From: Edaphobacter aggregans
GTDB lineage: Bacteria > Acidobacteriota > Terriglobia > Terriglobales > Acidobacteriaceae
Reading direction: 5' to 3'
DNA length: 52,472 nucleotides
Assembly: GCA_022736715.1 (NCBI GenBank)
Contig: DZDJ01000017.1
Location: forward strand, 4,823 to 57,294
The position numbers were made by a program, and so were the translations under genes. The notes below the pieces were generated by a model. It was not told where the DNA came from. It saw only the letters and a program-made list of their open reading frames with translations, and searched no databases. Positions 1 to 52,472 of the stretch are shown in pieces; the first letter of the stretch is position 1, and every line of letters starts with the position of its first letter.

Positions 1-38
1 CAGGGCTGTTTCCGGTGCTCAGGGCTGTTTCCGGTGCT
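1..38. repeat. 19-bp perfect tandem duplication
   Basis: Positions 1-19 and 20-38 are identical. The repeat covers the stop codon and the sequence after the 161-residue membrane protein gene. The window begins here, so more copies may lie outside it. Confidence 0.85.
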
Positions 39-504
39 CGGCGCGGCTGATGGGTTCGGCCGCGTGGTAGGGATTGGCTGGCCGCGGTAGTGGCGCAGCT
101 TTCTGTACGGCAGAGGCTGGGTTGGTGCCGGGCTGGTTTTCCGGCGTTGGCTTGGCGGTGCTCCGAGGAGGGCGCATTTCTGCTTTTGGCGCAGGAAGGG
201 TAGTGCTTTGCTGCTGCACAGCTTTGCCAAGGTTGCGTGCCAGGCGCAGAAACAGATAGAGCACGACAAGAATGCCGAGCAATACTCCGGCTGGCACCGC
301 CAGAGCGGAAAGGGCCAGGACGTGGTCGCGCTGGGCAGCTATTTTCCCAAAGATCCGTGCCGGTATCTCGTGCGGGATTAAACCGAAGGTATAACCGACA
401 AACAGGACTCCCAAAGCCAGGTAGACCCAGCTTCCGAAGTGGGTAAACGCCCCTTTTTTGCGGGTCAGGGGAGGGTCGGTGATGCGAGCCGGATGCGATT
501 TCAT
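19..504 (-). CDS. small two-helix membrane protein, unknown function
   Basis: This 161-residue protein was not recognised. Two hydrophobic stretches are visible, around residues 25-42 and 66-88. A Pro/Ala/Lys-rich, probably disordered tail follows, so the likely topology is two membrane helices with a soluble C-terminus. It lies 120 bp downstream of the ECF sigma/anti-sigma pair on the same strand and could be the third gene of that operon, which would make it a candidate effector or membrane partner of the stress response (inference). The stop codon falls at the junction of a 19-bp tandem duplication at positions 1-38, so the end of the tail may have been reshaped by that duplication. Confidence 0.6.
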   Translation of the reverse strand: MKSHPARITDPPLTRKKGAFTHFGSWVYLALGVLFVGYTFGLIPHEIPARIFGKIAAQRDHVLALSALAVPAGVLLGILVVLYLFLRLARNLGKAVQQQSTTLPAPKAEMRPPRSTAKPTPENQPGTNPASAVQKAAPLPRPANPYHAAEPISRAEHRKQP

Positions 505-624
505 GCGTGCCTCAGCGGATGGAGCAAAGGGAGCATCTCCACTGGATTCAGACCATGGTAGCGCAAAGGGGAAGGCAGCAGAAGTGAAAAGCCTGGAACA
601 AGCGGCCTGCTGGAGGCTGCGGAG

Positions 625-861
625 TTAACAGCCCTTCTTGCACTTGGCCATAATGGCGGCCTGCAGACGGTCGCGCAGCGACGGCGACAACTCATACAGC
701 TCGTTATTGCGGTAAATCTCAATGGTTTTGCGGGTGGTGTTATAGATGACCAGGCAATGGCTGCACGTGTCAAGGTGAATCCGGATTTCCGACTCCAGCT
801 CGGCAGTCAGTTTGCCGTCGAGGTAGTCCGTCAGTTCCGCCAGGAATTCAGTGCAGGTCAC
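625..861 (-). CDS. zinc-binding anti-sigma factor (ZAS type), soluble
   Basis: A 78-residue protein with the zinc anti-sigma signature H-x3-C-x2-C (His29, Cys33, Cys36) and an upstream Cys3, matching the zf-HC2/ZAS family that sequesters ECF sigma factors. No membrane segment is present, so it should act in the cytosol, possibly as a redox or zinc-responsive switch (inference). Translation starts at GTG (859-861), which overlaps the TGA of the sigma gene by four bases. This is typical translational coupling of a sigma/anti-sigma pair. The C-terminal Cys-Lys-Lys-Gly-Cys adds two more thiols of unknown role. Confidence 0.85.
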   Translation of the reverse strand: MTCTEFLAELTDYLDGKLTAELESEIRIHLDTCSHCLVIYNTTRKTIEIYRNNELYELSPSLRDRLQAAIMAKCKKGC

Positions 862-1484
862 TTCTTGGCACTCCCATTCTTTTGTTTAAAGTAACGGCTC
901 AGTCTTTCCCGCAACTGCAACCGTGCCCGCAAAAGCCTTGACTTCACAGCTGGAACGCTCAGGCCCAGCATCTCCGCCGTTTCTTCCGTAGACAGATTCT
1001 CCACGTCGCGCAGTACAAACACGGTACGAAAACCCGGCGGCAGCCCCTGAACGGTCTTGCGCAGAATGTCGCCCAACTCAGACTGCCCGTACAACTGCTC
1101 CGGGTTCGGGCCCCAGTCGGCCAGATCACGTGGCATGGAGCCTTCCTCGGTTTCTACATCTTCGTCAATCGAAACCATTTTGCCGGTGCGGCGTTTGCGC
1201 AGCCGCATCAGGCTTTCGTTGACGGCAATCCGCACCAGCCAGGTGTAGAACTTGGAATTACCCTGGAACTGGTCGAGCTTTTCATACGCCTTCAGAAAGG
1301 CGTCCTGAACGATGTCCTCGGCGTCTTCACGGTTTTGCGTAATGTGCTGCGCAATCCGGAATACCTGCCGGTCGTACTGGCGGATGAGCTGCTCAAACGC
1401 GGCAACGTCGCCCTCCTTTGCGCGGGCCACCAATGCTACGTCGGGGTGTATCTCTTCGGTCCCTTGTGATTGGATGGTGGACAT
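858..1484 (-). CDS. ECF RNA polymerase sigma factor
   Basis: A 208-residue sigma-70 family protein of the extracytoplasmic-function class. Region 2 is at about residues 30-95, with DAEDIVQDAF and a Trp-rich promoter-melting segment. A long acidic linker follows, then region 4 near residues 145-195 with the helix-turn-helix LSVPAVKSRL. It directs RNA polymerase to a stress regulon, and the overlapping downstream gene supplies its anti-sigma factor. The start is the first ATG, but no convincing Shine-Dalgarno precedes it. A 16-bp palindrome sits just upstream (1498-1513) and may be part of the control region. Confidence 0.93.
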   Translation of the reverse strand: MSTIQSQGTEEIHPDVALVARAKEGDVAAFEQLIRQYDRQVFRIAQHITQNREDAEDIVQDAFLKAYEKLDQFQGNSKFYTWLVRIAVNESLMRLRKRRTGKMVSIDEDVETEEGSMPRDLADWGPNPEQLYGQSELGDILRKTVQGLPPGFRTVFVLRDVENLSTEETAEMLGLSVPAVKSRLLRARLQLRERLSRYFKQKNGSAKK

Positions 1485-1497
1485 GGGGAAATGTTGC

Positions 1498-1513
1498 AGG
1501 AAATACCTTTCCT
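1498..1513. promoter_or_regulatory. 16-bp palindrome upstream of the sigma gene
   Basis: AGGAAA-TACC-TTTCCT is a perfect inverted repeat 14 bp upstream of the ECF sigma start codon, in the 98-bp divergent spacer shared with the cupredoxin gene. It could be an operator or a small leader hairpin. Function is not shown. Confidence 0.35.
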
Positions 1514-1582
1514 CGGTAATGAACAGCGTGCAGTATTTAAACTGGAAGCAAAATTACTGTACAGAAAGATACTAAACGGCTC

Positions 1583-1954
1583 ATGCAGTGTCCCGCAAAG
1601 AGAACTGGTTTTCTGGTCATTTTATTAGGGTTATCGCTCTTTTTTTCAACTGGTTGCCGACGTACTCCGGTACGTGTGGTTACTTTTCGGCAGAAGATTG
1701 AGATGGAGCAGTACGACATCTGGCCAGATGTGGTCCATATTCCGCTGGGCAGTTACGTGGAATTTACGGTCACTTCCAGCGATATAGAGCATGGACTGGC
1801 CGTGGATGGGCTGGGCATCAATGAGCCGGTGCAGCCGGGGCGGACAACCATCATCCGCTTTCTGGCAGACAAACCGGGTACCTATACGATGCGTTGCAGC
1901 GTGCTTTGCGGCAAAGGGCATGACAAGATGCGCGGCACCATCATCATCCGGTAG
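1583..1954 (+). CDS. CuA-type cupredoxin lipoprotein (cytochrome oxidase subunit II-like)
   Basis: A 123-residue exported lipoprotein: hydrophobic leader at residues 9-21 and a lipobox ending at Cys25. The rest is a single cupredoxin domain related to the C-terminal part of cytochrome c oxidase subunit II. A full set of CuA-like ligands is present: His70, Cys105, Cys109, His113 and Met116, in the arrangement CSVLCGKGHDKM. It lacks the two membrane helices of a real subunit II, and no oxidase genes are nearby. It is better read as a stand-alone periplasmic copper/electron-transfer protein or copper carrier (inference). It stands alone between divergent ECF genes and the lytic transglycosylase gene. 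Confidence 0.8.
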   Translation: MQCPAKRTGFLVILLGLSLFFSTGCRRTPVRVVTFRQKIEMEQYDIWPDVVHIPLGSYVEFTVTSSDIEHGLAVDGLGINEPVQPGRTTIIRFLADKPGTYTMRCSVLCGKGHDKMRGTIIIR

Positions 1955-2032
1955 TTTGGCTGCACCAATGAAGCCTGGCAGTTCCTGTAGCGGCAAGGTT
2001 TACGATGCGGATGCCAGGTGGGCTGTGGCGCG

Positions 2033-2060
2033 TTGACATTCCCTGTGGGCCGCTTAGAGT
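2033..2060 (+). promoter_or_regulatory. sigma70-like promoter for the lytic transglycosylase
   Basis: A consensus -35 TTGACA (2033-2038) is followed after 16 bp by TAGAGT (2055-2060, 4 of 6 matches). Transcription would begin near 2067, giving a leader of about 24 nt. Confidence 0.5.
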
Positions 2061-2066
2061 CGTAAA

Positions 2067-2084
2067 CAGGGAACTATTTCCCTG
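2067..2084 (+). promoter_or_regulatory. 5'-leader hairpin before the lytic transglycosylase
   Basis: CAGGGAA and TTCCCTG form a 7-bp stem with a 4-nt loop. It starts at the predicted transcript start and ends just before the GAGG ribosome-binding site. It may stabilise the messenger or mask the site. Confidence 0.35.
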
Positions 2085-2090
2085 AGGCTC

Positions 2091-4451
2091 ATGCTGTTGA
2101 TGCTTTTCCCTGTATCCCGACTTCTGTCTTGTGTTCTGATGCTGGCTCTGGCTGGCTCGCTGCCGGTAAAACCCCTTGAGGGCCAAACCAGCACTCACCA
2201 CAAAACCACCACGACCAGAAAGACCAGCAAGAGCACGAAGAAGCGCACGGCGACGACGCATAAGCCTGCCGCGCGGGCCCATCGCAAGACCAGCACGACT
2301 CGGCGCAAACCGCAGGCGCGTACGCGCACGCATCGCCACCGGAGCGTGCCGACGGCGCGCAGTCGCAGCCTGCGCCGGGCCTTTGTGGCGTCGTCGCAAC
2401 TGCGGCCGATGGCGCAGCAACTGACGGCCATGCGCACTCCGGCGGCGTATGCAGGGGTGTTAAATTACGCGCGCAGCCACACGGGGGAGGCATCGGCGGC
2501 GGCGTATCTGGCATTGGGCCATGCGTATCTGCTGGATCGCCGTTATGCAGAAGCGGCCCACAGCTTCCACACTGCTCTGGAACGTGGCAAGGCGCTGGAT
2601 GATTATGCCGAATATCTGGAGGCGCAGGCCGATTTGCAGGGGGGCAATGGCGCGCAGGCAGATACCTTGCTGCAGGGCTTTGCGAAGCGGCATCCGGACA
2701 GTATTTTTACGGAGGGCATTCCAGTTTTGCTGGCCAGCGCCTATCTGCAGCAGCAGAACCAGCAGGCTGCCTTGCAGGTATTGCTGCCACTGCGCAACCA
2801 GATGATCGGCGGGCACTCGGATTTTCTTTACATCTTGGGCCGGGCCTACCAGTTGAGCGGCGACACGGCGCAGGCCACGGCCGTGTACCGGCGTCTGTAT
2901 GATTCCTTTCCGCTGAGTGGCGAGGCGCAGAAGGCGGTGGACCAGTTGCAGCAGATGGGCGCTGCTCCGCTGACGGCGAGCGAACGCAGAAGACATGCCG
3001 ACAGCCTGTTTGCCGCAGGCCGCTATGGCGATGCTGTGAACGATTACGATGCGCTGGCCCGCATGGTGTCGGCAGGATCGCCGGACTGGGCGGATTTCCA
3101 GATTCGTGCGGCGGCCTGCCGGTTGAAGCTGAAGAAACTGAGCCGCCGGGATGCGGAAAAGCTGCCGGACGTGGATGGAGAGCCGGGCGCACTGCGGCTG
3201 TATGTGCTGGCGGAACTGGCGCGGAATGACAACGATGCCTCACGCCAGCAGGCGATTCTCCGCCAGATGGTGCAGCGGTTTCCTGCCAGTCCGTGGCTGG
3301 GGCAGGCGCTGTACTCCGGCGGCAACATGTATCTGCTGAGCCGGGACTATCCTAAAGCAATCGACCAGTATTCGACCCTGTTCCGGCTCTTTCCGCGCAG
3401 CCGGCTGGCGCCTTCCAGTCACTGGCGCGCGGCCTGGCTGAATTATCGTTTGCGGAACTATTCGGAGGCGGCGCGGCTGATGGATGAGCAGTTGCAGATG
3501 TATGCCGGTGGAGCGGAGATTCCAAATGCCCTCTACTGGCGCGGCCGCATTTATGAGGAGGAGGAGCACAACATTGGCCAGGCGGAGAACTACTACCGCG
3601 TGCTGGCTGCAACCTTCCGCAACTACTACTACGCAATGCTGGCGCGGCAGCGGCTGAGTGTGTTGCCGCCGCGGCAGGCGCAGCCGGTGGCGTTGCTGGC
3701 TACGGTGAAGCCGCCAGTGGCTCCGGATCTGTCAGCCGATCTGCCGGAAGATGATATTCATCTGATTAAGGCCCGCCTGCTGGCGAATGCGGCACTGAAT
3801 GAGTACATTGCGCCGGAGATAGAAGCCAGCGAGGACAGCTCCAGTTGGGGCGACTATGCGCAGGCGGAGATTTACGCATCCTATGGCGAGTACTTCCGTG
3901 CCTTGCAGGTGATGAAGCGCAGCAGTGTCCCGTTTCTACAACTGACAGTGGACCAGGTGCCGATGGCGTACTGGAAGCTGTTGTTCCCGCGGCCCTACTG
4001 GGCGGATCTGAATGCCGATGCCAGCAGGAATGGCCTGGATCCGTACCTGGTGGCTTCGCTGGTGCGGCAGGAGTCGGAGTTCAATCCGGGCGCGGTCTCC
4101 CATGCGAATGCGTATGGCTTGATGCAGTTGCTGCCGGTGGTGGGAAAAAAGCTGGCGCGCGGGGAAGGCAACCGGCGCTTCACGGCGGCGCAGTTGCTGA
4201 ATCCGGTTACGAACCTGCGGCTGGGCACGGTGTATCTGAGCAGCGTGATCGGCAGCTTTGATGGACAGATGGAATACGCGCTGGCTGCTTACAACGCTGG
4301 TAATTCGCGCGTGCGTGAGTGGCTGGCCGCGGGCGGGTACAAGGACATTCCGGAGTTTGTGGAGTCGATTCCGTTTTCTGAGACGCGTGGCTATGTGGAA
4401 TCGATCCTGCGTAACCGGGAAATGTACCGTCAGGTTTATGGCCCGCGCTGA
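2091..4451 (+). CDS. TPR-containing soluble lytic murein transglycosylase (Slt-like)
   Basis: A 786-residue exported enzyme that cleaves peptidoglycan glycan strands to 1,6-anhydromuropeptides. It has a signal peptide at about residues 1-30 and a Lys/Arg/Thr-rich basic low-complexity segment at about 32-100. A long series of TPR-like helical repeats follows (about 115-540), then a C-terminal goose-type lysozyme/SLT domain near residues 640-780. That domain shows the catalytic Glu in RQESEFNPGAVS, then YGLMQLLP and AAYNAGNSRV. The architecture resembles E. coli Slt70 with extra N-terminal repeats. The start ATG has GAGG at a suitable distance. The basic N-terminal region could bind the wall or DNA (inference). 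Confidence 0.92.
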   Translation: MLLMLFPVSRLLSCVLMLALAGSLPVKPLEGQTSTHHKTTTTRKTSKSTKKRTATTHKPAARAHRKTSTTRRKPQARTRTHRHRSVPTARSRSLRRAFVASSQLRPMAQQLTAMRTPAAYAGVLNYARSHTGEASAAAYLALGHAYLLDRRYAEAAHSFHTALERGKALDDYAEYLEAQADLQGGNGAQADTLLQGFAKRHPDSIFTEGIPVLLASAYLQQQNQQAALQVLLPLRNQMIGGHSDFLYILGRAYQLSGDTAQATAVYRRLYDSFPLSGEAQKAVDQLQQMGAAPLTASERRRHADSLFAAGRYGDAVNDYDALARMVSAGSPDWADFQIRAAACRLKLKKLSRRDAEKLPDVDGEPGALRLYVLAELARNDNDASRQQAILRQMVQRFPASPWLGQALYSGGNMYLLSRDYPKAIDQYSTLFRLFPRSRLAPSSHWRAAWLNYRLRNYSEAARLMDEQLQMYAGGAEIPNALYWRGRIYEEEEHNIGQAENYYRVLAATFRNYYYAMLARQRLSVLPPRQAQPVALLATVKPPVAPDLSADLPEDDIHLIKARLLANAALNEYIAPEIEASEDSSSWGDYAQAEIYASYGEYFRALQVMKRSSVPFLQLTVDQVPMAYWKLLFPRPYWADLNADASRNGLDPYLVASLVRQESEFNPGAVSHANAYGLMQLLPVVGKKLARGEGNRRFTAAQLLNPVTNLRLGTVYLSSVIGSFDGQMEYALAAYNAGNSRVREWLAAGGYKDIPEFVESIPFSETRGYVESILRNREMYRQVYGPR

Positions 4452-4504
4452 GCCGATGCCGGTGGCACGTCACTGTGTGGTAACCGAAGGATGCAAATTC
4501 GTCA

Positions 4505-4532
4505 TTGACAGTTCATCCGGATGCTTTAAGAT
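4505..4532 (+). promoter_or_regulatory. sigma70-like promoter for the small Cys-rich protein
   Basis: A perfect TTGACA (4505-4510) is followed after 16 bp by TAAGAT (4527-4532). It lies about 100 bp before the 87-codon gene, in the spacer after the transglycosylase gene. Confidence 0.45.
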
Positions 4533-4632
4533 GAGCGTCAAAGAAGCTGCTTGTCCGGCTTCTGGAGAAGAACGGCACTGACGCATCCTGAATGGTCGTA
4601 GTACGCATCGCGTTACACGCAAAGGGGGTCGC

Positions 4633-4896
4633 ATGGTGGCTGATTTGCATTTGCTGGAAGAATGGATTCCGGAGCAGATGGAGCCGGGAACGCTGTTCGT
4701 GCTGGAAAACCCTGGAGAACGAGGAGAAACGAACAATCCCTACTGGGCGGTGTTGTCCTGCCCATCCTGTGGGTGTGTGGGGCTGATTACGCGGCATCAA
4801 TTTGCAGGGATGGAACACGTCATCTGCGGCTCTATGACCTGCTCGGCGGAATACATGCTTTGCGAAGAGGGAATACGGTACCGCCAGCCACATTAG
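4633..4896 (+). CDS. small zinc-ribbon-like hypothetical protein
   Basis: An 87-residue acidic protein that was not recognised. It carries CPSCGC in the middle and further cysteines toward the C-terminus (CGSMTC and a later Cys), an arrangement that could make a zinc ribbon. No membrane segment or signal peptide is seen. The gene has its own promoter candidate, a GGGGG Shine-Dalgarno a few bases before the ATG, and a strong terminator just downstream, so it is probably a real monocistronic gene. Function unknown. Confidence 0.7.
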   Translation: MVADLHLLEEWIPEQMEPGTLFVLENPGERGETNNPYWAVLSCPSCGCVGLITRHQFAGMEHVICGSMTCSAEYMLCEEGIRYRQPH

Positions 4897-4924
4897 GCAG
4901 ATCAGAAAAATCGAGTTGCAACAC

Positions 4925-4958
4925 AAAAGGCTGCTCCACGATGGTGGGGCAGTCTTTT
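4925..4958 (+). terminator. Rho-independent terminator
   Basis: AAAAG-CTGC-CCAC pairs with GTGG-GCAG-CTTTT around a short loop, with single mismatches. The element starts 28 bp after the stop of the small Cys-rich gene and ends in a T-run. Confidence 0.8.
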
Positions 4959-5125
4959 GTGCTTTGGGGTGGTCAAGGTGCAATCAGGAGTGCACGGCGG
5001 TAATGGTATCGAGACGCGAAATCCTCTGCAATCACATATAAAATCGGTTAAGTAAGAGGCTTTATCTTCCATCTGACCTACTGGGAGAGTATAACGTTGG
5101 GGAAGGATTTTCAGGGCCGGACCCA

Positions 5126-8100
5126 ATGCAAAACAAAAAACAGATATTTTCTGCCAGCCTTGTGTGGATGGTTGCATCCGCTGTACTTCTGCTCTGCTCC
5201 TCCGTTGCGCATGCGCAGACGTCTGGCCACTGGCCTGCTTATGGCCCCTACAATGGCGTCTTCCTGCCGGATGGCAACAGCCTGCTGAAGCCAATGGACA
5301 AACAGGACTTCCTGCAGAGCGCGACTGCACCGTGGACGATCACATGCTGGTATCAGAGCGAGGGCCCGATGCCCTCGTCCACACTGATTGCCGGCATCGG
5401 CAACCCAGCGGACGAGGACTCACGCTATCTTGGCGTGGAGCATGGCAAACCGGTGCTGCGGCTTGGGCAACGGAACGTGCTGAAGGGTGAGGCTGTTTCG
5501 GCGCTGAAGGGCTGGCACTTTCTTGCGGCAAGCTATGATGGTCTGGGACTGCACTTGTACAGCGACGGCAAAGCTGTTGCCAGTGGCAAGCTGCTGCTGG
5601 GGCCCGTGGCTCCAGTACTGCAGATGGCGCCGGAAATGGTCCCGCTTGTTGGTGGAAAGCACTTCGGTGGCAGAATCGCCGGATTCAGCATTTACCGTAA
5701 TGCGCTGAGTGCGGATGCGGTCCGGGCCATGTATGCGCAGAAGCCGGACTTTGCGGTGATCAACTTTGAGCAGGCATCGAAGAGCTGGCCAGTGCAGACG
5801 CGCGGCTGGGCTGGCTATGACGCGCCGCAGAACCCGTCCCAGATGCCGCACTCGGCAGCGCCATTTTCGCGCCCGGTCGCCAAGCCGATGCCGCCAGCGC
5901 GCACAACGCTGCGACCCGTGGGCCAGAATACGTGGGAACTGGATGGTGGCTGGCAGTTGATTGCAGCGCCGAAGGTTGCCGCCAGCGGGGCAGAGATTGC
6001 AACCAGCAGCTTCGATGCAAAAGGCTGGCTGGCGGCCACTGTGCCGGGAACGGTGCTGACGACGATGGTGGATCGCGGCATCTATCCCGATCCGTATTAT
6101 GGGCTGAATAATCTGGACATTCCGGAATCGCTGAACAAGCAGGACTATTGGTATCGCGTTGTGTTTTCTCCAGCAACGACGCTGGATGGCCGCAACTTCG
6201 TACTCACCTTCAACGGTATTAATTACGCGGCGGAGGTTTGGCTGAATGGCAAGCGGCTTGGCGGCATTCAGGGCGCATTTCTTCGCGGAATGTTTGATGT
6301 GACCGGACTGTTGCATCCGGGGCAGAAGAATGTGCTGGCTGTTCGCGTGTCGCCACCACCGCATCCGGGGATTCCGCAGGAGCAATCGATCAAGGGTGGG
6401 CCAGGAGAGAACGGGGGCATTCTATGTCTGGATGGGCCAACCTTTGTGGAGACTGAGGGATGGGACTGGGTTCCTGGCATTCGTGATCGTGACACCGGCA
6501 TCTGGCAGAATGTGACGCTGACAGCGACGCGGCAGGTGCAGATTGGCGATGTCCAGGTGGTGACAGTGCTGCCGCTGCCGCAGACGGACCACGCAGACGT
6601 GGACATTACCGTCCCGGTGACAAATCTTTCCAGCGCCCCCGTGCAAGGCAGCCTGCAGGCAAGTTTTGAGGGCGTTGCCATCAGCAAGCAGGTGACATTG
6701 CCCGCGGGCGAGAGCAGCATTCGGCTGACGCCGACCGACTTTCCACAACTGATGGTGCGGCATCCGCGGCTATGGTGGCCGAATGGGTATGGAGAGCCGA
6801 ATCTGTACCACCTGAAGGTGAGCTTCAGCACGCAGGCAGGCACGTCTGACACAAAGCATCTGCATTTTGGCATTCGTGAAGTTACTTACGAGTTGACGCT
6901 GTACGATGCAACCGGACACTTGCGCCGCGTGGAGATTTTACCGACGACGGCGGGTCTGCGCGGCGAGAAGATCGTGGATGTGAGTCACGAAGGAATGCGG
7001 CAAATTCCGGATGGCTGGGTGGCCACGTTGTTGCCCGGAGCGGAGCATTCGTCTGCGGTGCTTCCGGTGAGCGATGCGACCGGCTCCACGGACATGGTGA
7101 TCAAGGTGAACGGCGTCAGGATTGCTGCGCGCGGCGGCAACTGGGGCATGGACGATGCGATGAAGCGCGTCTCCCGCGCTCGGCTGGAACCGTATTTTCG
7201 CCTGCACCGGGATGCGCATCTCAACATTATTCGCAACTGGGTTGGGCAGAACACGGAAGCGGCATTCTACGACCTGGCAGATGAATATGGCCTGATGGTG
7301 TGGAACGACTTCTGGGCCTCGACGCAGAATGACAATCTGGAGCCGGAAGACCCGGCGCTGTTTCTGAAGAATGCGCGCGATACGATTCTGCGCTACCGGA
7401 ACCATCCCTCGATTGTGCTGTGGTGCGGACGGAATGAAGGCGTGCCGCAGCCGATCATCAATCAGGGACTGGACGAGTTGATCCGCACGCTGGATGGAAC
7501 CCGGTATTACTCGCCGAGTTCGAACCGTGTGAACCTGCGCGACAGCGGCCCGTACAGTTATCGTTCGCCGCAGACGTATTACAGCATCAATCATGGCTTT
7601 TCGGTGGAGATGGGAACACCTTCCATGTCCACACTGGAGTCTTTCAAAGCATCTGTGCCGAAGGCTGACCAGTGGCCGATCAGCGACGATTGGGCGTATC
7701 ACGACTGGCACCAGATGGGGAACGGCGATGTGCATCCATTCATGCAGCATCTGGACGCGGAGTTTGGGGCGCCGACAGGTCTGGAGGATTTTGAGCGGAA
7801 GGCGCAGATGATGAATTATGTGGATTATCGGGCCATCTTTGAGGGCTTTAATGCGCACTTATGGAAGCCAAATAGCGGGCGTTTGCTGTGGATGACGCAA
7901 CCGGCGTGGCCCAGCACGATGTGGCAGATCCTGAGTTCCGATTACGACACGCAGGCCTCTTTCTATGGCGTGATGAAGGCGTGCGAGCCGGTGCATGTGC
8001 AACTCGATTTGACGAATGACGCTGTGCAGATTGTGAACACCACGCGGGAGCCGCTGCAGGGACTGATGGTGAAGGCATCTGTATATTCGCTGGAGAACAA

Positions 8101-8608
8101 GCTGTTACTGAGTGCGACGCAAACAGACATTACTTCTGCCGCGGATGCGATGACTTCTTCGCTGAAGTTGCAACTGGCGCAGTGGATGGAGACGCAGACC
8201 GTGCTTGTGCAGTTACAGTTGCTGGATGCCAACGGTAAGAATCTGTCCCGTAATTTGTACTGGCTCAGTGCAAATGAGGACAACTATCGCCAACTGGACG
8301 CTCTGCCGCGCGTGTCCCTGACTGCAATGGCAACTTCGGAGCGTATGGGACCAGAAGTGCACGTGCATGTGCAGTTAGTGAATGGTAGCGGCACGGCGGC
8401 GCTGATGGGCAAGATGACGCTGGAGAGCGCAACTACGCATGACCGCATATTGCCGGCATATTACACGGACAACTACATTTCGCTTCTGCCAGGAGAAAAG
8501 CGCGAAGTGGAGATTGATTATCCGGAAAGTGCAGTGAAGGGCGCGGCTGCTGTTGCACTGCGCGGTTGGAATGTATCGCATGTAGTGGTTCCAGTTGCAA
8601 CGCACTGA
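5126..8608 (+). CDS. secreted LamG-containing glycoside hydrolase family 2 enzyme
   Basis: A 1160-residue exported glycosidase. The signal peptide covers residues 1-31. A concanavalin/LamG-like lectin domain spans about 45-220, and the GH2 sugar-binding sandwich about 265-440. Ig-like GH2 modules follow to about 610, then the TIM-barrel catalytic domain and C-terminal beta modules. The acid/base Glu is seen in WCGRNEG near residue 771, and a candidate nucleophile Glu in DAEFGAP near 878. The best family fit is the exo-beta-glucosaminidase/beta-mannosidase side of GH2. The exact substrate cannot be told from sequence. A segment of about 75 residues between the Ig module and the barrel (around 605-680) looks inserted. 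Start chosen at the ATG giving an intact leader peptide. Confidence 0.9.
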   Translation: MQNKKQIFSASLVWMVASAVLLLCSSVAHAQTSGHWPAYGPYNGVFLPDGNSLLKPMDKQDFLQSATAPWTITCWYQSEGPMPSSTLIAGIGNPADEDSRYLGVEHGKPVLRLGQRNVLKGEAVSALKGWHFLAASYDGLGLHLYSDGKAVASGKLLLGPVAPVLQMAPEMVPLVGGKHFGGRIAGFSIYRNALSADAVRAMYAQKPDFAVINFEQASKSWPVQTRGWAGYDAPQNPSQMPHSAAPFSRPVAKPMPPARTTLRPVGQNTWELDGGWQLIAAPKVAASGAEIATSSFDAKGWLAATVPGTVLTTMVDRGIYPDPYYGLNNLDIPESLNKQDYWYRVVFSPATTLDGRNFVLTFNGINYAAEVWLNGKRLGGIQGAFLRGMFDVTGLLHPGQKNVLAVRVSPPPHPGIPQEQSIKGGPGENGGILCLDGPTFVETEGWDWVPGIRDRDTGIWQNVTLTATRQVQIGDVQVVTVLPLPQTDHADVDITVPVTNLSSAPVQGSLQASFEGVAISKQVTLPAGESSIRLTPTDFPQLMVRHPRLWWPNGYGEPNLYHLKVSFSTQAGTSDTKHLHFGIREVTYELTLYDATGHLRRVEILPTTAGLRGEKIVDVSHEGMRQIPDGWVATLLPGAEHSSAVLPVSDATGSTDMVIKVNGVRIAARGGNWGMDDAMKRVSRARLEPYFRLHRDAHLNIIRNWVGQNTEAAFYDLADEYGLMVWNDFWASTQNDNLEPEDPALFLKNARDTILRYRNHPSIVLWCGRNEGVPQPIINQGLDELIRTLDGTRYYSPSSNRVNLRDSGPYSYRSPQTYYSINHGFSVEMGTPSMSTLESFKASVPKADQWPISDDWAYHDWHQMGNGDVHPFMQHLDAEFGAPTGLEDFERKAQMMNYVDYRAIFEGFNAHLWKPNSGRLLWMTQPAWPSTMWQILSSDYDTQASFYGVMKACEPVHVQLDLTNDAVQIVNTTREPLQGLMVKASVYSLENKLLLSATQTDITSAADAMTSSLKLQLAQWMETQTVLVQLQLLDANGKNLSRNLYWLSANEDNYRQLDALPRVSLTAMATSERMGPEVHVHVQLVNGSGTAALMGKMTLESATTHDRILPAYYTDNYISLLPGEKREVEIDYPESAVKGAAAVALRGWNVSHVVVPVATH

Positions 8609-8673
8609 ATAATCTTTGGGGCTGCAGAAGGCCATTCCACGTGATTGCTCTTGATCGGGTGTAGACTACCGTC

Positions 8674-9051
8674 ATGCGGAAATTTGTAGCAGTTGTAGTG
8701 ATGCTGCTCACGGGTCTGCTTCAGCCTGTGACTCCGCTGTTGGCTGCAACATTGCAAGTGGAAGCACTGCCAGCCTGTTGCCGTGCTCACGGCAGGCACC
8801 ATTGCATGATGGCGGCAGGCATGATGACCGCTATGATGGCGGCTGCGGAGAAGAAAACAGCTTTCCGTGCTCCGCGCTGTCCGTATAGCCAAGGGCTGCA
8901 GATTCTGCCCAGCGCAGTTGCAATTGCTGACAGTCCCTCCAGTCTGACTGTTCCTTTGCATGTCATATTGCATCTGATGGCGTTGCCCCCGTCCACACCC
9001 GGCCTCAAGGCCAGTCTGCGTCGCAATCCCCGCGCCCCACCTGCTGTTTAG
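8674..9051 (+). CDS. small exported Met/His/Cys-rich protein, probable metal binder
   Basis: A 125-residue protein with a cleavable leader (residues 1-25). A short cluster of potential metal ligands follows: CC-R-x2-G-x-HHCMM, then repeated Met pairs (MMTAMM). The rest is low-complexity and Pro-rich. No enzyme family was recognised. It sits directly before a TonB receptor and a CusF-SCO1 protein, so copper binding at the cell surface or in the periplasm is the most natural reading (inference). The spacing to the receptor gene is 144 bp, so it may be cotranscribed or have a separate promoter. Confidence 0.6.
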   Translation: MRKFVAVVVMLLTGLLQPVTPLLAATLQVEALPACCRAHGRHHCMMAAGMMTAMMAAAEKKTAFRAPRCPYSQGLQILPSAVAIADSPSSLTVPLHVILHLMALPPSTPGLKASLRRNPRAPPAV

Positions 9052-9195
9052 TCAGAGAAAAATTTCAGTCGGCGCTCTGCTATGTCAGAGTTGAAAGCTT
9101 TCCACAGGCGTGGCAAGCGAGCTTTGTGCTGCCTTACGGCCTGCGCAGACGCTTTCGCCTGCCCGCATAAATAGTTGTGCAGAAGGGGGCTTCTG

Positions 9196-11412
9196 ATGCG
9201 TTTTTTTATTACGAGATGCCTAGTATTATTCGCAGTTTTTGGTCTGGCATTGCAGTCAAAAGCGACAATAATGGCGGATCTGCGGGGTGTGGTGCACGAT
9301 CCGCAGCACAGACCAATCGCAGAGGCGCAGGTCACGGTGCAGGCAGTGCATTCTGATCTGCGGTTTGCGGGAAAGAGTGATGCGGATGGTGTCTTCACTT
9401 TTACGGCAGTTCCGCTGGGGGTATATACGGTGACGGTGCAGGCAGAAGGGTTTGCCGGGCAGCAGCAGAGGTTGATTCTTGCTTCTGGCACTGCGCCGGT
9501 CCTGCATTTTCCACTGAACATCGCAACCGCACATGCGACGGTGCAGGTGTCGGCGGACCTGGAATCTTTGGATGCGGGGACATCCACGCGTACGACGCTG
9601 GTCAGCCGGGAGCAGATTGCGCGCTATGCCGGCGTTGACGAGAGCAACAGCTTCCGCATTGTGACCGAGTTTCTGCCTGGGGCCTATATGGTCCACGATC
9701 AACTACACGTTCGGGGTGGGCATCAGGTGACGTGGGCCATTGATGGCGTGCCATTGCCGAACACCAATATCGCAGCTAACGTGGGGCCGCAGTTCAATCC
9801 CAAGGATGTGGATTTTATTGAAGAGCAGAGTGGCAGCTATGGAGCGGCGTATGGTGACCGCACGTATGGCGTCTTCAATGTGGCCATGCGCAATGGATTT
9901 GAGCGGAACCGTCAGGCAGAGCTGGTGGCAAGTTATGGCACTTACAATGCGACTGATGACCAGTTAAGTTTTGGCGACCACACTGAGAAGTTTGCTTACT
10001 ATGCAAGCGTCAATGGAAACCGTTCCGACTATGGACTGGAGCCGCCAACAAGCGTTAATCTGCACAATCAGGCATCCGGCGGTGGTGGATTTACATCGCT
10101 GATCTATAACGCCACGCCACAGGACCAGTTGCGCTTCGATGGTGGCTATCGGGCGGACTATTATCAGGTGCCGAATGATCCAGACCAGCAGGCCGCACTG
10201 GTGCGCGACCGGGAGCGGGAGCAGGATGGCTTCGGCATCCTTTCCTGGGTGCATACGGTGTCGCCCGGTCTGCTGGTAACAGCCTCGCCGTTTTATCATT
10301 TCAATCGCGCCGCATATGAGGGTGGGCCGCAGGATGTTCCCAGCGTAATTGACAACCGCGCCTCCACTTACGCCGGAGGACAGCTTGCCATCTCTTACGT
10401 GAAGGGAATTAATAATGCGAGTGCCGGCATTTATGCATTTGCCCAGGGCGACAACACATACTTCTCCGTTGTTGCCAATGATGGATCGGGAAGTGCCTTC
10501 TCACAGACCGTGAAGCCGGGCGGAAATCTGGAGGCAATCTTTCTTGGAGACCAGCTAAAGGCCACCAGTTGGCTGACGCTGAACGGAGGTGTCCGCCTGA
10601 CGCACTTCGATGGCCTGTTGAGCGAGAATGCAGCCGATCCTCGCGCTGGGGTGGCCATTCGTGTTCCAAAGCTCAACTGGGTGGTGCGCGGCGCGTATTC
10701 ACGTTTTTATCAGGCCCCGCCATTGGACACGCTTTCCGGGCCGTTGTTGCAGTATGCGGCAACGCAGGGAGCGGCCTTTCTGCCGCTGCATGGCGAGCGG
10801 GACGAGCAGCATGAAGTTGGGCTGACGATTCCTGTGCAGGGATGGATTGCAGACTTTGCCTACTTCCGCACGGGAGCACGCAACTTTTTCGATCACGATG
10901 TAATTGGCAACTCCAATATCTTTCTTCCGCTGACGATTCAGGCTGCGCGCATCAATGGTTATGAAGCCACGCTGCGTTCTCCACTGCTGGCGCAGCATTA
11001 TCATGCGCATCTGGTGTATTCCAACCAGCAGGCGGAGGGCTTTGGCGATGTGACGGGCGGGTTGCTGAACTTTGCCCCTCCAACGGTTGGCGGATACTAT
11101 CTGGACCACGATCAGCGTAATACGCTGGCAGCGGGGGTGGATGGGCCGCTGCCGTGGCATACGTATGCAGCCCTGAGCTATAACTATGGCTCCGGATTTC
11201 TGTATGAAGACGGACCGCAGCATTTGCCCAGTTACAGAACGGTCGATTTTTCCCTGAGTAAGAACTTCGGGACAAATTTAACTCTGCGGGCCTATGGAAC
11301 CAATATCACCAACAAACGGTATCAATTGGACACCAGCAACACCTTTGGTGGATCGCACTTTGCCGATCCGCGTATGCTTGCAGTGCAGGTTCGTTACCGT
11401 TTCCATTACTAA
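9196..11412 (+). CDS. TonB-dependent outer-membrane receptor, probable copper or metal receptor
   Basis: A 738-residue outer-membrane protein: signal peptide (1-26), a carboxypeptidase-regulatory-like/CnaB beta-sandwich (about 30-115), a plug domain (about 130-240) with the typical GSYGAAYGDR segment, and a 22-strand barrel ending in an aromatic C-terminus (YRFHY). It imports a bound ligand using TonB/ExbBD energy. The ATG at 9196 is preferred over an upstream in-frame TTG because AGAAGGGGG lies at Shine-Dalgarno distance. At this length it resembles metal/siderophore-type receptors rather than the larger Oar type. A SCO1-type gene follows after 28 bp, which suggests copper (inference). Confidence 0.87.
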   Translation: MRFFITRCLVLFAVFGLALQSKATIMADLRGVVHDPQHRPIAEAQVTVQAVHSDLRFAGKSDADGVFTFTAVPLGVYTVTVQAEGFAGQQQRLILASGTAPVLHFPLNIATAHATVQVSADLESLDAGTSTRTTLVSREQIARYAGVDESNSFRIVTEFLPGAYMVHDQLHVRGGHQVTWAIDGVPLPNTNIAANVGPQFNPKDVDFIEEQSGSYGAAYGDRTYGVFNVAMRNGFERNRQAELVASYGTYNATDDQLSFGDHTEKFAYYASVNGNRSDYGLEPPTSVNLHNQASGGGGFTSLIYNATPQDQLRFDGGYRADYYQVPNDPDQQAALVRDREREQDGFGILSWVHTVSPGLLVTASPFYHFNRAAYEGGPQDVPSVIDNRASTYAGGQLAISYVKGINNASAGIYAFAQGDNTYFSVVANDGSGSAFSQTVKPGGNLEAIFLGDQLKATSWLTLNGGVRLTHFDGLLSENAADPRAGVAIRVPKLNWVVRGAYSRFYQAPPLDTLSGPLLQYAATQGAAFLPLHGERDEQHEVGLTIPVQGWIADFAYFRTGARNFFDHDVIGNSNIFLPLTIQAARINGYEATLRSPLLAQHYHAHLVYSNQQAEGFGDVTGGLLNFAPPTVGGYYLDHDQRNTLAAGVDGPLPWHTYAALSYNYGSGFLYEDGPQHLPSYRTVDFSLSKNFGTNLTLRAYGTNITNKRYQLDTSNTFGGSHFADPRMLAVQVRYRFHY

Positions 11413-11440
11413 CGCAGTCAAAACCAGGGGGGAGGATTCA

Positions 11441-12412
11441 ATGAAATTCCGCATCGTTCATGCTCGTTCTCCGCAGATAAGTCCTTTTCATTTTTCTTGT
11501 TTACGCAATTTTCCGTTCCTGTTGTTTGGAGCAACTCTTGTTGTGGTTGCAGCCGGCCTGACCGGCTGCAACCACAACACAGCACCGGCGGTGCAAAACG
11601 CAGCGACGAATGTGAAGACGTATCCGGTGAAGGGCAAGGTGCTGGGCACGGATGCTTCCGAAGGCACTGTGACTTTGGATGGCGAAGCGATTCCGGGCTT
11701 CATGGATGCAATGGTGATGCCCTACAAGGTAAAAAATCCGAATGTGCTGAGCGAACTGCATCCGGGAGACACACTGACGGCGACGCTGTACACCAGCGAT
11801 CAGGGCGATTACCTGGACCAGTTGGTGGTGGTGGCGCAGGGCAAGTTGAACTACAAGCCAACCACGGGCGTTTATCATGTGCCGCAGGCCGGTGACGTGG
11901 TGCCGGACTTCAAGCTGCTGAACCAGAGCGGCAGGACGATCCATCTGCACCAGTACAAAGGCAAGGTGCTGATTATCACGTTCATCTACACGCGGTGCCC
12001 GCTGTCGGACTTTTGCCCGCGGATGAGCCGTTACTTTGCAGAGATCAACAACGCGTTGAAGAAAGATCCTGCGCTGTATGCCAAAACGCATCTGCTGAGC
12101 ATCAGCTTTGATCCTGTCTACGACAAGCCAGCCGTGCTGAAGAGTTACGGTGAGGCCTACACGGGAGAGTATACGAAGTCGACCTTCGGCCACTGGGAGT
12201 TTGCCGCACCTTCGAAGGACGAGCTTTCTATGGTGACGCATTATTTTGATGTAGGAGTGACGCCGGGTGAGAACGGCACTCTGACGCATTCGCTTTCGAC
12301 TGTCGTCATTGGGCCGAACAGCAAAGTTGTTGCGTGGTATCCGACCAACGAATGGAAGCCTGCTGATATTCTGAATAACGTAAAGCAGATTCTTGGGCCG
12401 AAAGCGAGTTAG
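11441..12412 (+). CDS. CusF-like domain fused to SCO1/SenC copper chaperone lipoprotein
   Basis: A 323-residue lipoprotein. The lipobox ends at Cys43. A CusF-like copper-binding domain at about 58-135 carries the Met motif FMDAMVMPYKV. A SCO1/SenC thioredoxin-fold domain at about 148-318 has two copper/redox cysteines, Cys186 and Cys192 (CPLSDFC, a wider spacing than the usual CxxxC), and a conserved His283 in LTHSLS. SCO proteins deliver copper to the CuA centre of cytochrome oxidase or act as periplasmic thiol redox proteins. The ATG at 11441 is chosen over an in-frame upstream start inside the receptor gene because GGGGGGAGG precedes it. It probably shares an operon with the receptor. Confidence 0.9.
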   Translation: MKFRIVHARSPQISPFHFSCLRNFPFLLFGATLVVVAAGLTGCNHNTAPAVQNAATNVKTYPVKGKVLGTDASEGTVTLDGEAIPGFMDAMVMPYKVKNPNVLSELHPGDTLTATLYTSDQGDYLDQLVVVAQGKLNYKPTTGVYHVPQAGDVVPDFKLLNQSGRTIHLHQYKGKVLIITFIYTRCPLSDFCPRMSRYFAEINNALKKDPALYAKTHLLSISFDPVYDKPAVLKSYGEAYTGEYTKSTFGHWEFAAPSKDELSMVTHYFDVGVTPGENGTLTHSLSTVVIGPNSKVVAWYPTNEWKPADILNNVKQILGPKAS

Positions 12413-12452
12413 CAGCTCGCTGGTTGTTTCAGGAACACCGAGGAGTTTTGTT

Positions 12453-12830
12453 ATGGCGCGTATTACGATCTGGTTTGGCGTTCTGCTGGGACTGCTGGGC
12501 GTTGTGAGCTTTGTGGCCACTGGCAGTCAGTATCCTACTTCCCTGATTCCAACGGCCTTTGGCATTTTGCTGATTCTGTTTGGCGTGTTGGCCCGCACGG
12601 AGAACGTAAAAAAACGCATGATGCATATGCACATTGCGGTGACGATTGGGCTGATTGGCTTTCTGGCCACCGCGAAGTCCATTGTGGACGCGGCCCGTTT
12701 GTTCCTGGGGGCCGATCTGCCGCGTCCGCCAGCTATCCAGGAAAAGGCAGCCATGTCTCTGATCTGCCTTGCCTTTGTGTTGTTGTCGATACGGTCGTTT
12801 ATTGAGGCGCGCCGGGCACGCAACGCATAA
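12453..12830 (+). CDS. four-helix membrane protein, unknown
   Basis: A 125-residue protein with four hydrophobic segments (about 3-22, 27-44, 58-76 and 98-115) and a basic C-terminus. The loop KKRMMHMHIA between helices 2 and 3 is rich in Met and His and could touch metal. The ATG at 12453 is preferred over an upstream TTG because GAGGAG lies eight bases before it. It starts 40 bp after the SCO-like gene and probably belongs to that operon. Family not recognised. Confidence 0.7.
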   Translation: MARITIWFGVLLGLLGVVSFVATGSQYPTSLIPTAFGILLILFGVLARTENVKKRMMHMHIAVTIGLIGFLATAKSIVDAARLFLGADLPRPPAIQEKAAMSLICLAFVLLSIRSFIEARRARNA

Positions 12831-12865
12831 AAAGATTGCGTCTCAGTAAAAGATTGCGTCTCAGT
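12830..12865. repeat. 18-bp perfect tandem duplication
   Basis: Two adjacent identical copies (12830-12847 and 12848-12865) begin at the last base of the stop codon of the four-helix membrane protein gene and run into the spacer before the ABC exporter. They look like a slippage product. Confidence 0.85.
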
Positions 12866-12894
12866 AAAGTGCAACTGCATCCGATAAATCATTC

Positions 12895-14829
12895 ATGCCA
12901 GGACTACGAACCTCCCAATTTGGCGCGCCGCGTATGCGCGCAGCAGATTCTCAAACCCGGGGCAGCAAGTCATCGTCTGCTGAGCCCGGTGGCCAGCGCC
13001 AGAAGCCAGATATGCGACGGGTGCTGCCGGAAATCTGGATGCTCGTAAAGCCGCGCCGGGGGTTGCTGGCGGCCGGTTTTGTGCTGATGGTCATCAACCG
13101 TGTCTGCGGATTGGCTTTGCCAGCTTCGACGCGGTTTCTGATCGACAATGTGATGACGAAGCATCAGGCGGACAAGCTGGTGCCGCTGGTTTCTGCCGTG
13201 CTGGCGGCAACTCTGGTGCAGGGCATCTCTTCTTATGCGCTGACGCAGTTGCTTTCCAAGGCTGCGCAGCGGCTGATTGCCGATCTGCGTATGCAGGTGC
13301 AGCGGCATATCGGCAACCTGCCGGTTTCGTTTTACGATTCCAACCGCACCGGCAACATGGTGTCGCGCATTATGACGGACGTGGAAGGTATTCGTAACCT
13401 GGTTGGAACTGGTCTGGTGGAGTTTATTGGCGGACTGCTGACGGCTTTGCTGTCGTTTCTCTATTTGCTGCACATCAGTTCGCAGATGACGGTGCTGGCC
13501 TTCCTGATTATGGCCATTTTTACCTTGATTCTGCAGCGGGCCTTCAAAACGATTCGTCCTATCTTCCGCGAGCGCGGACGCATCAATGCAGAGGTGACCG
13601 GAAGACTAACGGAGTCTTTGGGCGGTATTCGCGTGGTGAAGGGGTATCGCGCGGAAGAGCGCGAAGCCACTGTGTTTGCGGGCGGCGTCAAGCGTCTGCT
13701 GGACAACGTCATCAGTTCATTGACGGCGCAATCGCTCATGAGCCTGTCGTCGACCGTGGTGCTGGGTGTTGTGGGTTCTCTGGTGATGTTTCTGGGTGCG
13801 CGGTTTGTGCTGGCTGGCAAGCTGACCACTGGCGAATACTTCCAGTACACGATGTTTCTGGCCTTCCTGGTGGCGCCTGTCTTTCAGATTGTGGCTATTG
13901 GCACACAACTGACGGAAGCGATTGCCGGGCTGGACCGTACCAGCGAGATTCTGGCGGAGAAGACGGAAGACAGCGATCCACAGCGCACGCAGGTGGTGGA
14001 GCCTGTTCGTGGTGATGTGAAGTTTAGAGATGTGGAGTTTGCCTACGAAGAAGGCAAGCCGGTGCTGCATGGCATCAGCCTGGAAGCAAAGCCGGGCACG
14101 GTGACGGCGCTGGTGGGTTCTTCTGGTTCAGGAAAATCCACGATCATCGGGCTGGTCTGTGCGTTCCATACGCCGCAGAAGGGTCGCATTACGGTGGATG
14201 ATGTGGATCTGGCCACGATCCGGCTGAGCAGCTATCGCCAGCAGTTGGGCGTGGTGCTGCAGGAGTCCTTCCTGTTTGATGGCAGCGTGCGCGAGAATGT
14301 GCTTTTCTCGCGGCCGGATGCGACAGAAGGGCAGTGGATGGAAGCGTGCCGCATTGCGCGGGTGGATGAATTTGCCGAGCGGTTTCCGGAAAAGTACGAC
14401 ACGATTGTGGGTGAGCGTGGCGTGAAGCTTTCCGGCGGTCAGCGCCAGCGTATCTCGATCGCACGCGCCATCCTGGCCGATCCGCGGATTCTGATTCTGG
14501 ACGAGGCGACCAGCAGTCTGGATTCGGAGTCCGAACAGATGATTCAGTCCGGTCTTTCTTATCTGATGCAGGGCCGGACGACCTTCGTCATTGCGCATCG
14601 CCTCTCTACAATTCGCCGCGCAGACCAGATTCTGGTGATCGAAGAAGGAAGAATTGTCGAGCGGGGCACGCACGACTCTCTGTACGCACAGAGCGGGCGT
14701 TATTATGATCTCTACACGCGCCAGCACGGGCTGGAGTCGAACATGTTTCTCGCACCGGGTGAAGGCGACACAATCGAGGATGCTGGCGATGATGCAGAGC
14801 GGCCAGTTGCGGAGACCCGTATCCGCTGA
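12895..14829 (+). CDS. ABC exporter, fused permease and ATPase (MsbA/lipid or drug type)
   Basis: A 644-residue half-transporter that should work as a homodimer in the inner membrane. After a polar N-terminal extension of about 40 residues comes a six-helix type-1 exporter membrane domain (about 55-345). The nucleotide-binding domain (about 375-615) has Walker A GSSGSGKST, signature LSGGQRQR, Walker B ILILDEATSS and a switch His in IAHRLS. Exported substrate cannot be assigned; MsbA-like lipid flipping or drug export are both possible. The start is uncertain: no good ribosome-binding site precedes this ATG, and in-frame ATGs at 12934 and 13012 would trim the non-conserved extension. Confidence 0.9.
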   Translation: MPGLRTSQFGAPRMRAADSQTRGSKSSSAEPGGQRQKPDMRRVLPEIWMLVKPRRGLLAAGFVLMVINRVCGLALPASTRFLIDNVMTKHQADKLVPLVSAVLAATLVQGISSYALTQLLSKAAQRLIADLRMQVQRHIGNLPVSFYDSNRTGNMVSRIMTDVEGIRNLVGTGLVEFIGGLLTALLSFLYLLHISSQMTVLAFLIMAIFTLILQRAFKTIRPIFRERGRINAEVTGRLTESLGGIRVVKGYRAEEREATVFAGGVKRLLDNVISSLTAQSLMSLSSTVVLGVVGSLVMFLGARFVLAGKLTTGEYFQYTMFLAFLVAPVFQIVAIGTQLTEAIAGLDRTSEILAEKTEDSDPQRTQVVEPVRGDVKFRDVEFAYEEGKPVLHGISLEAKPGTVTALVGSSGSGKSTIIGLVCAFHTPQKGRITVDDVDLATIRLSSYRQQLGVVLQESFLFDGSVRENVLFSRPDATEGQWMEACRIARVDEFAERFPEKYDTIVGERGVKLSGGQRQRISIARAILADPRILILDEATSSLDSESEQMIQSGLSYLMQGRTTFVIAHRLSTIRRADQILVIEEGRIVERGTHDSLYAQSGRYYDLYTRQHGLESNMFLAPGEGDTIEDAGDDAERPVAETRIR

Positions 14830-14853
14830 AGAAAATCAATCGCAAAAATACAG

Positions 14854-14881
14854 GCCCCCGATCCTGGATAGGATCGGGGGC
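14854..14881. terminator. bidirectional terminator between ABC exporter and oligopeptidase B genes
   Basis: A perfect 11-bp stem (GCCCCCGATCC with its complement) and 6-nt loop. It lies between two convergent genes, with a T-rich stretch on the plus side and A-rich sequence on the other. Confidence 0.85.
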
Positions 14882-14898
14882 TTTCTCGTGGAAGTCAG

Positions 14899-17007
14899 TT
14901 AAGATTGGCGGTCTGTCTTTTCGACTGCAAGCTGCGTGAGCAGGAAGGCATAGTCGAAGGCAATTTCTTTCAGATAGTCGTAACGGCCGGATGCGCCGCC
15001 GTGGCCTGCGGTCATATTGGTGTGCAGCAGGAGCGGACGTGAGTCCGTTTTGAGGGTGCGCAGCTTCGCCACATATTTTGCTGGCTCCCAGTACATCACC
15101 TGCGAATCATGCAGGCTCGTCTTCACCAGCATGGCCGGAAATGCGCCGGGCCTCAGATTGTCATACGGCGAGTAGCTCGCCATGTAGGCAAATGCTTCCG
15201 GCTCATTCGGGTTGCCCCATTCCTCATACTCGGGAACGGTGAGCGGCAGCGTAGCGTCGAGCATGGTGTTCATCACATCCACGAATGGCACATGCGAGAG
15301 CACAGCAGAAAACAGATCCGGACGCAGATTGGTGACTGCGCCCATCAGCAGTCCGCCGGCGCTGCCGCCTTCGATTGCAACCCGGTTGGCGGCTCCATAG
15401 CCGTTTTGCAGCAGATGCTCTGTGACGGCGATGAAGTCCGTGAAGGTGTTGCGCTTGGTCATCATCTTGCCGGCATCGTGCCACGGATCGCCCAGGTCGC
15501 CGCCGCCGCGAATGTGCGCATAGGCCAGCACCAGTCCACGATCCAGCAGCGAGAGCCGGTTCGGGCTGAAGCTGACCGGCAGCGGATAACCATACGATCC
15601 ATAACCGTAAAGATAGAGCGGCGACTTGCCGTCGCGCGCGAACCTGTCTTTGCGGTATACCAGTGAAACCGGGACCTGCGTGCCATCGCTGGCCGTAGCA
15701 AAGAGCCGTTCGGAGGCGTACCGCGTGCGGTCAAATCCGCCGGGCACTTCTTGCTGTTTCAGCAAGGTGGAAGCGCCGGTGTTGATGTCAAAGTCGTAGA
15801 CCGAGGCTGGTGCGACCAGCGACTGGTAGCTGTAACGCCAGACTGTTGCGTCAAACTCGCGATTGATACTGGGCGCGGCCGTGTAAGTGGGCTCCGGAAA
15901 GCGGATGACCTGCGACGCGGACTGAAGCGTGTCGCCAGCAAAGTGCAGGACGCGCAACGTGGGCAGCCCATTAACACGCTCGTAAATGCCTGCGAAGGAT
16001 TGAAACAGGTCGACATCTTCCAGCGACACTTCCAGGCGATGCGGCAGCACTTCCGTCCAGTTCGCCCGGTCCGGCGCACTGACGGGAGCCGTCACCAGGC
16101 GGAAGTTCCGGCCAGCATCGTTGGTACGGATATAAAAAATGCCGTTGCGGTGATCGACGTAATACTGCTGGTCGTCGATGCGTGGCGCAATCCGTTGAAA
16201 GGCCCCAGTGGGGTCATCGGCTGGCAGAGACCAGTATTCGGTTGTGATGTGGCTGCCAATCTCCAGCAACAGATATTTGCCATCGCGCGTGCGGCCGGCG
16301 CCCACGTTGAACCGCTCGTCCGGCTCCTCGTAGACAAGTGCATCACGCTCCTGCGGATCTCCCAGCATGTGGCGGTAGAGCCGATAGTGGCGCTTGGTGG
16401 CGTCGTCTTCCACGCTATAGAAGAGCGTCTGGTTGTCTGCCGCCCAAACAAGCGAGCCGGTCTGCAGTGCGGTGTCGGGCAGGTTCTGCCCGGTGCGCAG
16501 GTCGCGGATGTGCAGCGTGTACTGGCGGAAGCCGGTGTTGTCGGTCGAGTAGGCCAGCAGGTTGCCATCGTCGGTAATGTCCGTGTCGCCGACGGCCATA
16601 AAGCTTTGCCCTTCGGCGAGCTGGTTCACATCCAGAATGATCTGCTCCGGCTGCGACTCGTCGTAGCGGTTTTCCGGCGATGCGGCACGGCGGCAGTGGA
16701 TGGGGTACTGCAACCCTTCGACGGTACGCGTGTAGTAAAAATAGGGGCCCTTACGGTAGGGAACTGAAACATCCGTTTCCTGGATGTGCGAGAGCATCTC
16801 TTTGTAAAGCCGGTCCTGCAGTGGCTTGGTCGGCTCCATGAAGGCGTCCGTGTAGGCGTTTTCCGCTTCCAGATAAGCAACAACCTCGGAAGAAGACTTT
16901 TCCCGCAGCCAGGCGTAATCGTCCTGCAGCGTGTGGCCATGCAGCGTGGTCTGCCGGGGATCTTTACGGGCAACGGGTGGGGTAAGGTCTTTGGTGAGCG
17001 AAGTCAT
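14899..17007 (-). CDS. ptrB: oligopeptidase B-type prolyl oligopeptidase (S9A)
   Basis: A 702-residue cytosolic serine peptidase that cuts short peptides, in this family usually after Arg or Lys. The N-terminal seven-bladed propeller spans about residues 70-410. The alpha/beta-hydrolase domain follows, with the nucleophile in GGSAGG, the family hallmark YGYGSYG before it, and a catalytic His near the C-terminus in MTAGHGGASG. Length matches the OpdB/PtrB family. It is convergent with the ABC exporter gene and divergent from the acyltransferases. Start is the first ATG of the frame. Confidence 0.92.
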   Translation of the reverse strand: MTSLTKDLTPPVARKDPRQTTLHGHTLQDDYAWLREKSSSEVVAYLEAENAYTDAFMEPTKPLQDRLYKEMLSHIQETDVSVPYRKGPYFYYTRTVEGLQYPIHCRRAASPENRYDESQPEQIILDVNQLAEGQSFMAVGDTDITDDGNLLAYSTDNTGFRQYTLHIRDLRTGQNLPDTALQTGSLVWAADNQTLFYSVEDDATKRHYRLYRHMLGDPQERDALVYEEPDERFNVGAGRTRDGKYLLLEIGSHITTEYWSLPADDPTGAFQRIAPRIDDQQYYVDHRNGIFYIRTNDAGRNFRLVTAPVSAPDRANWTEVLPHRLEVSLEDVDLFQSFAGIYERVNGLPTLRVLHFAGDTLQSASQVIRFPEPTYTAAPSINREFDATVWRYSYQSLVAPASVYDFDINTGASTLLKQQEVPGGFDRTRYASERLFATASDGTQVPVSLVYRKDRFARDGKSPLYLYGYGSYGYPLPVSFSPNRLSLLDRGLVLAYAHIRGGGDLGDPWHDAGKMMTKRNTFTDFIAVTEHLLQNGYGAANRVAIEGGSAGGLLMGAVTNLRPDLFSAVLSHVPFVDVMNTMLDATLPLTVPEYEEWGNPNEPEAFAYMASYSPYDNLRPGAFPAMLVKTSLHDSQVMYWEPAKYVAKLRTLKTDSRPLLLHTNMTAGHGGASGRYDYLKEIAFDYAFLLTQLAVEKTDRQS

Positions 17008-17082
17008 GGTGTTAAATCAAGCATAAATTACATAGGAGCCGACTATCTAACCAATTGGCCTGGTGGTAATATCGTGACATCC

Positions 17083-18285
17083 ATGCAGATTTCTCACACT
17101 AATCCACGAAACGATGGAAGACCGTCGAAGTTCCGACATGTCCCTGCGTTGGATGGCATCCGCGGGCTCGCCATTCTGCTGGTCTTGTTTCATCACCTCA
17201 TGTGGTCGAACGATAAGACCGGAAGCGGAATATTAAACTTTTTTACTGCTTTGCGGGGGGCGGCATGGGTAGGGGTGGATCTGTTCTTTGTCTTATCAGG
17301 ATTTCTGATTACAGGTATTTTGTTTGATTCTCTCGGCAGTTCTGGATATTTCAAGAATTTTTATGCACGGCGCTTCTTACGTATTTTTCCGCTTTACTAC
17401 GGAGTGCTTTTCGTATTATTGGCCTTGACTCGTCCGCTGCATCTGGTCTGGCATGGAATGCAGTACGTACTATTCCTATATCTTCAGAACACAGGATTGT
17501 GGATTCCATTTGAACATTACACACCTGCAACCTTTATCAACCTCAATCATTTATGGTCGTTAGCTGTAGAAGAGCAGTTTTACTTGGTATGGCCATTTCT
17601 GATTTTTTGGATTAAAGATCTTCGGAAGCTGGTATTCACCACAATTGTGCTGTCAATATTGTCTCTACTGCTGCGTGTTGTACTGCTGACGCAAGGCGCG
17701 AACACATGGTTCGTCTCTTGCTTCACGGCATGCCGGGCAGACTCATTGCTTATAGGCGGCTGTCTTGCGCTGTTGATGCGAACCGATTATCGAGATCATG
17801 TGCTTCGGTTTGCCTTGCCAGTACTGGCGGTTACATCTGCAATTTTGATTGGCGCAGGGGTACGTAATCATACATTCAATGGGAGTAGAGGTTTTTTTCT
17901 GCCTACGGTTGGCTTCACGTTGATCGCGGTGGCTAGTGCGTCGCTCATTGCGGAGACATTTCGTGAACGCTCCTTGAGTAGAAGATTTTTAGTGAACCCC
18001 GTAATGAGATTCTTCGGAAAATATAGTTATGGAATCTATGTGTTACATTACATCGCAGATGCTTCATTGACGCATATTTTGCGTCCGGCATTTTTGTCTG
18101 TAACGCATTCCAAAGCTATCTCCGTAGTTGGCGGAGCAGTTGTTGTCACAGTCGTGACATTGATTGCGGCTATGCTGAGCTACCATTTCTACGAGCTTCC
18201 ATTCCTCAAATTAAAAAAGTATTTTGAGTACGGCAATAAAGAGCTGTTGGTAAAGAACGAAATAGCCTCAGCGGCCTCACTGTAA
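17083..18285 (+). CDS. acyltransferase 3 family membrane protein (OafA/YrhL-like)
   Basis: A 400-residue integral membrane O-acyltransferase. It has the family opening ALDGIRGLAILLVLFHH with its His pair near residue 37, the segment LFFVLSGFLITG, and about ten hydrophobic helices. Members acetylate or otherwise acylate surface sugars, O-antigen or lipids. The ATG at 17083 is used because upstream in-frame codons lie inside the opposing oligopeptidase gene. Base composition is clearly lower than the surroundings (22 G/C of 60 in 17341-17400 by hand count), suggesting horizontal origin. A close paralogue lies directly downstream. Confidence 0.9.
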   Translation: MQISHTNPRNDGRPSKFRHVPALDGIRGLAILLVLFHHLMWSNDKTGSGILNFFTALRGAAWVGVDLFFVLSGFLITGILFDSLGSSGYFKNFYARRFLRIFPLYYGVLFVLLALTRPLHLVWHGMQYVLFLYLQNTGLWIPFEHYTPATFINLNHLWSLAVEEQFYLVWPFLIFWIKDLRKLVFTTIVLSILSLLLRVVLLTQGANTWFVSCFTACRADSLLIGGCLALLMRTDYRDHVLRFALPVLAVTSAILIGAGVRNHTFNGSRGFFLPTVGFTLIAVASASLIAETFRERSLSRRFLVNPVMRFFGKYSYGIYVLHYIADASLTHILRPAFLSVTHSKAISVVGGAVVVTVVTLIAAMLSYHFYELPFLKLKKYFEYGNKELLVKNEIASAASL

Positions 18286-18366
18286 GGGACACCCGCTCTT
18301 TTTTTGGTAAAAGAAATCCTCTTCATCAAAGCGACAACAGGCAATGTGTGCCACCGAGATAGGTTT

Positions 18367-19571
18367 ATGGATCAAAAAATGACTAACAATCCTTCTATGG
18401 CTATGGATAAAGAGGTGAGGAAGACAGCTAAACACTATCCTGCGCTGGATGGCATCCGTGGACTTGCCATTCTGCTGGTACTCATCTACCACCTGCTAGC
18501 GGCGAATCAACAGGTGAGTGGCATCATGTCGTTTCTGAGCACGTGTCGTGATGCTGCCTGGGTGGGATCGATATATTTTTTGTATTATCCGGGTACCTCA
18601 TAACTGGTATCTTGTTCGACTCATTGGGTAGTGAGAGTTATTTTAAGAATTTTTATGCACGGCGCTTCTTGCGCATTTCCCCTCTTTATTATGGATTTTT
18701 GCTTTTACTCTTGCTGTTGGCACATCCCCTCAAATCTCACTGGAGTTGGCCTCGCGTAATTATTTTTCTGGGGTATCTACAGAACCTGCCGTTTGGTTTA
18801 CGTGAGATCGGGCATGGTTCCATCTTCTACTATACAAATCACCTTTGGTCACTGGCGGTTGAGGAACAGTTCTATCTTTTGTGGCCACTATTTGTATTTT
18901 TGATTCATGGACGCAAAAAGCTTATGAATGTTGCTTTGGCCTTAGCTGGATTTGCCTTGGGATTAAGGATCTTTTTAATTCTGCACGGTGGTTTGGTATG
19001 GATTGTTCCATACAAGTTTACGCCGTGCCGTATGGACTCATTGTTGATTGGAGCATGGCTTGCTCTGGCAATGCGTGGAAAAAATACAGAGCGAATATTG
19101 AATGCTGCCAGATTTTTATTACCAACTGCGCTGAGTCTTATGACCATTATTGTTCTGAGAACAGGAAACTTTGACTGGATTACCAATCGTAGTGTCAACC
19201 TGATCGGATATTCACTATCGGCTGTTGCGTCCGCAAGCCTGATTGCACTGAGTCTGCGGCCTGACTCGCTAGCAGAGCGGCTATTCGACGTGGGGTGGTT
19301 GCGATTTTTGGGAAAATATAGCTATGGGATTTACGTCTGGCATTTATTTATTGCAGAGCTTATCGGAGTAGGTCCGAGACTTTATCTGGACAGACATTTG
19401 CATTCAAAGGCTCTGGGTCTGATTGGAAGCGCATTTCTGATTGGATGCATCTCTATTCTCGTGGCCCTGTTGAGTTACCACTTATATGAAGTTCAGTTTT
19501 TACGATTCAAGAAATATTTCAACTATAGTTCGAGCAAACGACCCAGTCCGGATGCGCTCATCGCCCAGTAG
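18367..19571 (+). pseudogene. second acyltransferase 3 gene, broken by a single-base deletion
   Basis: This is a tandem paralogue of the preceding acyltransferase. The first 79 codons encode ALDGIRGLAILLVLIYHLL and then run out of frame into a stop at 18601-18603. The homologous protein resumes in the next frame with FDSLGSESYFKNFYARR and continues to 19571. Aligning with the upstream copy shows that one G is missing between 18567 and 18568. Restoring it gives GVDIFFVLSGYLITGILFD and an uninterrupted 401-codon frame, against 400 in the paralogue. It is either a recent frameshift, a phase-variable switch or a sequencing error. The local G run is only three bases, so ordinary homopolymer slippage is not obvious. 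Confidence 0.85.
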
Positions 19572-19596
19572 TGGTTATTTCTTTCGTGTAATTTCA

Positions 19597-20400
19597 TCAC
19601 CCGCGCAACAGCAACTGTTCCTGCGCGGTAAAGATGCGGTGCGGCACCAGATAGGTGGCGACCAGGCAGGCAAAGCTGCCAGCGGTAAAGATCATGCCCA
19701 GCACTACAAACTGGTAGAGCGCGGCATAGAGCGGCGAACTGCCGCTCAGCACCATGCCGGCCATCAGGCCTGGAATCCAGACGATGCCCAACGAGCGGAG
19801 ATTGTTGGTTGCCGGGATCAGGCTGGCGCGGAAGGCTGTGTTCAGATATGGTGTGACGGCGGTGTGGCTGCTTGCGCCCAGCGCCAGCGCCGATTCAATT
19901 TCGCCGGTGTGGCTGGTGACCTCGGCAAGGAAGCGCTCCAGAAAAAGCGCCTGCATGTTCATGGTGTTGGCAATCACCATGCTGCCCACCGGAATCAGCA
20001 TCACGATCTGTAAGCGAATAACGCCCAGACCGGTCATCAGTACAATCACACCGCCAGCACCCATCAGCAGGCAGAAGACGATCATCGAAAAGGCGCGCGG
20101 AATCCTGCTGGCGCGCTTGCGAAGGACGCCAGCCGCTGCCAGCATCATAATTGCCAGCAGGGGCCAGGCTGTCCACTCCGGTCCGCGCAGCAGAAGGACA
20201 ATCAGAAACCCGACGGCCAGAATCTGGACAATGCCGCGAACCAGCGCCAGTGCCAATTCAGCCAGAATGCCTTTTCCCGCGGCGGAGGTCTGGCGCAGCC
20301 GCCGCTCAGCCAGCGCGGCGATGACCAGTGCAACGACGGCAACAATGGCCGCCTGCGCCAGTCCTAAAGTCAGTTGCGAGCGGAAGAAGTGGCTAAGCAT
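19597..20400 (-). CDS. fetB: FetB-like metal-export ABC permease (UPF0014)
   Basis: A 267-residue inner-membrane protein with about seven hydrophobic helices and the UPF0014/FetB signatures MVIANTMN, LALGAS and PGLMAGMVLSG. In E. coli FetAB exports iron and helps resist oxidative stress; that role is assumed from family. The ATG at 20398-20400 overlaps the end of the ATPase gene by eight bases, so the two are translationally coupled. An in-frame ATG 24 bp upstream lies inside the ATPase gene and is less likely. Confidence 0.88.
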   Translation of the reverse strand: MLSHFFRSQLTLGLAQAAIVAVVALVIAALAERRLRQTSAAGKGILAELALALVRGIVQILAVGFLIVLLLRGPEWTAWPLLAIMMLAAAGVLRKRASRIPRAFSMIVFCLLMGAGGVIVLMTGLGVIRLQIVMLIPVGSMVIANTMNMQALFLERFLAEVTSHTGEIESALALGASSHTAVTPYLNTAFRASLIPATNNLRSLGIVWIPGLMAGMVLSGSSPLYAALYQFVVLGMIFTAGSFACLVATYLVPHRIFTAQEQLLLRG

Positions 20401-21094
20401 GCAGCAACTCCTTTGCAGAGCCAAATTGAGTCTGGCGGCCCGCCTCCAGAAACAGTGCCTTGTCGGCCATGCGGATCGCCTGCTGCCAATCGTGGGTCAC
20501 CCAGATGCAGGTGAGGTGACGCTGATGGATGATCGACTCCAGCAACTCCTCAATGGCCAGCTTGCTAACCTCATCCAGCGCGGAGGTGGGTTCGTCGAGC
20601 AGCAGCACTTCTGGCTGGTTTGCCAGAGCGCGGGCAATGGCGATGCGCTGGGCCTCGCCGCCGGAAAGCGTATGCACCAGCCGTTCGTTGTAATCGCGCA
20701 GACCAACCTGCTCCAGAAGTGCGTCAATCTCTGGCTGTAACAGGGTACTCCCATGCTGGGCCGGGCCAAAGGCTATGTTCTGGCTCACGCTTCCGGGAAA
20801 GAGATAGGCCCGCTGCATCACCATGCCAACGCGGCGGCGCAGCTCCCGCAGTGGGATGGTGTGGTAATCCTGCCCGGCCAGCTCCACTGTGCCCGCAGTT
20901 GGCTCGTCCAGCCGATTCAACAGGCGCAGCAGGGTGCTTTTGCCAGCACCGCTGGGGCCCAGCACGGCCAGTACCTCGGCGCGAGCCACATGGAAGGAGA
21001 CCTGCGCCAACAGCGCGGCTCCGCCCACCGTCCGGGTCAGGCCCGTGGCGCGCAGCATGGATGCAACAGGCTCGGTCGCTGGCTCTTGAAGCAT
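20393..21094 (-). CDS. fetA: FetA-like ABC ATPase
   Basis: A 233-residue ABC ATPase with Walker A GPSGAGKST, Q-loop MVMQRAYLFPG, signature LSGGEAQR, Walker B VLLLDEPTSALD and switch His in VTHDW. It pairs with the overlapping FetB-like permease to form a probable iron or other metal exporter. The frame stays open far upstream, but the sequence before the Met at 21094 does not look like an ABC protein. The start used here gives a normal length for the family. Confidence 0.9.
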   Translation of the reverse strand: MLQEPATEPVASMLRATGLTRTVGGAALLAQVSFHVARAEVLAVLGPSGAGKSTLLRLLNRLDEPTAGTVELAGQDYHTIPLRELRRRVGMVMQRAYLFPGSVSQNIAFGPAQHGSTLLQPEIDALLEQVGLRDYNERLVHTLSGGEAQRIAIARALANQPEVLLLDEPTSALDEVSKLAIEELLESIIHQRHLTCIWVTHDWQQAIRMADKALFLEAGRQTQFGSAKELLHA

Positions 21095-21172
21095 ATTAGC
21101 TGTAAGCAAGAATATAACGAAGCGTAACCACGGTTCCGGAGAACTGACAGAACGCGGCTGTTCCTTTTTGCG

Positions 21173-21178
21173 TATACT
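21173..21178 (+). promoter_or_regulatory. candidate -10 element before the TPM gene
   Basis: TATACT matches the -10 consensus in five of six bases. No good -35 lies at normal spacing. If it is used, transcription begins near 21185, which supports translation from the ATG at 21215. Confidence 0.3.
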
Positions 21179-21214
21179 CCTCTTGTGAAGTGTGATGACG
21201 CAGGTAAACGCAGA

Positions 21215-22021
21215 ATGGCTTCCGTGCTGAAGGGTCGGTTTCTGGGTTTCTGGTTGACGCTGGTGGTGTTGGCTGGGAGCGTGTTCCCTGGGCGGGTTGC
21301 TTCTGCAGAAACAGTGCAAAGTCTGCCGGCTCCGACCGGTTACGTCAACGATTTTGCCGGAGCTCTTTCCCCCTCCACGGAGTCGCAACTGGAGGCGCTC
21401 TGCGCTCAGGTGGACCAGAAAGCGCATACGCAGATTGCCGTTGTGACCATCAAAACGCTGGACGATGAGCCAATCGACCAGTTTGCCAACGACCTGTTTA
21501 CCAAGTGGGGCGTTGGCGCCAAGGGGACGGACAAAGGCGTTCTGCTGCTCTTTGCCATTCAGGACCGCCGCTACCGGATTGAGGTCGGCTACGGGCTGGA
21601 AGGCATCCTGCCGGATGGCAAGGTGGGCGACATTGGCCGGGCCATGGTGCCGTATCTGAAGCAGTCGGACTACAACAGCGCCGTTGCGTTGGGAACGGTG
21701 CAGGTGGCAAAGGTGATTGCCGCCGATGCGGGAGTTACCCTGACGGCCCCCGCGCCAGCTCCGGCGCCCCTGCAGGAGCAGCCACAGTCCAGGCTGGGGT
21801 TGGGGCACTTTCTGTTACTGGCCTTCATTTTCTTTATTCTGGTGATGATTGTGGGCCGCACCGGTCCGTCCGGCCTGCTCTGGTTCCTGCTGGGCAACAT
21901 TCTGGGCGGCGGATTGGGTGGTGGTGGCCGCGGACGCGATGACGACCGGGGTGGTGGCGGCGGTTTTGGTGGTTTTGGCGGCGGTAGCTCCGGTGGCGGA
22001 GGGGCTAGCGGCAATTGGTAA
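21215..22021 (+). CDS. TPM-domain protein (YgcG family), membrane-anchored
   Basis: A 268-residue exported protein: signal peptide (about 1-27), TPM domain (about 35-160) with the opening VNDFAGALS and the core GYGLEGILPDGKVGDI, one membrane helix near 200-220, and a Gly-rich low-complexity tail ending GGGASGNW. TPM proteins are linked to membrane-protein maintenance and commonly pair with LemA, as here. An in-frame GTG at 21185 would add ten residues but would sit on the predicted transcript start, so the ATG is preferred. The tail resembles secreted Gly-rich anchors and may help assembly. Confidence 0.88.
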   Translation: MASVLKGRFLGFWLTLVVLAGSVFPGRVASAETVQSLPAPTGYVNDFAGALSPSTESQLEALCAQVDQKAHTQIAVVTIKTLDDEPIDQFANDLFTKWGVGAKGTDKGVLLLFAIQDRRYRIEVGYGLEGILPDGKVGDIGRAMVPYLKQSDYNSAVALGTVQVAKVIAADAGVTLTAPAPAPAPLQEQPQSRLGLGHFLLLAFIFFILVMIVGRTGPSGLLWFLLGNILGGGLGGGGRGRDDDRGGGGGFGGFGGGSSGGGGASGNW

Positions 22022-22064
22022 TGGATTCAATGAGTTGCGGTTGTAATTTTAAGGAGAAAATCAA

Positions 22065-22649
22065 ATGAAACGTGGCCTGTGGATAGCGTTGGGCTTACTG
22101 GCGGCGGTTGTCGTGGTGGTGGTGATGACCTTTGGCAGCTACATCAGCGCCAAGAACCAGATGGTCGCCAAGGACCAGGGTGTGAAGGCGGCCTGGTCGC
22201 AGGTGGACATTGTTCTGGAGCGGCGCGCCGATCTGATTCCTAACCTGGTGGAGACCGTGAAGGGGTACGCCAAGCAGGAGCAGACCGTTTTTGGCGACAT
22301 TGCCAATGCGCGTGCAGGCCTGCTGAATGCGCATGACCCTGCCGGCAAGATCAAGGCCAACGGGCAGTTGGACGGAGCCTTGGGCCGCCTGCTGATGCTG
22401 ACGGAAAACTATCCGGACCTGAAGTCGAATGACCAGTTCCTGCGGCTGCAGGATGAGCTGGCCGGCAGCGAAAACCGTATTGCCGTGGAGCGCCGCCGGT
22501 ACAACGATACACTGCGCGACTACAACACCTATATTCTGCAGTTCCCAAACAGCATCTGGGCCGGAATTGCAGGCTTCAAGCCGAACCAGGCTTATTTTGA
22601 AGCCAGTCCGGAATCGCGCGCTTTGCCGAAGGTGAACTTCAATCAGTAG
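22065..22649 (+). CDS. lemA: LemA family protein
   Basis: A 194-residue protein with one N-terminal membrane helix (about 5-25) and the LemA four-helix domain: WSQVDIVLERRADLIPNLV, a central YPDLKSN segment and RRRYNDTLRDYN. LemA proteins face outward or cytosol depending on species and have a poorly known role. The strong AAGGAG Shine-Dalgarno fixes the start. It lies 43 bp after the TPM gene and is followed by a terminator, so the two make a compact operon. Confidence 0.93.
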   Translation: MKRGLWIALGLLAAVVVVVVMTFGSYISAKNQMVAKDQGVKAAWSQVDIVLERRADLIPNLVETVKGYAKQEQTVFGDIANARAGLLNAHDPAGKIKANGQLDGALGRLLMLTENYPDLKSNDQFLRLQDELAGSENRIAVERRRYNDTLRDYNTYILQFPNSIWAGIAGFKPNQAYFEASPESRALPKVNFNQ

Positions 22650-22690
22650 GCCCAGGGTGTAAGCTATCAATCCCAGTTTGCTTGCACACG

Positions 22691-22722
22691 AAAAAAGCTC
22701 CGGAAGATCCCGGAGCTTTTTT
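22691..22722. terminator. Rho-independent terminator after lemA
   Basis: AAAAAAGCTCCGG and its complement form a 13-bp stem with a short loop and a T6 run. It is symmetric enough to serve the convergent STAS gene too. Confidence 0.9.
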
Positions 22723-22782
22723 CATGTTGTCTTTGCGAGTAGAAAGCCATCCTCAAGAAAATAAAAGCTATATCCGCGAGGA

Positions 22783-23130
22783 CTACTTGCCGAAGGCGGC
22801 GATGGCGGAAGCCTCGTCGTCCTTGATGTCGAAAACGGTGTACAGCTTGGTGATCTGCAGCAGGTCGTGAACCTTCTTGGTGAGGTTCAACAGCTTCAGC
22901 TCACCGCCCTGGTTACGGACGGTGGTGAAGGCGCTCACCAGCTCGCCGATGCCAGAACTATCGATGTAGGTAATATCGCCGAGATTGAGCAGGATGTTCT
23001 TGGAACCCTTGGCAAGCAACTCGCGGACGGTGTCGCGAAGTTGTACGCTGCCCTCGCCGAGGGTGATGCGACCACTAAGATCGAGAATGGTAACCCCGTC
23101 CACCTGGCGGGTGCTGACTGTCATGCTCAC
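22783..23130 (-). CDS. STAS-domain anti-sigma factor antagonist (RsbV/SpoIIAA-like)
   Basis: A 115-residue cytosolic switch protein with the STAS core. The phosphorylatable Ser is in [11 protein letters not shown] near residue 58. In partner-switching it releases a sigma factor by binding the anti-sigma kinase when unphosphorylated. The GTG at 23128-23130 is chosen because GGAGG lies seven bases before it; an ATG two codons later is possible. It is the second gene after the RsbW-like kinase, separated by 33 bp. No sigma-B-type gene is in the window, so the target is unknown. Confidence 0.9.
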
Positions 23131-23163
23131 GGAACGTCCTCCTGTGTACGCTGATCCGCCTGT

Positions 23164-23649
23164 CTAAGCAGGCGTGCGGTGTTTGATTAAAGTCAATTCT
23201 GTTCCCGGATGCAGCTGCCGGAAGTTTACCTCATCCATGAAGGCCCGGATCAGGAAGATGCCACGGCCGGAGCCGCGCAGAATGTTTTCCGGGGCCAGCG
23301 GGTCTGGAATCGTATCCGGATCCAGTCCTGGGCCCTGGTCTGCGATGCGCACAATCAGGTTCTGACTGGTGGTTTCAAAGGACACGGTGATTTTTTTTGC
23401 CGGATCGTAGGAATTGCCATGCAACACAGCGTTTACGGCTGCCTCTCGCACGGCCATGCTGATGTTGGTGATTTCGTCTTCGTCGAAGCCGGCCCGTTGG
23501 GCAATGAGCGCAGCAGTTTGTTCAGCCTTGCTGACGGAATCCAGTGAGGATTCCAGCGTGTAGCTGACGCGGCCTGTAATGGAATCTGCCAATAGCTTGC
23601 CCTGATTCATATTATCGGGTGTTTCGACTACTGTTTTGTCAGCATACAT
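23164..23649 (-). CDS. anti-sigma factor serine kinase (RsbW/SpoIIAB-like)
   Basis: A 161-residue GHKL ATPase. It shows an N-box-like segment AVREAAVNAVLHGN, the G1 box DQGPGLD and the G2 region LRGSGRGIFLIRAFMDEV. Such proteins bind a sigma factor and phosphorylate the STAS antagonist encoded next to it. The start is uncertain: the ATG at 23649 has no clear Shine-Dalgarno, and a second ATG at 23610 would still leave the whole kinase fold. The gene is divergent from the M13 peptidase. Confidence 0.88.
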   Translation of the reverse strand: MYADKTVVETPDNMNQGKLLADSITGRVSYTLESSLDSVSKAEQTAALIAQRAGFDEDEITNISMAVREAAVNAVLHGNSYDPAKKITVSFETTSQNLIVRIADQGPGLDPDTIPDPLAPENILRGSGRGIFLIRAFMDEVNFRQLHPGTELTLIKHRTPA

Positions 23650-23777
23650 CTGTGGAAATGCAATCTGCAATCGCAGTGTGCTTGTCCGGGCGCAGAAAGT
23701 CAAGACGAACAAAAGCGGCTGTGACAGCGTACTGCATAATAGGATGCGATATGTCCGTTTTGCATTGGGAGAAATGT

Positions 23778-25838
23778 ATGATCCGAAAGTCTGTCTGTCT
23801 GGTGATGTTTGCCTTGCTGGCATGTGGTTTTGGCCGTGCGCAAAGTGCGGAGCCAAAGCCTGCAAGTGCGCCTGCTGCCAAGCCGCTTTATTCCATGCCG
23901 TACACGCCGGGTCTGGACGTGAAGTCGATGGACATGGCGGCCAATCCTTGTGTGGATTTCTACCAGTACGCCTGCGGTGGCTGGATCAAGAACAATCCTA
24001 TTCCTCCGGATCAGGCGGGCTGGAGCGTTTATGGCAAGCTGACCAGCGAGAACCAGCAGTTTCTGTGGGGCATTCTGGACCAGGTTGCCAAACAGAAGAA
24101 CCGCACGGCGAACGAGCAGAAGATTGGCGACTATTTCTCCTCCTGCATGGACGAGTCGGCGATCAACCATCTGGGCATGGCTCCGCTGAAGCCGGAGCTG
24201 GCGAAGATCAACGCTTTGCAGAGTGTTGCCGACCTGACGGCATATTTGGCAACGGAGCCGCTGGGGCTGTTTTTCAGCTCCGGTTCGGGGCAGGACCCTG
24301 GCGACGCGGCGCAGGTGATTGCGACGCTGGGAGCGGGCGGGCTGGGGCTTCCGGATCGTGACTATTACACCAAGACGGATGCCAAGTCGGTGGAGATTCG
24401 CCAGAAGTACGCGGAGTACATTGCGAAGATTCTGACCATGGTGGGCGAAAAGCCGGAGCAGGCGAAGAGCGATGCTGCGGAGATTCTGAATTTTGAGACG
24501 ACGCTGGCCCAGGCCTCGCTGACGCGCGTGGAACAGCGGAATCCGTACAACATTTACCACAAGATGACGGTGGACCAGTTGCAGGGTCTGGGCCGCAGCA
24601 TTCGCTGGCAGCAGTACTTTGCCGATGTGGGGCTGCAGGATGTGAAGGCCGTCAATGTGATGGAGCCGAAGTTCTACCAGACGCTGAGCGTGCAGTTGCG
24701 CACTACGCCGATGGGCATCCTCCGGGCGTATCTGCGCTTTCATGTGGCCAGCGGCTATGCGCCGTATCTTTCAGGGGATTTACAGCAGGCGCAGTTCGAT
24801 TTCTATGGGAAGTATCTGCGTGGCGTGCCGCAGATGCGGCCGCGCTGGAAGCGCTGCGTGAATCAGGTGGACAACTATCTGGGAGAGGCGCTGGGGCAGG
24901 AGTTTGTGGAGCGCACGTTTGCTCCGCAGACCAAGCAGAAGACGTTGCTGATGACCGAGCAGATTGAAAATGCGATGAAGCAGGAGATTGAGCATCTGGA
25001 CTGGATGAGCGTGCCCACCAGGAAGCAGGCATTGCTGAAGCTGAGCCAGATTCGCAACAAGATTGGGTATCCCAACAAGTGGCGTGACTATTCGAAGCTG
25101 GAGATCAAGCCGGAGGATTATTTTGGCAATGTGCGGCGTTCGATGATTTTTGCCAACGATTACGACTGGAACAAGGTAGGCAAGCCGGTGAACCATGACG
25201 AGTGGGACATGACACCGCCGACGGTGAATGCCTATTACGATCCGCAGATGAACGACATCAATTTTCCCGCAGGAGTGCTGCAACCCCCGTTGTATGACCC
25301 GAAGATGGACGATGCGCCGAACTATGGCAACACCGGCGGCACGATTGGCCATGAGCTGACGCACGGCTTTGACGATGAGGGCCGACAGTTTGACGGCAAC
25401 GGCAACCTGTCGGACTGGTGGACGAAGGAGGATGCGGAGCAGTTCAACGACCGGATTCAGTGCATCCGCGACCAGTATGCGCAGTATGTGGTGGTGGACA
25501 ATATCCACATCAACAGTAAGCTGACGAGCGGCGAGGATGTGGCCGACCTGGGTGGCGAACTGCTGGCTTATATTGCCTGGAAGGCGGAAACGGCGGACCT
25601 GAAGCTGCACCCGGTCGGCGGGTTTACTCCGGCGCAGCGGTTCTTCATTGGCATGGGGCAGTGGGCCTGTGAAAATGAACGTCCGCAGAACCTGCGTGTG
25701 AGCGCTATCACAGATCCGCATTCGCCGGGAAAATATCGTATCAACGGTGTGGTTTCCAATATGCCGGAGTTTCAGAAGGCCTTTGCCTGCAAGGCCGGGC
25801 AGCCGATGGTCCGGGCGAAAGTCTGCAAGGTGTGGTAA
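23778..25838 (+). CDS. M13 family zinc endopeptidase (neprilysin/PepO-like)
   Basis: A 686-residue exported metallopeptidase. The signal peptide ends near residue 22. The N-terminal M13 helical domain begins at about 45 (NPCVDFYQYACGGW). The catalytic domain includes NAYYDPQMN, the zinc motif HELTH (His525, Glu526, His529) and GEDVADLGGE with the third ligand. The C-terminus ends in CKVW, as is usual in the family. It degrades peptides in the periplasm or outside the cell. The start is the ATG before the leader peptide, with GGGAGA upstream; the frame extends further back but would lose the signal. Confidence 0.93.
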   Translation: MIRKSVCLVMFALLACGFGRAQSAEPKPASAPAAKPLYSMPYTPGLDVKSMDMAANPCVDFYQYACGGWIKNNPIPPDQAGWSVYGKLTSENQQFLWGILDQVAKQKNRTANEQKIGDYFSSCMDESAINHLGMAPLKPELAKINALQSVADLTAYLATEPLGLFFSSGSGQDPGDAAQVIATLGAGGLGLPDRDYYTKTDAKSVEIRQKYAEYIAKILTMVGEKPEQAKSDAAEILNFETTLAQASLTRVEQRNPYNIYHKMTVDQLQGLGRSIRWQQYFADVGLQDVKAVNVMEPKFYQTLSVQLRTTPMGILRAYLRFHVASGYAPYLSGDLQQAQFDFYGKYLRGVPQMRPRWKRCVNQVDNYLGEALGQEFVERTFAPQTKQKTLLMTEQIENAMKQEIEHLDWMSVPTRKQALLKLSQIRNKIGYPNKWRDYSKLEIKPEDYFGNVRRSMIFANDYDWNKVGKPVNHDEWDMTPPTVNAYYDPQMNDINFPAGVLQPPLYDPKMDDAPNYGNTGGTIGHELTHGFDDEGRQFDGNGNLSDWWTKEDAEQFNDRIQCIRDQYAQYVVVDNIHINSKLTSGEDVADLGGELLAYIAWKAETADLKLHPVGGFTPAQRFFIGMGQWACENERPQNLRVSAITDPHSPGKYRINGVVSNMPEFQKAFACKAGQPMVRAKVCKVW

Positions 25839-25867
25839 CGGGCAAAAATCGAGTAAGCTAACTAGAG

Positions 25868-25968
25868 AATCCTGCTTAGGATGACAAACCGTATGCGTGC
25901 CGTGAAATTGTGGCACGCATCATTATCTTTTATCAATCCAATTTGAGTAGACTGCGCTAAGCAGGATT
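25868..25968. other. 101-bp nested inverted-repeat element
   Basis: Perfect 12-bp arms (25868-25879 and 25957-25968) enclose a second hairpin with a perfect 9-bp stem (25893-25901 with 25912-25920). It fills most of the spacer between the M13 peptidase and MgtE_N-CBS genes. There is no strong T-run, so it does not look like a plain terminator. Confidence 0.55.
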
Positions 25969-25993
25969 TGCAATTTCCAGACGAGCAGCAGGC

Positions 25994-27250
25994 ATGAGCA
26001 GACACCCCATCCATCGGACGTGTGTTTCTGCCCTGCTGGGTACGCCGGTGACGGATGCCCAGGGGCGGATGCGTGGCCGTGTGCGGGAGTTGATGCTGGT
26101 GCCGGCGCAGAACCCGAATCATATTGCGGCCATTATTTATCGCAATAAGGAGGGGCAGTTTGCGGTCCCGGTGCATGACCTGATTCTGACACCTGCTGGC
26201 ACGCTGGAACTGCGGGATGAGGCGGATCCGCAGGTGCTGATGCCCAATGAGCACTCATTGCTGCTGGAGCGGGACCTGCTGGACCAGCAGATCATTGACG
26301 TGCATGGCCGCAAGGTGGTGCGCGTAAATGACGTGGATCTGGAATGGGAACTGGCGGACGTGGGAGTGCTGCAGTTGCGTGTGGACGAAGTGGGCGTGGG
26401 CACGCGCAGTGCGGTTCGGCGGCTGCTGAAAGGGTTGCCGCAGGCGACGATTGATGTGGTGGCGAAGCGGTTCGCGGCGCGGGGTATTCCGTGGGAGTTT
26501 GTGAACCTGATTGAGACGGATCCGGCCCGGCGCGTGCGGCTGAAAATTGAGCACGAGCGGTTGTCGCAGATGCACCCGTCGGATATTGCGGACATTCTGG
26601 AGGAACTGGCGCCGGCGGAGCGCGAAGCCGTCTTTACCAGTCTGGATGAAGAGGTCGCGGCCGAGACGCTGGAAGAGGTGGATCCGAAGCTGCAGAAGGC
26701 GCTGATTGAAGGGCTGGACTCGGAGCGCGTTGCGGGCATCGTTGAGGAGATGGACCCCGGTGCCGCGGCGGACCTGCTGGCGGAGCTCACGGAGGAGAAA
26801 TCGGAAGCCATTTTGGAAGAAATGGACCCGGATGAGCGGCAGGAAGTGGAGGAACTGCTCGAATTTCCTGAGAATTCCGCTGCTGGCCGCATGACGACCG
26901 ATTGCGTGCACGTATTAGTAACAGCGACTGTTATAGACACGGTGGAGGCGTTGCGGAGCTTTGAGGGTGACACGGAGTCGGTAACGGAAATTTATCTTCT
27001 GGACGAAAAAGATGTGCTGCATGGAGTGGTGCCGCTGTCGCGTTTGGTCCTGGCGCGTCCGGAAACAAAGGTGGCTGTACTGACGGAGCCGCATTTCATC
27101 AGTTGCATGGTAGATGCCAATCTGGACAAGGTGGTTGAGCTGTTCGATAAATACAACCTGCGCGCTTTGCCCGTGCTGGACAAGGAAAAGCGGCTTACCG
27201 GAGTGGTGCAGGCGGAACAGGTGATCGCTGTGCTGCGAGAAAAACTGTAG
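25994..27250 (+). CDS. soluble MgtE N-domain/CBS-pair protein, no transporter domain
   Basis: A 418-residue protein. The first 170 residues look like two PRC-barrel-like repeats. An MgtE intracellular N-domain follows (about 185-290), with HPSDIADILEELAPAER and repeated acidic helices. A pair of CBS domains (about 295-415) ends the protein. In MgtE channels these parts sense cytosolic Mg2+ and gate the pore, but here the five-helix membrane domain is missing. The protein is therefore a candidate free-standing Mg2+ or nucleotide sensor. An Nramp-superfamily transporter lies 3.9 kb downstream, with a low-GC cassette in between, and may be its target (inference). Confidence 0.88.
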   Translation: MSRHPIHRTCVSALLGTPVTDAQGRMRGRVRELMLVPAQNPNHIAAIIYRNKEGQFAVPVHDLILTPAGTLELRDEADPQVLMPNEHSLLLERDLLDQQIIDVHGRKVVRVNDVDLEWELADVGVLQLRVDEVGVGTRSAVRRLLKGLPQATIDVVAKRFAARGIPWEFVNLIETDPARRVRLKIEHERLSQMHPSDIADILEELAPAEREAVFTSLDEEVAAETLEEVDPKLQKALIEGLDSERVAGIVEEMDPGAAADLLAELTEEKSEAILEEMDPDERQEVEELLEFPENSAAGRMTTDCVHVLVTATVIDTVEALRSFEGDTESVTEIYLLDEKDVLHGVVPLSRLVLARPETKVAVLTEPHFISCMVDANLDKVVELFDKYNLRALPVLDKEKRLTGVVQAEQVIAVLREKL

Positions 27251-27306
27251 GAACGGCAGAACTGGATTGTAAGAGCGCTGAACTGAACTGGAGCGGAGCG
27301 GCAATT

Positions 27307-28392
27307 TTGGCGAGTGACGGTATTCGAGAAAACAAATTGAAGATTCTTTATGCCGGTACATTAACGCCAAATGATTCCGCGTTGTATCGCAAATGGGCTC
27401 TGGAGCGCCTGGGGCATGAGTCGGTGCATTTTGACACTACGCCCTATCTGAAGGTGAAGAGCGTGATGTCAAAAATCGTCTATCGGCTGGCAATGGGGCC
27501 CGGCGTGGAGCGCTGCAATCGCGATATTTATGAGCAGGCGCTGGCTCATCAGGTGGATGTAGTCTGGTGCGATAAGTTGCTCTTTATGCAGCCATCCACG
27601 TTGCGTAAATTGCGGGCGAAGGGCATTGCCACGGTCAACTACACGATCGACAACCCGTTTGGTCCTCGCAAAGATCCAGGATGGCGGCTCTACATGAAAG
27701 CAATTCCGGATTACGACCTTCACGTAGTGCAGCGAGATCAGAACATTGTGGATTACAGGTCTCGTGGGGCGAAGAACGTAGTTAAAATTCAGACGGCCTA
27801 TGAGCCTACGATCCACTATCCGCCACCTGCCGGATGGAGCGATGCGGATTGCGATCGGGAAGTATCGTTTATTGGAACTCCATACGATAACCGGGCAGAG
27901 TTTTTTACGCGTTTGTGGCGGGAATACAAGATCCCATTGGCAATTTCCGGGCCCCTGGTCTGGAAGGATGTGTTGGCTCCAGACATTTTTGACGCAATTT
28001 ATCGTCATAACGGGGAACTATTTCTGGATGCGTATCGCGAAGGCATCTGGAGATCAAAGATCAATCTGAGTTTTATTACACATTCAAATTGTGATGAGTT
28101 TGCACATAAAAGTTTTGAGATTGCTGGCTGTGGCGCATTTCTGTTGGCGGAGCGATCGCAAGGGCACATGGATCGCTTCAAGGAGAATGAAGAAGCAGTC
28201 TTCTTTTTTTCTCCGGAAGAGTGTGTCCAGAAAATCCGCCAATATTTGCCAGGTCAGTCTAGCCGTCGGCGAATAGCCGTGGCTGGCCATGCGCGCGCAG
28301 CGACCTCCGGATATCACAATGATGAGCAGGTAAGGCGAATACTGCAGGCGCTGGAACCGGTTCTGCGCAAGGTGAAACTGTCAGCAAGTTGA
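27307..28392 (+). CDS. CgeB-like glycosyltransferase family protein
   Basis: A 361-residue protein resembling the CgeB/glycosyltransferase-family-4-like group. It has a Rossmann start KILYAGT, an N-terminal domain with DVVWCDKLLF and NYTIDNPFG, and a C-terminal domain with VSFIGTPYDNRAEF and the late SFEIAGCGAFLL followed by an acidic segment. It probably transfers a sugar to a surface polymer or small molecule; donor and acceptor are unknown. The start is TTG at 27307, with GGAGCGG before it, since no ATG precedes the fold. It opens a three-gene low-GC unit with the GMC oxidoreductase (27-bp gap) and the aldo/keto reductase. Confidence 0.75.
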   Translation: MASDGIRENKLKILYAGTLTPNDSALYRKWALERLGHESVHFDTTPYLKVKSVMSKIVYRLAMGPGVERCNRDIYEQALAHQVDVVWCDKLLFMQPSTLRKLRAKGIATVNYTIDNPFGPRKDPGWRLYMKAIPDYDLHVVQRDQNIVDYRSRGAKNVVKIQTAYEPTIHYPPPAGWSDADCDREVSFIGTPYDNRAEFFTRLWREYKIPLAISGPLVWKDVLAPDIFDAIYRHNGELFLDAYREGIWRSKINLSFITHSNCDEFAHKSFEIAGCGAFLLAERSQGHMDRFKENEEAVFFFSPEECVQKIRQYLPGQSSRRRIAVAGHARAATSGYHNDEQVRRILQALEPVLRKVKLSAS

Positions 28393-28419
28393 AAGTAATT
28401 CCATGTATAGGAAATATTA

Positions 28420-30024
28420 ATGATTCTTGATTTGGAACAGGCAACGGGACACGAGTTTGATAATGCAGACGTGTGCATCATCGGAGCTGGAGCAGCTGGA
28501 ATTACTCTTGCGGTGGAGTTATTGCGGCTTGGCCGACGTGTTCTTGTGCTGGAAGGTGGTGGTAAAGACGTGGAGGAACGCTCACAGGATCCTTATAAAA
28601 GCGAACTGGTGGGGTTACGGCACAATGGAATCCATACAGGTCGCTTCCGTGCCTATGGCGGAACCACAACGAAGTGGGGAGGCCAGATTCTTGAGCTGGA
28701 CGCGATCGATTTTACTTGCCGTGACTGGATACAGGGAAGTGGCTGGCCATTTCCGAAATCAGAGCTGACGCAGCATTACCGGCGAGCTTTGGAATTGGAA
28801 GGAATTGCTTCTTCCACATTAGATGATCGCGCTGTGTGGCATGAGATTGGGCTGGAGCGCCCGGTGTTGGGGGAGAAGCTGGCGCCATATTTTTCGCGCT
28901 GGTGTCCAGAGCCAAATTTTACCCGTCTGCATCGGGACGTATTGGAACGCCATAAAAACCTTGGTATTTATTTACATGCGAATGCATGTCGATTATTGAC
29001 AGGTGTAAATGAAAGGACCATTTCTGGTGTAACTTGCCGTACCCTTGAAGGAAAAGAAGTAATTTTCCGGGCCAAGGAGTTTGTGCTGTGTCTGGGGGCT
29101 ATTGAATCTTCCCGTTTTTTATTGCAGCCCGATGCAAACGGAAAGCAGCGCTGGAATGAATATGGCTTGGTAGGGAAATATTATCAGGACCACATTGATT
29201 GCAATTGCGCAGAAGTTAAGAAGTTAAATGAGGCAAAATTCCATGCATATTTCGACAATGTGTATAGCCGCGGTTACAAATATCATCCTAAGTTCAAACT
29301 GATTCCAGAGTTGCAGCAAAGACATCGAGTCTTGAATGTTGCCGGAACTATGGTCTTTAGAAGCGACATGGACGAGACCTTGAACCAAGTCAAGCAGACA
29401 GCGAAGAATCTGCTGCGCGGACGCAAAGACGCAATTACAGGCAAAGACATTTCTAATCTTATTGGAAATATGCCCGCATTTCTGCGCCAAGGGTACCATT
29501 ACAAGGTAAAGCATCGTGCTTACAATCCTGCCTCGTCTCAGATATTTCTGCGCGTGCATTGCGAACAGGAACCACTTAGCAGTAGCACAGTTTCTCTCAG
29601 TGAAGAGCGGGACGCTCTGGGCCTACTGCGAGCTAGGCTGGATTGGAAGGTGTCTGATTTGGAGATTCAGACAATTCAGCGCTTTATCGAAACCGTGCGG
29701 GATGTACTGGAGACGTATCAGTTGTGTGAGCTGAAAATTGATCCTAATCTCTACTCAGATGATGGAAGCTTCTTGAAAAAGGTAGACGATTCCAATCACC
29801 ACATGGGTGGCACTCGTATGGGAACATCTGGAAGCAATGGTGTGGTCGATACGAATCTTAAGCTCCATGCAGCGGAGAATGGCTATGTGTGCAGCAGTTC
29901 TGTTTTTCCTGCGTCCGGGTTCTCCAATCCAACGCATACGCTGTTAGCATTGGCCGTGAGGTTGGGAGAGCATTTGCATACGAAGGTACTAACTGCCGCA
30001 ATACAGATGGGTGAAAAGACATAA
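28420..30024 (+). CDS. GMC-family FAD oxidoreductase
   Basis: A 534-residue flavoenzyme. The FAD-binding GAGAAGITLAVELL is near residue 24 and the ribose-binding Glu in VLVLEGG. The GMC C-terminal domain holds HHMGGTRMG, whose first His is the likely catalytic base, and the closing ASGFSNPTHTLLALA. GMC enzymes oxidise alcohols or sugars. In this setting it may oxidise a glycan or glycoside made by the neighbouring transferase (inference). AGGA precedes the ATG. GC is visibly low (22 of 60 in 29221-29280, against 37 of 60 in 26581-26640 of the preceding gene). Confidence 0.88.
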   Translation: MILDLEQATGHEFDNADVCIIGAGAAGITLAVELLRLGRRVLVLEGGGKDVEERSQDPYKSELVGLRHNGIHTGRFRAYGGTTTKWGGQILELDAIDFTCRDWIQGSGWPFPKSELTQHYRRALELEGIASSTLDDRAVWHEIGLERPVLGEKLAPYFSRWCPEPNFTRLHRDVLERHKNLGIYLHANACRLLTGVNERTISGVTCRTLEGKEVIFRAKEFVLCLGAIESSRFLLQPDANGKQRWNEYGLVGKYYQDHIDCNCAEVKKLNEAKFHAYFDNVYSRGYKYHPKFKLIPELQQRHRVLNVAGTMVFRSDMDETLNQVKQTAKNLLRGRKDAITGKDISNLIGNMPAFLRQGYHYKVKHRAYNPASSQIFLRVHCEQEPLSSSTVSLSEERDALGLLRARLDWKVSDLEIQTIQRFIETVRDVLETYQLCELKIDPNLYSDDGSFLKKVDDSNHHMGGTRMGTSGSNGVVDTNLKLHAAENGYVCSSSVFPASGFSNPTHTLLALAVRLGEHLHTKVLTAAIQMGEKT

Positions 30025-30026
30025 GC

Positions 30027-31007
30027 ATGCAGAAGATTTCTCTTGCGGAATCCGGACGTATGACAACACGGCTTGGCTACGGCTGTTCCAGCCTGATGGC
30101 GTCGCTGGGCATGCGCGAGTCACTGGCTTTGCTGGATGCTGCTTATGATGCTGGTATACGGCATTTTGATACGGCACCGGCTTATGGCTTTGGGGCGGCC
30201 GAGCGCTGTCTCGGTGAATTTGCCAGGCGGCACGCTGGGGATGTGACGATTACCACAAAATATGGGATTCCACCGGCAAAAAATCAGTCGATCGTAGGTG
30301 CGGCGCGTGGCATTGTTAAGCCATTCATACAGCAGTTGCCAGGGGTGAAGCAGCATTTAGCTCGGCTTGCCAAAGCAGCAACGCGGCCGTCAAAAAAAAA
30401 CTGTTATACAGAGGAAGGAGCGAGGGCGTCCTTGGAAAGGAGCCTGCGAGAATTACAAACGGAGCGCCTAGATGTTTGGTTGCTGCATGAGGCAACTGCT
30501 ATGGATTTGCAGCAAGAAAGCCTCTTCTTGTTTCTGGAGCAGGCCGTGGCTGCGGGTAAGGTGGGTACGTTTGGCATTGGCAGCGAGGCAAGCAAGATAC
30601 CCGCACTTTATGGCGAGCGACGTCCATATTGCCGTATTCTACAATTTGAATGGTCTGTTTTTGATCCGATAATAGATTATGCGGGTACGTTTTGCATTCA
30701 CCATCGCTCCTTGTCGGCATGGTTTCCCGTTCTTTGTAAAAGACTTGCGGAGGAGAAAACTCTTCGGGCGCGCTGGTCAGATAGCGTAGGCTTAGATCTT
30801 GGGAAAAAGGAAAATGTATCTGCGCTGATGTTGAAAGCAGCCTTGGAACTGAATCCAGATAGCGTAATCTTATTCTCTTCAAAAAGGGTAGAAAATATCG
30901 CCGCAAACGTTCAGGTAGCTGAGAATGCAAATCTGAAAGAATCGGCTTTGCGCTTGTACGCATTGATACAAGCAGAAAGGAAGGCAATATTCGCAACGAG
31001 TGTGTGA
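30027..31007 (+). CDS. aldo/keto reductase
   Basis: A 326-residue NAD(P)H-dependent oxidoreductase with the AKR TIM-barrel tetrad: Asp in DTAPAYG, Tyr in the same segment, Lys in TITTKYG and His in WLLHEA. Sequence between the Lys and His strands contains a long basic loop not usual in short AKRs. It starts two bases after the GMC stop, so the two are coupled. A reductase beside an oxidase suggests two-step conversion of one alcohol or sugar position, for example epimerisation through a keto intermediate (inference). Confidence 0.87.
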   Translation: MQKISLAESGRMTTRLGYGCSSLMASLGMRESLALLDAAYDAGIRHFDTAPAYGFGAAERCLGEFARRHAGDVTITTKYGIPPAKNQSIVGAARGIVKPFIQQLPGVKQHLARLAKAATRPSKKNCYTEEGARASLERSLRELQTERLDVWLLHEATAMDLQQESLFLFLEQAVAAGKVGTFGIGSEASKIPALYGERRPYCRILQFEWSVFDPIIDYAGTFCIHHRSLSAWFPVLCKRLAEEKTLRARWSDSVGLDLGKKENVSALMLKAALELNPDSVILFSSKRVENIAANVQVAENANLKESALRLYALIQAERKAIFATSV

Positions 31008-31103
31008 CGTTCCGCTGCAATAGAGGCAACTATTTTCCATGCTTTGAGTCGGAGCACTTGAAGAAAAACGACAAACGGCAGATTTTTATTTGAAAGTACA
31101 AGC

Positions 31104-32348
31104 ATGACCTTTTGGCGTAGATGGCGAATCCGGATATTGCTGTTCCTTGCGGTGCTGGGGCCCGGATTTATTACAGCGAATGTCGATAACGACGCGGGTG
31201 GCATTCTCACCTACTCGCAGGCGGGCGCGCAGTTTGGCTATTTGCTGCTGTGGACGATGGTTCCGATTACGCTGGCGCTGATTGTGGTGCAGGAGATGAG
31301 CGCCCGTATGGGCGCGGTGACGGGCAAAGGCCTGAGCGACCTGATCCGCGAAGAGTTTGGGTTGCGGCTGACCTTTCTGATGATGGTGCTGCTGGTCATC
31401 GTGAACTTTGGCAATGTGGTGACGGAATTTATCGGCATCGCAGGCAGCATGCAGCTTTTTCACATCAGCCGCTACATTAGCGTGCCCATCTGCGCTTTGC
31501 TGGTGTGGTTCCTGGTGGTGAAGGGCGATTACAAGGGCGTTGAAAAGGTCTTTCTGACGGCGAGCATTTTCTATATTGCCTACATTGTGGCGGGGGTCCT
31601 TTCCGAGCCCAACTGGCATGAGGCCATGCTGCAGACGGTAAAGCTGCCGCCGCTCGCCACCTGGCGCGACAAAACCTACGTTTATATGGTGGTTGGCATT
31701 GTCGGTACGACGATCGCGCCGTGGATGCAGTTCTATCTGCAGTCCTCGGTGGTGGAAAAGGGCATCAACGTCCGGCAGTATGCGGCCTCGCGGCTGGATG
31801 TGATCGTCGGCTCGTTTTTTACGGACATTGTTGCCTGGTTCATCGTGGTGGCCTGCGCGGCCACGCTCTATGTGCATGGATTGGGAGAGATCAAGGTGCC
31901 GGCCGATGCGGCCGAGGCCATGAAGCCGCTGGCAGGGCAGTATGCCTTTATTTTGTTTGCGGCTGGACTGTTCAATGCGTCGCTGTTTGCGGCGTCCATT
32001 TTGCCATTGTCCACGGCATATACGGTTTGCGAGGGGCTGGGGTTTGAGAGCGGGCTGGACAAGGGCTTCAAGGACGCGCCGTTTTTCTACTGGTTCTACA
32101 CGTTGCTGCTGGCTGCCGGAGCGGCCGTGGTGCTCATTCCCCATTTTCCGCTCATCAAGGTCGCCATTCTTTCGCAGGTGTTGAATGGCGTGCTGCTGCC
32201 AGTGGTCATGATCTTTATGCTGAAGCTCATCAACAAGCATGAACTGATGGGCAAATATACCAATTCGCTCTGGTTCAATGGAATTGCCTGGACGACGGCT
32301 GTGGTGGTCATTGTGCTGTCGCTGGTGATGGTGGTGACCAGCTTTTAA
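31104..32348 (+). CDS. Nramp-superfamily transporter with non-canonical metal site
   Basis: A 414-residue inner-membrane protein with about eleven hydrophobic helices and an overall Nramp layout. In the first helix the canonical DPGN is replaced by DNDAGG, and in the sixth helix the canonical MPHN is replaced by APWMQ, so the transition-metal-selecting Met is absent. Loss of that Met is known for Nramp-related Mg2+ transporters (NRMT), so Mg2+ or another hard cation is a better guess than Mn2+/Fe2+. The ATG is the first codon of the conserved start FWRRWRIRILLFLAVLGPGF. A soluble MgtE_N-CBS protein nearby supports a Mg2+ link (inference). Confidence 0.85.
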   Translation: MTFWRRWRIRILLFLAVLGPGFITANVDNDAGGILTYSQAGAQFGYLLLWTMVPITLALIVVQEMSARMGAVTGKGLSDLIREEFGLRLTFLMMVLLVIVNFGNVVTEFIGIAGSMQLFHISRYISVPICALLVWFLVVKGDYKGVEKVFLTASIFYIAYIVAGVLSEPNWHEAMLQTVKLPPLATWRDKTYVYMVVGIVGTTIAPWMQFYLQSSVVEKGINVRQYAASRLDVIVGSFFTDIVAWFIVVACAATLYVHGLGEIKVPADAAEAMKPLAGQYAFILFAAGLFNASLFAASILPLSTAYTVCEGLGFESGLDKGFKDAPFFYWFYTLLLAAGAAVVLIPHFPLIKVAILSQVLNGVLLPVVMIFMLKLINKHELMGKYTNSLWFNGIAWTTAVVVIVLSLVMVVTSF

Positions 32349-32349
32349 G

Positions 32350-32465
32350 GCAAAAGCAGAGTTACTGTGAGGGGTACGCTTTTCGAAGGGAGTGCCCGGC
32401 CGCCGCTCCCTGTTGGTCACGTCGGCTCAAGGCCTGCGGCTTCGTCTTACCCTCTCTGCTTTTGC
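32350..32465. other. 116-bp element with nested inverted repeats
   Basis: Perfect 12-bp outer arms GCAAAAGCAGAG (32350-32361) and its complement (32454-32465) enclose further pairings: GGGTA with TACCC, CTTCG with CGAAG, and AGGGAG with CTCCCT. It lies between the convergent Nramp-type and tpiA genes. It may be a large bidirectional terminator, a structured RNA or a palindromic mobile remnant. Confidence 0.5.
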
Positions 32466-32505
32466 TTTAGCGATCATTCCCCCCTTTGCCTATGCCACGG
32501 CGCAA

Positions 32506-33264
32506 TTAGAAGGTCGTGTACTGCACGATCTTGGCAAAAGAGGCCGGGTCCAGACTGGCGCCGCCGACCAGCGCGCCATCAATTTCCGGCTGATTGAGCA
32601 GGGCGGGGGCATTCTCCGGCTTCACGCTGCCGCCATAGAGAATACGCAGCTTTTCTGCAAATTCGCGGCCCAGCATCTGGGCCACCTGGCTGCGGATGAT
32701 CAGGTGCGCTTCGGCGGCGAGCTCCGGAGTGGCGGTTCTGCCGGTGCCGATGGCCCACACCGGTTCATACGCAATCGCAACTGTGCCGGCCTCTTCCGGG
32801 GCGATGTTGATCAGGCCGCGGCCCACCTGGCGGCGCAGCACTTCTTCTGTTCGGTTGGCTTCGCGCTCATCCAGATGTTCGCCTACGCAGACAACGGGCA
32901 CCAGGTCGTTGGCAAGGGCCGTTTTCAGCTTCTGGTTGACGATTTCGTCGGTTTCGCAGAAATACTGGCGGCGTTCGGAGTGGCCGATCAGGACATGCGT
33001 GCATCCCAGGCTGGTGAGCATACCGGCAGAGACTTCGCCCGTGTAGGCACCTTCCGCCTGCCAGTGCATATTTTGCGCGCCCACCAGGACATTGGAATTT
33101 TTGACGGCAGGAATCACCGTGGGCAGCGAGACATGAGCAGGGAAAAGTACGATCTCGTCGCGCGTATGGCTGGCGACGAGCGGTAAAAATGCCTCGACAA
33201 AGGCCAGCGCCTCAGCTGGCGTTTTGTACATCTTCCAATTGGCTGCAATCAGAGCTTTACGCAT
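32506..33264 (-). CDS. tpiA: triosephosphate isomerase
   Basis: A 252-residue TIM barrel that interconverts dihydroxyacetone phosphate and glyceraldehyde 3-phosphate. Active-site residues are all present: Lys in NWKMYK, electrophilic His in IGHSERR, catalytic Glu in YEPVWAIGTG, and the phosphate-binding GGSV near the end. Length and start are normal. It follows pgk on the same strand after 216 bp that contain a terminator, so it may have its own promoter as well as read-through from the glycolytic block. Confidence 0.97.
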   Translation of the reverse strand: MRKALIAANWKMYKTPAEALAFVEAFLPLVASHTRDEIVLFPAHVSLPTVIPAVKNSNVLVGAQNMHWQAEGAYTGEVSAGMLTSLGCTHVLIGHSERRQYFCETDEIVNQKLKTALANDLVPVVCVGEHLDEREANRTEEVLRRQVGRGLINIAPEEAGTVAIAYEPVWAIGTGRTATPELAAEAHLIIRSQVAQMLGREFAEKLRILYGGSVKPENAPALLNQPEIDGALVGGASLDPASFAKIVQYTTF

Positions 33265-33400
33265 GAATTTCCAGATACCCGGTTTTCAGGATCAAGCAAG
33301 GAGCAGATGGCTTGTCGGACAACCACTCTAAATGTTTTTTTCGGCGTTGACGAATGATTTTGTGTGCATTTTCTGTTTTGCGGAACGCGGAATAATTAAA

Positions 33401-33430
33401 AACGATCAGGAGCCGAAGCTCCTGATCGTT
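33401..33430 (-). terminator. Rho-independent terminator after pgk
   Basis: A perfect 13-bp stem (AACGATCAGGAGC and its complement) with a CGAA/TTCG tetraloop. A T-rich run follows on the minus strand, 51 bp past the pgk stop. Confidence 0.9.
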
Positions 33431-33480
33431 GGCAATATGCTGATGTTCGACAGTGCACGCTGGATTTGTGCGTAGAATGG

Positions 33481-34695
<1,215 letters not shown>

Positions 34696-34719
34696 GATGC
34701 TCCCAGAAGAATTGATTCG

Positions 34720-35109
34720 TTATTCAGAAGTAATAATAGCGTCTGCGTCAATTTCGATGCGCCAGGCGGGATTGAGCAGCTTGGCCACCACAACCATGGT
34801 AGCTGCCGGGCGAATGGTGCTGAAAAACTCGCCATGAGCCCGCCCAACGTCTTCCCAGTCTTCGGCATGGGTAAGGTACATTCGGGTGCGCACAACGTCT
34901 TCCATGCGCGCTCCAGCGCCTTCCAGGGCCTTTTGAATAATGCCCAGGACGTGCCGGGTCTGGCCAGCGGCGTCGGCATTGTCGGCGCCCACAGGGCCTG
35001 TGCCGGAGACGTGAACCGTATTGCCTACGCGCACGGCCCGGGAAAATCCAATGATCGGTTCATAGGGAGAGCTGCCAGAGATATTTTTGCGTTCCTTCTT
35101 GCTTTGCAT
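34720..35109 (-). CDS. RidA/YjgF-like protein lacking the catalytic Arg
   Basis: A 129-residue member of the RidA/YjgF/UK114 fold, with VHVSGTGPVG, TRMYLTHAEDWEDV and the closing IEIDADAI. In true RidA imine deaminases the segment before the last strand reads P-A-R-S; here it is P-A-A-T, so the carboxylate-binding Arg is missing. This places it among Rid subgroups without shown 2-aminoacrylate deaminase activity. It is embedded between gap (124 bp) and pgk (24 bp), so a role tied to central carbon flux is possible (inference). Confidence 0.85.
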   Translation of the reverse strand: MQSKKERKNISGSSPYEPIIGFSRAVRVGNTVHVSGTGPVGADNADAAGQTRHVLGIIQKALEGAGARMEDVVRTRMYLTHAEDWEDVGRAHGEFFSTIRPAATMVVVAKLLNPAWRIEIDADAIITSE

Positions 35110-35233
35110 GGGGTGCCTTTTGCGGGCGGGGCCCGTTATTTTTGCTGAATTTTGGCAGGAATTGCCGAGCGGGTGCCCCTGGACAGGTTGGAGGATCCAG
35201 AAGAAGCACCACGCTCGACCAAATACAGGGAAC

Positions 35234-36256
<1,023 letters not shown>

Positions 36257-36367
36257 TCAGATATTTTTTGGTTTACGTTACGCTTGGCTGCCAACAGGAA
36301 ATGAAAACACCAGCCAAGGACGGATGTTAACACTCTGGCAAGTTGAACGCAATCCTGCGACCGAGGA

Positions 36368-36386
36368 CGATAATCGCACATTATCG
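36368..36386. promoter_or_regulatory. inverted repeat in the gap/P-loop kinase divergent spacer
   Basis: CGATAA and TTATCG are separated by 7 bp. The location between divergent genes would suit an operator, but no regulator can be named. Confidence 0.25.
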
Positions 36387-36453
36387 GGTTGTAAACCAGT
36401 CCCCGTGCAGTTCCGGTTTGCGGCGGCACTGCGCGGTCTGTTATAAGCAACTT

Positions 36454-37281
36454 ATGCGCGAATGGATGCGCGAAAAGATGAGAAGACGTTCGAAGCGTGG
36501 ACCGAATGATTCGGAAGCCACGGGCAAGATCGGGCAAGAGTTGCCAGTCAACCAGCCTGCACCCCTGCAACCCTCCTATGGAGCGGTAGAGGGTGGCGCG
36601 GCCAATGTTGCTGAAGCAAGCGAGACGATTTCAACCATAGAAGAGGCCACGCTGGCCGCCGAAGTTGCAGTGCCGACGGCGGCGGTGGTGACTGCGCCGG
36701 AAGAGGGCAAACTGGTTGTGGAAACGCAGCCGGAGTCGCTGGCAACGCCGCCAGCGGGGCCCCAGGCCGTGCCGCAGCATTCTCCGCGTGGGTATGTGGT
36801 GCTGGCGATCGGTTTGCCGGGTTCCGGCAAGACGACGTGGTTCAAGCGTCGTGGCGTGACGCCGCTTTCCAGCGATTTGCTGCGCACCATCCTCTTTGAC
36901 GACATTACGGAGCAGCGGTACCAAGGGCTGATTTTTTCCACCCTGCGTTCGTTGCTGCGTGCTCGTTTGATTGCCAAGATGCCGTGGAATTATGTGGATG
37001 CGACGAATCTTTCGCCGCATGAGCGCCGCCAGTGGATCAAAATGGCCAAGAGTTTTGGCTATGAGGTGCAGGCGGTATTTTTTGACGTGCCGCTGGAAGT
37101 CTGCCTGGAGCGCAATCGCCGCCGGGAGCGTACGGTGGCCGACGATGTGATGCAGAAAATGGCTGACCGTTTGCGACCGCCGACCTTCAAGGAAGGTTTC
37201 TCCAAGATCACGCTGGTGCGTGTGAAGGGTGCGGCTGCATCGGTTGCCGCGGACCCGGCGGCGGAAGTCACCGCCGGGTAG
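36454..37281 (+). CDS. P-loop polynucleotide/sugar kinase-like ATPase (AAA_33)
   Basis: A 275-residue protein. The first 110 residues are polar and Ala/Glu/Pro-rich, with no recognisable fold. A P-loop kinase domain follows: Walker A GLPGSGKTT near residue 125, SSDLLRTILFDD, the nucleotide-side YVDATNLSPHERR, and a lid RNRRRERTV. It resembles the kinase half of T4 polynucleotide kinase and small AAA_33 kinases; substrate unknown. Start at the ATG of MREWMREK; another ATG nine bases on would also do. An upstream extension of the frame is not supported. Confidence 0.8.
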   Translation: MREWMREKMRRRSKRGPNDSEATGKIGQELPVNQPAPLQPSYGAVEGGAANVAEASETISTIEEATLAAEVAVPTAAVVTAPEEGKLVVETQPESLATPPAGPQAVPQHSPRGYVVLAIGLPGSGKTTWFKRRGVTPLSSDLLRTILFDDITEQRYQGLIFSTLRSLLRARLIAKMPWNYVDATNLSPHERRQWIKMAKSFGYEVQAVFFDVPLEVCLERNRRRERTVADDVMQKMADRLRPPTFKEGFSKITLVRVKGAAASVAADPAAEVTAG

Positions 37282-37355
37282 TTTCCGTTCTCTGGCTTTG
37301 CCTTCTGCCGCTGGCTGCTTTTCGTTGCAGACACGGTGGAGGGCGAGAGTTCAGC

Positions 37356-37709
37356 ATGAGCTTTTCTGCGGCAGTATCTGGCTGTCCCGGTTCCTCCGTT
37401 GCGATTGCGTTGGATGCTGCCAGTTATTCTTTGGCCGCTGGCTGCTTTCTTCTACAAAATATCCGTCTCCAGTTGCAGAAAGGGGCGGCTTTCTCCGCAC
37501 AGGACGTCGGCGCGGAATGCCGCCGCCCCCGCTGGTTCCAGACTGGTTCCGGACTGGCTGCAAACTGGCAGCAGATTCAGGCGGCGCTGGACAAGCTGGC
37601 CAGGAAGCTAACAGCCAGGGAGATGCAGGCCGTTAACAACGTGGTGGATGGGCAGCATCGGGATGTGGCCGAGATGGTGCGGGAGTTCCGCCGCAGCAAG
37701 GGATTGTGA
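37356..37709 (+). pseudogene. C-terminal remnant of an osmoprotectant/glycine-betaine ABC binding protein
   Basis: The last 45 or so codons (37572-37709) encode ALDKLARKLTAREMQ, NNVVDGQHRDVAEMV and REFRRSKGL. This matches the usual C-terminus of OpuAC-type substrate-binding domains of betaine/choline ABC systems. The preceding codons are Cys/Ser/Ala-rich and do not resemble any part of such a protein. No permease or ATPase is nearby. The best reading is a decayed fragment left after deletion, though a small expressed protein of 117 residues cannot be excluded. Confidence 0.5.
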
Positions 37710-37746
37710 TTCGATAGTCTGCAAGAATGGGCGGGAGCGGGCAAGG

Positions 37747-38277
37747 ATGACGAAGCAACAGCCGGAGCCGTGGCTGCGTGGAACGCACGCGGGGGTGGAG
37801 GCGATTCAGCGGGCGGTGCTGCATGCGCTGGATTTGGCCGGGGAGGATCTGCGCCACTGGTGCGGCGGGCTTACGGACGAGGAACTGAATGCGCACCCGT
37901 ATGATCTGCCGCCGGTGGCCTTTCATGTCCGGCATATTGCGCGCAGCCTGGACCGGCTGTTGAGTTATGCAGAAGGGACGCAGTTGGATGTGACGCAGAT
38001 TGCTGCACTGAACCTGGAGATGAATCCCGGCGCAACGCAGATGACGCTGTTCGTGGAGATGGATGCGGCGCTGAAGGAGGCTGCTGCTCGGGTGCTGCGG
38101 TTTTCTGCGGAGAACTACAACAGCGTGCGCGGCGTGGGCAAAAAGCAGTTGCCCACCACGGTAGGCGGGCTGCTGGTGCACTGTGCTGACCACACGCAGC
38201 GGCATGTGGGGCAGGCAATTACCACGGCAAAAATCGTTGTGGCGATGCGGGCGCAGCAGGCATCAGGAGGCAGTTGA
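37747..38277 (+). CDS. DinB-family putative metal-dependent protein
   Basis: A 176-residue four-helix DinB-like protein. The three His positions typical of the fold's metal site are visible in FHVRHIARSLDRLL, HCADHT and QRHVGQ. Members include thiol transferases using bacillithiol or mycothiol. As bshA is only 2 kb away, a bacillithiol-linked role is tempting but unproven. The start is the ATG at 37747. The 3' end overlaps the opposing ribA gene by 15 bp. Confidence 0.82.
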   Translation: MTKQQPEPWLRGTHAGVEAIQRAVLHALDLAGEDLRHWCGGLTDEELNAHPYDLPPVAFHVRHIARSLDRLLSYAEGTQLDVTQIAALNLEMNPGATQMTLFVEMDAALKEAAARVLRFSAENYNSVRGVGKKQLPTTVGGLLVHCADHTQRHVGQAITTAKIVVAMRAQQASGGS

Positions 38278-38928
38278 TTTTTCTGCTTCTTCGCCGATGA
38301 GGTGGCCCATCTTGTCCCGTTTTACCTGGAGATATTTCTCAAACGTGGCTTCCGGTTTGATTTCGGCAGAGACGCGCTCGGCTACGCGGATGCCAGCGGC
38401 CTCCAGAGCCCCCACTTTTCCCGGATTGTTGGTGATGAGGCGCACGCTGGAGACGCCGAGCAGCTTCAGGATTTCGCCCGGCAGCTCAAAGGCACGGCAG
38501 TCGGCCTTGAAGCCAAGCTCTTCGTTGGCTTCCACGGTGTCGAAGCCCTGGTCCTGTAACTCATAGGCTTTCAGCTTTGCCATCAGACCAATGCCGCGGC
38601 CTTCCTGCTGCTCGTAGAGCAGAATGCCGGCGCCGGCTTCGGTAATCATGCGCAGGGCGAGCTCGAGTTGCTGGCGGCAGTCGCAGCGCAGCGAATGGAA
38701 GACATCTCCGGTGAGGCACTGGGAATGAATGCGAACCAGCGGAGGCGCGGTGCGAATGTCTCCCATGACGAGGACGACGGCGCCTTCAATGAGTTGCTGC
38801 GGGGCCGGGGCGCTGTGATTGCACGGTTCGGGACTGGCCACGACGCCTTCGAATCCGAGGAGGCGGAAATGCCCCCAGCGGGTAGGGAAGTCGGCGTCGG
38901 CCACCTTGCGTACACTTTCAAATGGCAT
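38263..38928 (-). CDS. ribA: GTP cyclohydrolase II
   Basis: A 221-residue enzyme for the first step of riboflavin synthesis. The three zinc cysteines are in CLTGDVFHSLRCDCRQQ, followed by the conserved YEQQEGRGIG, then GFDTVEANEELGF and the closing RLITNNPGKV. It stands alone, not fused to RibB and not beside other rib genes. A short N-terminal extension of about 25 residues precedes the usual core. It is convergent with the DinB gene. Confidence 0.95.
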   Translation of the reverse strand: MPFESVRKVADADFPTRWGHFRLLGFEGVVASPEPCNHSAPAPQQLIEGAVVLVMGDIRTAPPLVRIHSQCLTGDVFHSLRCDCRQQLELALRMITEAGAGILLYEQQEGRGIGLMAKLKAYELQDQGFDTVEANEELGFKADCRAFELPGEILKLLGVSSVRLITNNPGKVGALEAAGIRVAERVSAEIKPEATFEKYLQVKRDKMGHLIGEEAEKSTAS

Positions 38929-39008
38929 AGTGTGATTATACGATTTTGCCGGGGCTGGAGCGCAGGCTGGCTGCAGAGTGCGGCGGAAACGGCGTAGAGT
39001 TAGAGGCG

Positions 39009-40379
39009 ATGATCGAACCCAAACTGATCCTGATAACGCTGCTGGTCAAGCTGGGTGTGGCCGCAGCTTTTTCCAGCGCGCTGGCGCGGTCGCGCGTCTT
39101 CAAGGACCTGTTGCTGGCCAAACACCGCAGCCGTGGGCAACTGCTGGGGCTGCTGGCGTTTATCTGCATTCCACTGACGCTGGGAGTCTGGATTCGGGTG
39201 ATTGTCCCCAACTTTCTGGCAGCAGACATTGCCTTTGAAACGATCATCATCCTGGGGGTCCTTTTCGGGCCGTTTGCTTCCGGCATTGGAGCATTGGCGC
39301 TGTCATTGCCAGCCATGCTGCATCACCAGTACCTGACGCTGCCGGTGAACCTGGTGGTGGCGGCTGTGGCGGGCATGTATGGCACATTTGCGGACAAGGA
39401 AGAAGTGTGGTCGTTCACTCCGCTGATCGACCTCAGCATCTATCGCTGGATTCGGCGCAATTTGAAGCAACCACGCTTTGACCGGCAGATTGTGCTGCTG
39501 CTGTTGATTGTGGTCATGCAGGTGGGCACCGGCTGGCTGGCGGTTCTTTACCCGAAACGCTATTTTGCGTTGCACTCCAACATCTGGTCCGTGAGCCTGG
39601 CGATTTATGTGTGCGCGCCGATGGTGGTCGGCATTCCCATCAAGATATGGAATGCTATCCGCATTGAGCGCAAGCTGGAAGAGCAGGAGCGCCTGCTGCT
39701 GGGGGCGCGGCTGGATGCGCTGCAGCGGCAGATCAATCCGCACTTCTTGTTCAACACGCTGAACTCCATTGCATCGCTGGTGCGCTTTAAACCGGAACTG
39801 GCGCGTGTGATGATCGTGAAGCTGGCGAATATTCTGCGTGTGCTGCTGAAGGACCGGGAGGCGTTTGTTCCGTTCCGTGAAGAGATCGGCTTTACAGACG
39901 ACTATCTCGACATTGAAGTGGTGCGCTTTGGCGCGGAAAAGCTGCAGGTGGTGAAAGAGATGGAGCCGGAGACGCTGGACATCATCGTTCCCAGCATGCT
40001 GCTGCAGCCATTGATTGAGAACAGCATCAAGCATGGACTGGAGCCGCGCATCAGCGGTGGAACCATTACGCTGCGCAGCCGCGTGCTGGATGACAAGCTG
40101 GTGGTGGAAGTGGAAGATGATGGCGTGGGTATGCCACCGGAAAAGGATGTACCTTCGCCGGTCAGCGGACTGGTGCGACCGGGCACAGGCATTGGCATGC
40201 GCAATGTGCGCGAGCGGCTTGCCGTGTTGTATGGCGATGCGGCGCGGATGGAGGTAGTCAGCCGGCCGGGGCGGGGAACGCGCATTACGCTGGTGATGCC
40301 GGTGCTGCAAACATCAGGTGATCTGCCGTGGCCGCAGAAGGGCAATGGCGAGGCAGCGGAACGGCAGATTCAGCTCTGA
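39009..40379 (+). CDS. LytS-type membrane sensor histidine kinase
   Basis: A 456-residue kinase. Residues 1-215 hold about six hydrophobic helices of the 5TM-LYT type, with a long cytosolic loop. The His_kinase (PF06580) domain shows the phospho-acceptor in INPHFLFNTLNSI near residue 248, then the N-box LIENSIKHGLEP and the G-box DDGVGMPP and GTGIGMRNVRERL. Such kinases normally work with LytTR response regulators, but none lies beside it here. The ATG at 39009 follows AGAGG and begins at the first membrane helix; the frame is open further upstream without family likeness. Confidence 0.9.
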   Translation: MIEPKLILITLLVKLGVAAAFSSALARSRVFKDLLLAKHRSRGQLLGLLAFICIPLTLGVWIRVIVPNFLAADIAFETIIILGVLFGPFASGIGALALSLPAMLHHQYLTLPVNLVVAAVAGMYGTFADKEEVWSFTPLIDLSIYRWIRRNLKQPRFDRQIVLLLLIVVMQVGTGWLAVLYPKRYFALHSNIWSVSLAIYVCAPMVVGIPIKIWNAIRIERKLEEQERLLLGARLDALQRQINPHFLFNTLNSIASLVRFKPELARVMIVKLANILRVLLKDREAFVPFREEIGFTDDYLDIEVVRFGAEKLQVVKEMEPETLDIIVPSMLLQPLIENSIKHGLEPRISGGTITLRSRVLDDKLVVEVEDDGVGMPPEKDVPSPVSGLVRPGTGIGMRNVRERLAVLYGDAARMEVVSRPGRGTRITLVMPVLQTSGDLPWPQKGNGEAAERQIQL

Positions 40380-40382
40380 GGT

Positions 40383-41534
40383 TTACAGTGGAGTCTTGCT
40401 TTCACGTTCGATGATGCGCTGGTAGTAGTTTTCGTAAAGAGGAATGATGCGCGTGGCGCAGAAGCGGTCCTGCGCGGTTTTGCGCGCAGCGCGGGACATT
40501 TCACCCAGGCGGTCTTCATCCTCAAAGAGAGCAACAGCGGCTCTGGTCATGGCCTCTACATCGCCAACGTCAAAGAGCAATCCATTGTGGCCGTCAGAGA
40601 TCAGCTCTGGCACGCCGCCCACACGTGTGCCGATAGTGGGAACTTCGCAGGCCATGGCCTCCAGCGCAGCAAGGCCGAAGGACTCCATTTCGCTGGGCAT
40701 CAGCATGAGATCAGCCAGCGGCAGCAACTCATTGACGTTTTCCTGCTTGCCGAGGAAGTGGATGCGGTCTTGCACGCCATTTTTGATGGCCAGCCATTCC
40801 GCAGCAGAACGCTCTGGTCCGTCGCCAATGAGCATCAGTCGCGATGGCACCTGCCGGGCGACGCGGGCAAAGACTTCGATGACATCCAGAACGCGCTTGA
40901 CGGGGCGAAAGTTGGAGAGATGCACCAGCAAACGCTCGTGCTTTTCCGCGTATTGCTGGCGCGTGCTTTCCACGGCGTCTGCTTTGCGGCAGTAGAAGTC
41001 GCAGTTGACGAAGTTGCGAATGACCTCGATTTCGCGCGTGATGCCGAAGGCTTCCTGCGTGCGCTTCTTCAGATATTCCGAGATGGAGGTGACGCCATCG
41101 CTCTGTTCGATGGAAAAGCGCGTGATGGGAAGATAGGAGCGGTCCAGCCCGACCAGCGTAATGTCTGTGCCATGCAGTGTGGTGACAAATGGCAGATGGC
41201 GTCCGCGAGAGGCCAGCATCTGCCGTGCCAGCAGAGCGCTGACGGAGTGCGGAATGGCGTAGTGCACATGCAGGAGGTCGAGATTGTAGAACTCGGCCAC
41301 CTCGGACATGCGCGTAGCCAGCGCCAGATCGTAGGGCGGATATTCGAAGAGCGGATAATTGGAGACCGGCACCTCATGGTAGTGAATGTGTGCTTCGCGT
41401 CCGGTGAGGCGGAATGGCTGGGAGTAGGTGATGAAGTGGATGTCATGCCCGCGTGCTGCCAGTTCAATGCCAAGCTCGGTTGCAACGACGCCGCTGCCGC
41501 CGTAGGTGGGATAGCAGGTGATGCCAATCTTCAT
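40383..41534 (-). CDS. bshA: N-acetyl-alpha-D-glucosaminyl L-malate synthase (bacillithiol step 1)
   Basis: A 383-residue GT4 glycosyltransferase with the BshA opening ITCYPTYGGSGVVATELG, HVHYAIPHSVSA, the acceptor-site TTLHGTDITLVG, and the donor-site SEMESFGLAALEAMACE. It joins UDP-GlcNAc to malate. The stop is three bases from the opposing histidine kinase stop. A ChbG/HpnK-type deacetylase gene lies 22 bp upstream on the same strand, an unusual partner since bacillithiol normally uses the LmbE-type BshB for the next step. Confidence 0.93.
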   Translation of the reverse strand: MKIGITCYPTYGGSGVVATELGIELAARGHDIHFITYSQPFRLTGREAHIHYHEVPVSNYPLFEYPPYDLALATRMSEVAEFYNLDLLHVHYAIPHSVSALLARQMLASRGRHLPFVTTLHGTDITLVGLDRSYLPITRFSIEQSDGVTSISEYLKKRTQEAFGITREIEVIRNFVNCDFYCRKADAVESTRQQYAEKHERLLVHLSNFRPVKRVLDVIEVFARVARQVPSRLMLIGDGPERSAAEWLAIKNGVQDRIHFLGKQENVNELLPLADLMLMPSEMESFGLAALEAMACEVPTIGTRVGGVPELISDGHNGLLFDVGDVEAMTRAAVALFEDEDRLGEMSRAARKTAQDRFCATRIIPLYENYYQRIIERESKTPL

Positions 41535-41556
41535 GGACTGCCTTTCTGTCTCTGCG

Positions 41557-42408
41557 TTAAAGCTTGCCGTAGTGGATTCGATGCACGCCGGGCAGCATTG
41601 GCACCACTTTCTTTAAAGCGTGCAGTTCCACTTCGCGCGAAGCGGTGAGCCGTGTTCTCACCTGTTGCAGGGCTGCGTCATTGTACGCTGGATGACAAAC
41701 CAGCTCCCATGTGCCATCGGGCATGGCGTTCAGAATCGCCGCAAGTCCTTCGGCAGTCATGCTGCCGGTGGCCAGCACGGCCAATGCGCCGTCGGTGGTT
41801 TGCAGACCTGCGCGGGCCACTTCCCGCAGAAAAGTTTCGCGCTGTGTGCCGACGGCCTTCACTTCCAGTCGCCGCAGCAGAGCTGCGCCTGTGGTGGCCT
41901 GCAGGCTCCACTCCGGCTCATAGGGATTGCGAATGGCGCGAATGCCGCAGGCCCGCGCCGCCCGCAGAACTGGCCGCAGCACGGCAGGGAAGCAGTGGAG
42001 GTGCTTATGCGTATCAACATGCGTGACGTGCACACCGGCCTGCTGCAATTTGTGGATCTGCGCTGTGGCTTCGCGCTCGACCTCCGCTGGACGTATGCGC
42101 CCAAGATAAAGATCGCGCAGGAACGTACCTGGCTTGCGATGTAGGGAATCATCGGCCTGCGCAGCATTGGCAACCAGCGAGCGCACGTCGTGGATTTCGC
42201 TGACCGGAGCTCCGTCGACCAGCACGATGTGACAGCCAACGCCAGGCGCAGGTGTACGAGCGGCGTATTCGGCTGCTTCGGCAAAATGCTGTGCATTGGC
42301 CATCAGCGTGGCAGAGGTGAGCGCACCTGCCTGATGCAACTCGGCAATTGCCTGATTTACACCGGGCGTCAGCCCGTAGTCATCTGCATTGATGATGAGT
42401 CTTTTCAC
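41557..42408 (-). CDS. ChbG/HpnK (YdjC) family carbohydrate deacetylase
   Basis: A 283-residue metal-dependent deacetylase: IINADDYGLTPGVNQAI with the metal Asp pair, GCHIVLVDG, and HVDTHKHLH with further ligands. Known members remove N-acetyl groups from chitobiose (ChbG) or act in hopanoid synthesis (HpnK). No hopanoid genes are present here, while bshA follows 22 bp downstream. The GTG at 42408 is used because the fold starts there; the 28 codons before it look like non-coding sequence. Confidence 0.85.
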   Translation of the reverse strand: MKRLIINADDYGLTPGVNQAIAELHQAGALTSATLMANAQHFAEAAEYAARTPAPGVGCHIVLVDGAPVSEIHDVRSLVANAAQADDSLHRKPGTFLRDLYLGRIRPAEVEREATAQIHKLQQAGVHVTHVDTHKHLHCFPAVLRPVLRAARACGIRAIRNPYEPEWSLQATTGAALLRRLEVKAVGTQRETFLREVARAGLQTTDGALAVLATGSMTAEGLAAILNAMPDGTWELVCHPAYNDAALQQVRTRLTASREVELHALKKVVPMLPGVHRIHYGKL

Positions 42409-42518
42409 AAGGCTAAGTCTATCAATCAGCACCGGCAATGTGTTTTGCCCCGGAAATGCACAGATGCGCGTTGCGCATGTAGGCCAACTCAAATAAACTT
42501 GTACCTGGCTGTCGTGAT

Positions 42519-42595
<77 letters not shown>

Positions 42596-42925
42596 TATAA
42601 ATCGACGCTGCTTGCAACAGTAGCTAAGCAACACACAGCCCAATAGTTGACCACAATGTCAGCAGCCGATAGCGCCAAAGAGTTGCGTCACTTACAGCCG
42701 CCGGGCAACTGGAAAACCGCTATAGTAGTGTCGAATCTGTTCTGTTGGTGGTGTGGGAGTTGGTGGGTTGATCCAGGCATGGGACACTGCCGAATCAATG
42801 TCAACCAGTAACCTTCCAGCGCTGAAGCTGAAATCGAATGTGCGAAAAATTCTGGACAATACCCTGAATCGCGTCACACACGCCTGCCGAAAACTCACAG
42901 TCTGAGTGCGTTGGGAACTTGATTC
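42596..42925. other. 330-bp non-coding stretch after tRNA-Val
   Basis: No gene that can be supported. Short open frames on both strands (up to 68 codons) lack ribosome-binding sites and family likeness. It may be an eroded junction between the tRNA and the accessory operon. Confidence 0.5.
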
Positions 42926-43996
42926 TCAGCGGGCGGGGGGCGCAGCCGCCCCCAGGTTTGGACGCAGGTCCTTCGCATTCTGATTCATGTACGGGGCCAG
43001 ATCCTCATACTGATCTGTGGCGATAAAGTTCACACCTGCTGCGACCGCTGCCTTCCATCTTAGTGCGGCCGCTTCCAGCGAACCGAAGTTGTAGTATTGC
43101 CCCCATCCCTGGTCCTCCACGGAAGTGAAGCCGTCAAGTGTGTAAAAGCGTATCCAATAGCCTAGCTTATGAGCATGATCGACGAGGCTTCTGAGGCGCG
43201 CGTCGTCTGCCTGCGTCCAGTTCCCGGCGTGATTCTGTCCTCCCTCTTCCACGGGATACCATGAACTGTTTACCCAACGTCGATAGTTTGTAGGCCGCTC
43301 ATGGAGCAACTCCTCCGGTGAAGCTACTACGGCCCAATGCATCTGTTGCCGCATCGACATTCCCCTGGGGGGCAGGGGATTGTGCGCGGAACCGAAGACG
43401 CGGAGTCGAGCACCGACCGGCACTTGATCGTAGAACACACGTTGTTGCTCGTCAGAGTCTTCGGTAATTGCCAGGATGGGCTTTCGCTGAATCGGAGACA
43501 AATGATCAGGATTATTTGTCTTGACTGCAGTGGAAAGCCACGGCTCATATTCGCCCAAGAGCTGCCAGACGGCATTCAGAATTGCCGGTTGGTTGTCCTT
43601 GAAATCGAAGTGCAGGACGATGAGCGGCCAATCTTTTTGATGGTTCTGTGCAATTGCCTTTTCGATGACTGGCCTCAGCTGCTCAAAAAAATAGTCGTGC
43701 AAGGTTGGCTCTGCACCGGTGGGGTTGGGCGTATGCGAGACAACGACGCGGCCCTTACCCGTCACTGGGTCAACATACCAAGCCAAATCCTGCTCGATGG
43801 AGACCGGAAAACCAGAGCGCAGCGCCCGTCCAATGCGGTCGTTCCAGCGGCCGTCGTACGGATAACAATTATGTGCATCCAGCATTGGGCGGTTATGGTT
43901 TACAAAATTCAGATCAGGCACTTGCGCGGATGCCATCGATAGATTGGACGCCAAGATCATCCCTGTAAAGAACGAGGCAAACGTTTTGAGCATCAT
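42926..43996 (-). CDS. exported PLC-like/GDPD-superfamily phosphodiesterase
   Basis: A 356-residue exported protein. The leader ends near residue 25. A TIM-barrel-like chain resembles the PI-PLC/glycerophosphodiesterase superfamily: LDAHNCYPYDGRW with a candidate catalytic His near residue 41, IEQDLAW with acidic metal ligands, a later VVVSHTPNPTG with a second His, and a late IRFYTLDGF and FIATDQYEDL. It should split a phosphodiester such as a glycerophospho- or inositol-phosphate compound (inference). The ATG at 43996 is preferred since GAAGGG lies eight bases before it. It is the last gene of the receptor-PHP-PLC operon, 113 bp after the PHP gene. Confidence 0.75.
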   Translation of the reverse strand: MMLKTFASFFTGMILASNLSMASAQVPDLNFVNHNRPMLDAHNCYPYDGRWNDRIGRALRSGFPVSIEQDLAWYVDPVTGKGRVVVSHTPNPTGAEPTLHDYFFEQLRPVIEKAIAQNHQKDWPLIVLHFDFKDNQPAILNAVWQLLGEYEPWLSTAVKTNNPDHLSPIQRKPILAITEDSDEQQRVFYDQVPVGARLRVFGSAHNPLPPRGMSMRQQMHWAVVASPEELLHERPTNYRRWVNSSWYPVEEGGQNHAGNWTQADDARLRSLVDHAHKLGYWIRFYTLDGFTSVEDQGWGQYYNFGSLEAAALRWKAAVAAGVNFIATDQYEDLAPYMNQNAKDLRPNLGAAAPPAR

Positions 43997-44109
43997 GGTA
44001 TTGACCCTTCTCTGACATCGGCTGGAGATAGAATACATACGTTCTTCGAAGCAATTCTGGCGACGAGTAATCATTCCGATACTGGCTGGTTGTCCGAAAC
44101 ATTTCTCTA

Positions 44110-45579
44110 CTAGCGCGCGGGAAAGTTGATATAGATGGGATTGCCGATCAGGATGAGCGTGCCGTGACCGTCGCGGACCTCGGGCCGTAACCAGTGGCGT
44201 CCGTAGCTGGCCGTCCAATGCGCATGCAGGGTTTCATCGTTGCTTGAGATTTGCAGTGGTGCTAATGCCGGAGATTCATGTCCATCCACCAGCAGATGAA
44301 GCTGATTGCCTGCGCAGGCTACAACATGGGCGTCCAACTGGACTGACGCGGCATTGGAAGCAGCGAGGTCTTCGCCCATCCTTGCGTGGCGTGAGCCGAT
44401 GGTGGCATCCAGGTCGAGCAGTTTGTCGTGCGATGAGGTGAGATCGATGAAGACGCGGCCATTACGGATGCCGTCGAGAATGGCGGACACGGAGAGTTCA
44501 TCTGCTTCAACGACGGTCGTGGGCCTGCCAATAGCGCCGGGCTGGCCTGGAGGCGTCAGGGCGTCGTGATTGTCGCTGCCACCTATAGCGGTGAGGCGAT
44601 GGCCGGCTGCAATCGCGTGTTCCCAGAAATCCGCGCTCGAAAGCATGATGACGCCCCCGTTGATTACCTCGACAGCGGTGAAAAGACTCAGGTCGACTGG
44701 GGTAGAGTACGTCCACCCACAGCCCATGCAGCGCTCACCACTGGGCGCGTCGGCATGGTTGATGGAGGCGATGGCTCCTTTGGAGCGGACGTCCCGGAGG
44801 ATTGCGTCGATGTCGAGTCCATCGTGATCTACGGCGCGATAGTCAATGAACTGGGTAGTGCCGAAGACGTTGAAATGTCCCCAGAAGGTCGTTACTTCAC
44901 GAGCAGGAATGAGGAGCACTTTGTCGAAGTAGGGCTGTAGTTCGCGCATGGCATCGAACTGCGAAACAGTGTTGTGATCGGAGATGGCGATGAAGTCCAG
45001 GTTGCGCGAGGCAGCGGCCTGGAGGGTGAGAAAGACAGGGCATGGAACGCGGTGGCCAGCTTGGCTCGTACAGCTACCGTCGCTGTGCGCGGTATGCATG
45101 TGCAGGTCGCCACGATACCAACGAGAACCAGTGGCGAGCGGTCTGGACGCGAAGCTGTGGTCCTCCGCGGGAGGGTTGAAGCGAATCTCTGCACGGTAAT
45201 GAGAGATAACGCCGGCACGAATATTGGGTACGGAGAGGAGCAGCTTCCAGCGGCCAGACGGGATTTCACCAGGAAGATACGATGGCGTGGCATCCGTTTC
45301 GCTGAGGGTGAAGTGGTTCTTGTTGCCGCCGCTGGCGCCGCGAAAGCGATAGGGATCAGCGATGCCCAGATCGAGTGCTGTGTGCTGCTCATGGCCAGTG
45401 TAACTGAAGTCGACGCTGAGGCGATGCACGTTGTCGGGGACCGGGAAGGGAACTTCGATGTAGGTCTTGTTCTGCGCGCTGGTCACCGTGCCTTCGAGAA
45501 CCAGAGAAGGAGGAGTGGACTGAGCGCTGAGGACGGGCCCGAGGATGAGCCACGTGAGCAACCATACGTAGAACTTCAT
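44110..45579 (-). CDS. exported CehA/McbA-type PHP-domain metallohydrolase
   Basis: A 489-residue exported enzyme. Signal peptide about 1-20; a beta-sandwich-like N-terminal domain (about 25-145); then a PHP domain with the four metal motifs DLHMHTAHSDG, ISDHNT, SINHADAPSG and GGSDNHD; and a C-terminal beta domain. PHP enzymes hydrolyse phosphoesters, and CehA/McbA relatives can act on carbamates. The ATG at 45579 has AGAGGA upstream. The gene begins 74 bp after the TonB receptor stop on the same strand, and ends 113 bp before the PLC-like gene. Confidence 0.85.
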   Translation of the reverse strand: MKFYVWLLTWLILGPVLSAQSTPPSLVLEGTVTSAQNKTYIEVPFPVPDNVHRLSVDFSYTGHEQHTALDLGIADPYRFRGASGGNKNHFTLSETDATPSYLPGEIPSGRWKLLLSVPNIRAGVISHYRAEIRFNPPAEDHSFASRPLATGSRWYRGDLHMHTAHSDGSCTSQAGHRVPCPVFLTLQAAASRNLDFIAISDHNTVSQFDAMRELQPYFDKVLLIPAREVTTFWGHFNVFGTTQFIDYRAVDHDGLDIDAILRDVRSKGAIASINHADAPSGERCMGCGWTYSTPVDLSLFTAVEVINGGVIMLSSADFWEHAIAAGHRLTAIGGSDNHDALTPPGQPGAIGRPTTVVEADELSVSAILDGIRNGRVFIDLTSSHDKLLDLDATIGSRHARMGEDLAASNAASVQLDAHVVACAGNQLHLLVDGHESPALAPLQISSNDETLHAHWTASYGRHWLRPEVRDGHGTLILIGNPIYINFPAR

Positions 45580-45653
45580 TGAAGGGGTCCTCTTGAAAGA
45601 GAGTGGCCCGGAAGACGCTGTGGAGCTTCTTCCGGGCTGCTGGTTGGCCTTCG

Positions 45654-48600
45654 CTACCAATTGATCCGAACCGCGAATTGCATGACGCGGGGATCAGCCG
45701 AGAGCGAAGTGATGGCACCGGCGCTGCTGTTACTGACGTTGCCGCTGGGCTGCCCAAAGACAGGATGGTTAGCGACATTGAAGACTTCCCAGCGAAGTTC
45801 CGTGTTGACGCTGCTTGTGAATGCAATGTTCCTGTAGAGAGCGAAATCGAAGAGTTGGGTTCGTGGCCCAACCAGCGTGTTGCGGCCCACGTTGCCGATA
45901 TTGTATTGACCGGGATCAGCGAACGGAGTGGTGAGGCCGGAAGAAGCACCCCCGCAATTGGTGTTGCTGGAGTCGTAAAACCAGCAACTCGTCTTCCTGA
46001 GGTAGTGCACCGGGGCGACTTGATTGGGCGGAGCTACGGCGAATCCGTAGGCATCGAGCAAGGGGTTTTCGCTGGACCATGCGGCCTGAAACGGATGACC
46101 GGAGTAGAAGGTGTAGACGCCGGAAGTGGTCCAATTGCTGAGCACCCAGGAGGCAGGTCCGGACTGGAACATGGCCTTTCCGGTGCCGAAGGGGAGCTGG
46201 TACACATAGTTTGCGGAGATGCGATGACGGACGTCGAAATCGCTGTTGCCATACCATGCGGAAGGGTTACGCCCATTTGGTGCGCCACCGGAGTTGCTCT
46301 CCAATTCTTCCGGCGCATTGTCGAGGGAGTGCGAATAGGTGTAGGCAGCACTTACGCTGAGACCGTTATGTAAGGCGCGAGTGAGGCTGGCCTGGAGTCC
46401 GTGATAATTGCCGAAGCCGACTGCATCGAGGTACTCGATCTGGCCGAAGTTGGCGTAGGGCGTGGTGCCGCTTGGAGCAGAGGCGCTGGTCACCACGTGA
46501 TTGCCTGAGATCTCAACCTGGTTGTAGTCGCGGAGGACGTCGATGTTGGCGGAGTGGGTGCCGACGTAATCCATCTCTGCCAGCCAGGCCGAGGTGAGTT
46601 GACGCTGGACTCCAACGCTCCACTGCTGAACCGTTGGAGTGGGGATGTTGGGGTTGACAGCACGAATGTGAAAGTTCTGAAGTTGGGTGAGATTAATCGT
46701 GGTGGGATCGAGGAAGTTGGAGGGGAAGCCGACCGCAGGCGTGAGCACGGGCGCAACGTTGCTGGCTATGGTTTTGTTGATCAGATTCGGGGGATTGAGT
46801 GCGAGTTGATTTTCGCTGCCGATGCGCTCCAGGGAAGTGTAGTAGATGCCGAAACCGCCGTGCAGCACGGTCTTGTCATCCAGGCCGTAGGAGATGCCAA
46901 AGCGCGGAGCAAAGTTGGTGGTGTTGGGATTGACCAGAGCACGGTCGCTAAGGGAACCCGCCTTTGCGAGAACCAGCGATCCGGCGCCGGTTGGATTGAA
47001 GTTCGCCATCCGGTTTTGGCCTTCGACCGCGGGCGCGGCAAAGTCATAACGAAGCCCAAGGTTGAGGGTCACCTTTGGGCTCACCTTCCAGTCGTCTTCC
47101 ACAAAGCCAGAGGCCATCCAGAGGCGCTGGTCAACGAAGAATACGTTCGTCAGTTGGGTGTACTGAGTGGCGCCGAGCAAACCGTCGGCGTACGAGAGGC
47201 CACCAGTAAAGATGCCGGTGAAGTTGAGATCGCCGCGAGTGCCGGGCTCATCCTGGAAAATGTTGCGCATGGGGAGAAAGGTGGTAGCGCCGAATTTCAG
47301 GTTGTGCTTTCCAAGCGTCCAGGAGAGCGTGTCGTTGTACTGGTAGAGCATCGGGACCTGCTTCTTGGGAAGATAGTCTGGGGAGCCGAGGAAGGTCTTG
47401 TTGCTGAATTGTGTCAGAGGCACACCACCGCCAATCGCTGGATTGTCCGGGATTCCAGGAATGAAGCTGCCAGCCAACTGCGGCAGGCTGAAGGACTGTT
47501 GCTGCGCATAGGAGTAGTCGCGCACCCAGCCGAAGCGGAAGTCATTGACCATCGTCGGCTTGATGATGTGCGTCCACCCGATGACTACGCTGGCACCCTT
47601 GAGAATCTGGTTGCCCCAGGCTGAGGTCGCGGTGCCGTCTGCTAGTCCTCCAAAGTAGCCGGGAATATCACGCGTGCGATTGAAGTAGTTGAAGCGCGTA
47701 AAGATTGTGTCGGCTGACGAAGGCGTCCAGTCGACGCGAGCATCGTAGCTGCCGTTGAAGTCCGTCAACGCCCCGGTGCGGGAGTAGTTATTGAGCTCCG
47801 GGTAGGTAGCCCCCCCGTTCTTGAAATTGGGTTCGGGAAACAGCGCCATCAGCTTGCTGACTGCTGTGTCGATACGATCAGAAGGGATCTTGTTGTCCGA
47901 AAATGCGGTGCAGCCACTTTTCACGTTGTAGGGTGTGGCACATGTCAGCGGATCATAGACTGTGGGATAGGGAGCAACGCCATGGGCCGCGGCAGCAGTG
48001 GGACTGAAGTCGCCAATACGTTCATTGTCGAGCGGAACGGTGAATATACGAGAAACGCCCTGCTTGACCCGGGTAGCTTCGTAGTTGAAGAAGAAGAACA
48101 GGTGGTTCCGCACGATGGGGCCACCGATGCTGCCGCCGAACTGGTTCTGATTGTCCTCGGCCTTTTTGGCCTGCGACTGCTTGGAGAAGTAATCGAAGGC
48201 ATCGAAATACTGATTGCGGACATACTCATACGCAGTGCCGTGAAACCTGTTGGTTCCGCTGCGGGTGTTGACCGACACCACGGCTCCAGGAGCGCGCCCA
48301 TACTCTGCGGAGTAGGGGTTGGTGATGACATTGAACTCGGCGATGACGTCGACGGAAGGATGGGCAGCCTCGGTGCTCAGTTCCTGCACATTTTCAGAGA
48401 AGGTGTTGTTGTCGATGCCATCGAGAATAAAGTTGTTCTGCAAGGAGTGCACGCCATTGACATTGAAGTCGCCGGTGCGGCCCGCCGACGTTGAGCCGCC
48501 TTGATTGGTATAGCGGTTGATCTGTACCCCGGGAACGGTGCGGAGCAGATCGTCCCAGTTGCGGAGGAAGAGCGGGGTGCTCGCAATGATGTCAGAGGTG

Positions 48601-49109
48601 ATAACCGTGCTGATTGAAGCGTCGTCGCGCGACAAGCCGGAGCCAGGGCCTACCACCACAACGGTGTTGCGGGCGGCTCCTACCTTCAACTGAAAGTCGC
48701 GGCGCAGATGCACGCCAACTTTGATTGTTGCCAATTCCCTGAGAGTTGAGAAGCCGGTCGCAGAGACCGTAACCGTGTAGGCGCCGATGGGCAAGTCAGG
48801 GAAGATATAGTTCCCATCGGTTCCGCTCTGGACGGTGCGGGAATAGCCCGTACTCGCAGAGGTTACTGTGAGGGTAGCGCCCCGCACGATGGCTCCGGAT
48901 GGATCGGTCAAGAGGCCACTGAGGTTTCCGGTGTTCACCTGGGCCAGGGCACCGAGGGGAAGAAGCAGCAGCGCGAGCAGGCAGCACACGATCGAAAATG
49001 AAAGCAGAAGGTTTATGCTGCGCGTTACTGCCTTGAGTCTGCAAGAGAGTTTTTGCTGAACAGATGGATTGGTTTGGGGTCTTTGGTGAACAGATGGATT
49101 GGTTTGCAT
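45654..49109 (-). CDS. large Oar-type TonB-dependent receptor
   Basis: A 1151-residue outer-membrane protein: an unusual polar N-terminus with the repeat QTNPSV, a leader helix (about 30-55), a CnaB/carboxypeptidase-regulatory domain (about 60-145), a plug (about 160-290) with SAEYGRAPGAVV, and a long barrel ending in FAVRINW. Size and layout match the Oar-like family greatly expanded in Acidobacteriota, usually tied to polymer or organic-ligand uptake. The ATG at 49109 has AGGAG eight bases before it. With this start the leader is preceded by about 25 charged or polar residues, longer than usual. Confidence 0.9.
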   Translation of the reverse strand: MQTNPSVHQRPQTNPSVQQKLSCRLKAVTRSINLLLSFSIVCCLLALLLLPLGALAQVNTGNLSGLLTDPSGAIVRGATLTVTSASTGYSRTVQSGTDGNYIFPDLPIGAYTVTVSATGFSTLRELATIKVGVHLRRDFQLKVGAARNTVVVVGPGSGLSRDDASISTVITSDIIASTPLFLRNWDDLLRTVPGVQINRYTNQGGSTSAGRTGDFNVNGVHSLQNNFILDGIDNNTFSENVQELSTEAAHPSVDVIAEFNVITNPYSAEYGRAPGAVVSVNTRSGTNRFHGTAYEYVRNQYFDAFDYFSKQSQAKKAEDNQNQFGGSIGGPIVRNHLFFFFNYEATRVKQGVSRIFTVPLDNERIGDFSPTAAAAHGVAPYPTVYDPLTCATPYNVKSGCTAFSDNKIPSDRIDTAVSKLMALFPEPNFKNGGATYPELNNYSRTGALTDFNGSYDARVDWTPSSADTIFTRFNYFNRTRDIPGYFGGLADGTATSAWGNQILKGASVVIGWTHIIKPTMVNDFRFGWVRDYSYAQQQSFSLPQLAGSFIPGIPDNPAIGGGVPLTQFSNKTFLGSPDYLPKKQVPMLYQYNDTLSWTLGKHNLKFGATTFLPMRNIFQDEPGTRGDLNFTGIFTGGLSYADGLLGATQYTQLTNVFFVDQRLWMASGFVEDDWKVSPKVTLNLGLRYDFAAPAVEGQNRMANFNPTGAGSLVLAKAGSLSDRALVNPNTTNFAPRFGISYGLDDKTVLHGGFGIYYTSLERIGSENQLALNPPNLINKTIASNVAPVLTPAVGFPSNFLDPTTINLTQLQNFHIRAVNPNIPTPTVQQWSVGVQRQLTSAWLAEMDYVGTHSANIDVLRDYNQVEISGNHVVTSASAPSGTTPYANFGQIEYLDAVGFGNYHGLQASLTRALHNGLSVSAAYTYSHSLDNAPEELESNSGGAPNGRNPSAWYGNSDFDVRHRISANYVYQLPFGTGKAMFQSGPASWVLSNWTTSGVYTFYSGHPFQAAWSSENPLLDAYGFAVAPPNQVAPVHYLRKTSCWFYDSSNTNCGGASSGLTTPFADPGQYNIGNVGRNTLVGPRTQLFDFALYRNIAFTSSVNTELRWEVFNVANHPVFGQPSGNVSNSSAGAITSLSADPRVMQFAVRINW
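49057..49105. repeat. 19-bp direct repeat, 30-bp period, in the receptor N-terminus
   Basis: Positions 49057-49075 and 49087-49105 are identical and encode the QTNPSV repeat at the start of the receptor. This lengthens the N-terminal part of the signal peptide. Confidence 0.8.
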
Positions 49110-49122
49110 AATGGCGCTCCTG

Positions 49123-49146
49123 CAGAGCCTCCTCAAGGGCGCTCTG
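49123..49146 (-). promoter_or_regulatory. short leader hairpin of the Oar-type receptor gene
   Basis: CAGAGC (49123-49128) pairs with GCTCTG (49141-49146) around a 12-nt loop that includes the AGG-rich ribosome-binding area. It is a possible translational control element. Confidence 0.25.
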
Positions 49147-49205
49147 CTAGGCATAGGATTGGCTTCCCCGCGTCCCGGCAAAAGTATTTGCACGGCCGCA
49201 ACGCG

Positions 49206-49233
49206 TGTATACCCCTGTGTATAGAGCTGCCAA
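49206..49233 (-). promoter_or_regulatory. sigma70-like promoter of the receptor-PHP-PLC operon
   Basis: On the minus strand, TTGGCA (49228-49233) is followed after 16 bp by TATACA (49206-49211). Each matches consensus in five of six positions. The leader would be about 90 nt. Confidence 0.5.
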
Positions 49234-49437
49234 AAATATAGATTCCATGATGGATAGAGGGGTTGTGAATTGTCAGTAAAACATTCGGGACAGTGGTCGT
49301 TCCGGGGTTGTATTCACGTAGGGTTTACATGGCAACATTAATCTCACAAGATAAACACCCCATCGCTTCCCGCGCCGCCGATTCGTTTCGGCCGCACAAT
49401 GCCAGGACATCGCAGATTTAATTCATGGAGTTTGAAG

Positions 49438-50826
49438 ATGATCAGCGGACGACACAATACTTCTCCCTTAGAGTCACCGGCTTTACAAATTGAGGACGGC
49501 GAACATTGGCAACTTGTGCTGCGTATTGTCGCGAGCCGGCGCTTCCTGCGGGCGCCCCTGCTTTCGCGCTTTCTCCTGCACGTCTGCTCGGAGACGCTCC
49601 AGGGTCGCCAAGACGAGATCAGTGAATACCAGATTGGGGTACAGGCCTTTGGCCGGCCACGAAGCTATCGCACGATAGAAGACAATATTGTGCGCAACTA
49701 CGCACGGCAGTTACGCAGACGGCTGGCCGAATACTTTGCCGATGATGGCAAAGACGAACTCTACCGCATTGAGATACCTGTGGGCGGCTACATTCCGGTA
49801 TTTGCGGTGCAGCAAGGACACTGTCGGACCGATGAGATACTTCATGAGATTCATCCAGTCCAGGAGACAGCGATCGAAGCCAGCACCATCAAGTCGGCGT
49901 TTGCCGAGGCCCCAGCCAAGGCGTCCGAGGCACACCCTCGGCCGCACTCCGTGAGTCAGCGCCGTCCGGTAAGGATTGCGCTGCTGTTTGTATATTTCTT
50001 GGTACTGGTTGGAGTCACAGCTGCCGCATTGCTACACGTTCGACTCGTCCGAGCCACACTGCAACCAACATCCATATTGTGGGCGTCTCTGTTTCGATCT
50101 CCGCTGAACACGTTTGTGGTCCCGGCTGATAGTGGATTCAACCTTCTTGAGGATCTCTCCAGAAAGCGGGTCCTTCTTGGAAGCTATGTCAAGGGAGATT
50201 ATCTGGGCCTGCCGTTGCCTGTCATGGATGAACACAGCCAAGCCGACCTGCGGTCACAGGAGTTCACCAGCTTTGTTGACCTACAAGTGGTCTCCGCGAT
50301 CTCGCGACTGCCGGAAGTAGATCCGCAACGCCTATTCATTCGTTTTCCACGCAATCTCCGCATGGATGATCTGAAAACGGGGAATGTCATTTTGATTGGA
50401 TCGATCGGAAGCAACCCCTGGGCAGAGCTGGCGCAGCGTAACCTGAACTTCCGGATCGACTACAGCACCAAAATGCAAAAAGCCTGGGTGGAAAACTACA
50501 GTCCCAGGGCGGGCGAGGCGAAACACTACGATAGCCTATGGACGGAGCCCTCCCATCCTACCTATGCCGTCATCGCTTACCAGCCCAACCTTTCCGGGGC
50601 AGGCCACATTCTTTTAATTGAGGGCCTCGACGTGGCCGGAACCCAGGCTGCTGCTGACGCGCTGTTGCACGGTGAAACGCTGATGCCTGTGCTGCGCGCA
50701 GCCATGCAACCCAACGGCGAGCTGCGTTCCTTTGAAGTGCTGCTGCAATCCACGAGCATCGAATCCAACGCCGCCACTACGCAAGTTGTGGCATCTCGTA
50801 TTGGGGAAAACGAAAGTCATCTGTGA
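49438..50826 (+). CDS. membrane-anchored DNA-binding-like regulator
   Basis: A 462-residue protein. Residues about 20-125 form a basic winged-helix-like domain with EYQIGVQAFGRP, EDNIVRNYARQLRRRL and IEIPVGGYIPVF. A linker follows, one membrane helix (about 178-200), then an extracytoplasmic domain of about 260 residues with no named family. The layout is like CadC-type one-component regulators: a ligand is sensed outside and DNA bound inside. It is divergent from the receptor operon, so control of that operon is likely (inference). The ATG at 49438 is chosen because GGAG lies seven bases before it. Confidence 0.78.
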   Translation: MISGRHNTSPLESPALQIEDGEHWQLVLRIVASRRFLRAPLLSRFLLHVCSETLQGRQDEISEYQIGVQAFGRPRSYRTIEDNIVRNYARQLRRRLAEYFADDGKDELYRIEIPVGGYIPVFAVQQGHCRTDEILHEIHPVQETAIEASTIKSAFAEAPAKASEAHPRPHSVSQRRPVRIALLFVYFLVLVGVTAAALLHVRLVRATLQPTSILWASLFRSPLNTFVVPADSGFNLLEDLSRKRVLLGSYVKGDYLGLPLPVMDEHSQADLRSQEFTSFVDLQVVSAISRLPEVDPQRLFIRFPRNLRMDDLKTGNVILIGSIGSNPWAELAQRNLNFRIDYSTKMQKAWVENYSPRAGEAKHYDSLWTEPSHPTYAVIAYQPNLSGAGHILLIEGLDVAGTQAAADALLHGETLMPVLRAAMQPNGELRSFEVLLQSTSIESNAATTQVVASRIGENESHL

Positions 50827-51030
50827 CCATAACTGGATTGACTGATCGTTTCTTCGTCATTTCTGGAAAAGGCGCAGGAGGAAGTGGCGCAATGACTCAT
50901 CTACGCGCAGGCTCATGACGCGCATCCTGTTGCCGTCACTGAGTCGCGCCAGCGGAGGTGGATGTGTAGGTGTGGAGCATGAGCGCCAACCTCCGGTAAA
51001 GAGGTTACCTCTGTTTGGTGGCGCAAAGTT

Positions 51031-51073
51031 GGTACAGTCCGTCCGTACCGCTTATAAGTCTATGATTTATAAG
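51031..51073. other. two adjacent hairpins between the regulator and tRNA-Phe genes
   Basis: GGTAC (51031-51035) pairs with GTACC (51045-51049), and CTTATAA (51051-51057) with TTATAAG (51067-51073). A third small palindrome lies at 51000-51012. They may serve as terminators for the convergent regulator and tRNA-Phe transcripts. Confidence 0.4.
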
Positions 51074-51082
51074 TAAATAAAA

Positions 51083-51157
51083 TGGTGGCCAGAGACGGGA
51101 TCGAACCGCCGACGCCGGCCTTTTCAGGGCCGCGCTCTACCACTGAGCTATCTGGCC
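51083..51157 (-). tRNA. tRNA-Phe (anticodon GAA)
   Basis: A 75-nt cloverleaf read on the minus strand: acceptor GGCCAGA/TCTGGCC, D-arm GCTC/GAGC, anticodon stem CGGCC/GGCCG with loop CTGAAAA, a normal T-arm with GTTCGAT, and encoded CCA. Confidence 0.97.
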
Positions 51158-51374
51158 TTGGATGGGATGCCTTTTCCGGAATTACCAAGATCTCCGGGGC
51201 TTATTGCATCGTTTATGCGCCACTGCTGCGGCGAATCTGTTGACAGGCTGCTGGGCAAATATAAAAAACAAGCCGACAACTTTCGTATGCAATTTTTTCC
51301 AGTATAGCAACGCTTGCGAACTTCGCCAAGTTCTTTGAACCCGCGTTCTTTGGATCCGCGAATATCAAGGCAGT

Positions 51375-51917
51375 CTACTCGTCGTAGTGGAGCAGGCTGT
51401 AAACGTCGTAATCCGGAAAGCGTTCGCGGCCTTTGAGGAAGTCGAGTTCCACGGCAAAGCCGAGGCCGGCAATCTGGCCGCCGAGCTGGCGCACCAGTTC
51501 GATGGTGGCCTGCATGGTGCCGCCTGTGGCCAGCAGATCGTCCACAATCACAACGCGCTGGCCGGGCTCAATGGCATCCAGGTGGATTTCCAGGGTGTCC
51601 GTGCCGTATTCCAGGTCGTAGCTGACGCGGGCCGTCCTGGACGGCAGTTTTTTGGGCTTGCGCACGGGCACAAATCCGGCATTCAGGCGATAGGCCAGCG
51701 CCGGGCCAAAGATGAAGCCGCGCGCCTCAATACCCAACACGAGGTCCACCTCTTTTTCAATGTAGTACGCGGCAAAGGCGTCAATCATCTGCGCGAAGCC
51801 GGTTTTGTTCTTCAGCAGCGTGGTGATGTCGTAAAACAGGATTCCGGGCTTGGGGAAATCGGGTACGGTGCGGATGAGCTGCTTCAGCGGCTCGCAATCA
51901 ATCTTTCTAACGGACAT
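51375..51917 (-). CDS. apt: adenine phosphoribosyltransferase
   Basis: A 180-residue type-I phosphoribosyltransferase that salvages adenine with PRPP. It shows the opening [31 protein letters not shown] before the flexible loop, and the PRPP motif [13 protein letters not shown]. The start codon directly follows the TAG of the acylphosphatase gene, so the two are cotranscribed. Length is typical. Confidence 0.96.
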
Positions 51918-52208
51918 CTACCATGCTCCTTCAATCTGAAATGGGCCCAGGTTTTCGCCTTCGCTTTCCACCAGTTGGTGCTCAACCACACCATCCACGC
52001 GGCTGCCGCGCGATCCGCGATGCAGCGCGGACTTCAACAGCGCAATCTGGCTGGCTTCGCCTGCCACCACTACTTCCACGTGGCCGTCGTCGGTGTTGCG
52101 CACCCAGCCGCGCAGGCCGCCAATGGTGGCCGCCTCCCGATGGACGAACCAGCGGAAGCCAACCCCCTGCACACGGCCCTGGACGAGATAGTGACGGACG
52201 GAAGTCAT
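51918..52208 (-). CDS. acyP: acylphosphatase
   Basis: A 96-residue enzyme hydrolysing carboxyl-phosphate bonds such as acetyl phosphate. The catalytic Arg is in VQGRVQGVGFRWFV and the Asn in LRGWVRNTDDGHVEV. The ATG at 52208 gives the normal family length; the frame is open 28 codons further but without likeness. It abuts apt with no spacer. Confidence 0.93.
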   Translation of the reverse strand: MTSVRHYLVQGRVQGVGFRWFVHREAATIGGLRGWVRNTDDGHVEVVVAGEASQIALLKSALHRGSRGSRVDGVVEHQLVESEGENLGPFQIEGAW

Positions 52209-52413
52209 CGGATTGCGGAGGCCCTCCGGCTCCAGCTTGCAGTCTCGCAGATGGTTGCTGTGGAAGGCAATACGCAGTAGAGCTGAATTCACTCGACGCG
52301 GTGGCAGCTTCCCTGGAATCGCAGAAGGGAGGATTGCTCGTTTTCCCCGCCGTTTCCGGGAGAGACAACATCTAAAATAAAGAAGGAAGTTCAGTCAGCG
52401 AAAGGATGTATGG

Positions 52414-52472
52414 ATGCAGACACGGCAGCTTGGCAACTCGGATTTACAGATTACGCCGATCGGCTTTGGCGC
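52414..52472 (+). CDS. aldo/keto reductase, 5' end only
   Basis: Only the first 19 codons are in the window: MQTRQLGNSDLQITPIGFG, the standard beginning of an aldo/keto reductase of the AKR11/13-like group. AAAGGA lies eight bases before the ATG. The rest continues beyond the window. Confidence 0.8.
   Translation, partial: MQTRQLGNSDLQITPIGFG

Follow-up and report, generated by a model that had tools for sequence, protein, structure and literature searches.

The regulator encoded beside a TonB-dependent receptor operon of Edaphobacter aggregans appears, as judged from sequence comparison, to represent a whole family of receptor-linked regulators that share a putative operator, which is a stronger finding than the view of this regulator (hereafter REG) as an accessory of one operon. 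It is rather probable that the Acidobacteriaceae, which are common soil bacteria, use these unnamed, membrane-anchored one-component regulators as private switches of TonB-receptor operons, with one shared operator grammar and a sensor domain weakly resembling BcsB and S-layer proteins. Receptors of the PF25183 type are numerous in each Acidobacteriaceae genome, and a family of regulators linked to them and marked by one recognisable operator would permit the direct prediction of regulons and of receptor cargo. If true, the receptor uptake systems of each genome could be read from sequence, as SusR and HTCS regulators allow in Bacteroidota. No description of this pairing of regulator and receptor was found in the literature searched, where most subscription papers were absent. 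The locus described here is a good test case, since its genome holds only one receptor-adjacent REG and one CehA/McbA enzyme, and since two putative operator boxes precede the operon. Taken as a whole, the explanation that best accounts for it, and to which we give better than even weight, is a REG-switched receptor operon that would import and split an organic phosphodiester.

The locus and its regulator

The window, by which the whole analysed stretch of 52,472 nucleotides is meant, contains four intact ORFs between positions 42926 and 50826. REG lies on the forward strand (49438–50826) and is divergent from three genes on the opposite strand, namely an Oar-type TonB-dependent receptor (TBDR, 45654–49109), a CehA/McbA-family PHP metallohydrolase (PHP, 44110–45579) and a GDPD/PLC-fold phosphodiesterase-like enzyme (PLC, 42926–43996), both enzymes being predicted to be exported; the refined starts are 49438, 49109, 45579 and 43996, respectively. 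This is the layout that the first-pass annotation had proposed, with receptor, PHP and PLC genes on one strand and a divergent regulator. The same order is also met in several other genera (L102, L103, L104, L107, L127 and L171, and also L086 and L088–L090, where some of the listed loci come from shared genomes; L088 and L127, for example, are one locus taken from two collections, as are L089 and L171), and this recurrence argues that it is not due to chance. Among the variants, some lack a detected PLC (L108–L125) and others a detected PHP (L106, L126, L138, L140 and L146), while the receptor operon stands without an adjacent REG in L072–L074, with TBDR-PHP-PLC present in L073 and L074. Since L109–L125 retain REG and PHP beside a mostly distant receptor (26–28% identical), parts of the module are exchanged.

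The gene cluster is flanked by tRNA-Val and tRNA-Phe genes (window 42519–42595 and 51083–51157). The idea of a genomic island between these two tRNA genes was considered and set aside: in relatives neither a tRNA nor hpnK adjoins apt, so that no empty site could be demonstrated. In close relatives the operon is found in other gene contexts. Elsewhere in the window, at 9175–12412, a second TonB-type receptor precedes an SCO1/SenC protein with a fused CusF copper-binding domain, possibly a pair for copper uptake or handling, and the region 38946–40379 resembles a LytS-type sensor histidine kinase in sequence (NPHFLFNTLNSIASLV motif).

REG has no match in Pfam, NCBIfam or the PDB sequences, in agreement with the earlier statement that its outer domain belongs to no named family, and its description as a putative membrane-anchored one-component regulator comes from an AF2 model (pLDDT 87) and from alignments A1 and A2. 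The model predicts a winged helix-turn-helix domain at about residues 40–124 (helices 40–54, 63–70 and 84–106, hairpin 109–124), a low-confidence linker (129–172), a long hydrophobic helix (176–206) holding the single transmembrane (TM) segment, and a C-terminal domain at about 209–455. The label "CadC-like" that had been given to REG thus holds for this predicted topology, but not for family membership, as none of 28 REG members matches the Trans_reg_C domain (PF00486) at E ≤ 1. Comparison of REG with the Trans_reg_C domains of its own genome by hhalign gave a probability of only 25%, and the link to Trans_reg_C runs solely through one bridging paralog, which matches the REG profile with E 1e-16 and PF00486 with E 8e-4, the latter below the cutoff. 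This paralog is the second gene of REG architecture in the genome of the window (L002:1423–2730, G000 contig C220); it is diverged and adjoins a murB-like ORF, with a PF25183 receptor about 2 kb away. Only one REG of this genome stands directly beside a receptor. As for the C-terminal domain, the best Foldseek matches of the REG model are BcsB of cellulose synthase (E 5e-3) and an archaeal S-layer anchoring domain (E 2e-2), and weak echoes of S_layer_C and BcsB are present in the sequence. The naming of the fold from BcsB, S-layer or GH115/GH67 matches was rejected, these being too weak; a cell-surface or glycan-binding fold is a lead and not an assignment.

REG belongs to a large family. Of 150 genomes of the order, 120 contain REG-like sequences, where weak matches may represent the DNA-binding domain only, and two complete genomes have REG-like genes at 22–25 places each. 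In a sample of the phylum, full-length matches fall mostly within the Acidobacteriaceae, the family of the window itself, and the DNA-binding part alone sits on other proteins elsewhere.

Receptor linkage and a shared putative operator

The receptor claimed by the first-pass annotation as Oar-type was identified as such by its domain set, consisting of OMP_b-brl_4 (PF25183, E 5e-230), CarboxypepD_reg (9e-17) and Plug (9e-10). Its coding sequence includes, within the N-terminus, a 28-nt direct repeat with 30-bp spacing and 93% identity (49049–49106). The genome of the window has roughly 19 PF25183 receptors, and two relatives with single-contig genomes have at least 61 each.

In 66 of 80 named relatives of REG, a divergent receptor of the PF25183 type lies no more than 1.2 kb away, and in five further ones the receptor is co-directional and just downstream. 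Because many of these 80 relatives are related to each other, the two single-contig genomes were also counted, with a barrel required within 2.5 kb and the best 61 receptors per genome scored. A divergent receptor was found upstream of 12/25 and 7/22 REG members, compared with 1.0% and 1.3% under random placement; when both genomes are pooled, the arrangement holds for 19 of 47 members, as against about 1% at random.

A second line of evidence is provided by the intergenic regions. The direct repeat RTRAA-N6-RTRAA (searched as TRAA-N7-TRAA), with half-sites exactly 11 bp apart, occurs in 53 of 67 divergent intergenic regions; the corresponding numbers are 3.5 for first-order Markov shuffles and 1.6 for stretches of matched length taken from the same loci. 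TRAA pairs number 76 at distance 11 (3.3 expected) and 3–6 at the distances 8–10 and 12–14, and the purine that precedes each half-site, which lies outside the searched pattern, is present in 85% and 96% of the sites. The repeat persists in 14 of 17 loci when only REGs less than 50% identical are kept, and it is found upstream of 49/75 receptors with REG compared with 4/21 without it. Since 11-bp direct repeats are the usual target of tandem OmpR-type winged helices, the repeat also agrees with the winged helix predicted for REG. A search for GTRAA-N6-GTRAA throughout three genomes revealed no clear enrichment, which fits sites of local action.

The intergenic region of the window (49110–49437) contains two copies of the repeat plus a GTATAC element. 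The putative operator O1, GTGAATTGTCAGTAAA, is a direct repeat of 11-bp pitch on the forward strand (49265–49280), and O2, GTAAACCCTACGTGAA, is a repeat of the same type in reverse orientation on the other strand (49313–49328), both being recognised through the family-wide motif and their distance being usually 47 bp among the related regions. The third element, the unstranded GTGTATACCCCTGTGTATAG box (TATAC-N6-GTATA, 49205–49224), was delineated by computational footprint and by its spacing to O1: in 17 of 19 cases, 58 or 59 bp separate the GTATAC element from the first TRAA of O1. The "good promoter" previously described in front of the operon was dropped, since a σ70 scan of 49000–49500 gave one weak site compared with 0.7 expected and was thus not above chance.

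Given the receptor linkage and the shared intergenic repeat, REG looks like a dedicated one-component switch, and we consider it very probable that it is the dedicated regulator of the neighbouring receptor operon. It is nevertheless important to weigh whether REG might be a general envelope or stress regulator whose adjacency to receptors merely reflects their abundance, as might be suggested by the REG copies without a nearby receptor and by the murB-like neighbour of the second copy in the genome of the window. However, the linkage far exceeds random placement and the shared repeat is specific to REG-receptor intergenic regions, which makes a general regulator highly improbable.

The enzymes and their candidate substrate

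The exported PHP hydrolase and the exported PLC-like diesterase that had been claimed at this locus are both backed by the analysis at the level of family or fold, their export being predicted from signal-peptide-like starts read by eye. The PHP protein matches NF038032 (CehA/McbA) with E 6e-77 and 259 bits, well over the curated cutoff of 80, and it is the only enzyme over this cutoff in the genome of the window. It shares with the CehA/McbA metallohydrolases the metal-ligand set (HxH, DH, E, H and DxH), which is invariant across 17 sequences (H161, H163, D202, H203, E229, H276, D337 and H339 in A4 numbering), and differs from them by an additional N-terminal region and by four cysteines (C171, C181, C285 and C288 in A4 numbering). 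The latter are invariant across the same number of sequences and may, from the alignment, form disulfides or an extra metal site. A PDB sequence search with the PHP protein returned no useful match, as the titin matches span only a short C-terminal stretch.

The PLC protein has neither a Pfam family nor a PDB sequence match, and its assignment is based on an AlphaFold model (pLDDT 81.5) that resembles GDPD/GlpQ structures in Foldseek (E 4e-5 to 9e-4, probability about 1.0, TM score normalised to the target 0.43–0.60). The predicted TIM barrel and the residues H42, E68, D70 and H88, invariant across 13 sequences, liken it to the GDPD/GlpQ phosphodiesterases (H...E-x-D...H), and we take the spacing of these residues to be roughly that expected for GDPD catalytic residues. 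In contrast to ordinary GDPDs, the HRG motif is replaced by HNC, and no Pfam GDPD or PI-PLC match was obtained for the PLC of the window, with one of 13 members reaching GDPD_2 at E 0.07. Homology to PI-PLC-C1 was tried and not detected (hhalign probability 6.9%). PLC orthologs (65–72% identical) are also present in L094–L101, with no match to the receptor, PHP or REG within the same 18–19 kb.

The cargo of related loci is informative with regard to the substrate. Of the 66 divergent loci, 56 are assessable, and 45 of these carry at least one of PHP, PLC, PI-PLC-C1, calcineurin-type, PAP2, PF04185 or GH92 proteins; without the loci that have GH92 only, the count is 42/56, which is descriptive only because the queries were chosen largely from those same loci. 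Among the closer relatives of REG, the cargo consists mostly of PHP, PLC, PI-PLC, calcineurin-type or PAP2 enzymes. For instance, in L154 a divergent PHP is paired with a Ca-dependent PI-PLC-C1 (PF16670), both confirmed by Pfam, and the same pairing with PI-PLC-C1 is seen in L167, where the PI-PLC is also Pfam-supported, and in L180, while calcineurin-type enzymes accompany PI-PLC-C1 in L134, L139, L144 and L145. No homology is detectable between PLC and PI-PLC-C1, which suggests that different enzymes have come to form an analogous pair, and the association of PHP with either of these two PLC types favours phosphodiesters. Operons linked to REG elsewhere also carry amidohydrolase, tannase, GH1, GH35 and amylase, and in the two-whole-genome sample phosphoesterase cargo was found in 6/27 cases with REG compared with 3/40 without it, an excess that is not significant (p=0.14). 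Given this result and the varied cargo, REG is best regarded as a regulator of receptor operons in general, with phosphodiesters as the likely theme of the REG clade that holds the locus of the window.

The first-pass reading, in which the regulator senses, the receptor imports and the exported enzymes split a phosphodiester, therefore stands in part. In its favour are the match of the PLC model to GlpQ/GDPD and the repeated phosphoesterase cargo of related loci; against it are the other cargo types, the lack of a significant phosphoesterase excess in the family at large, and the fact that the enzymes behind the CehA/McbA name are carbamate and ester hydrolases. On balance, a phosphodiester as substrate of the operon is about evenly poised. 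The name-giving enzymes, together with the tannase, amidohydrolase and glycosidases of REG-linked operons elsewhere, would also suit a module of the same build whose cargo acts on a carbamate or on a carboxyl or phenolic ester (e.g., derived from plants or lignin) and has nothing to do with phosphate; this we regard as unlikely, considering that a GDPD-type barrel is encoded alongside PHP and that the close clade carries mostly phosphoesterases of several unrelated families. Alternatively, the operon might serve carbon supply, and not phosphate scavenging, by dismantling a phosphodiester linked to a glycan (GPI-like, phosphatidylinositol mannoside or fungal phosphomannan). GH92 and GH38 glycosidases and PI-PLC-C1 do recur as cargo in relatives, and L126 has PLC and GH92 together, but this is the only one of 66 loci in which the two co-occur and the operon of the window itself has no glycosidase, so such a role seems somewhat unlikely. 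That the purpose of the operon is phosphate supply rather than carbon supply is likewise doubtful.

In the phosphodiester reading that we prefer, the winged helix of REG would bind the RTRAA-N6-RTRAA repeats within 49110–49437, and the TM helix would carry a C-terminal domain, presumably periplasmic, that senses either a ligand or the receptor's state and then turns the operon on. The organic phosphodiester, whole or in fragments, would enter through the receptor; opening of the diester would fall to the exported GDPD-fold enzyme, and the PHP enzyme would probably cleave off the phosphate that is left or a second ester.

Relation to known regulatory systems

When compared with regulators of known type, REG resembles the CadC/ToxR proteins in its predicted arrangement of an N-terminal winged helix, one TM helix and a C-terminal sensor domain, and differs from them in that it does not match PF00486 and its C-terminal domain belongs to no named family. 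With FecI/FecR sigma/anti-sigma control it has in common the pairing of a regulator gene with a TonB receptor gene; in contrast, REG is one DNA-binding protein, and the locus encodes neither a sigma factor nor an anti-sigma partner. Finally, a comparison drawn from general knowledge can be made with the SusR and hybrid two-component regulators of Bacteroidota, in which a dedicated membrane-anchored regulator likewise adjoins a TonB receptor operon, with many paralogs per genome and a cargo that varies from operon to operon. The Acidobacteriaceae systems nevertheless belong to another phylum and are made of other domains, with no histidine kinase or SusD-like protein seen.
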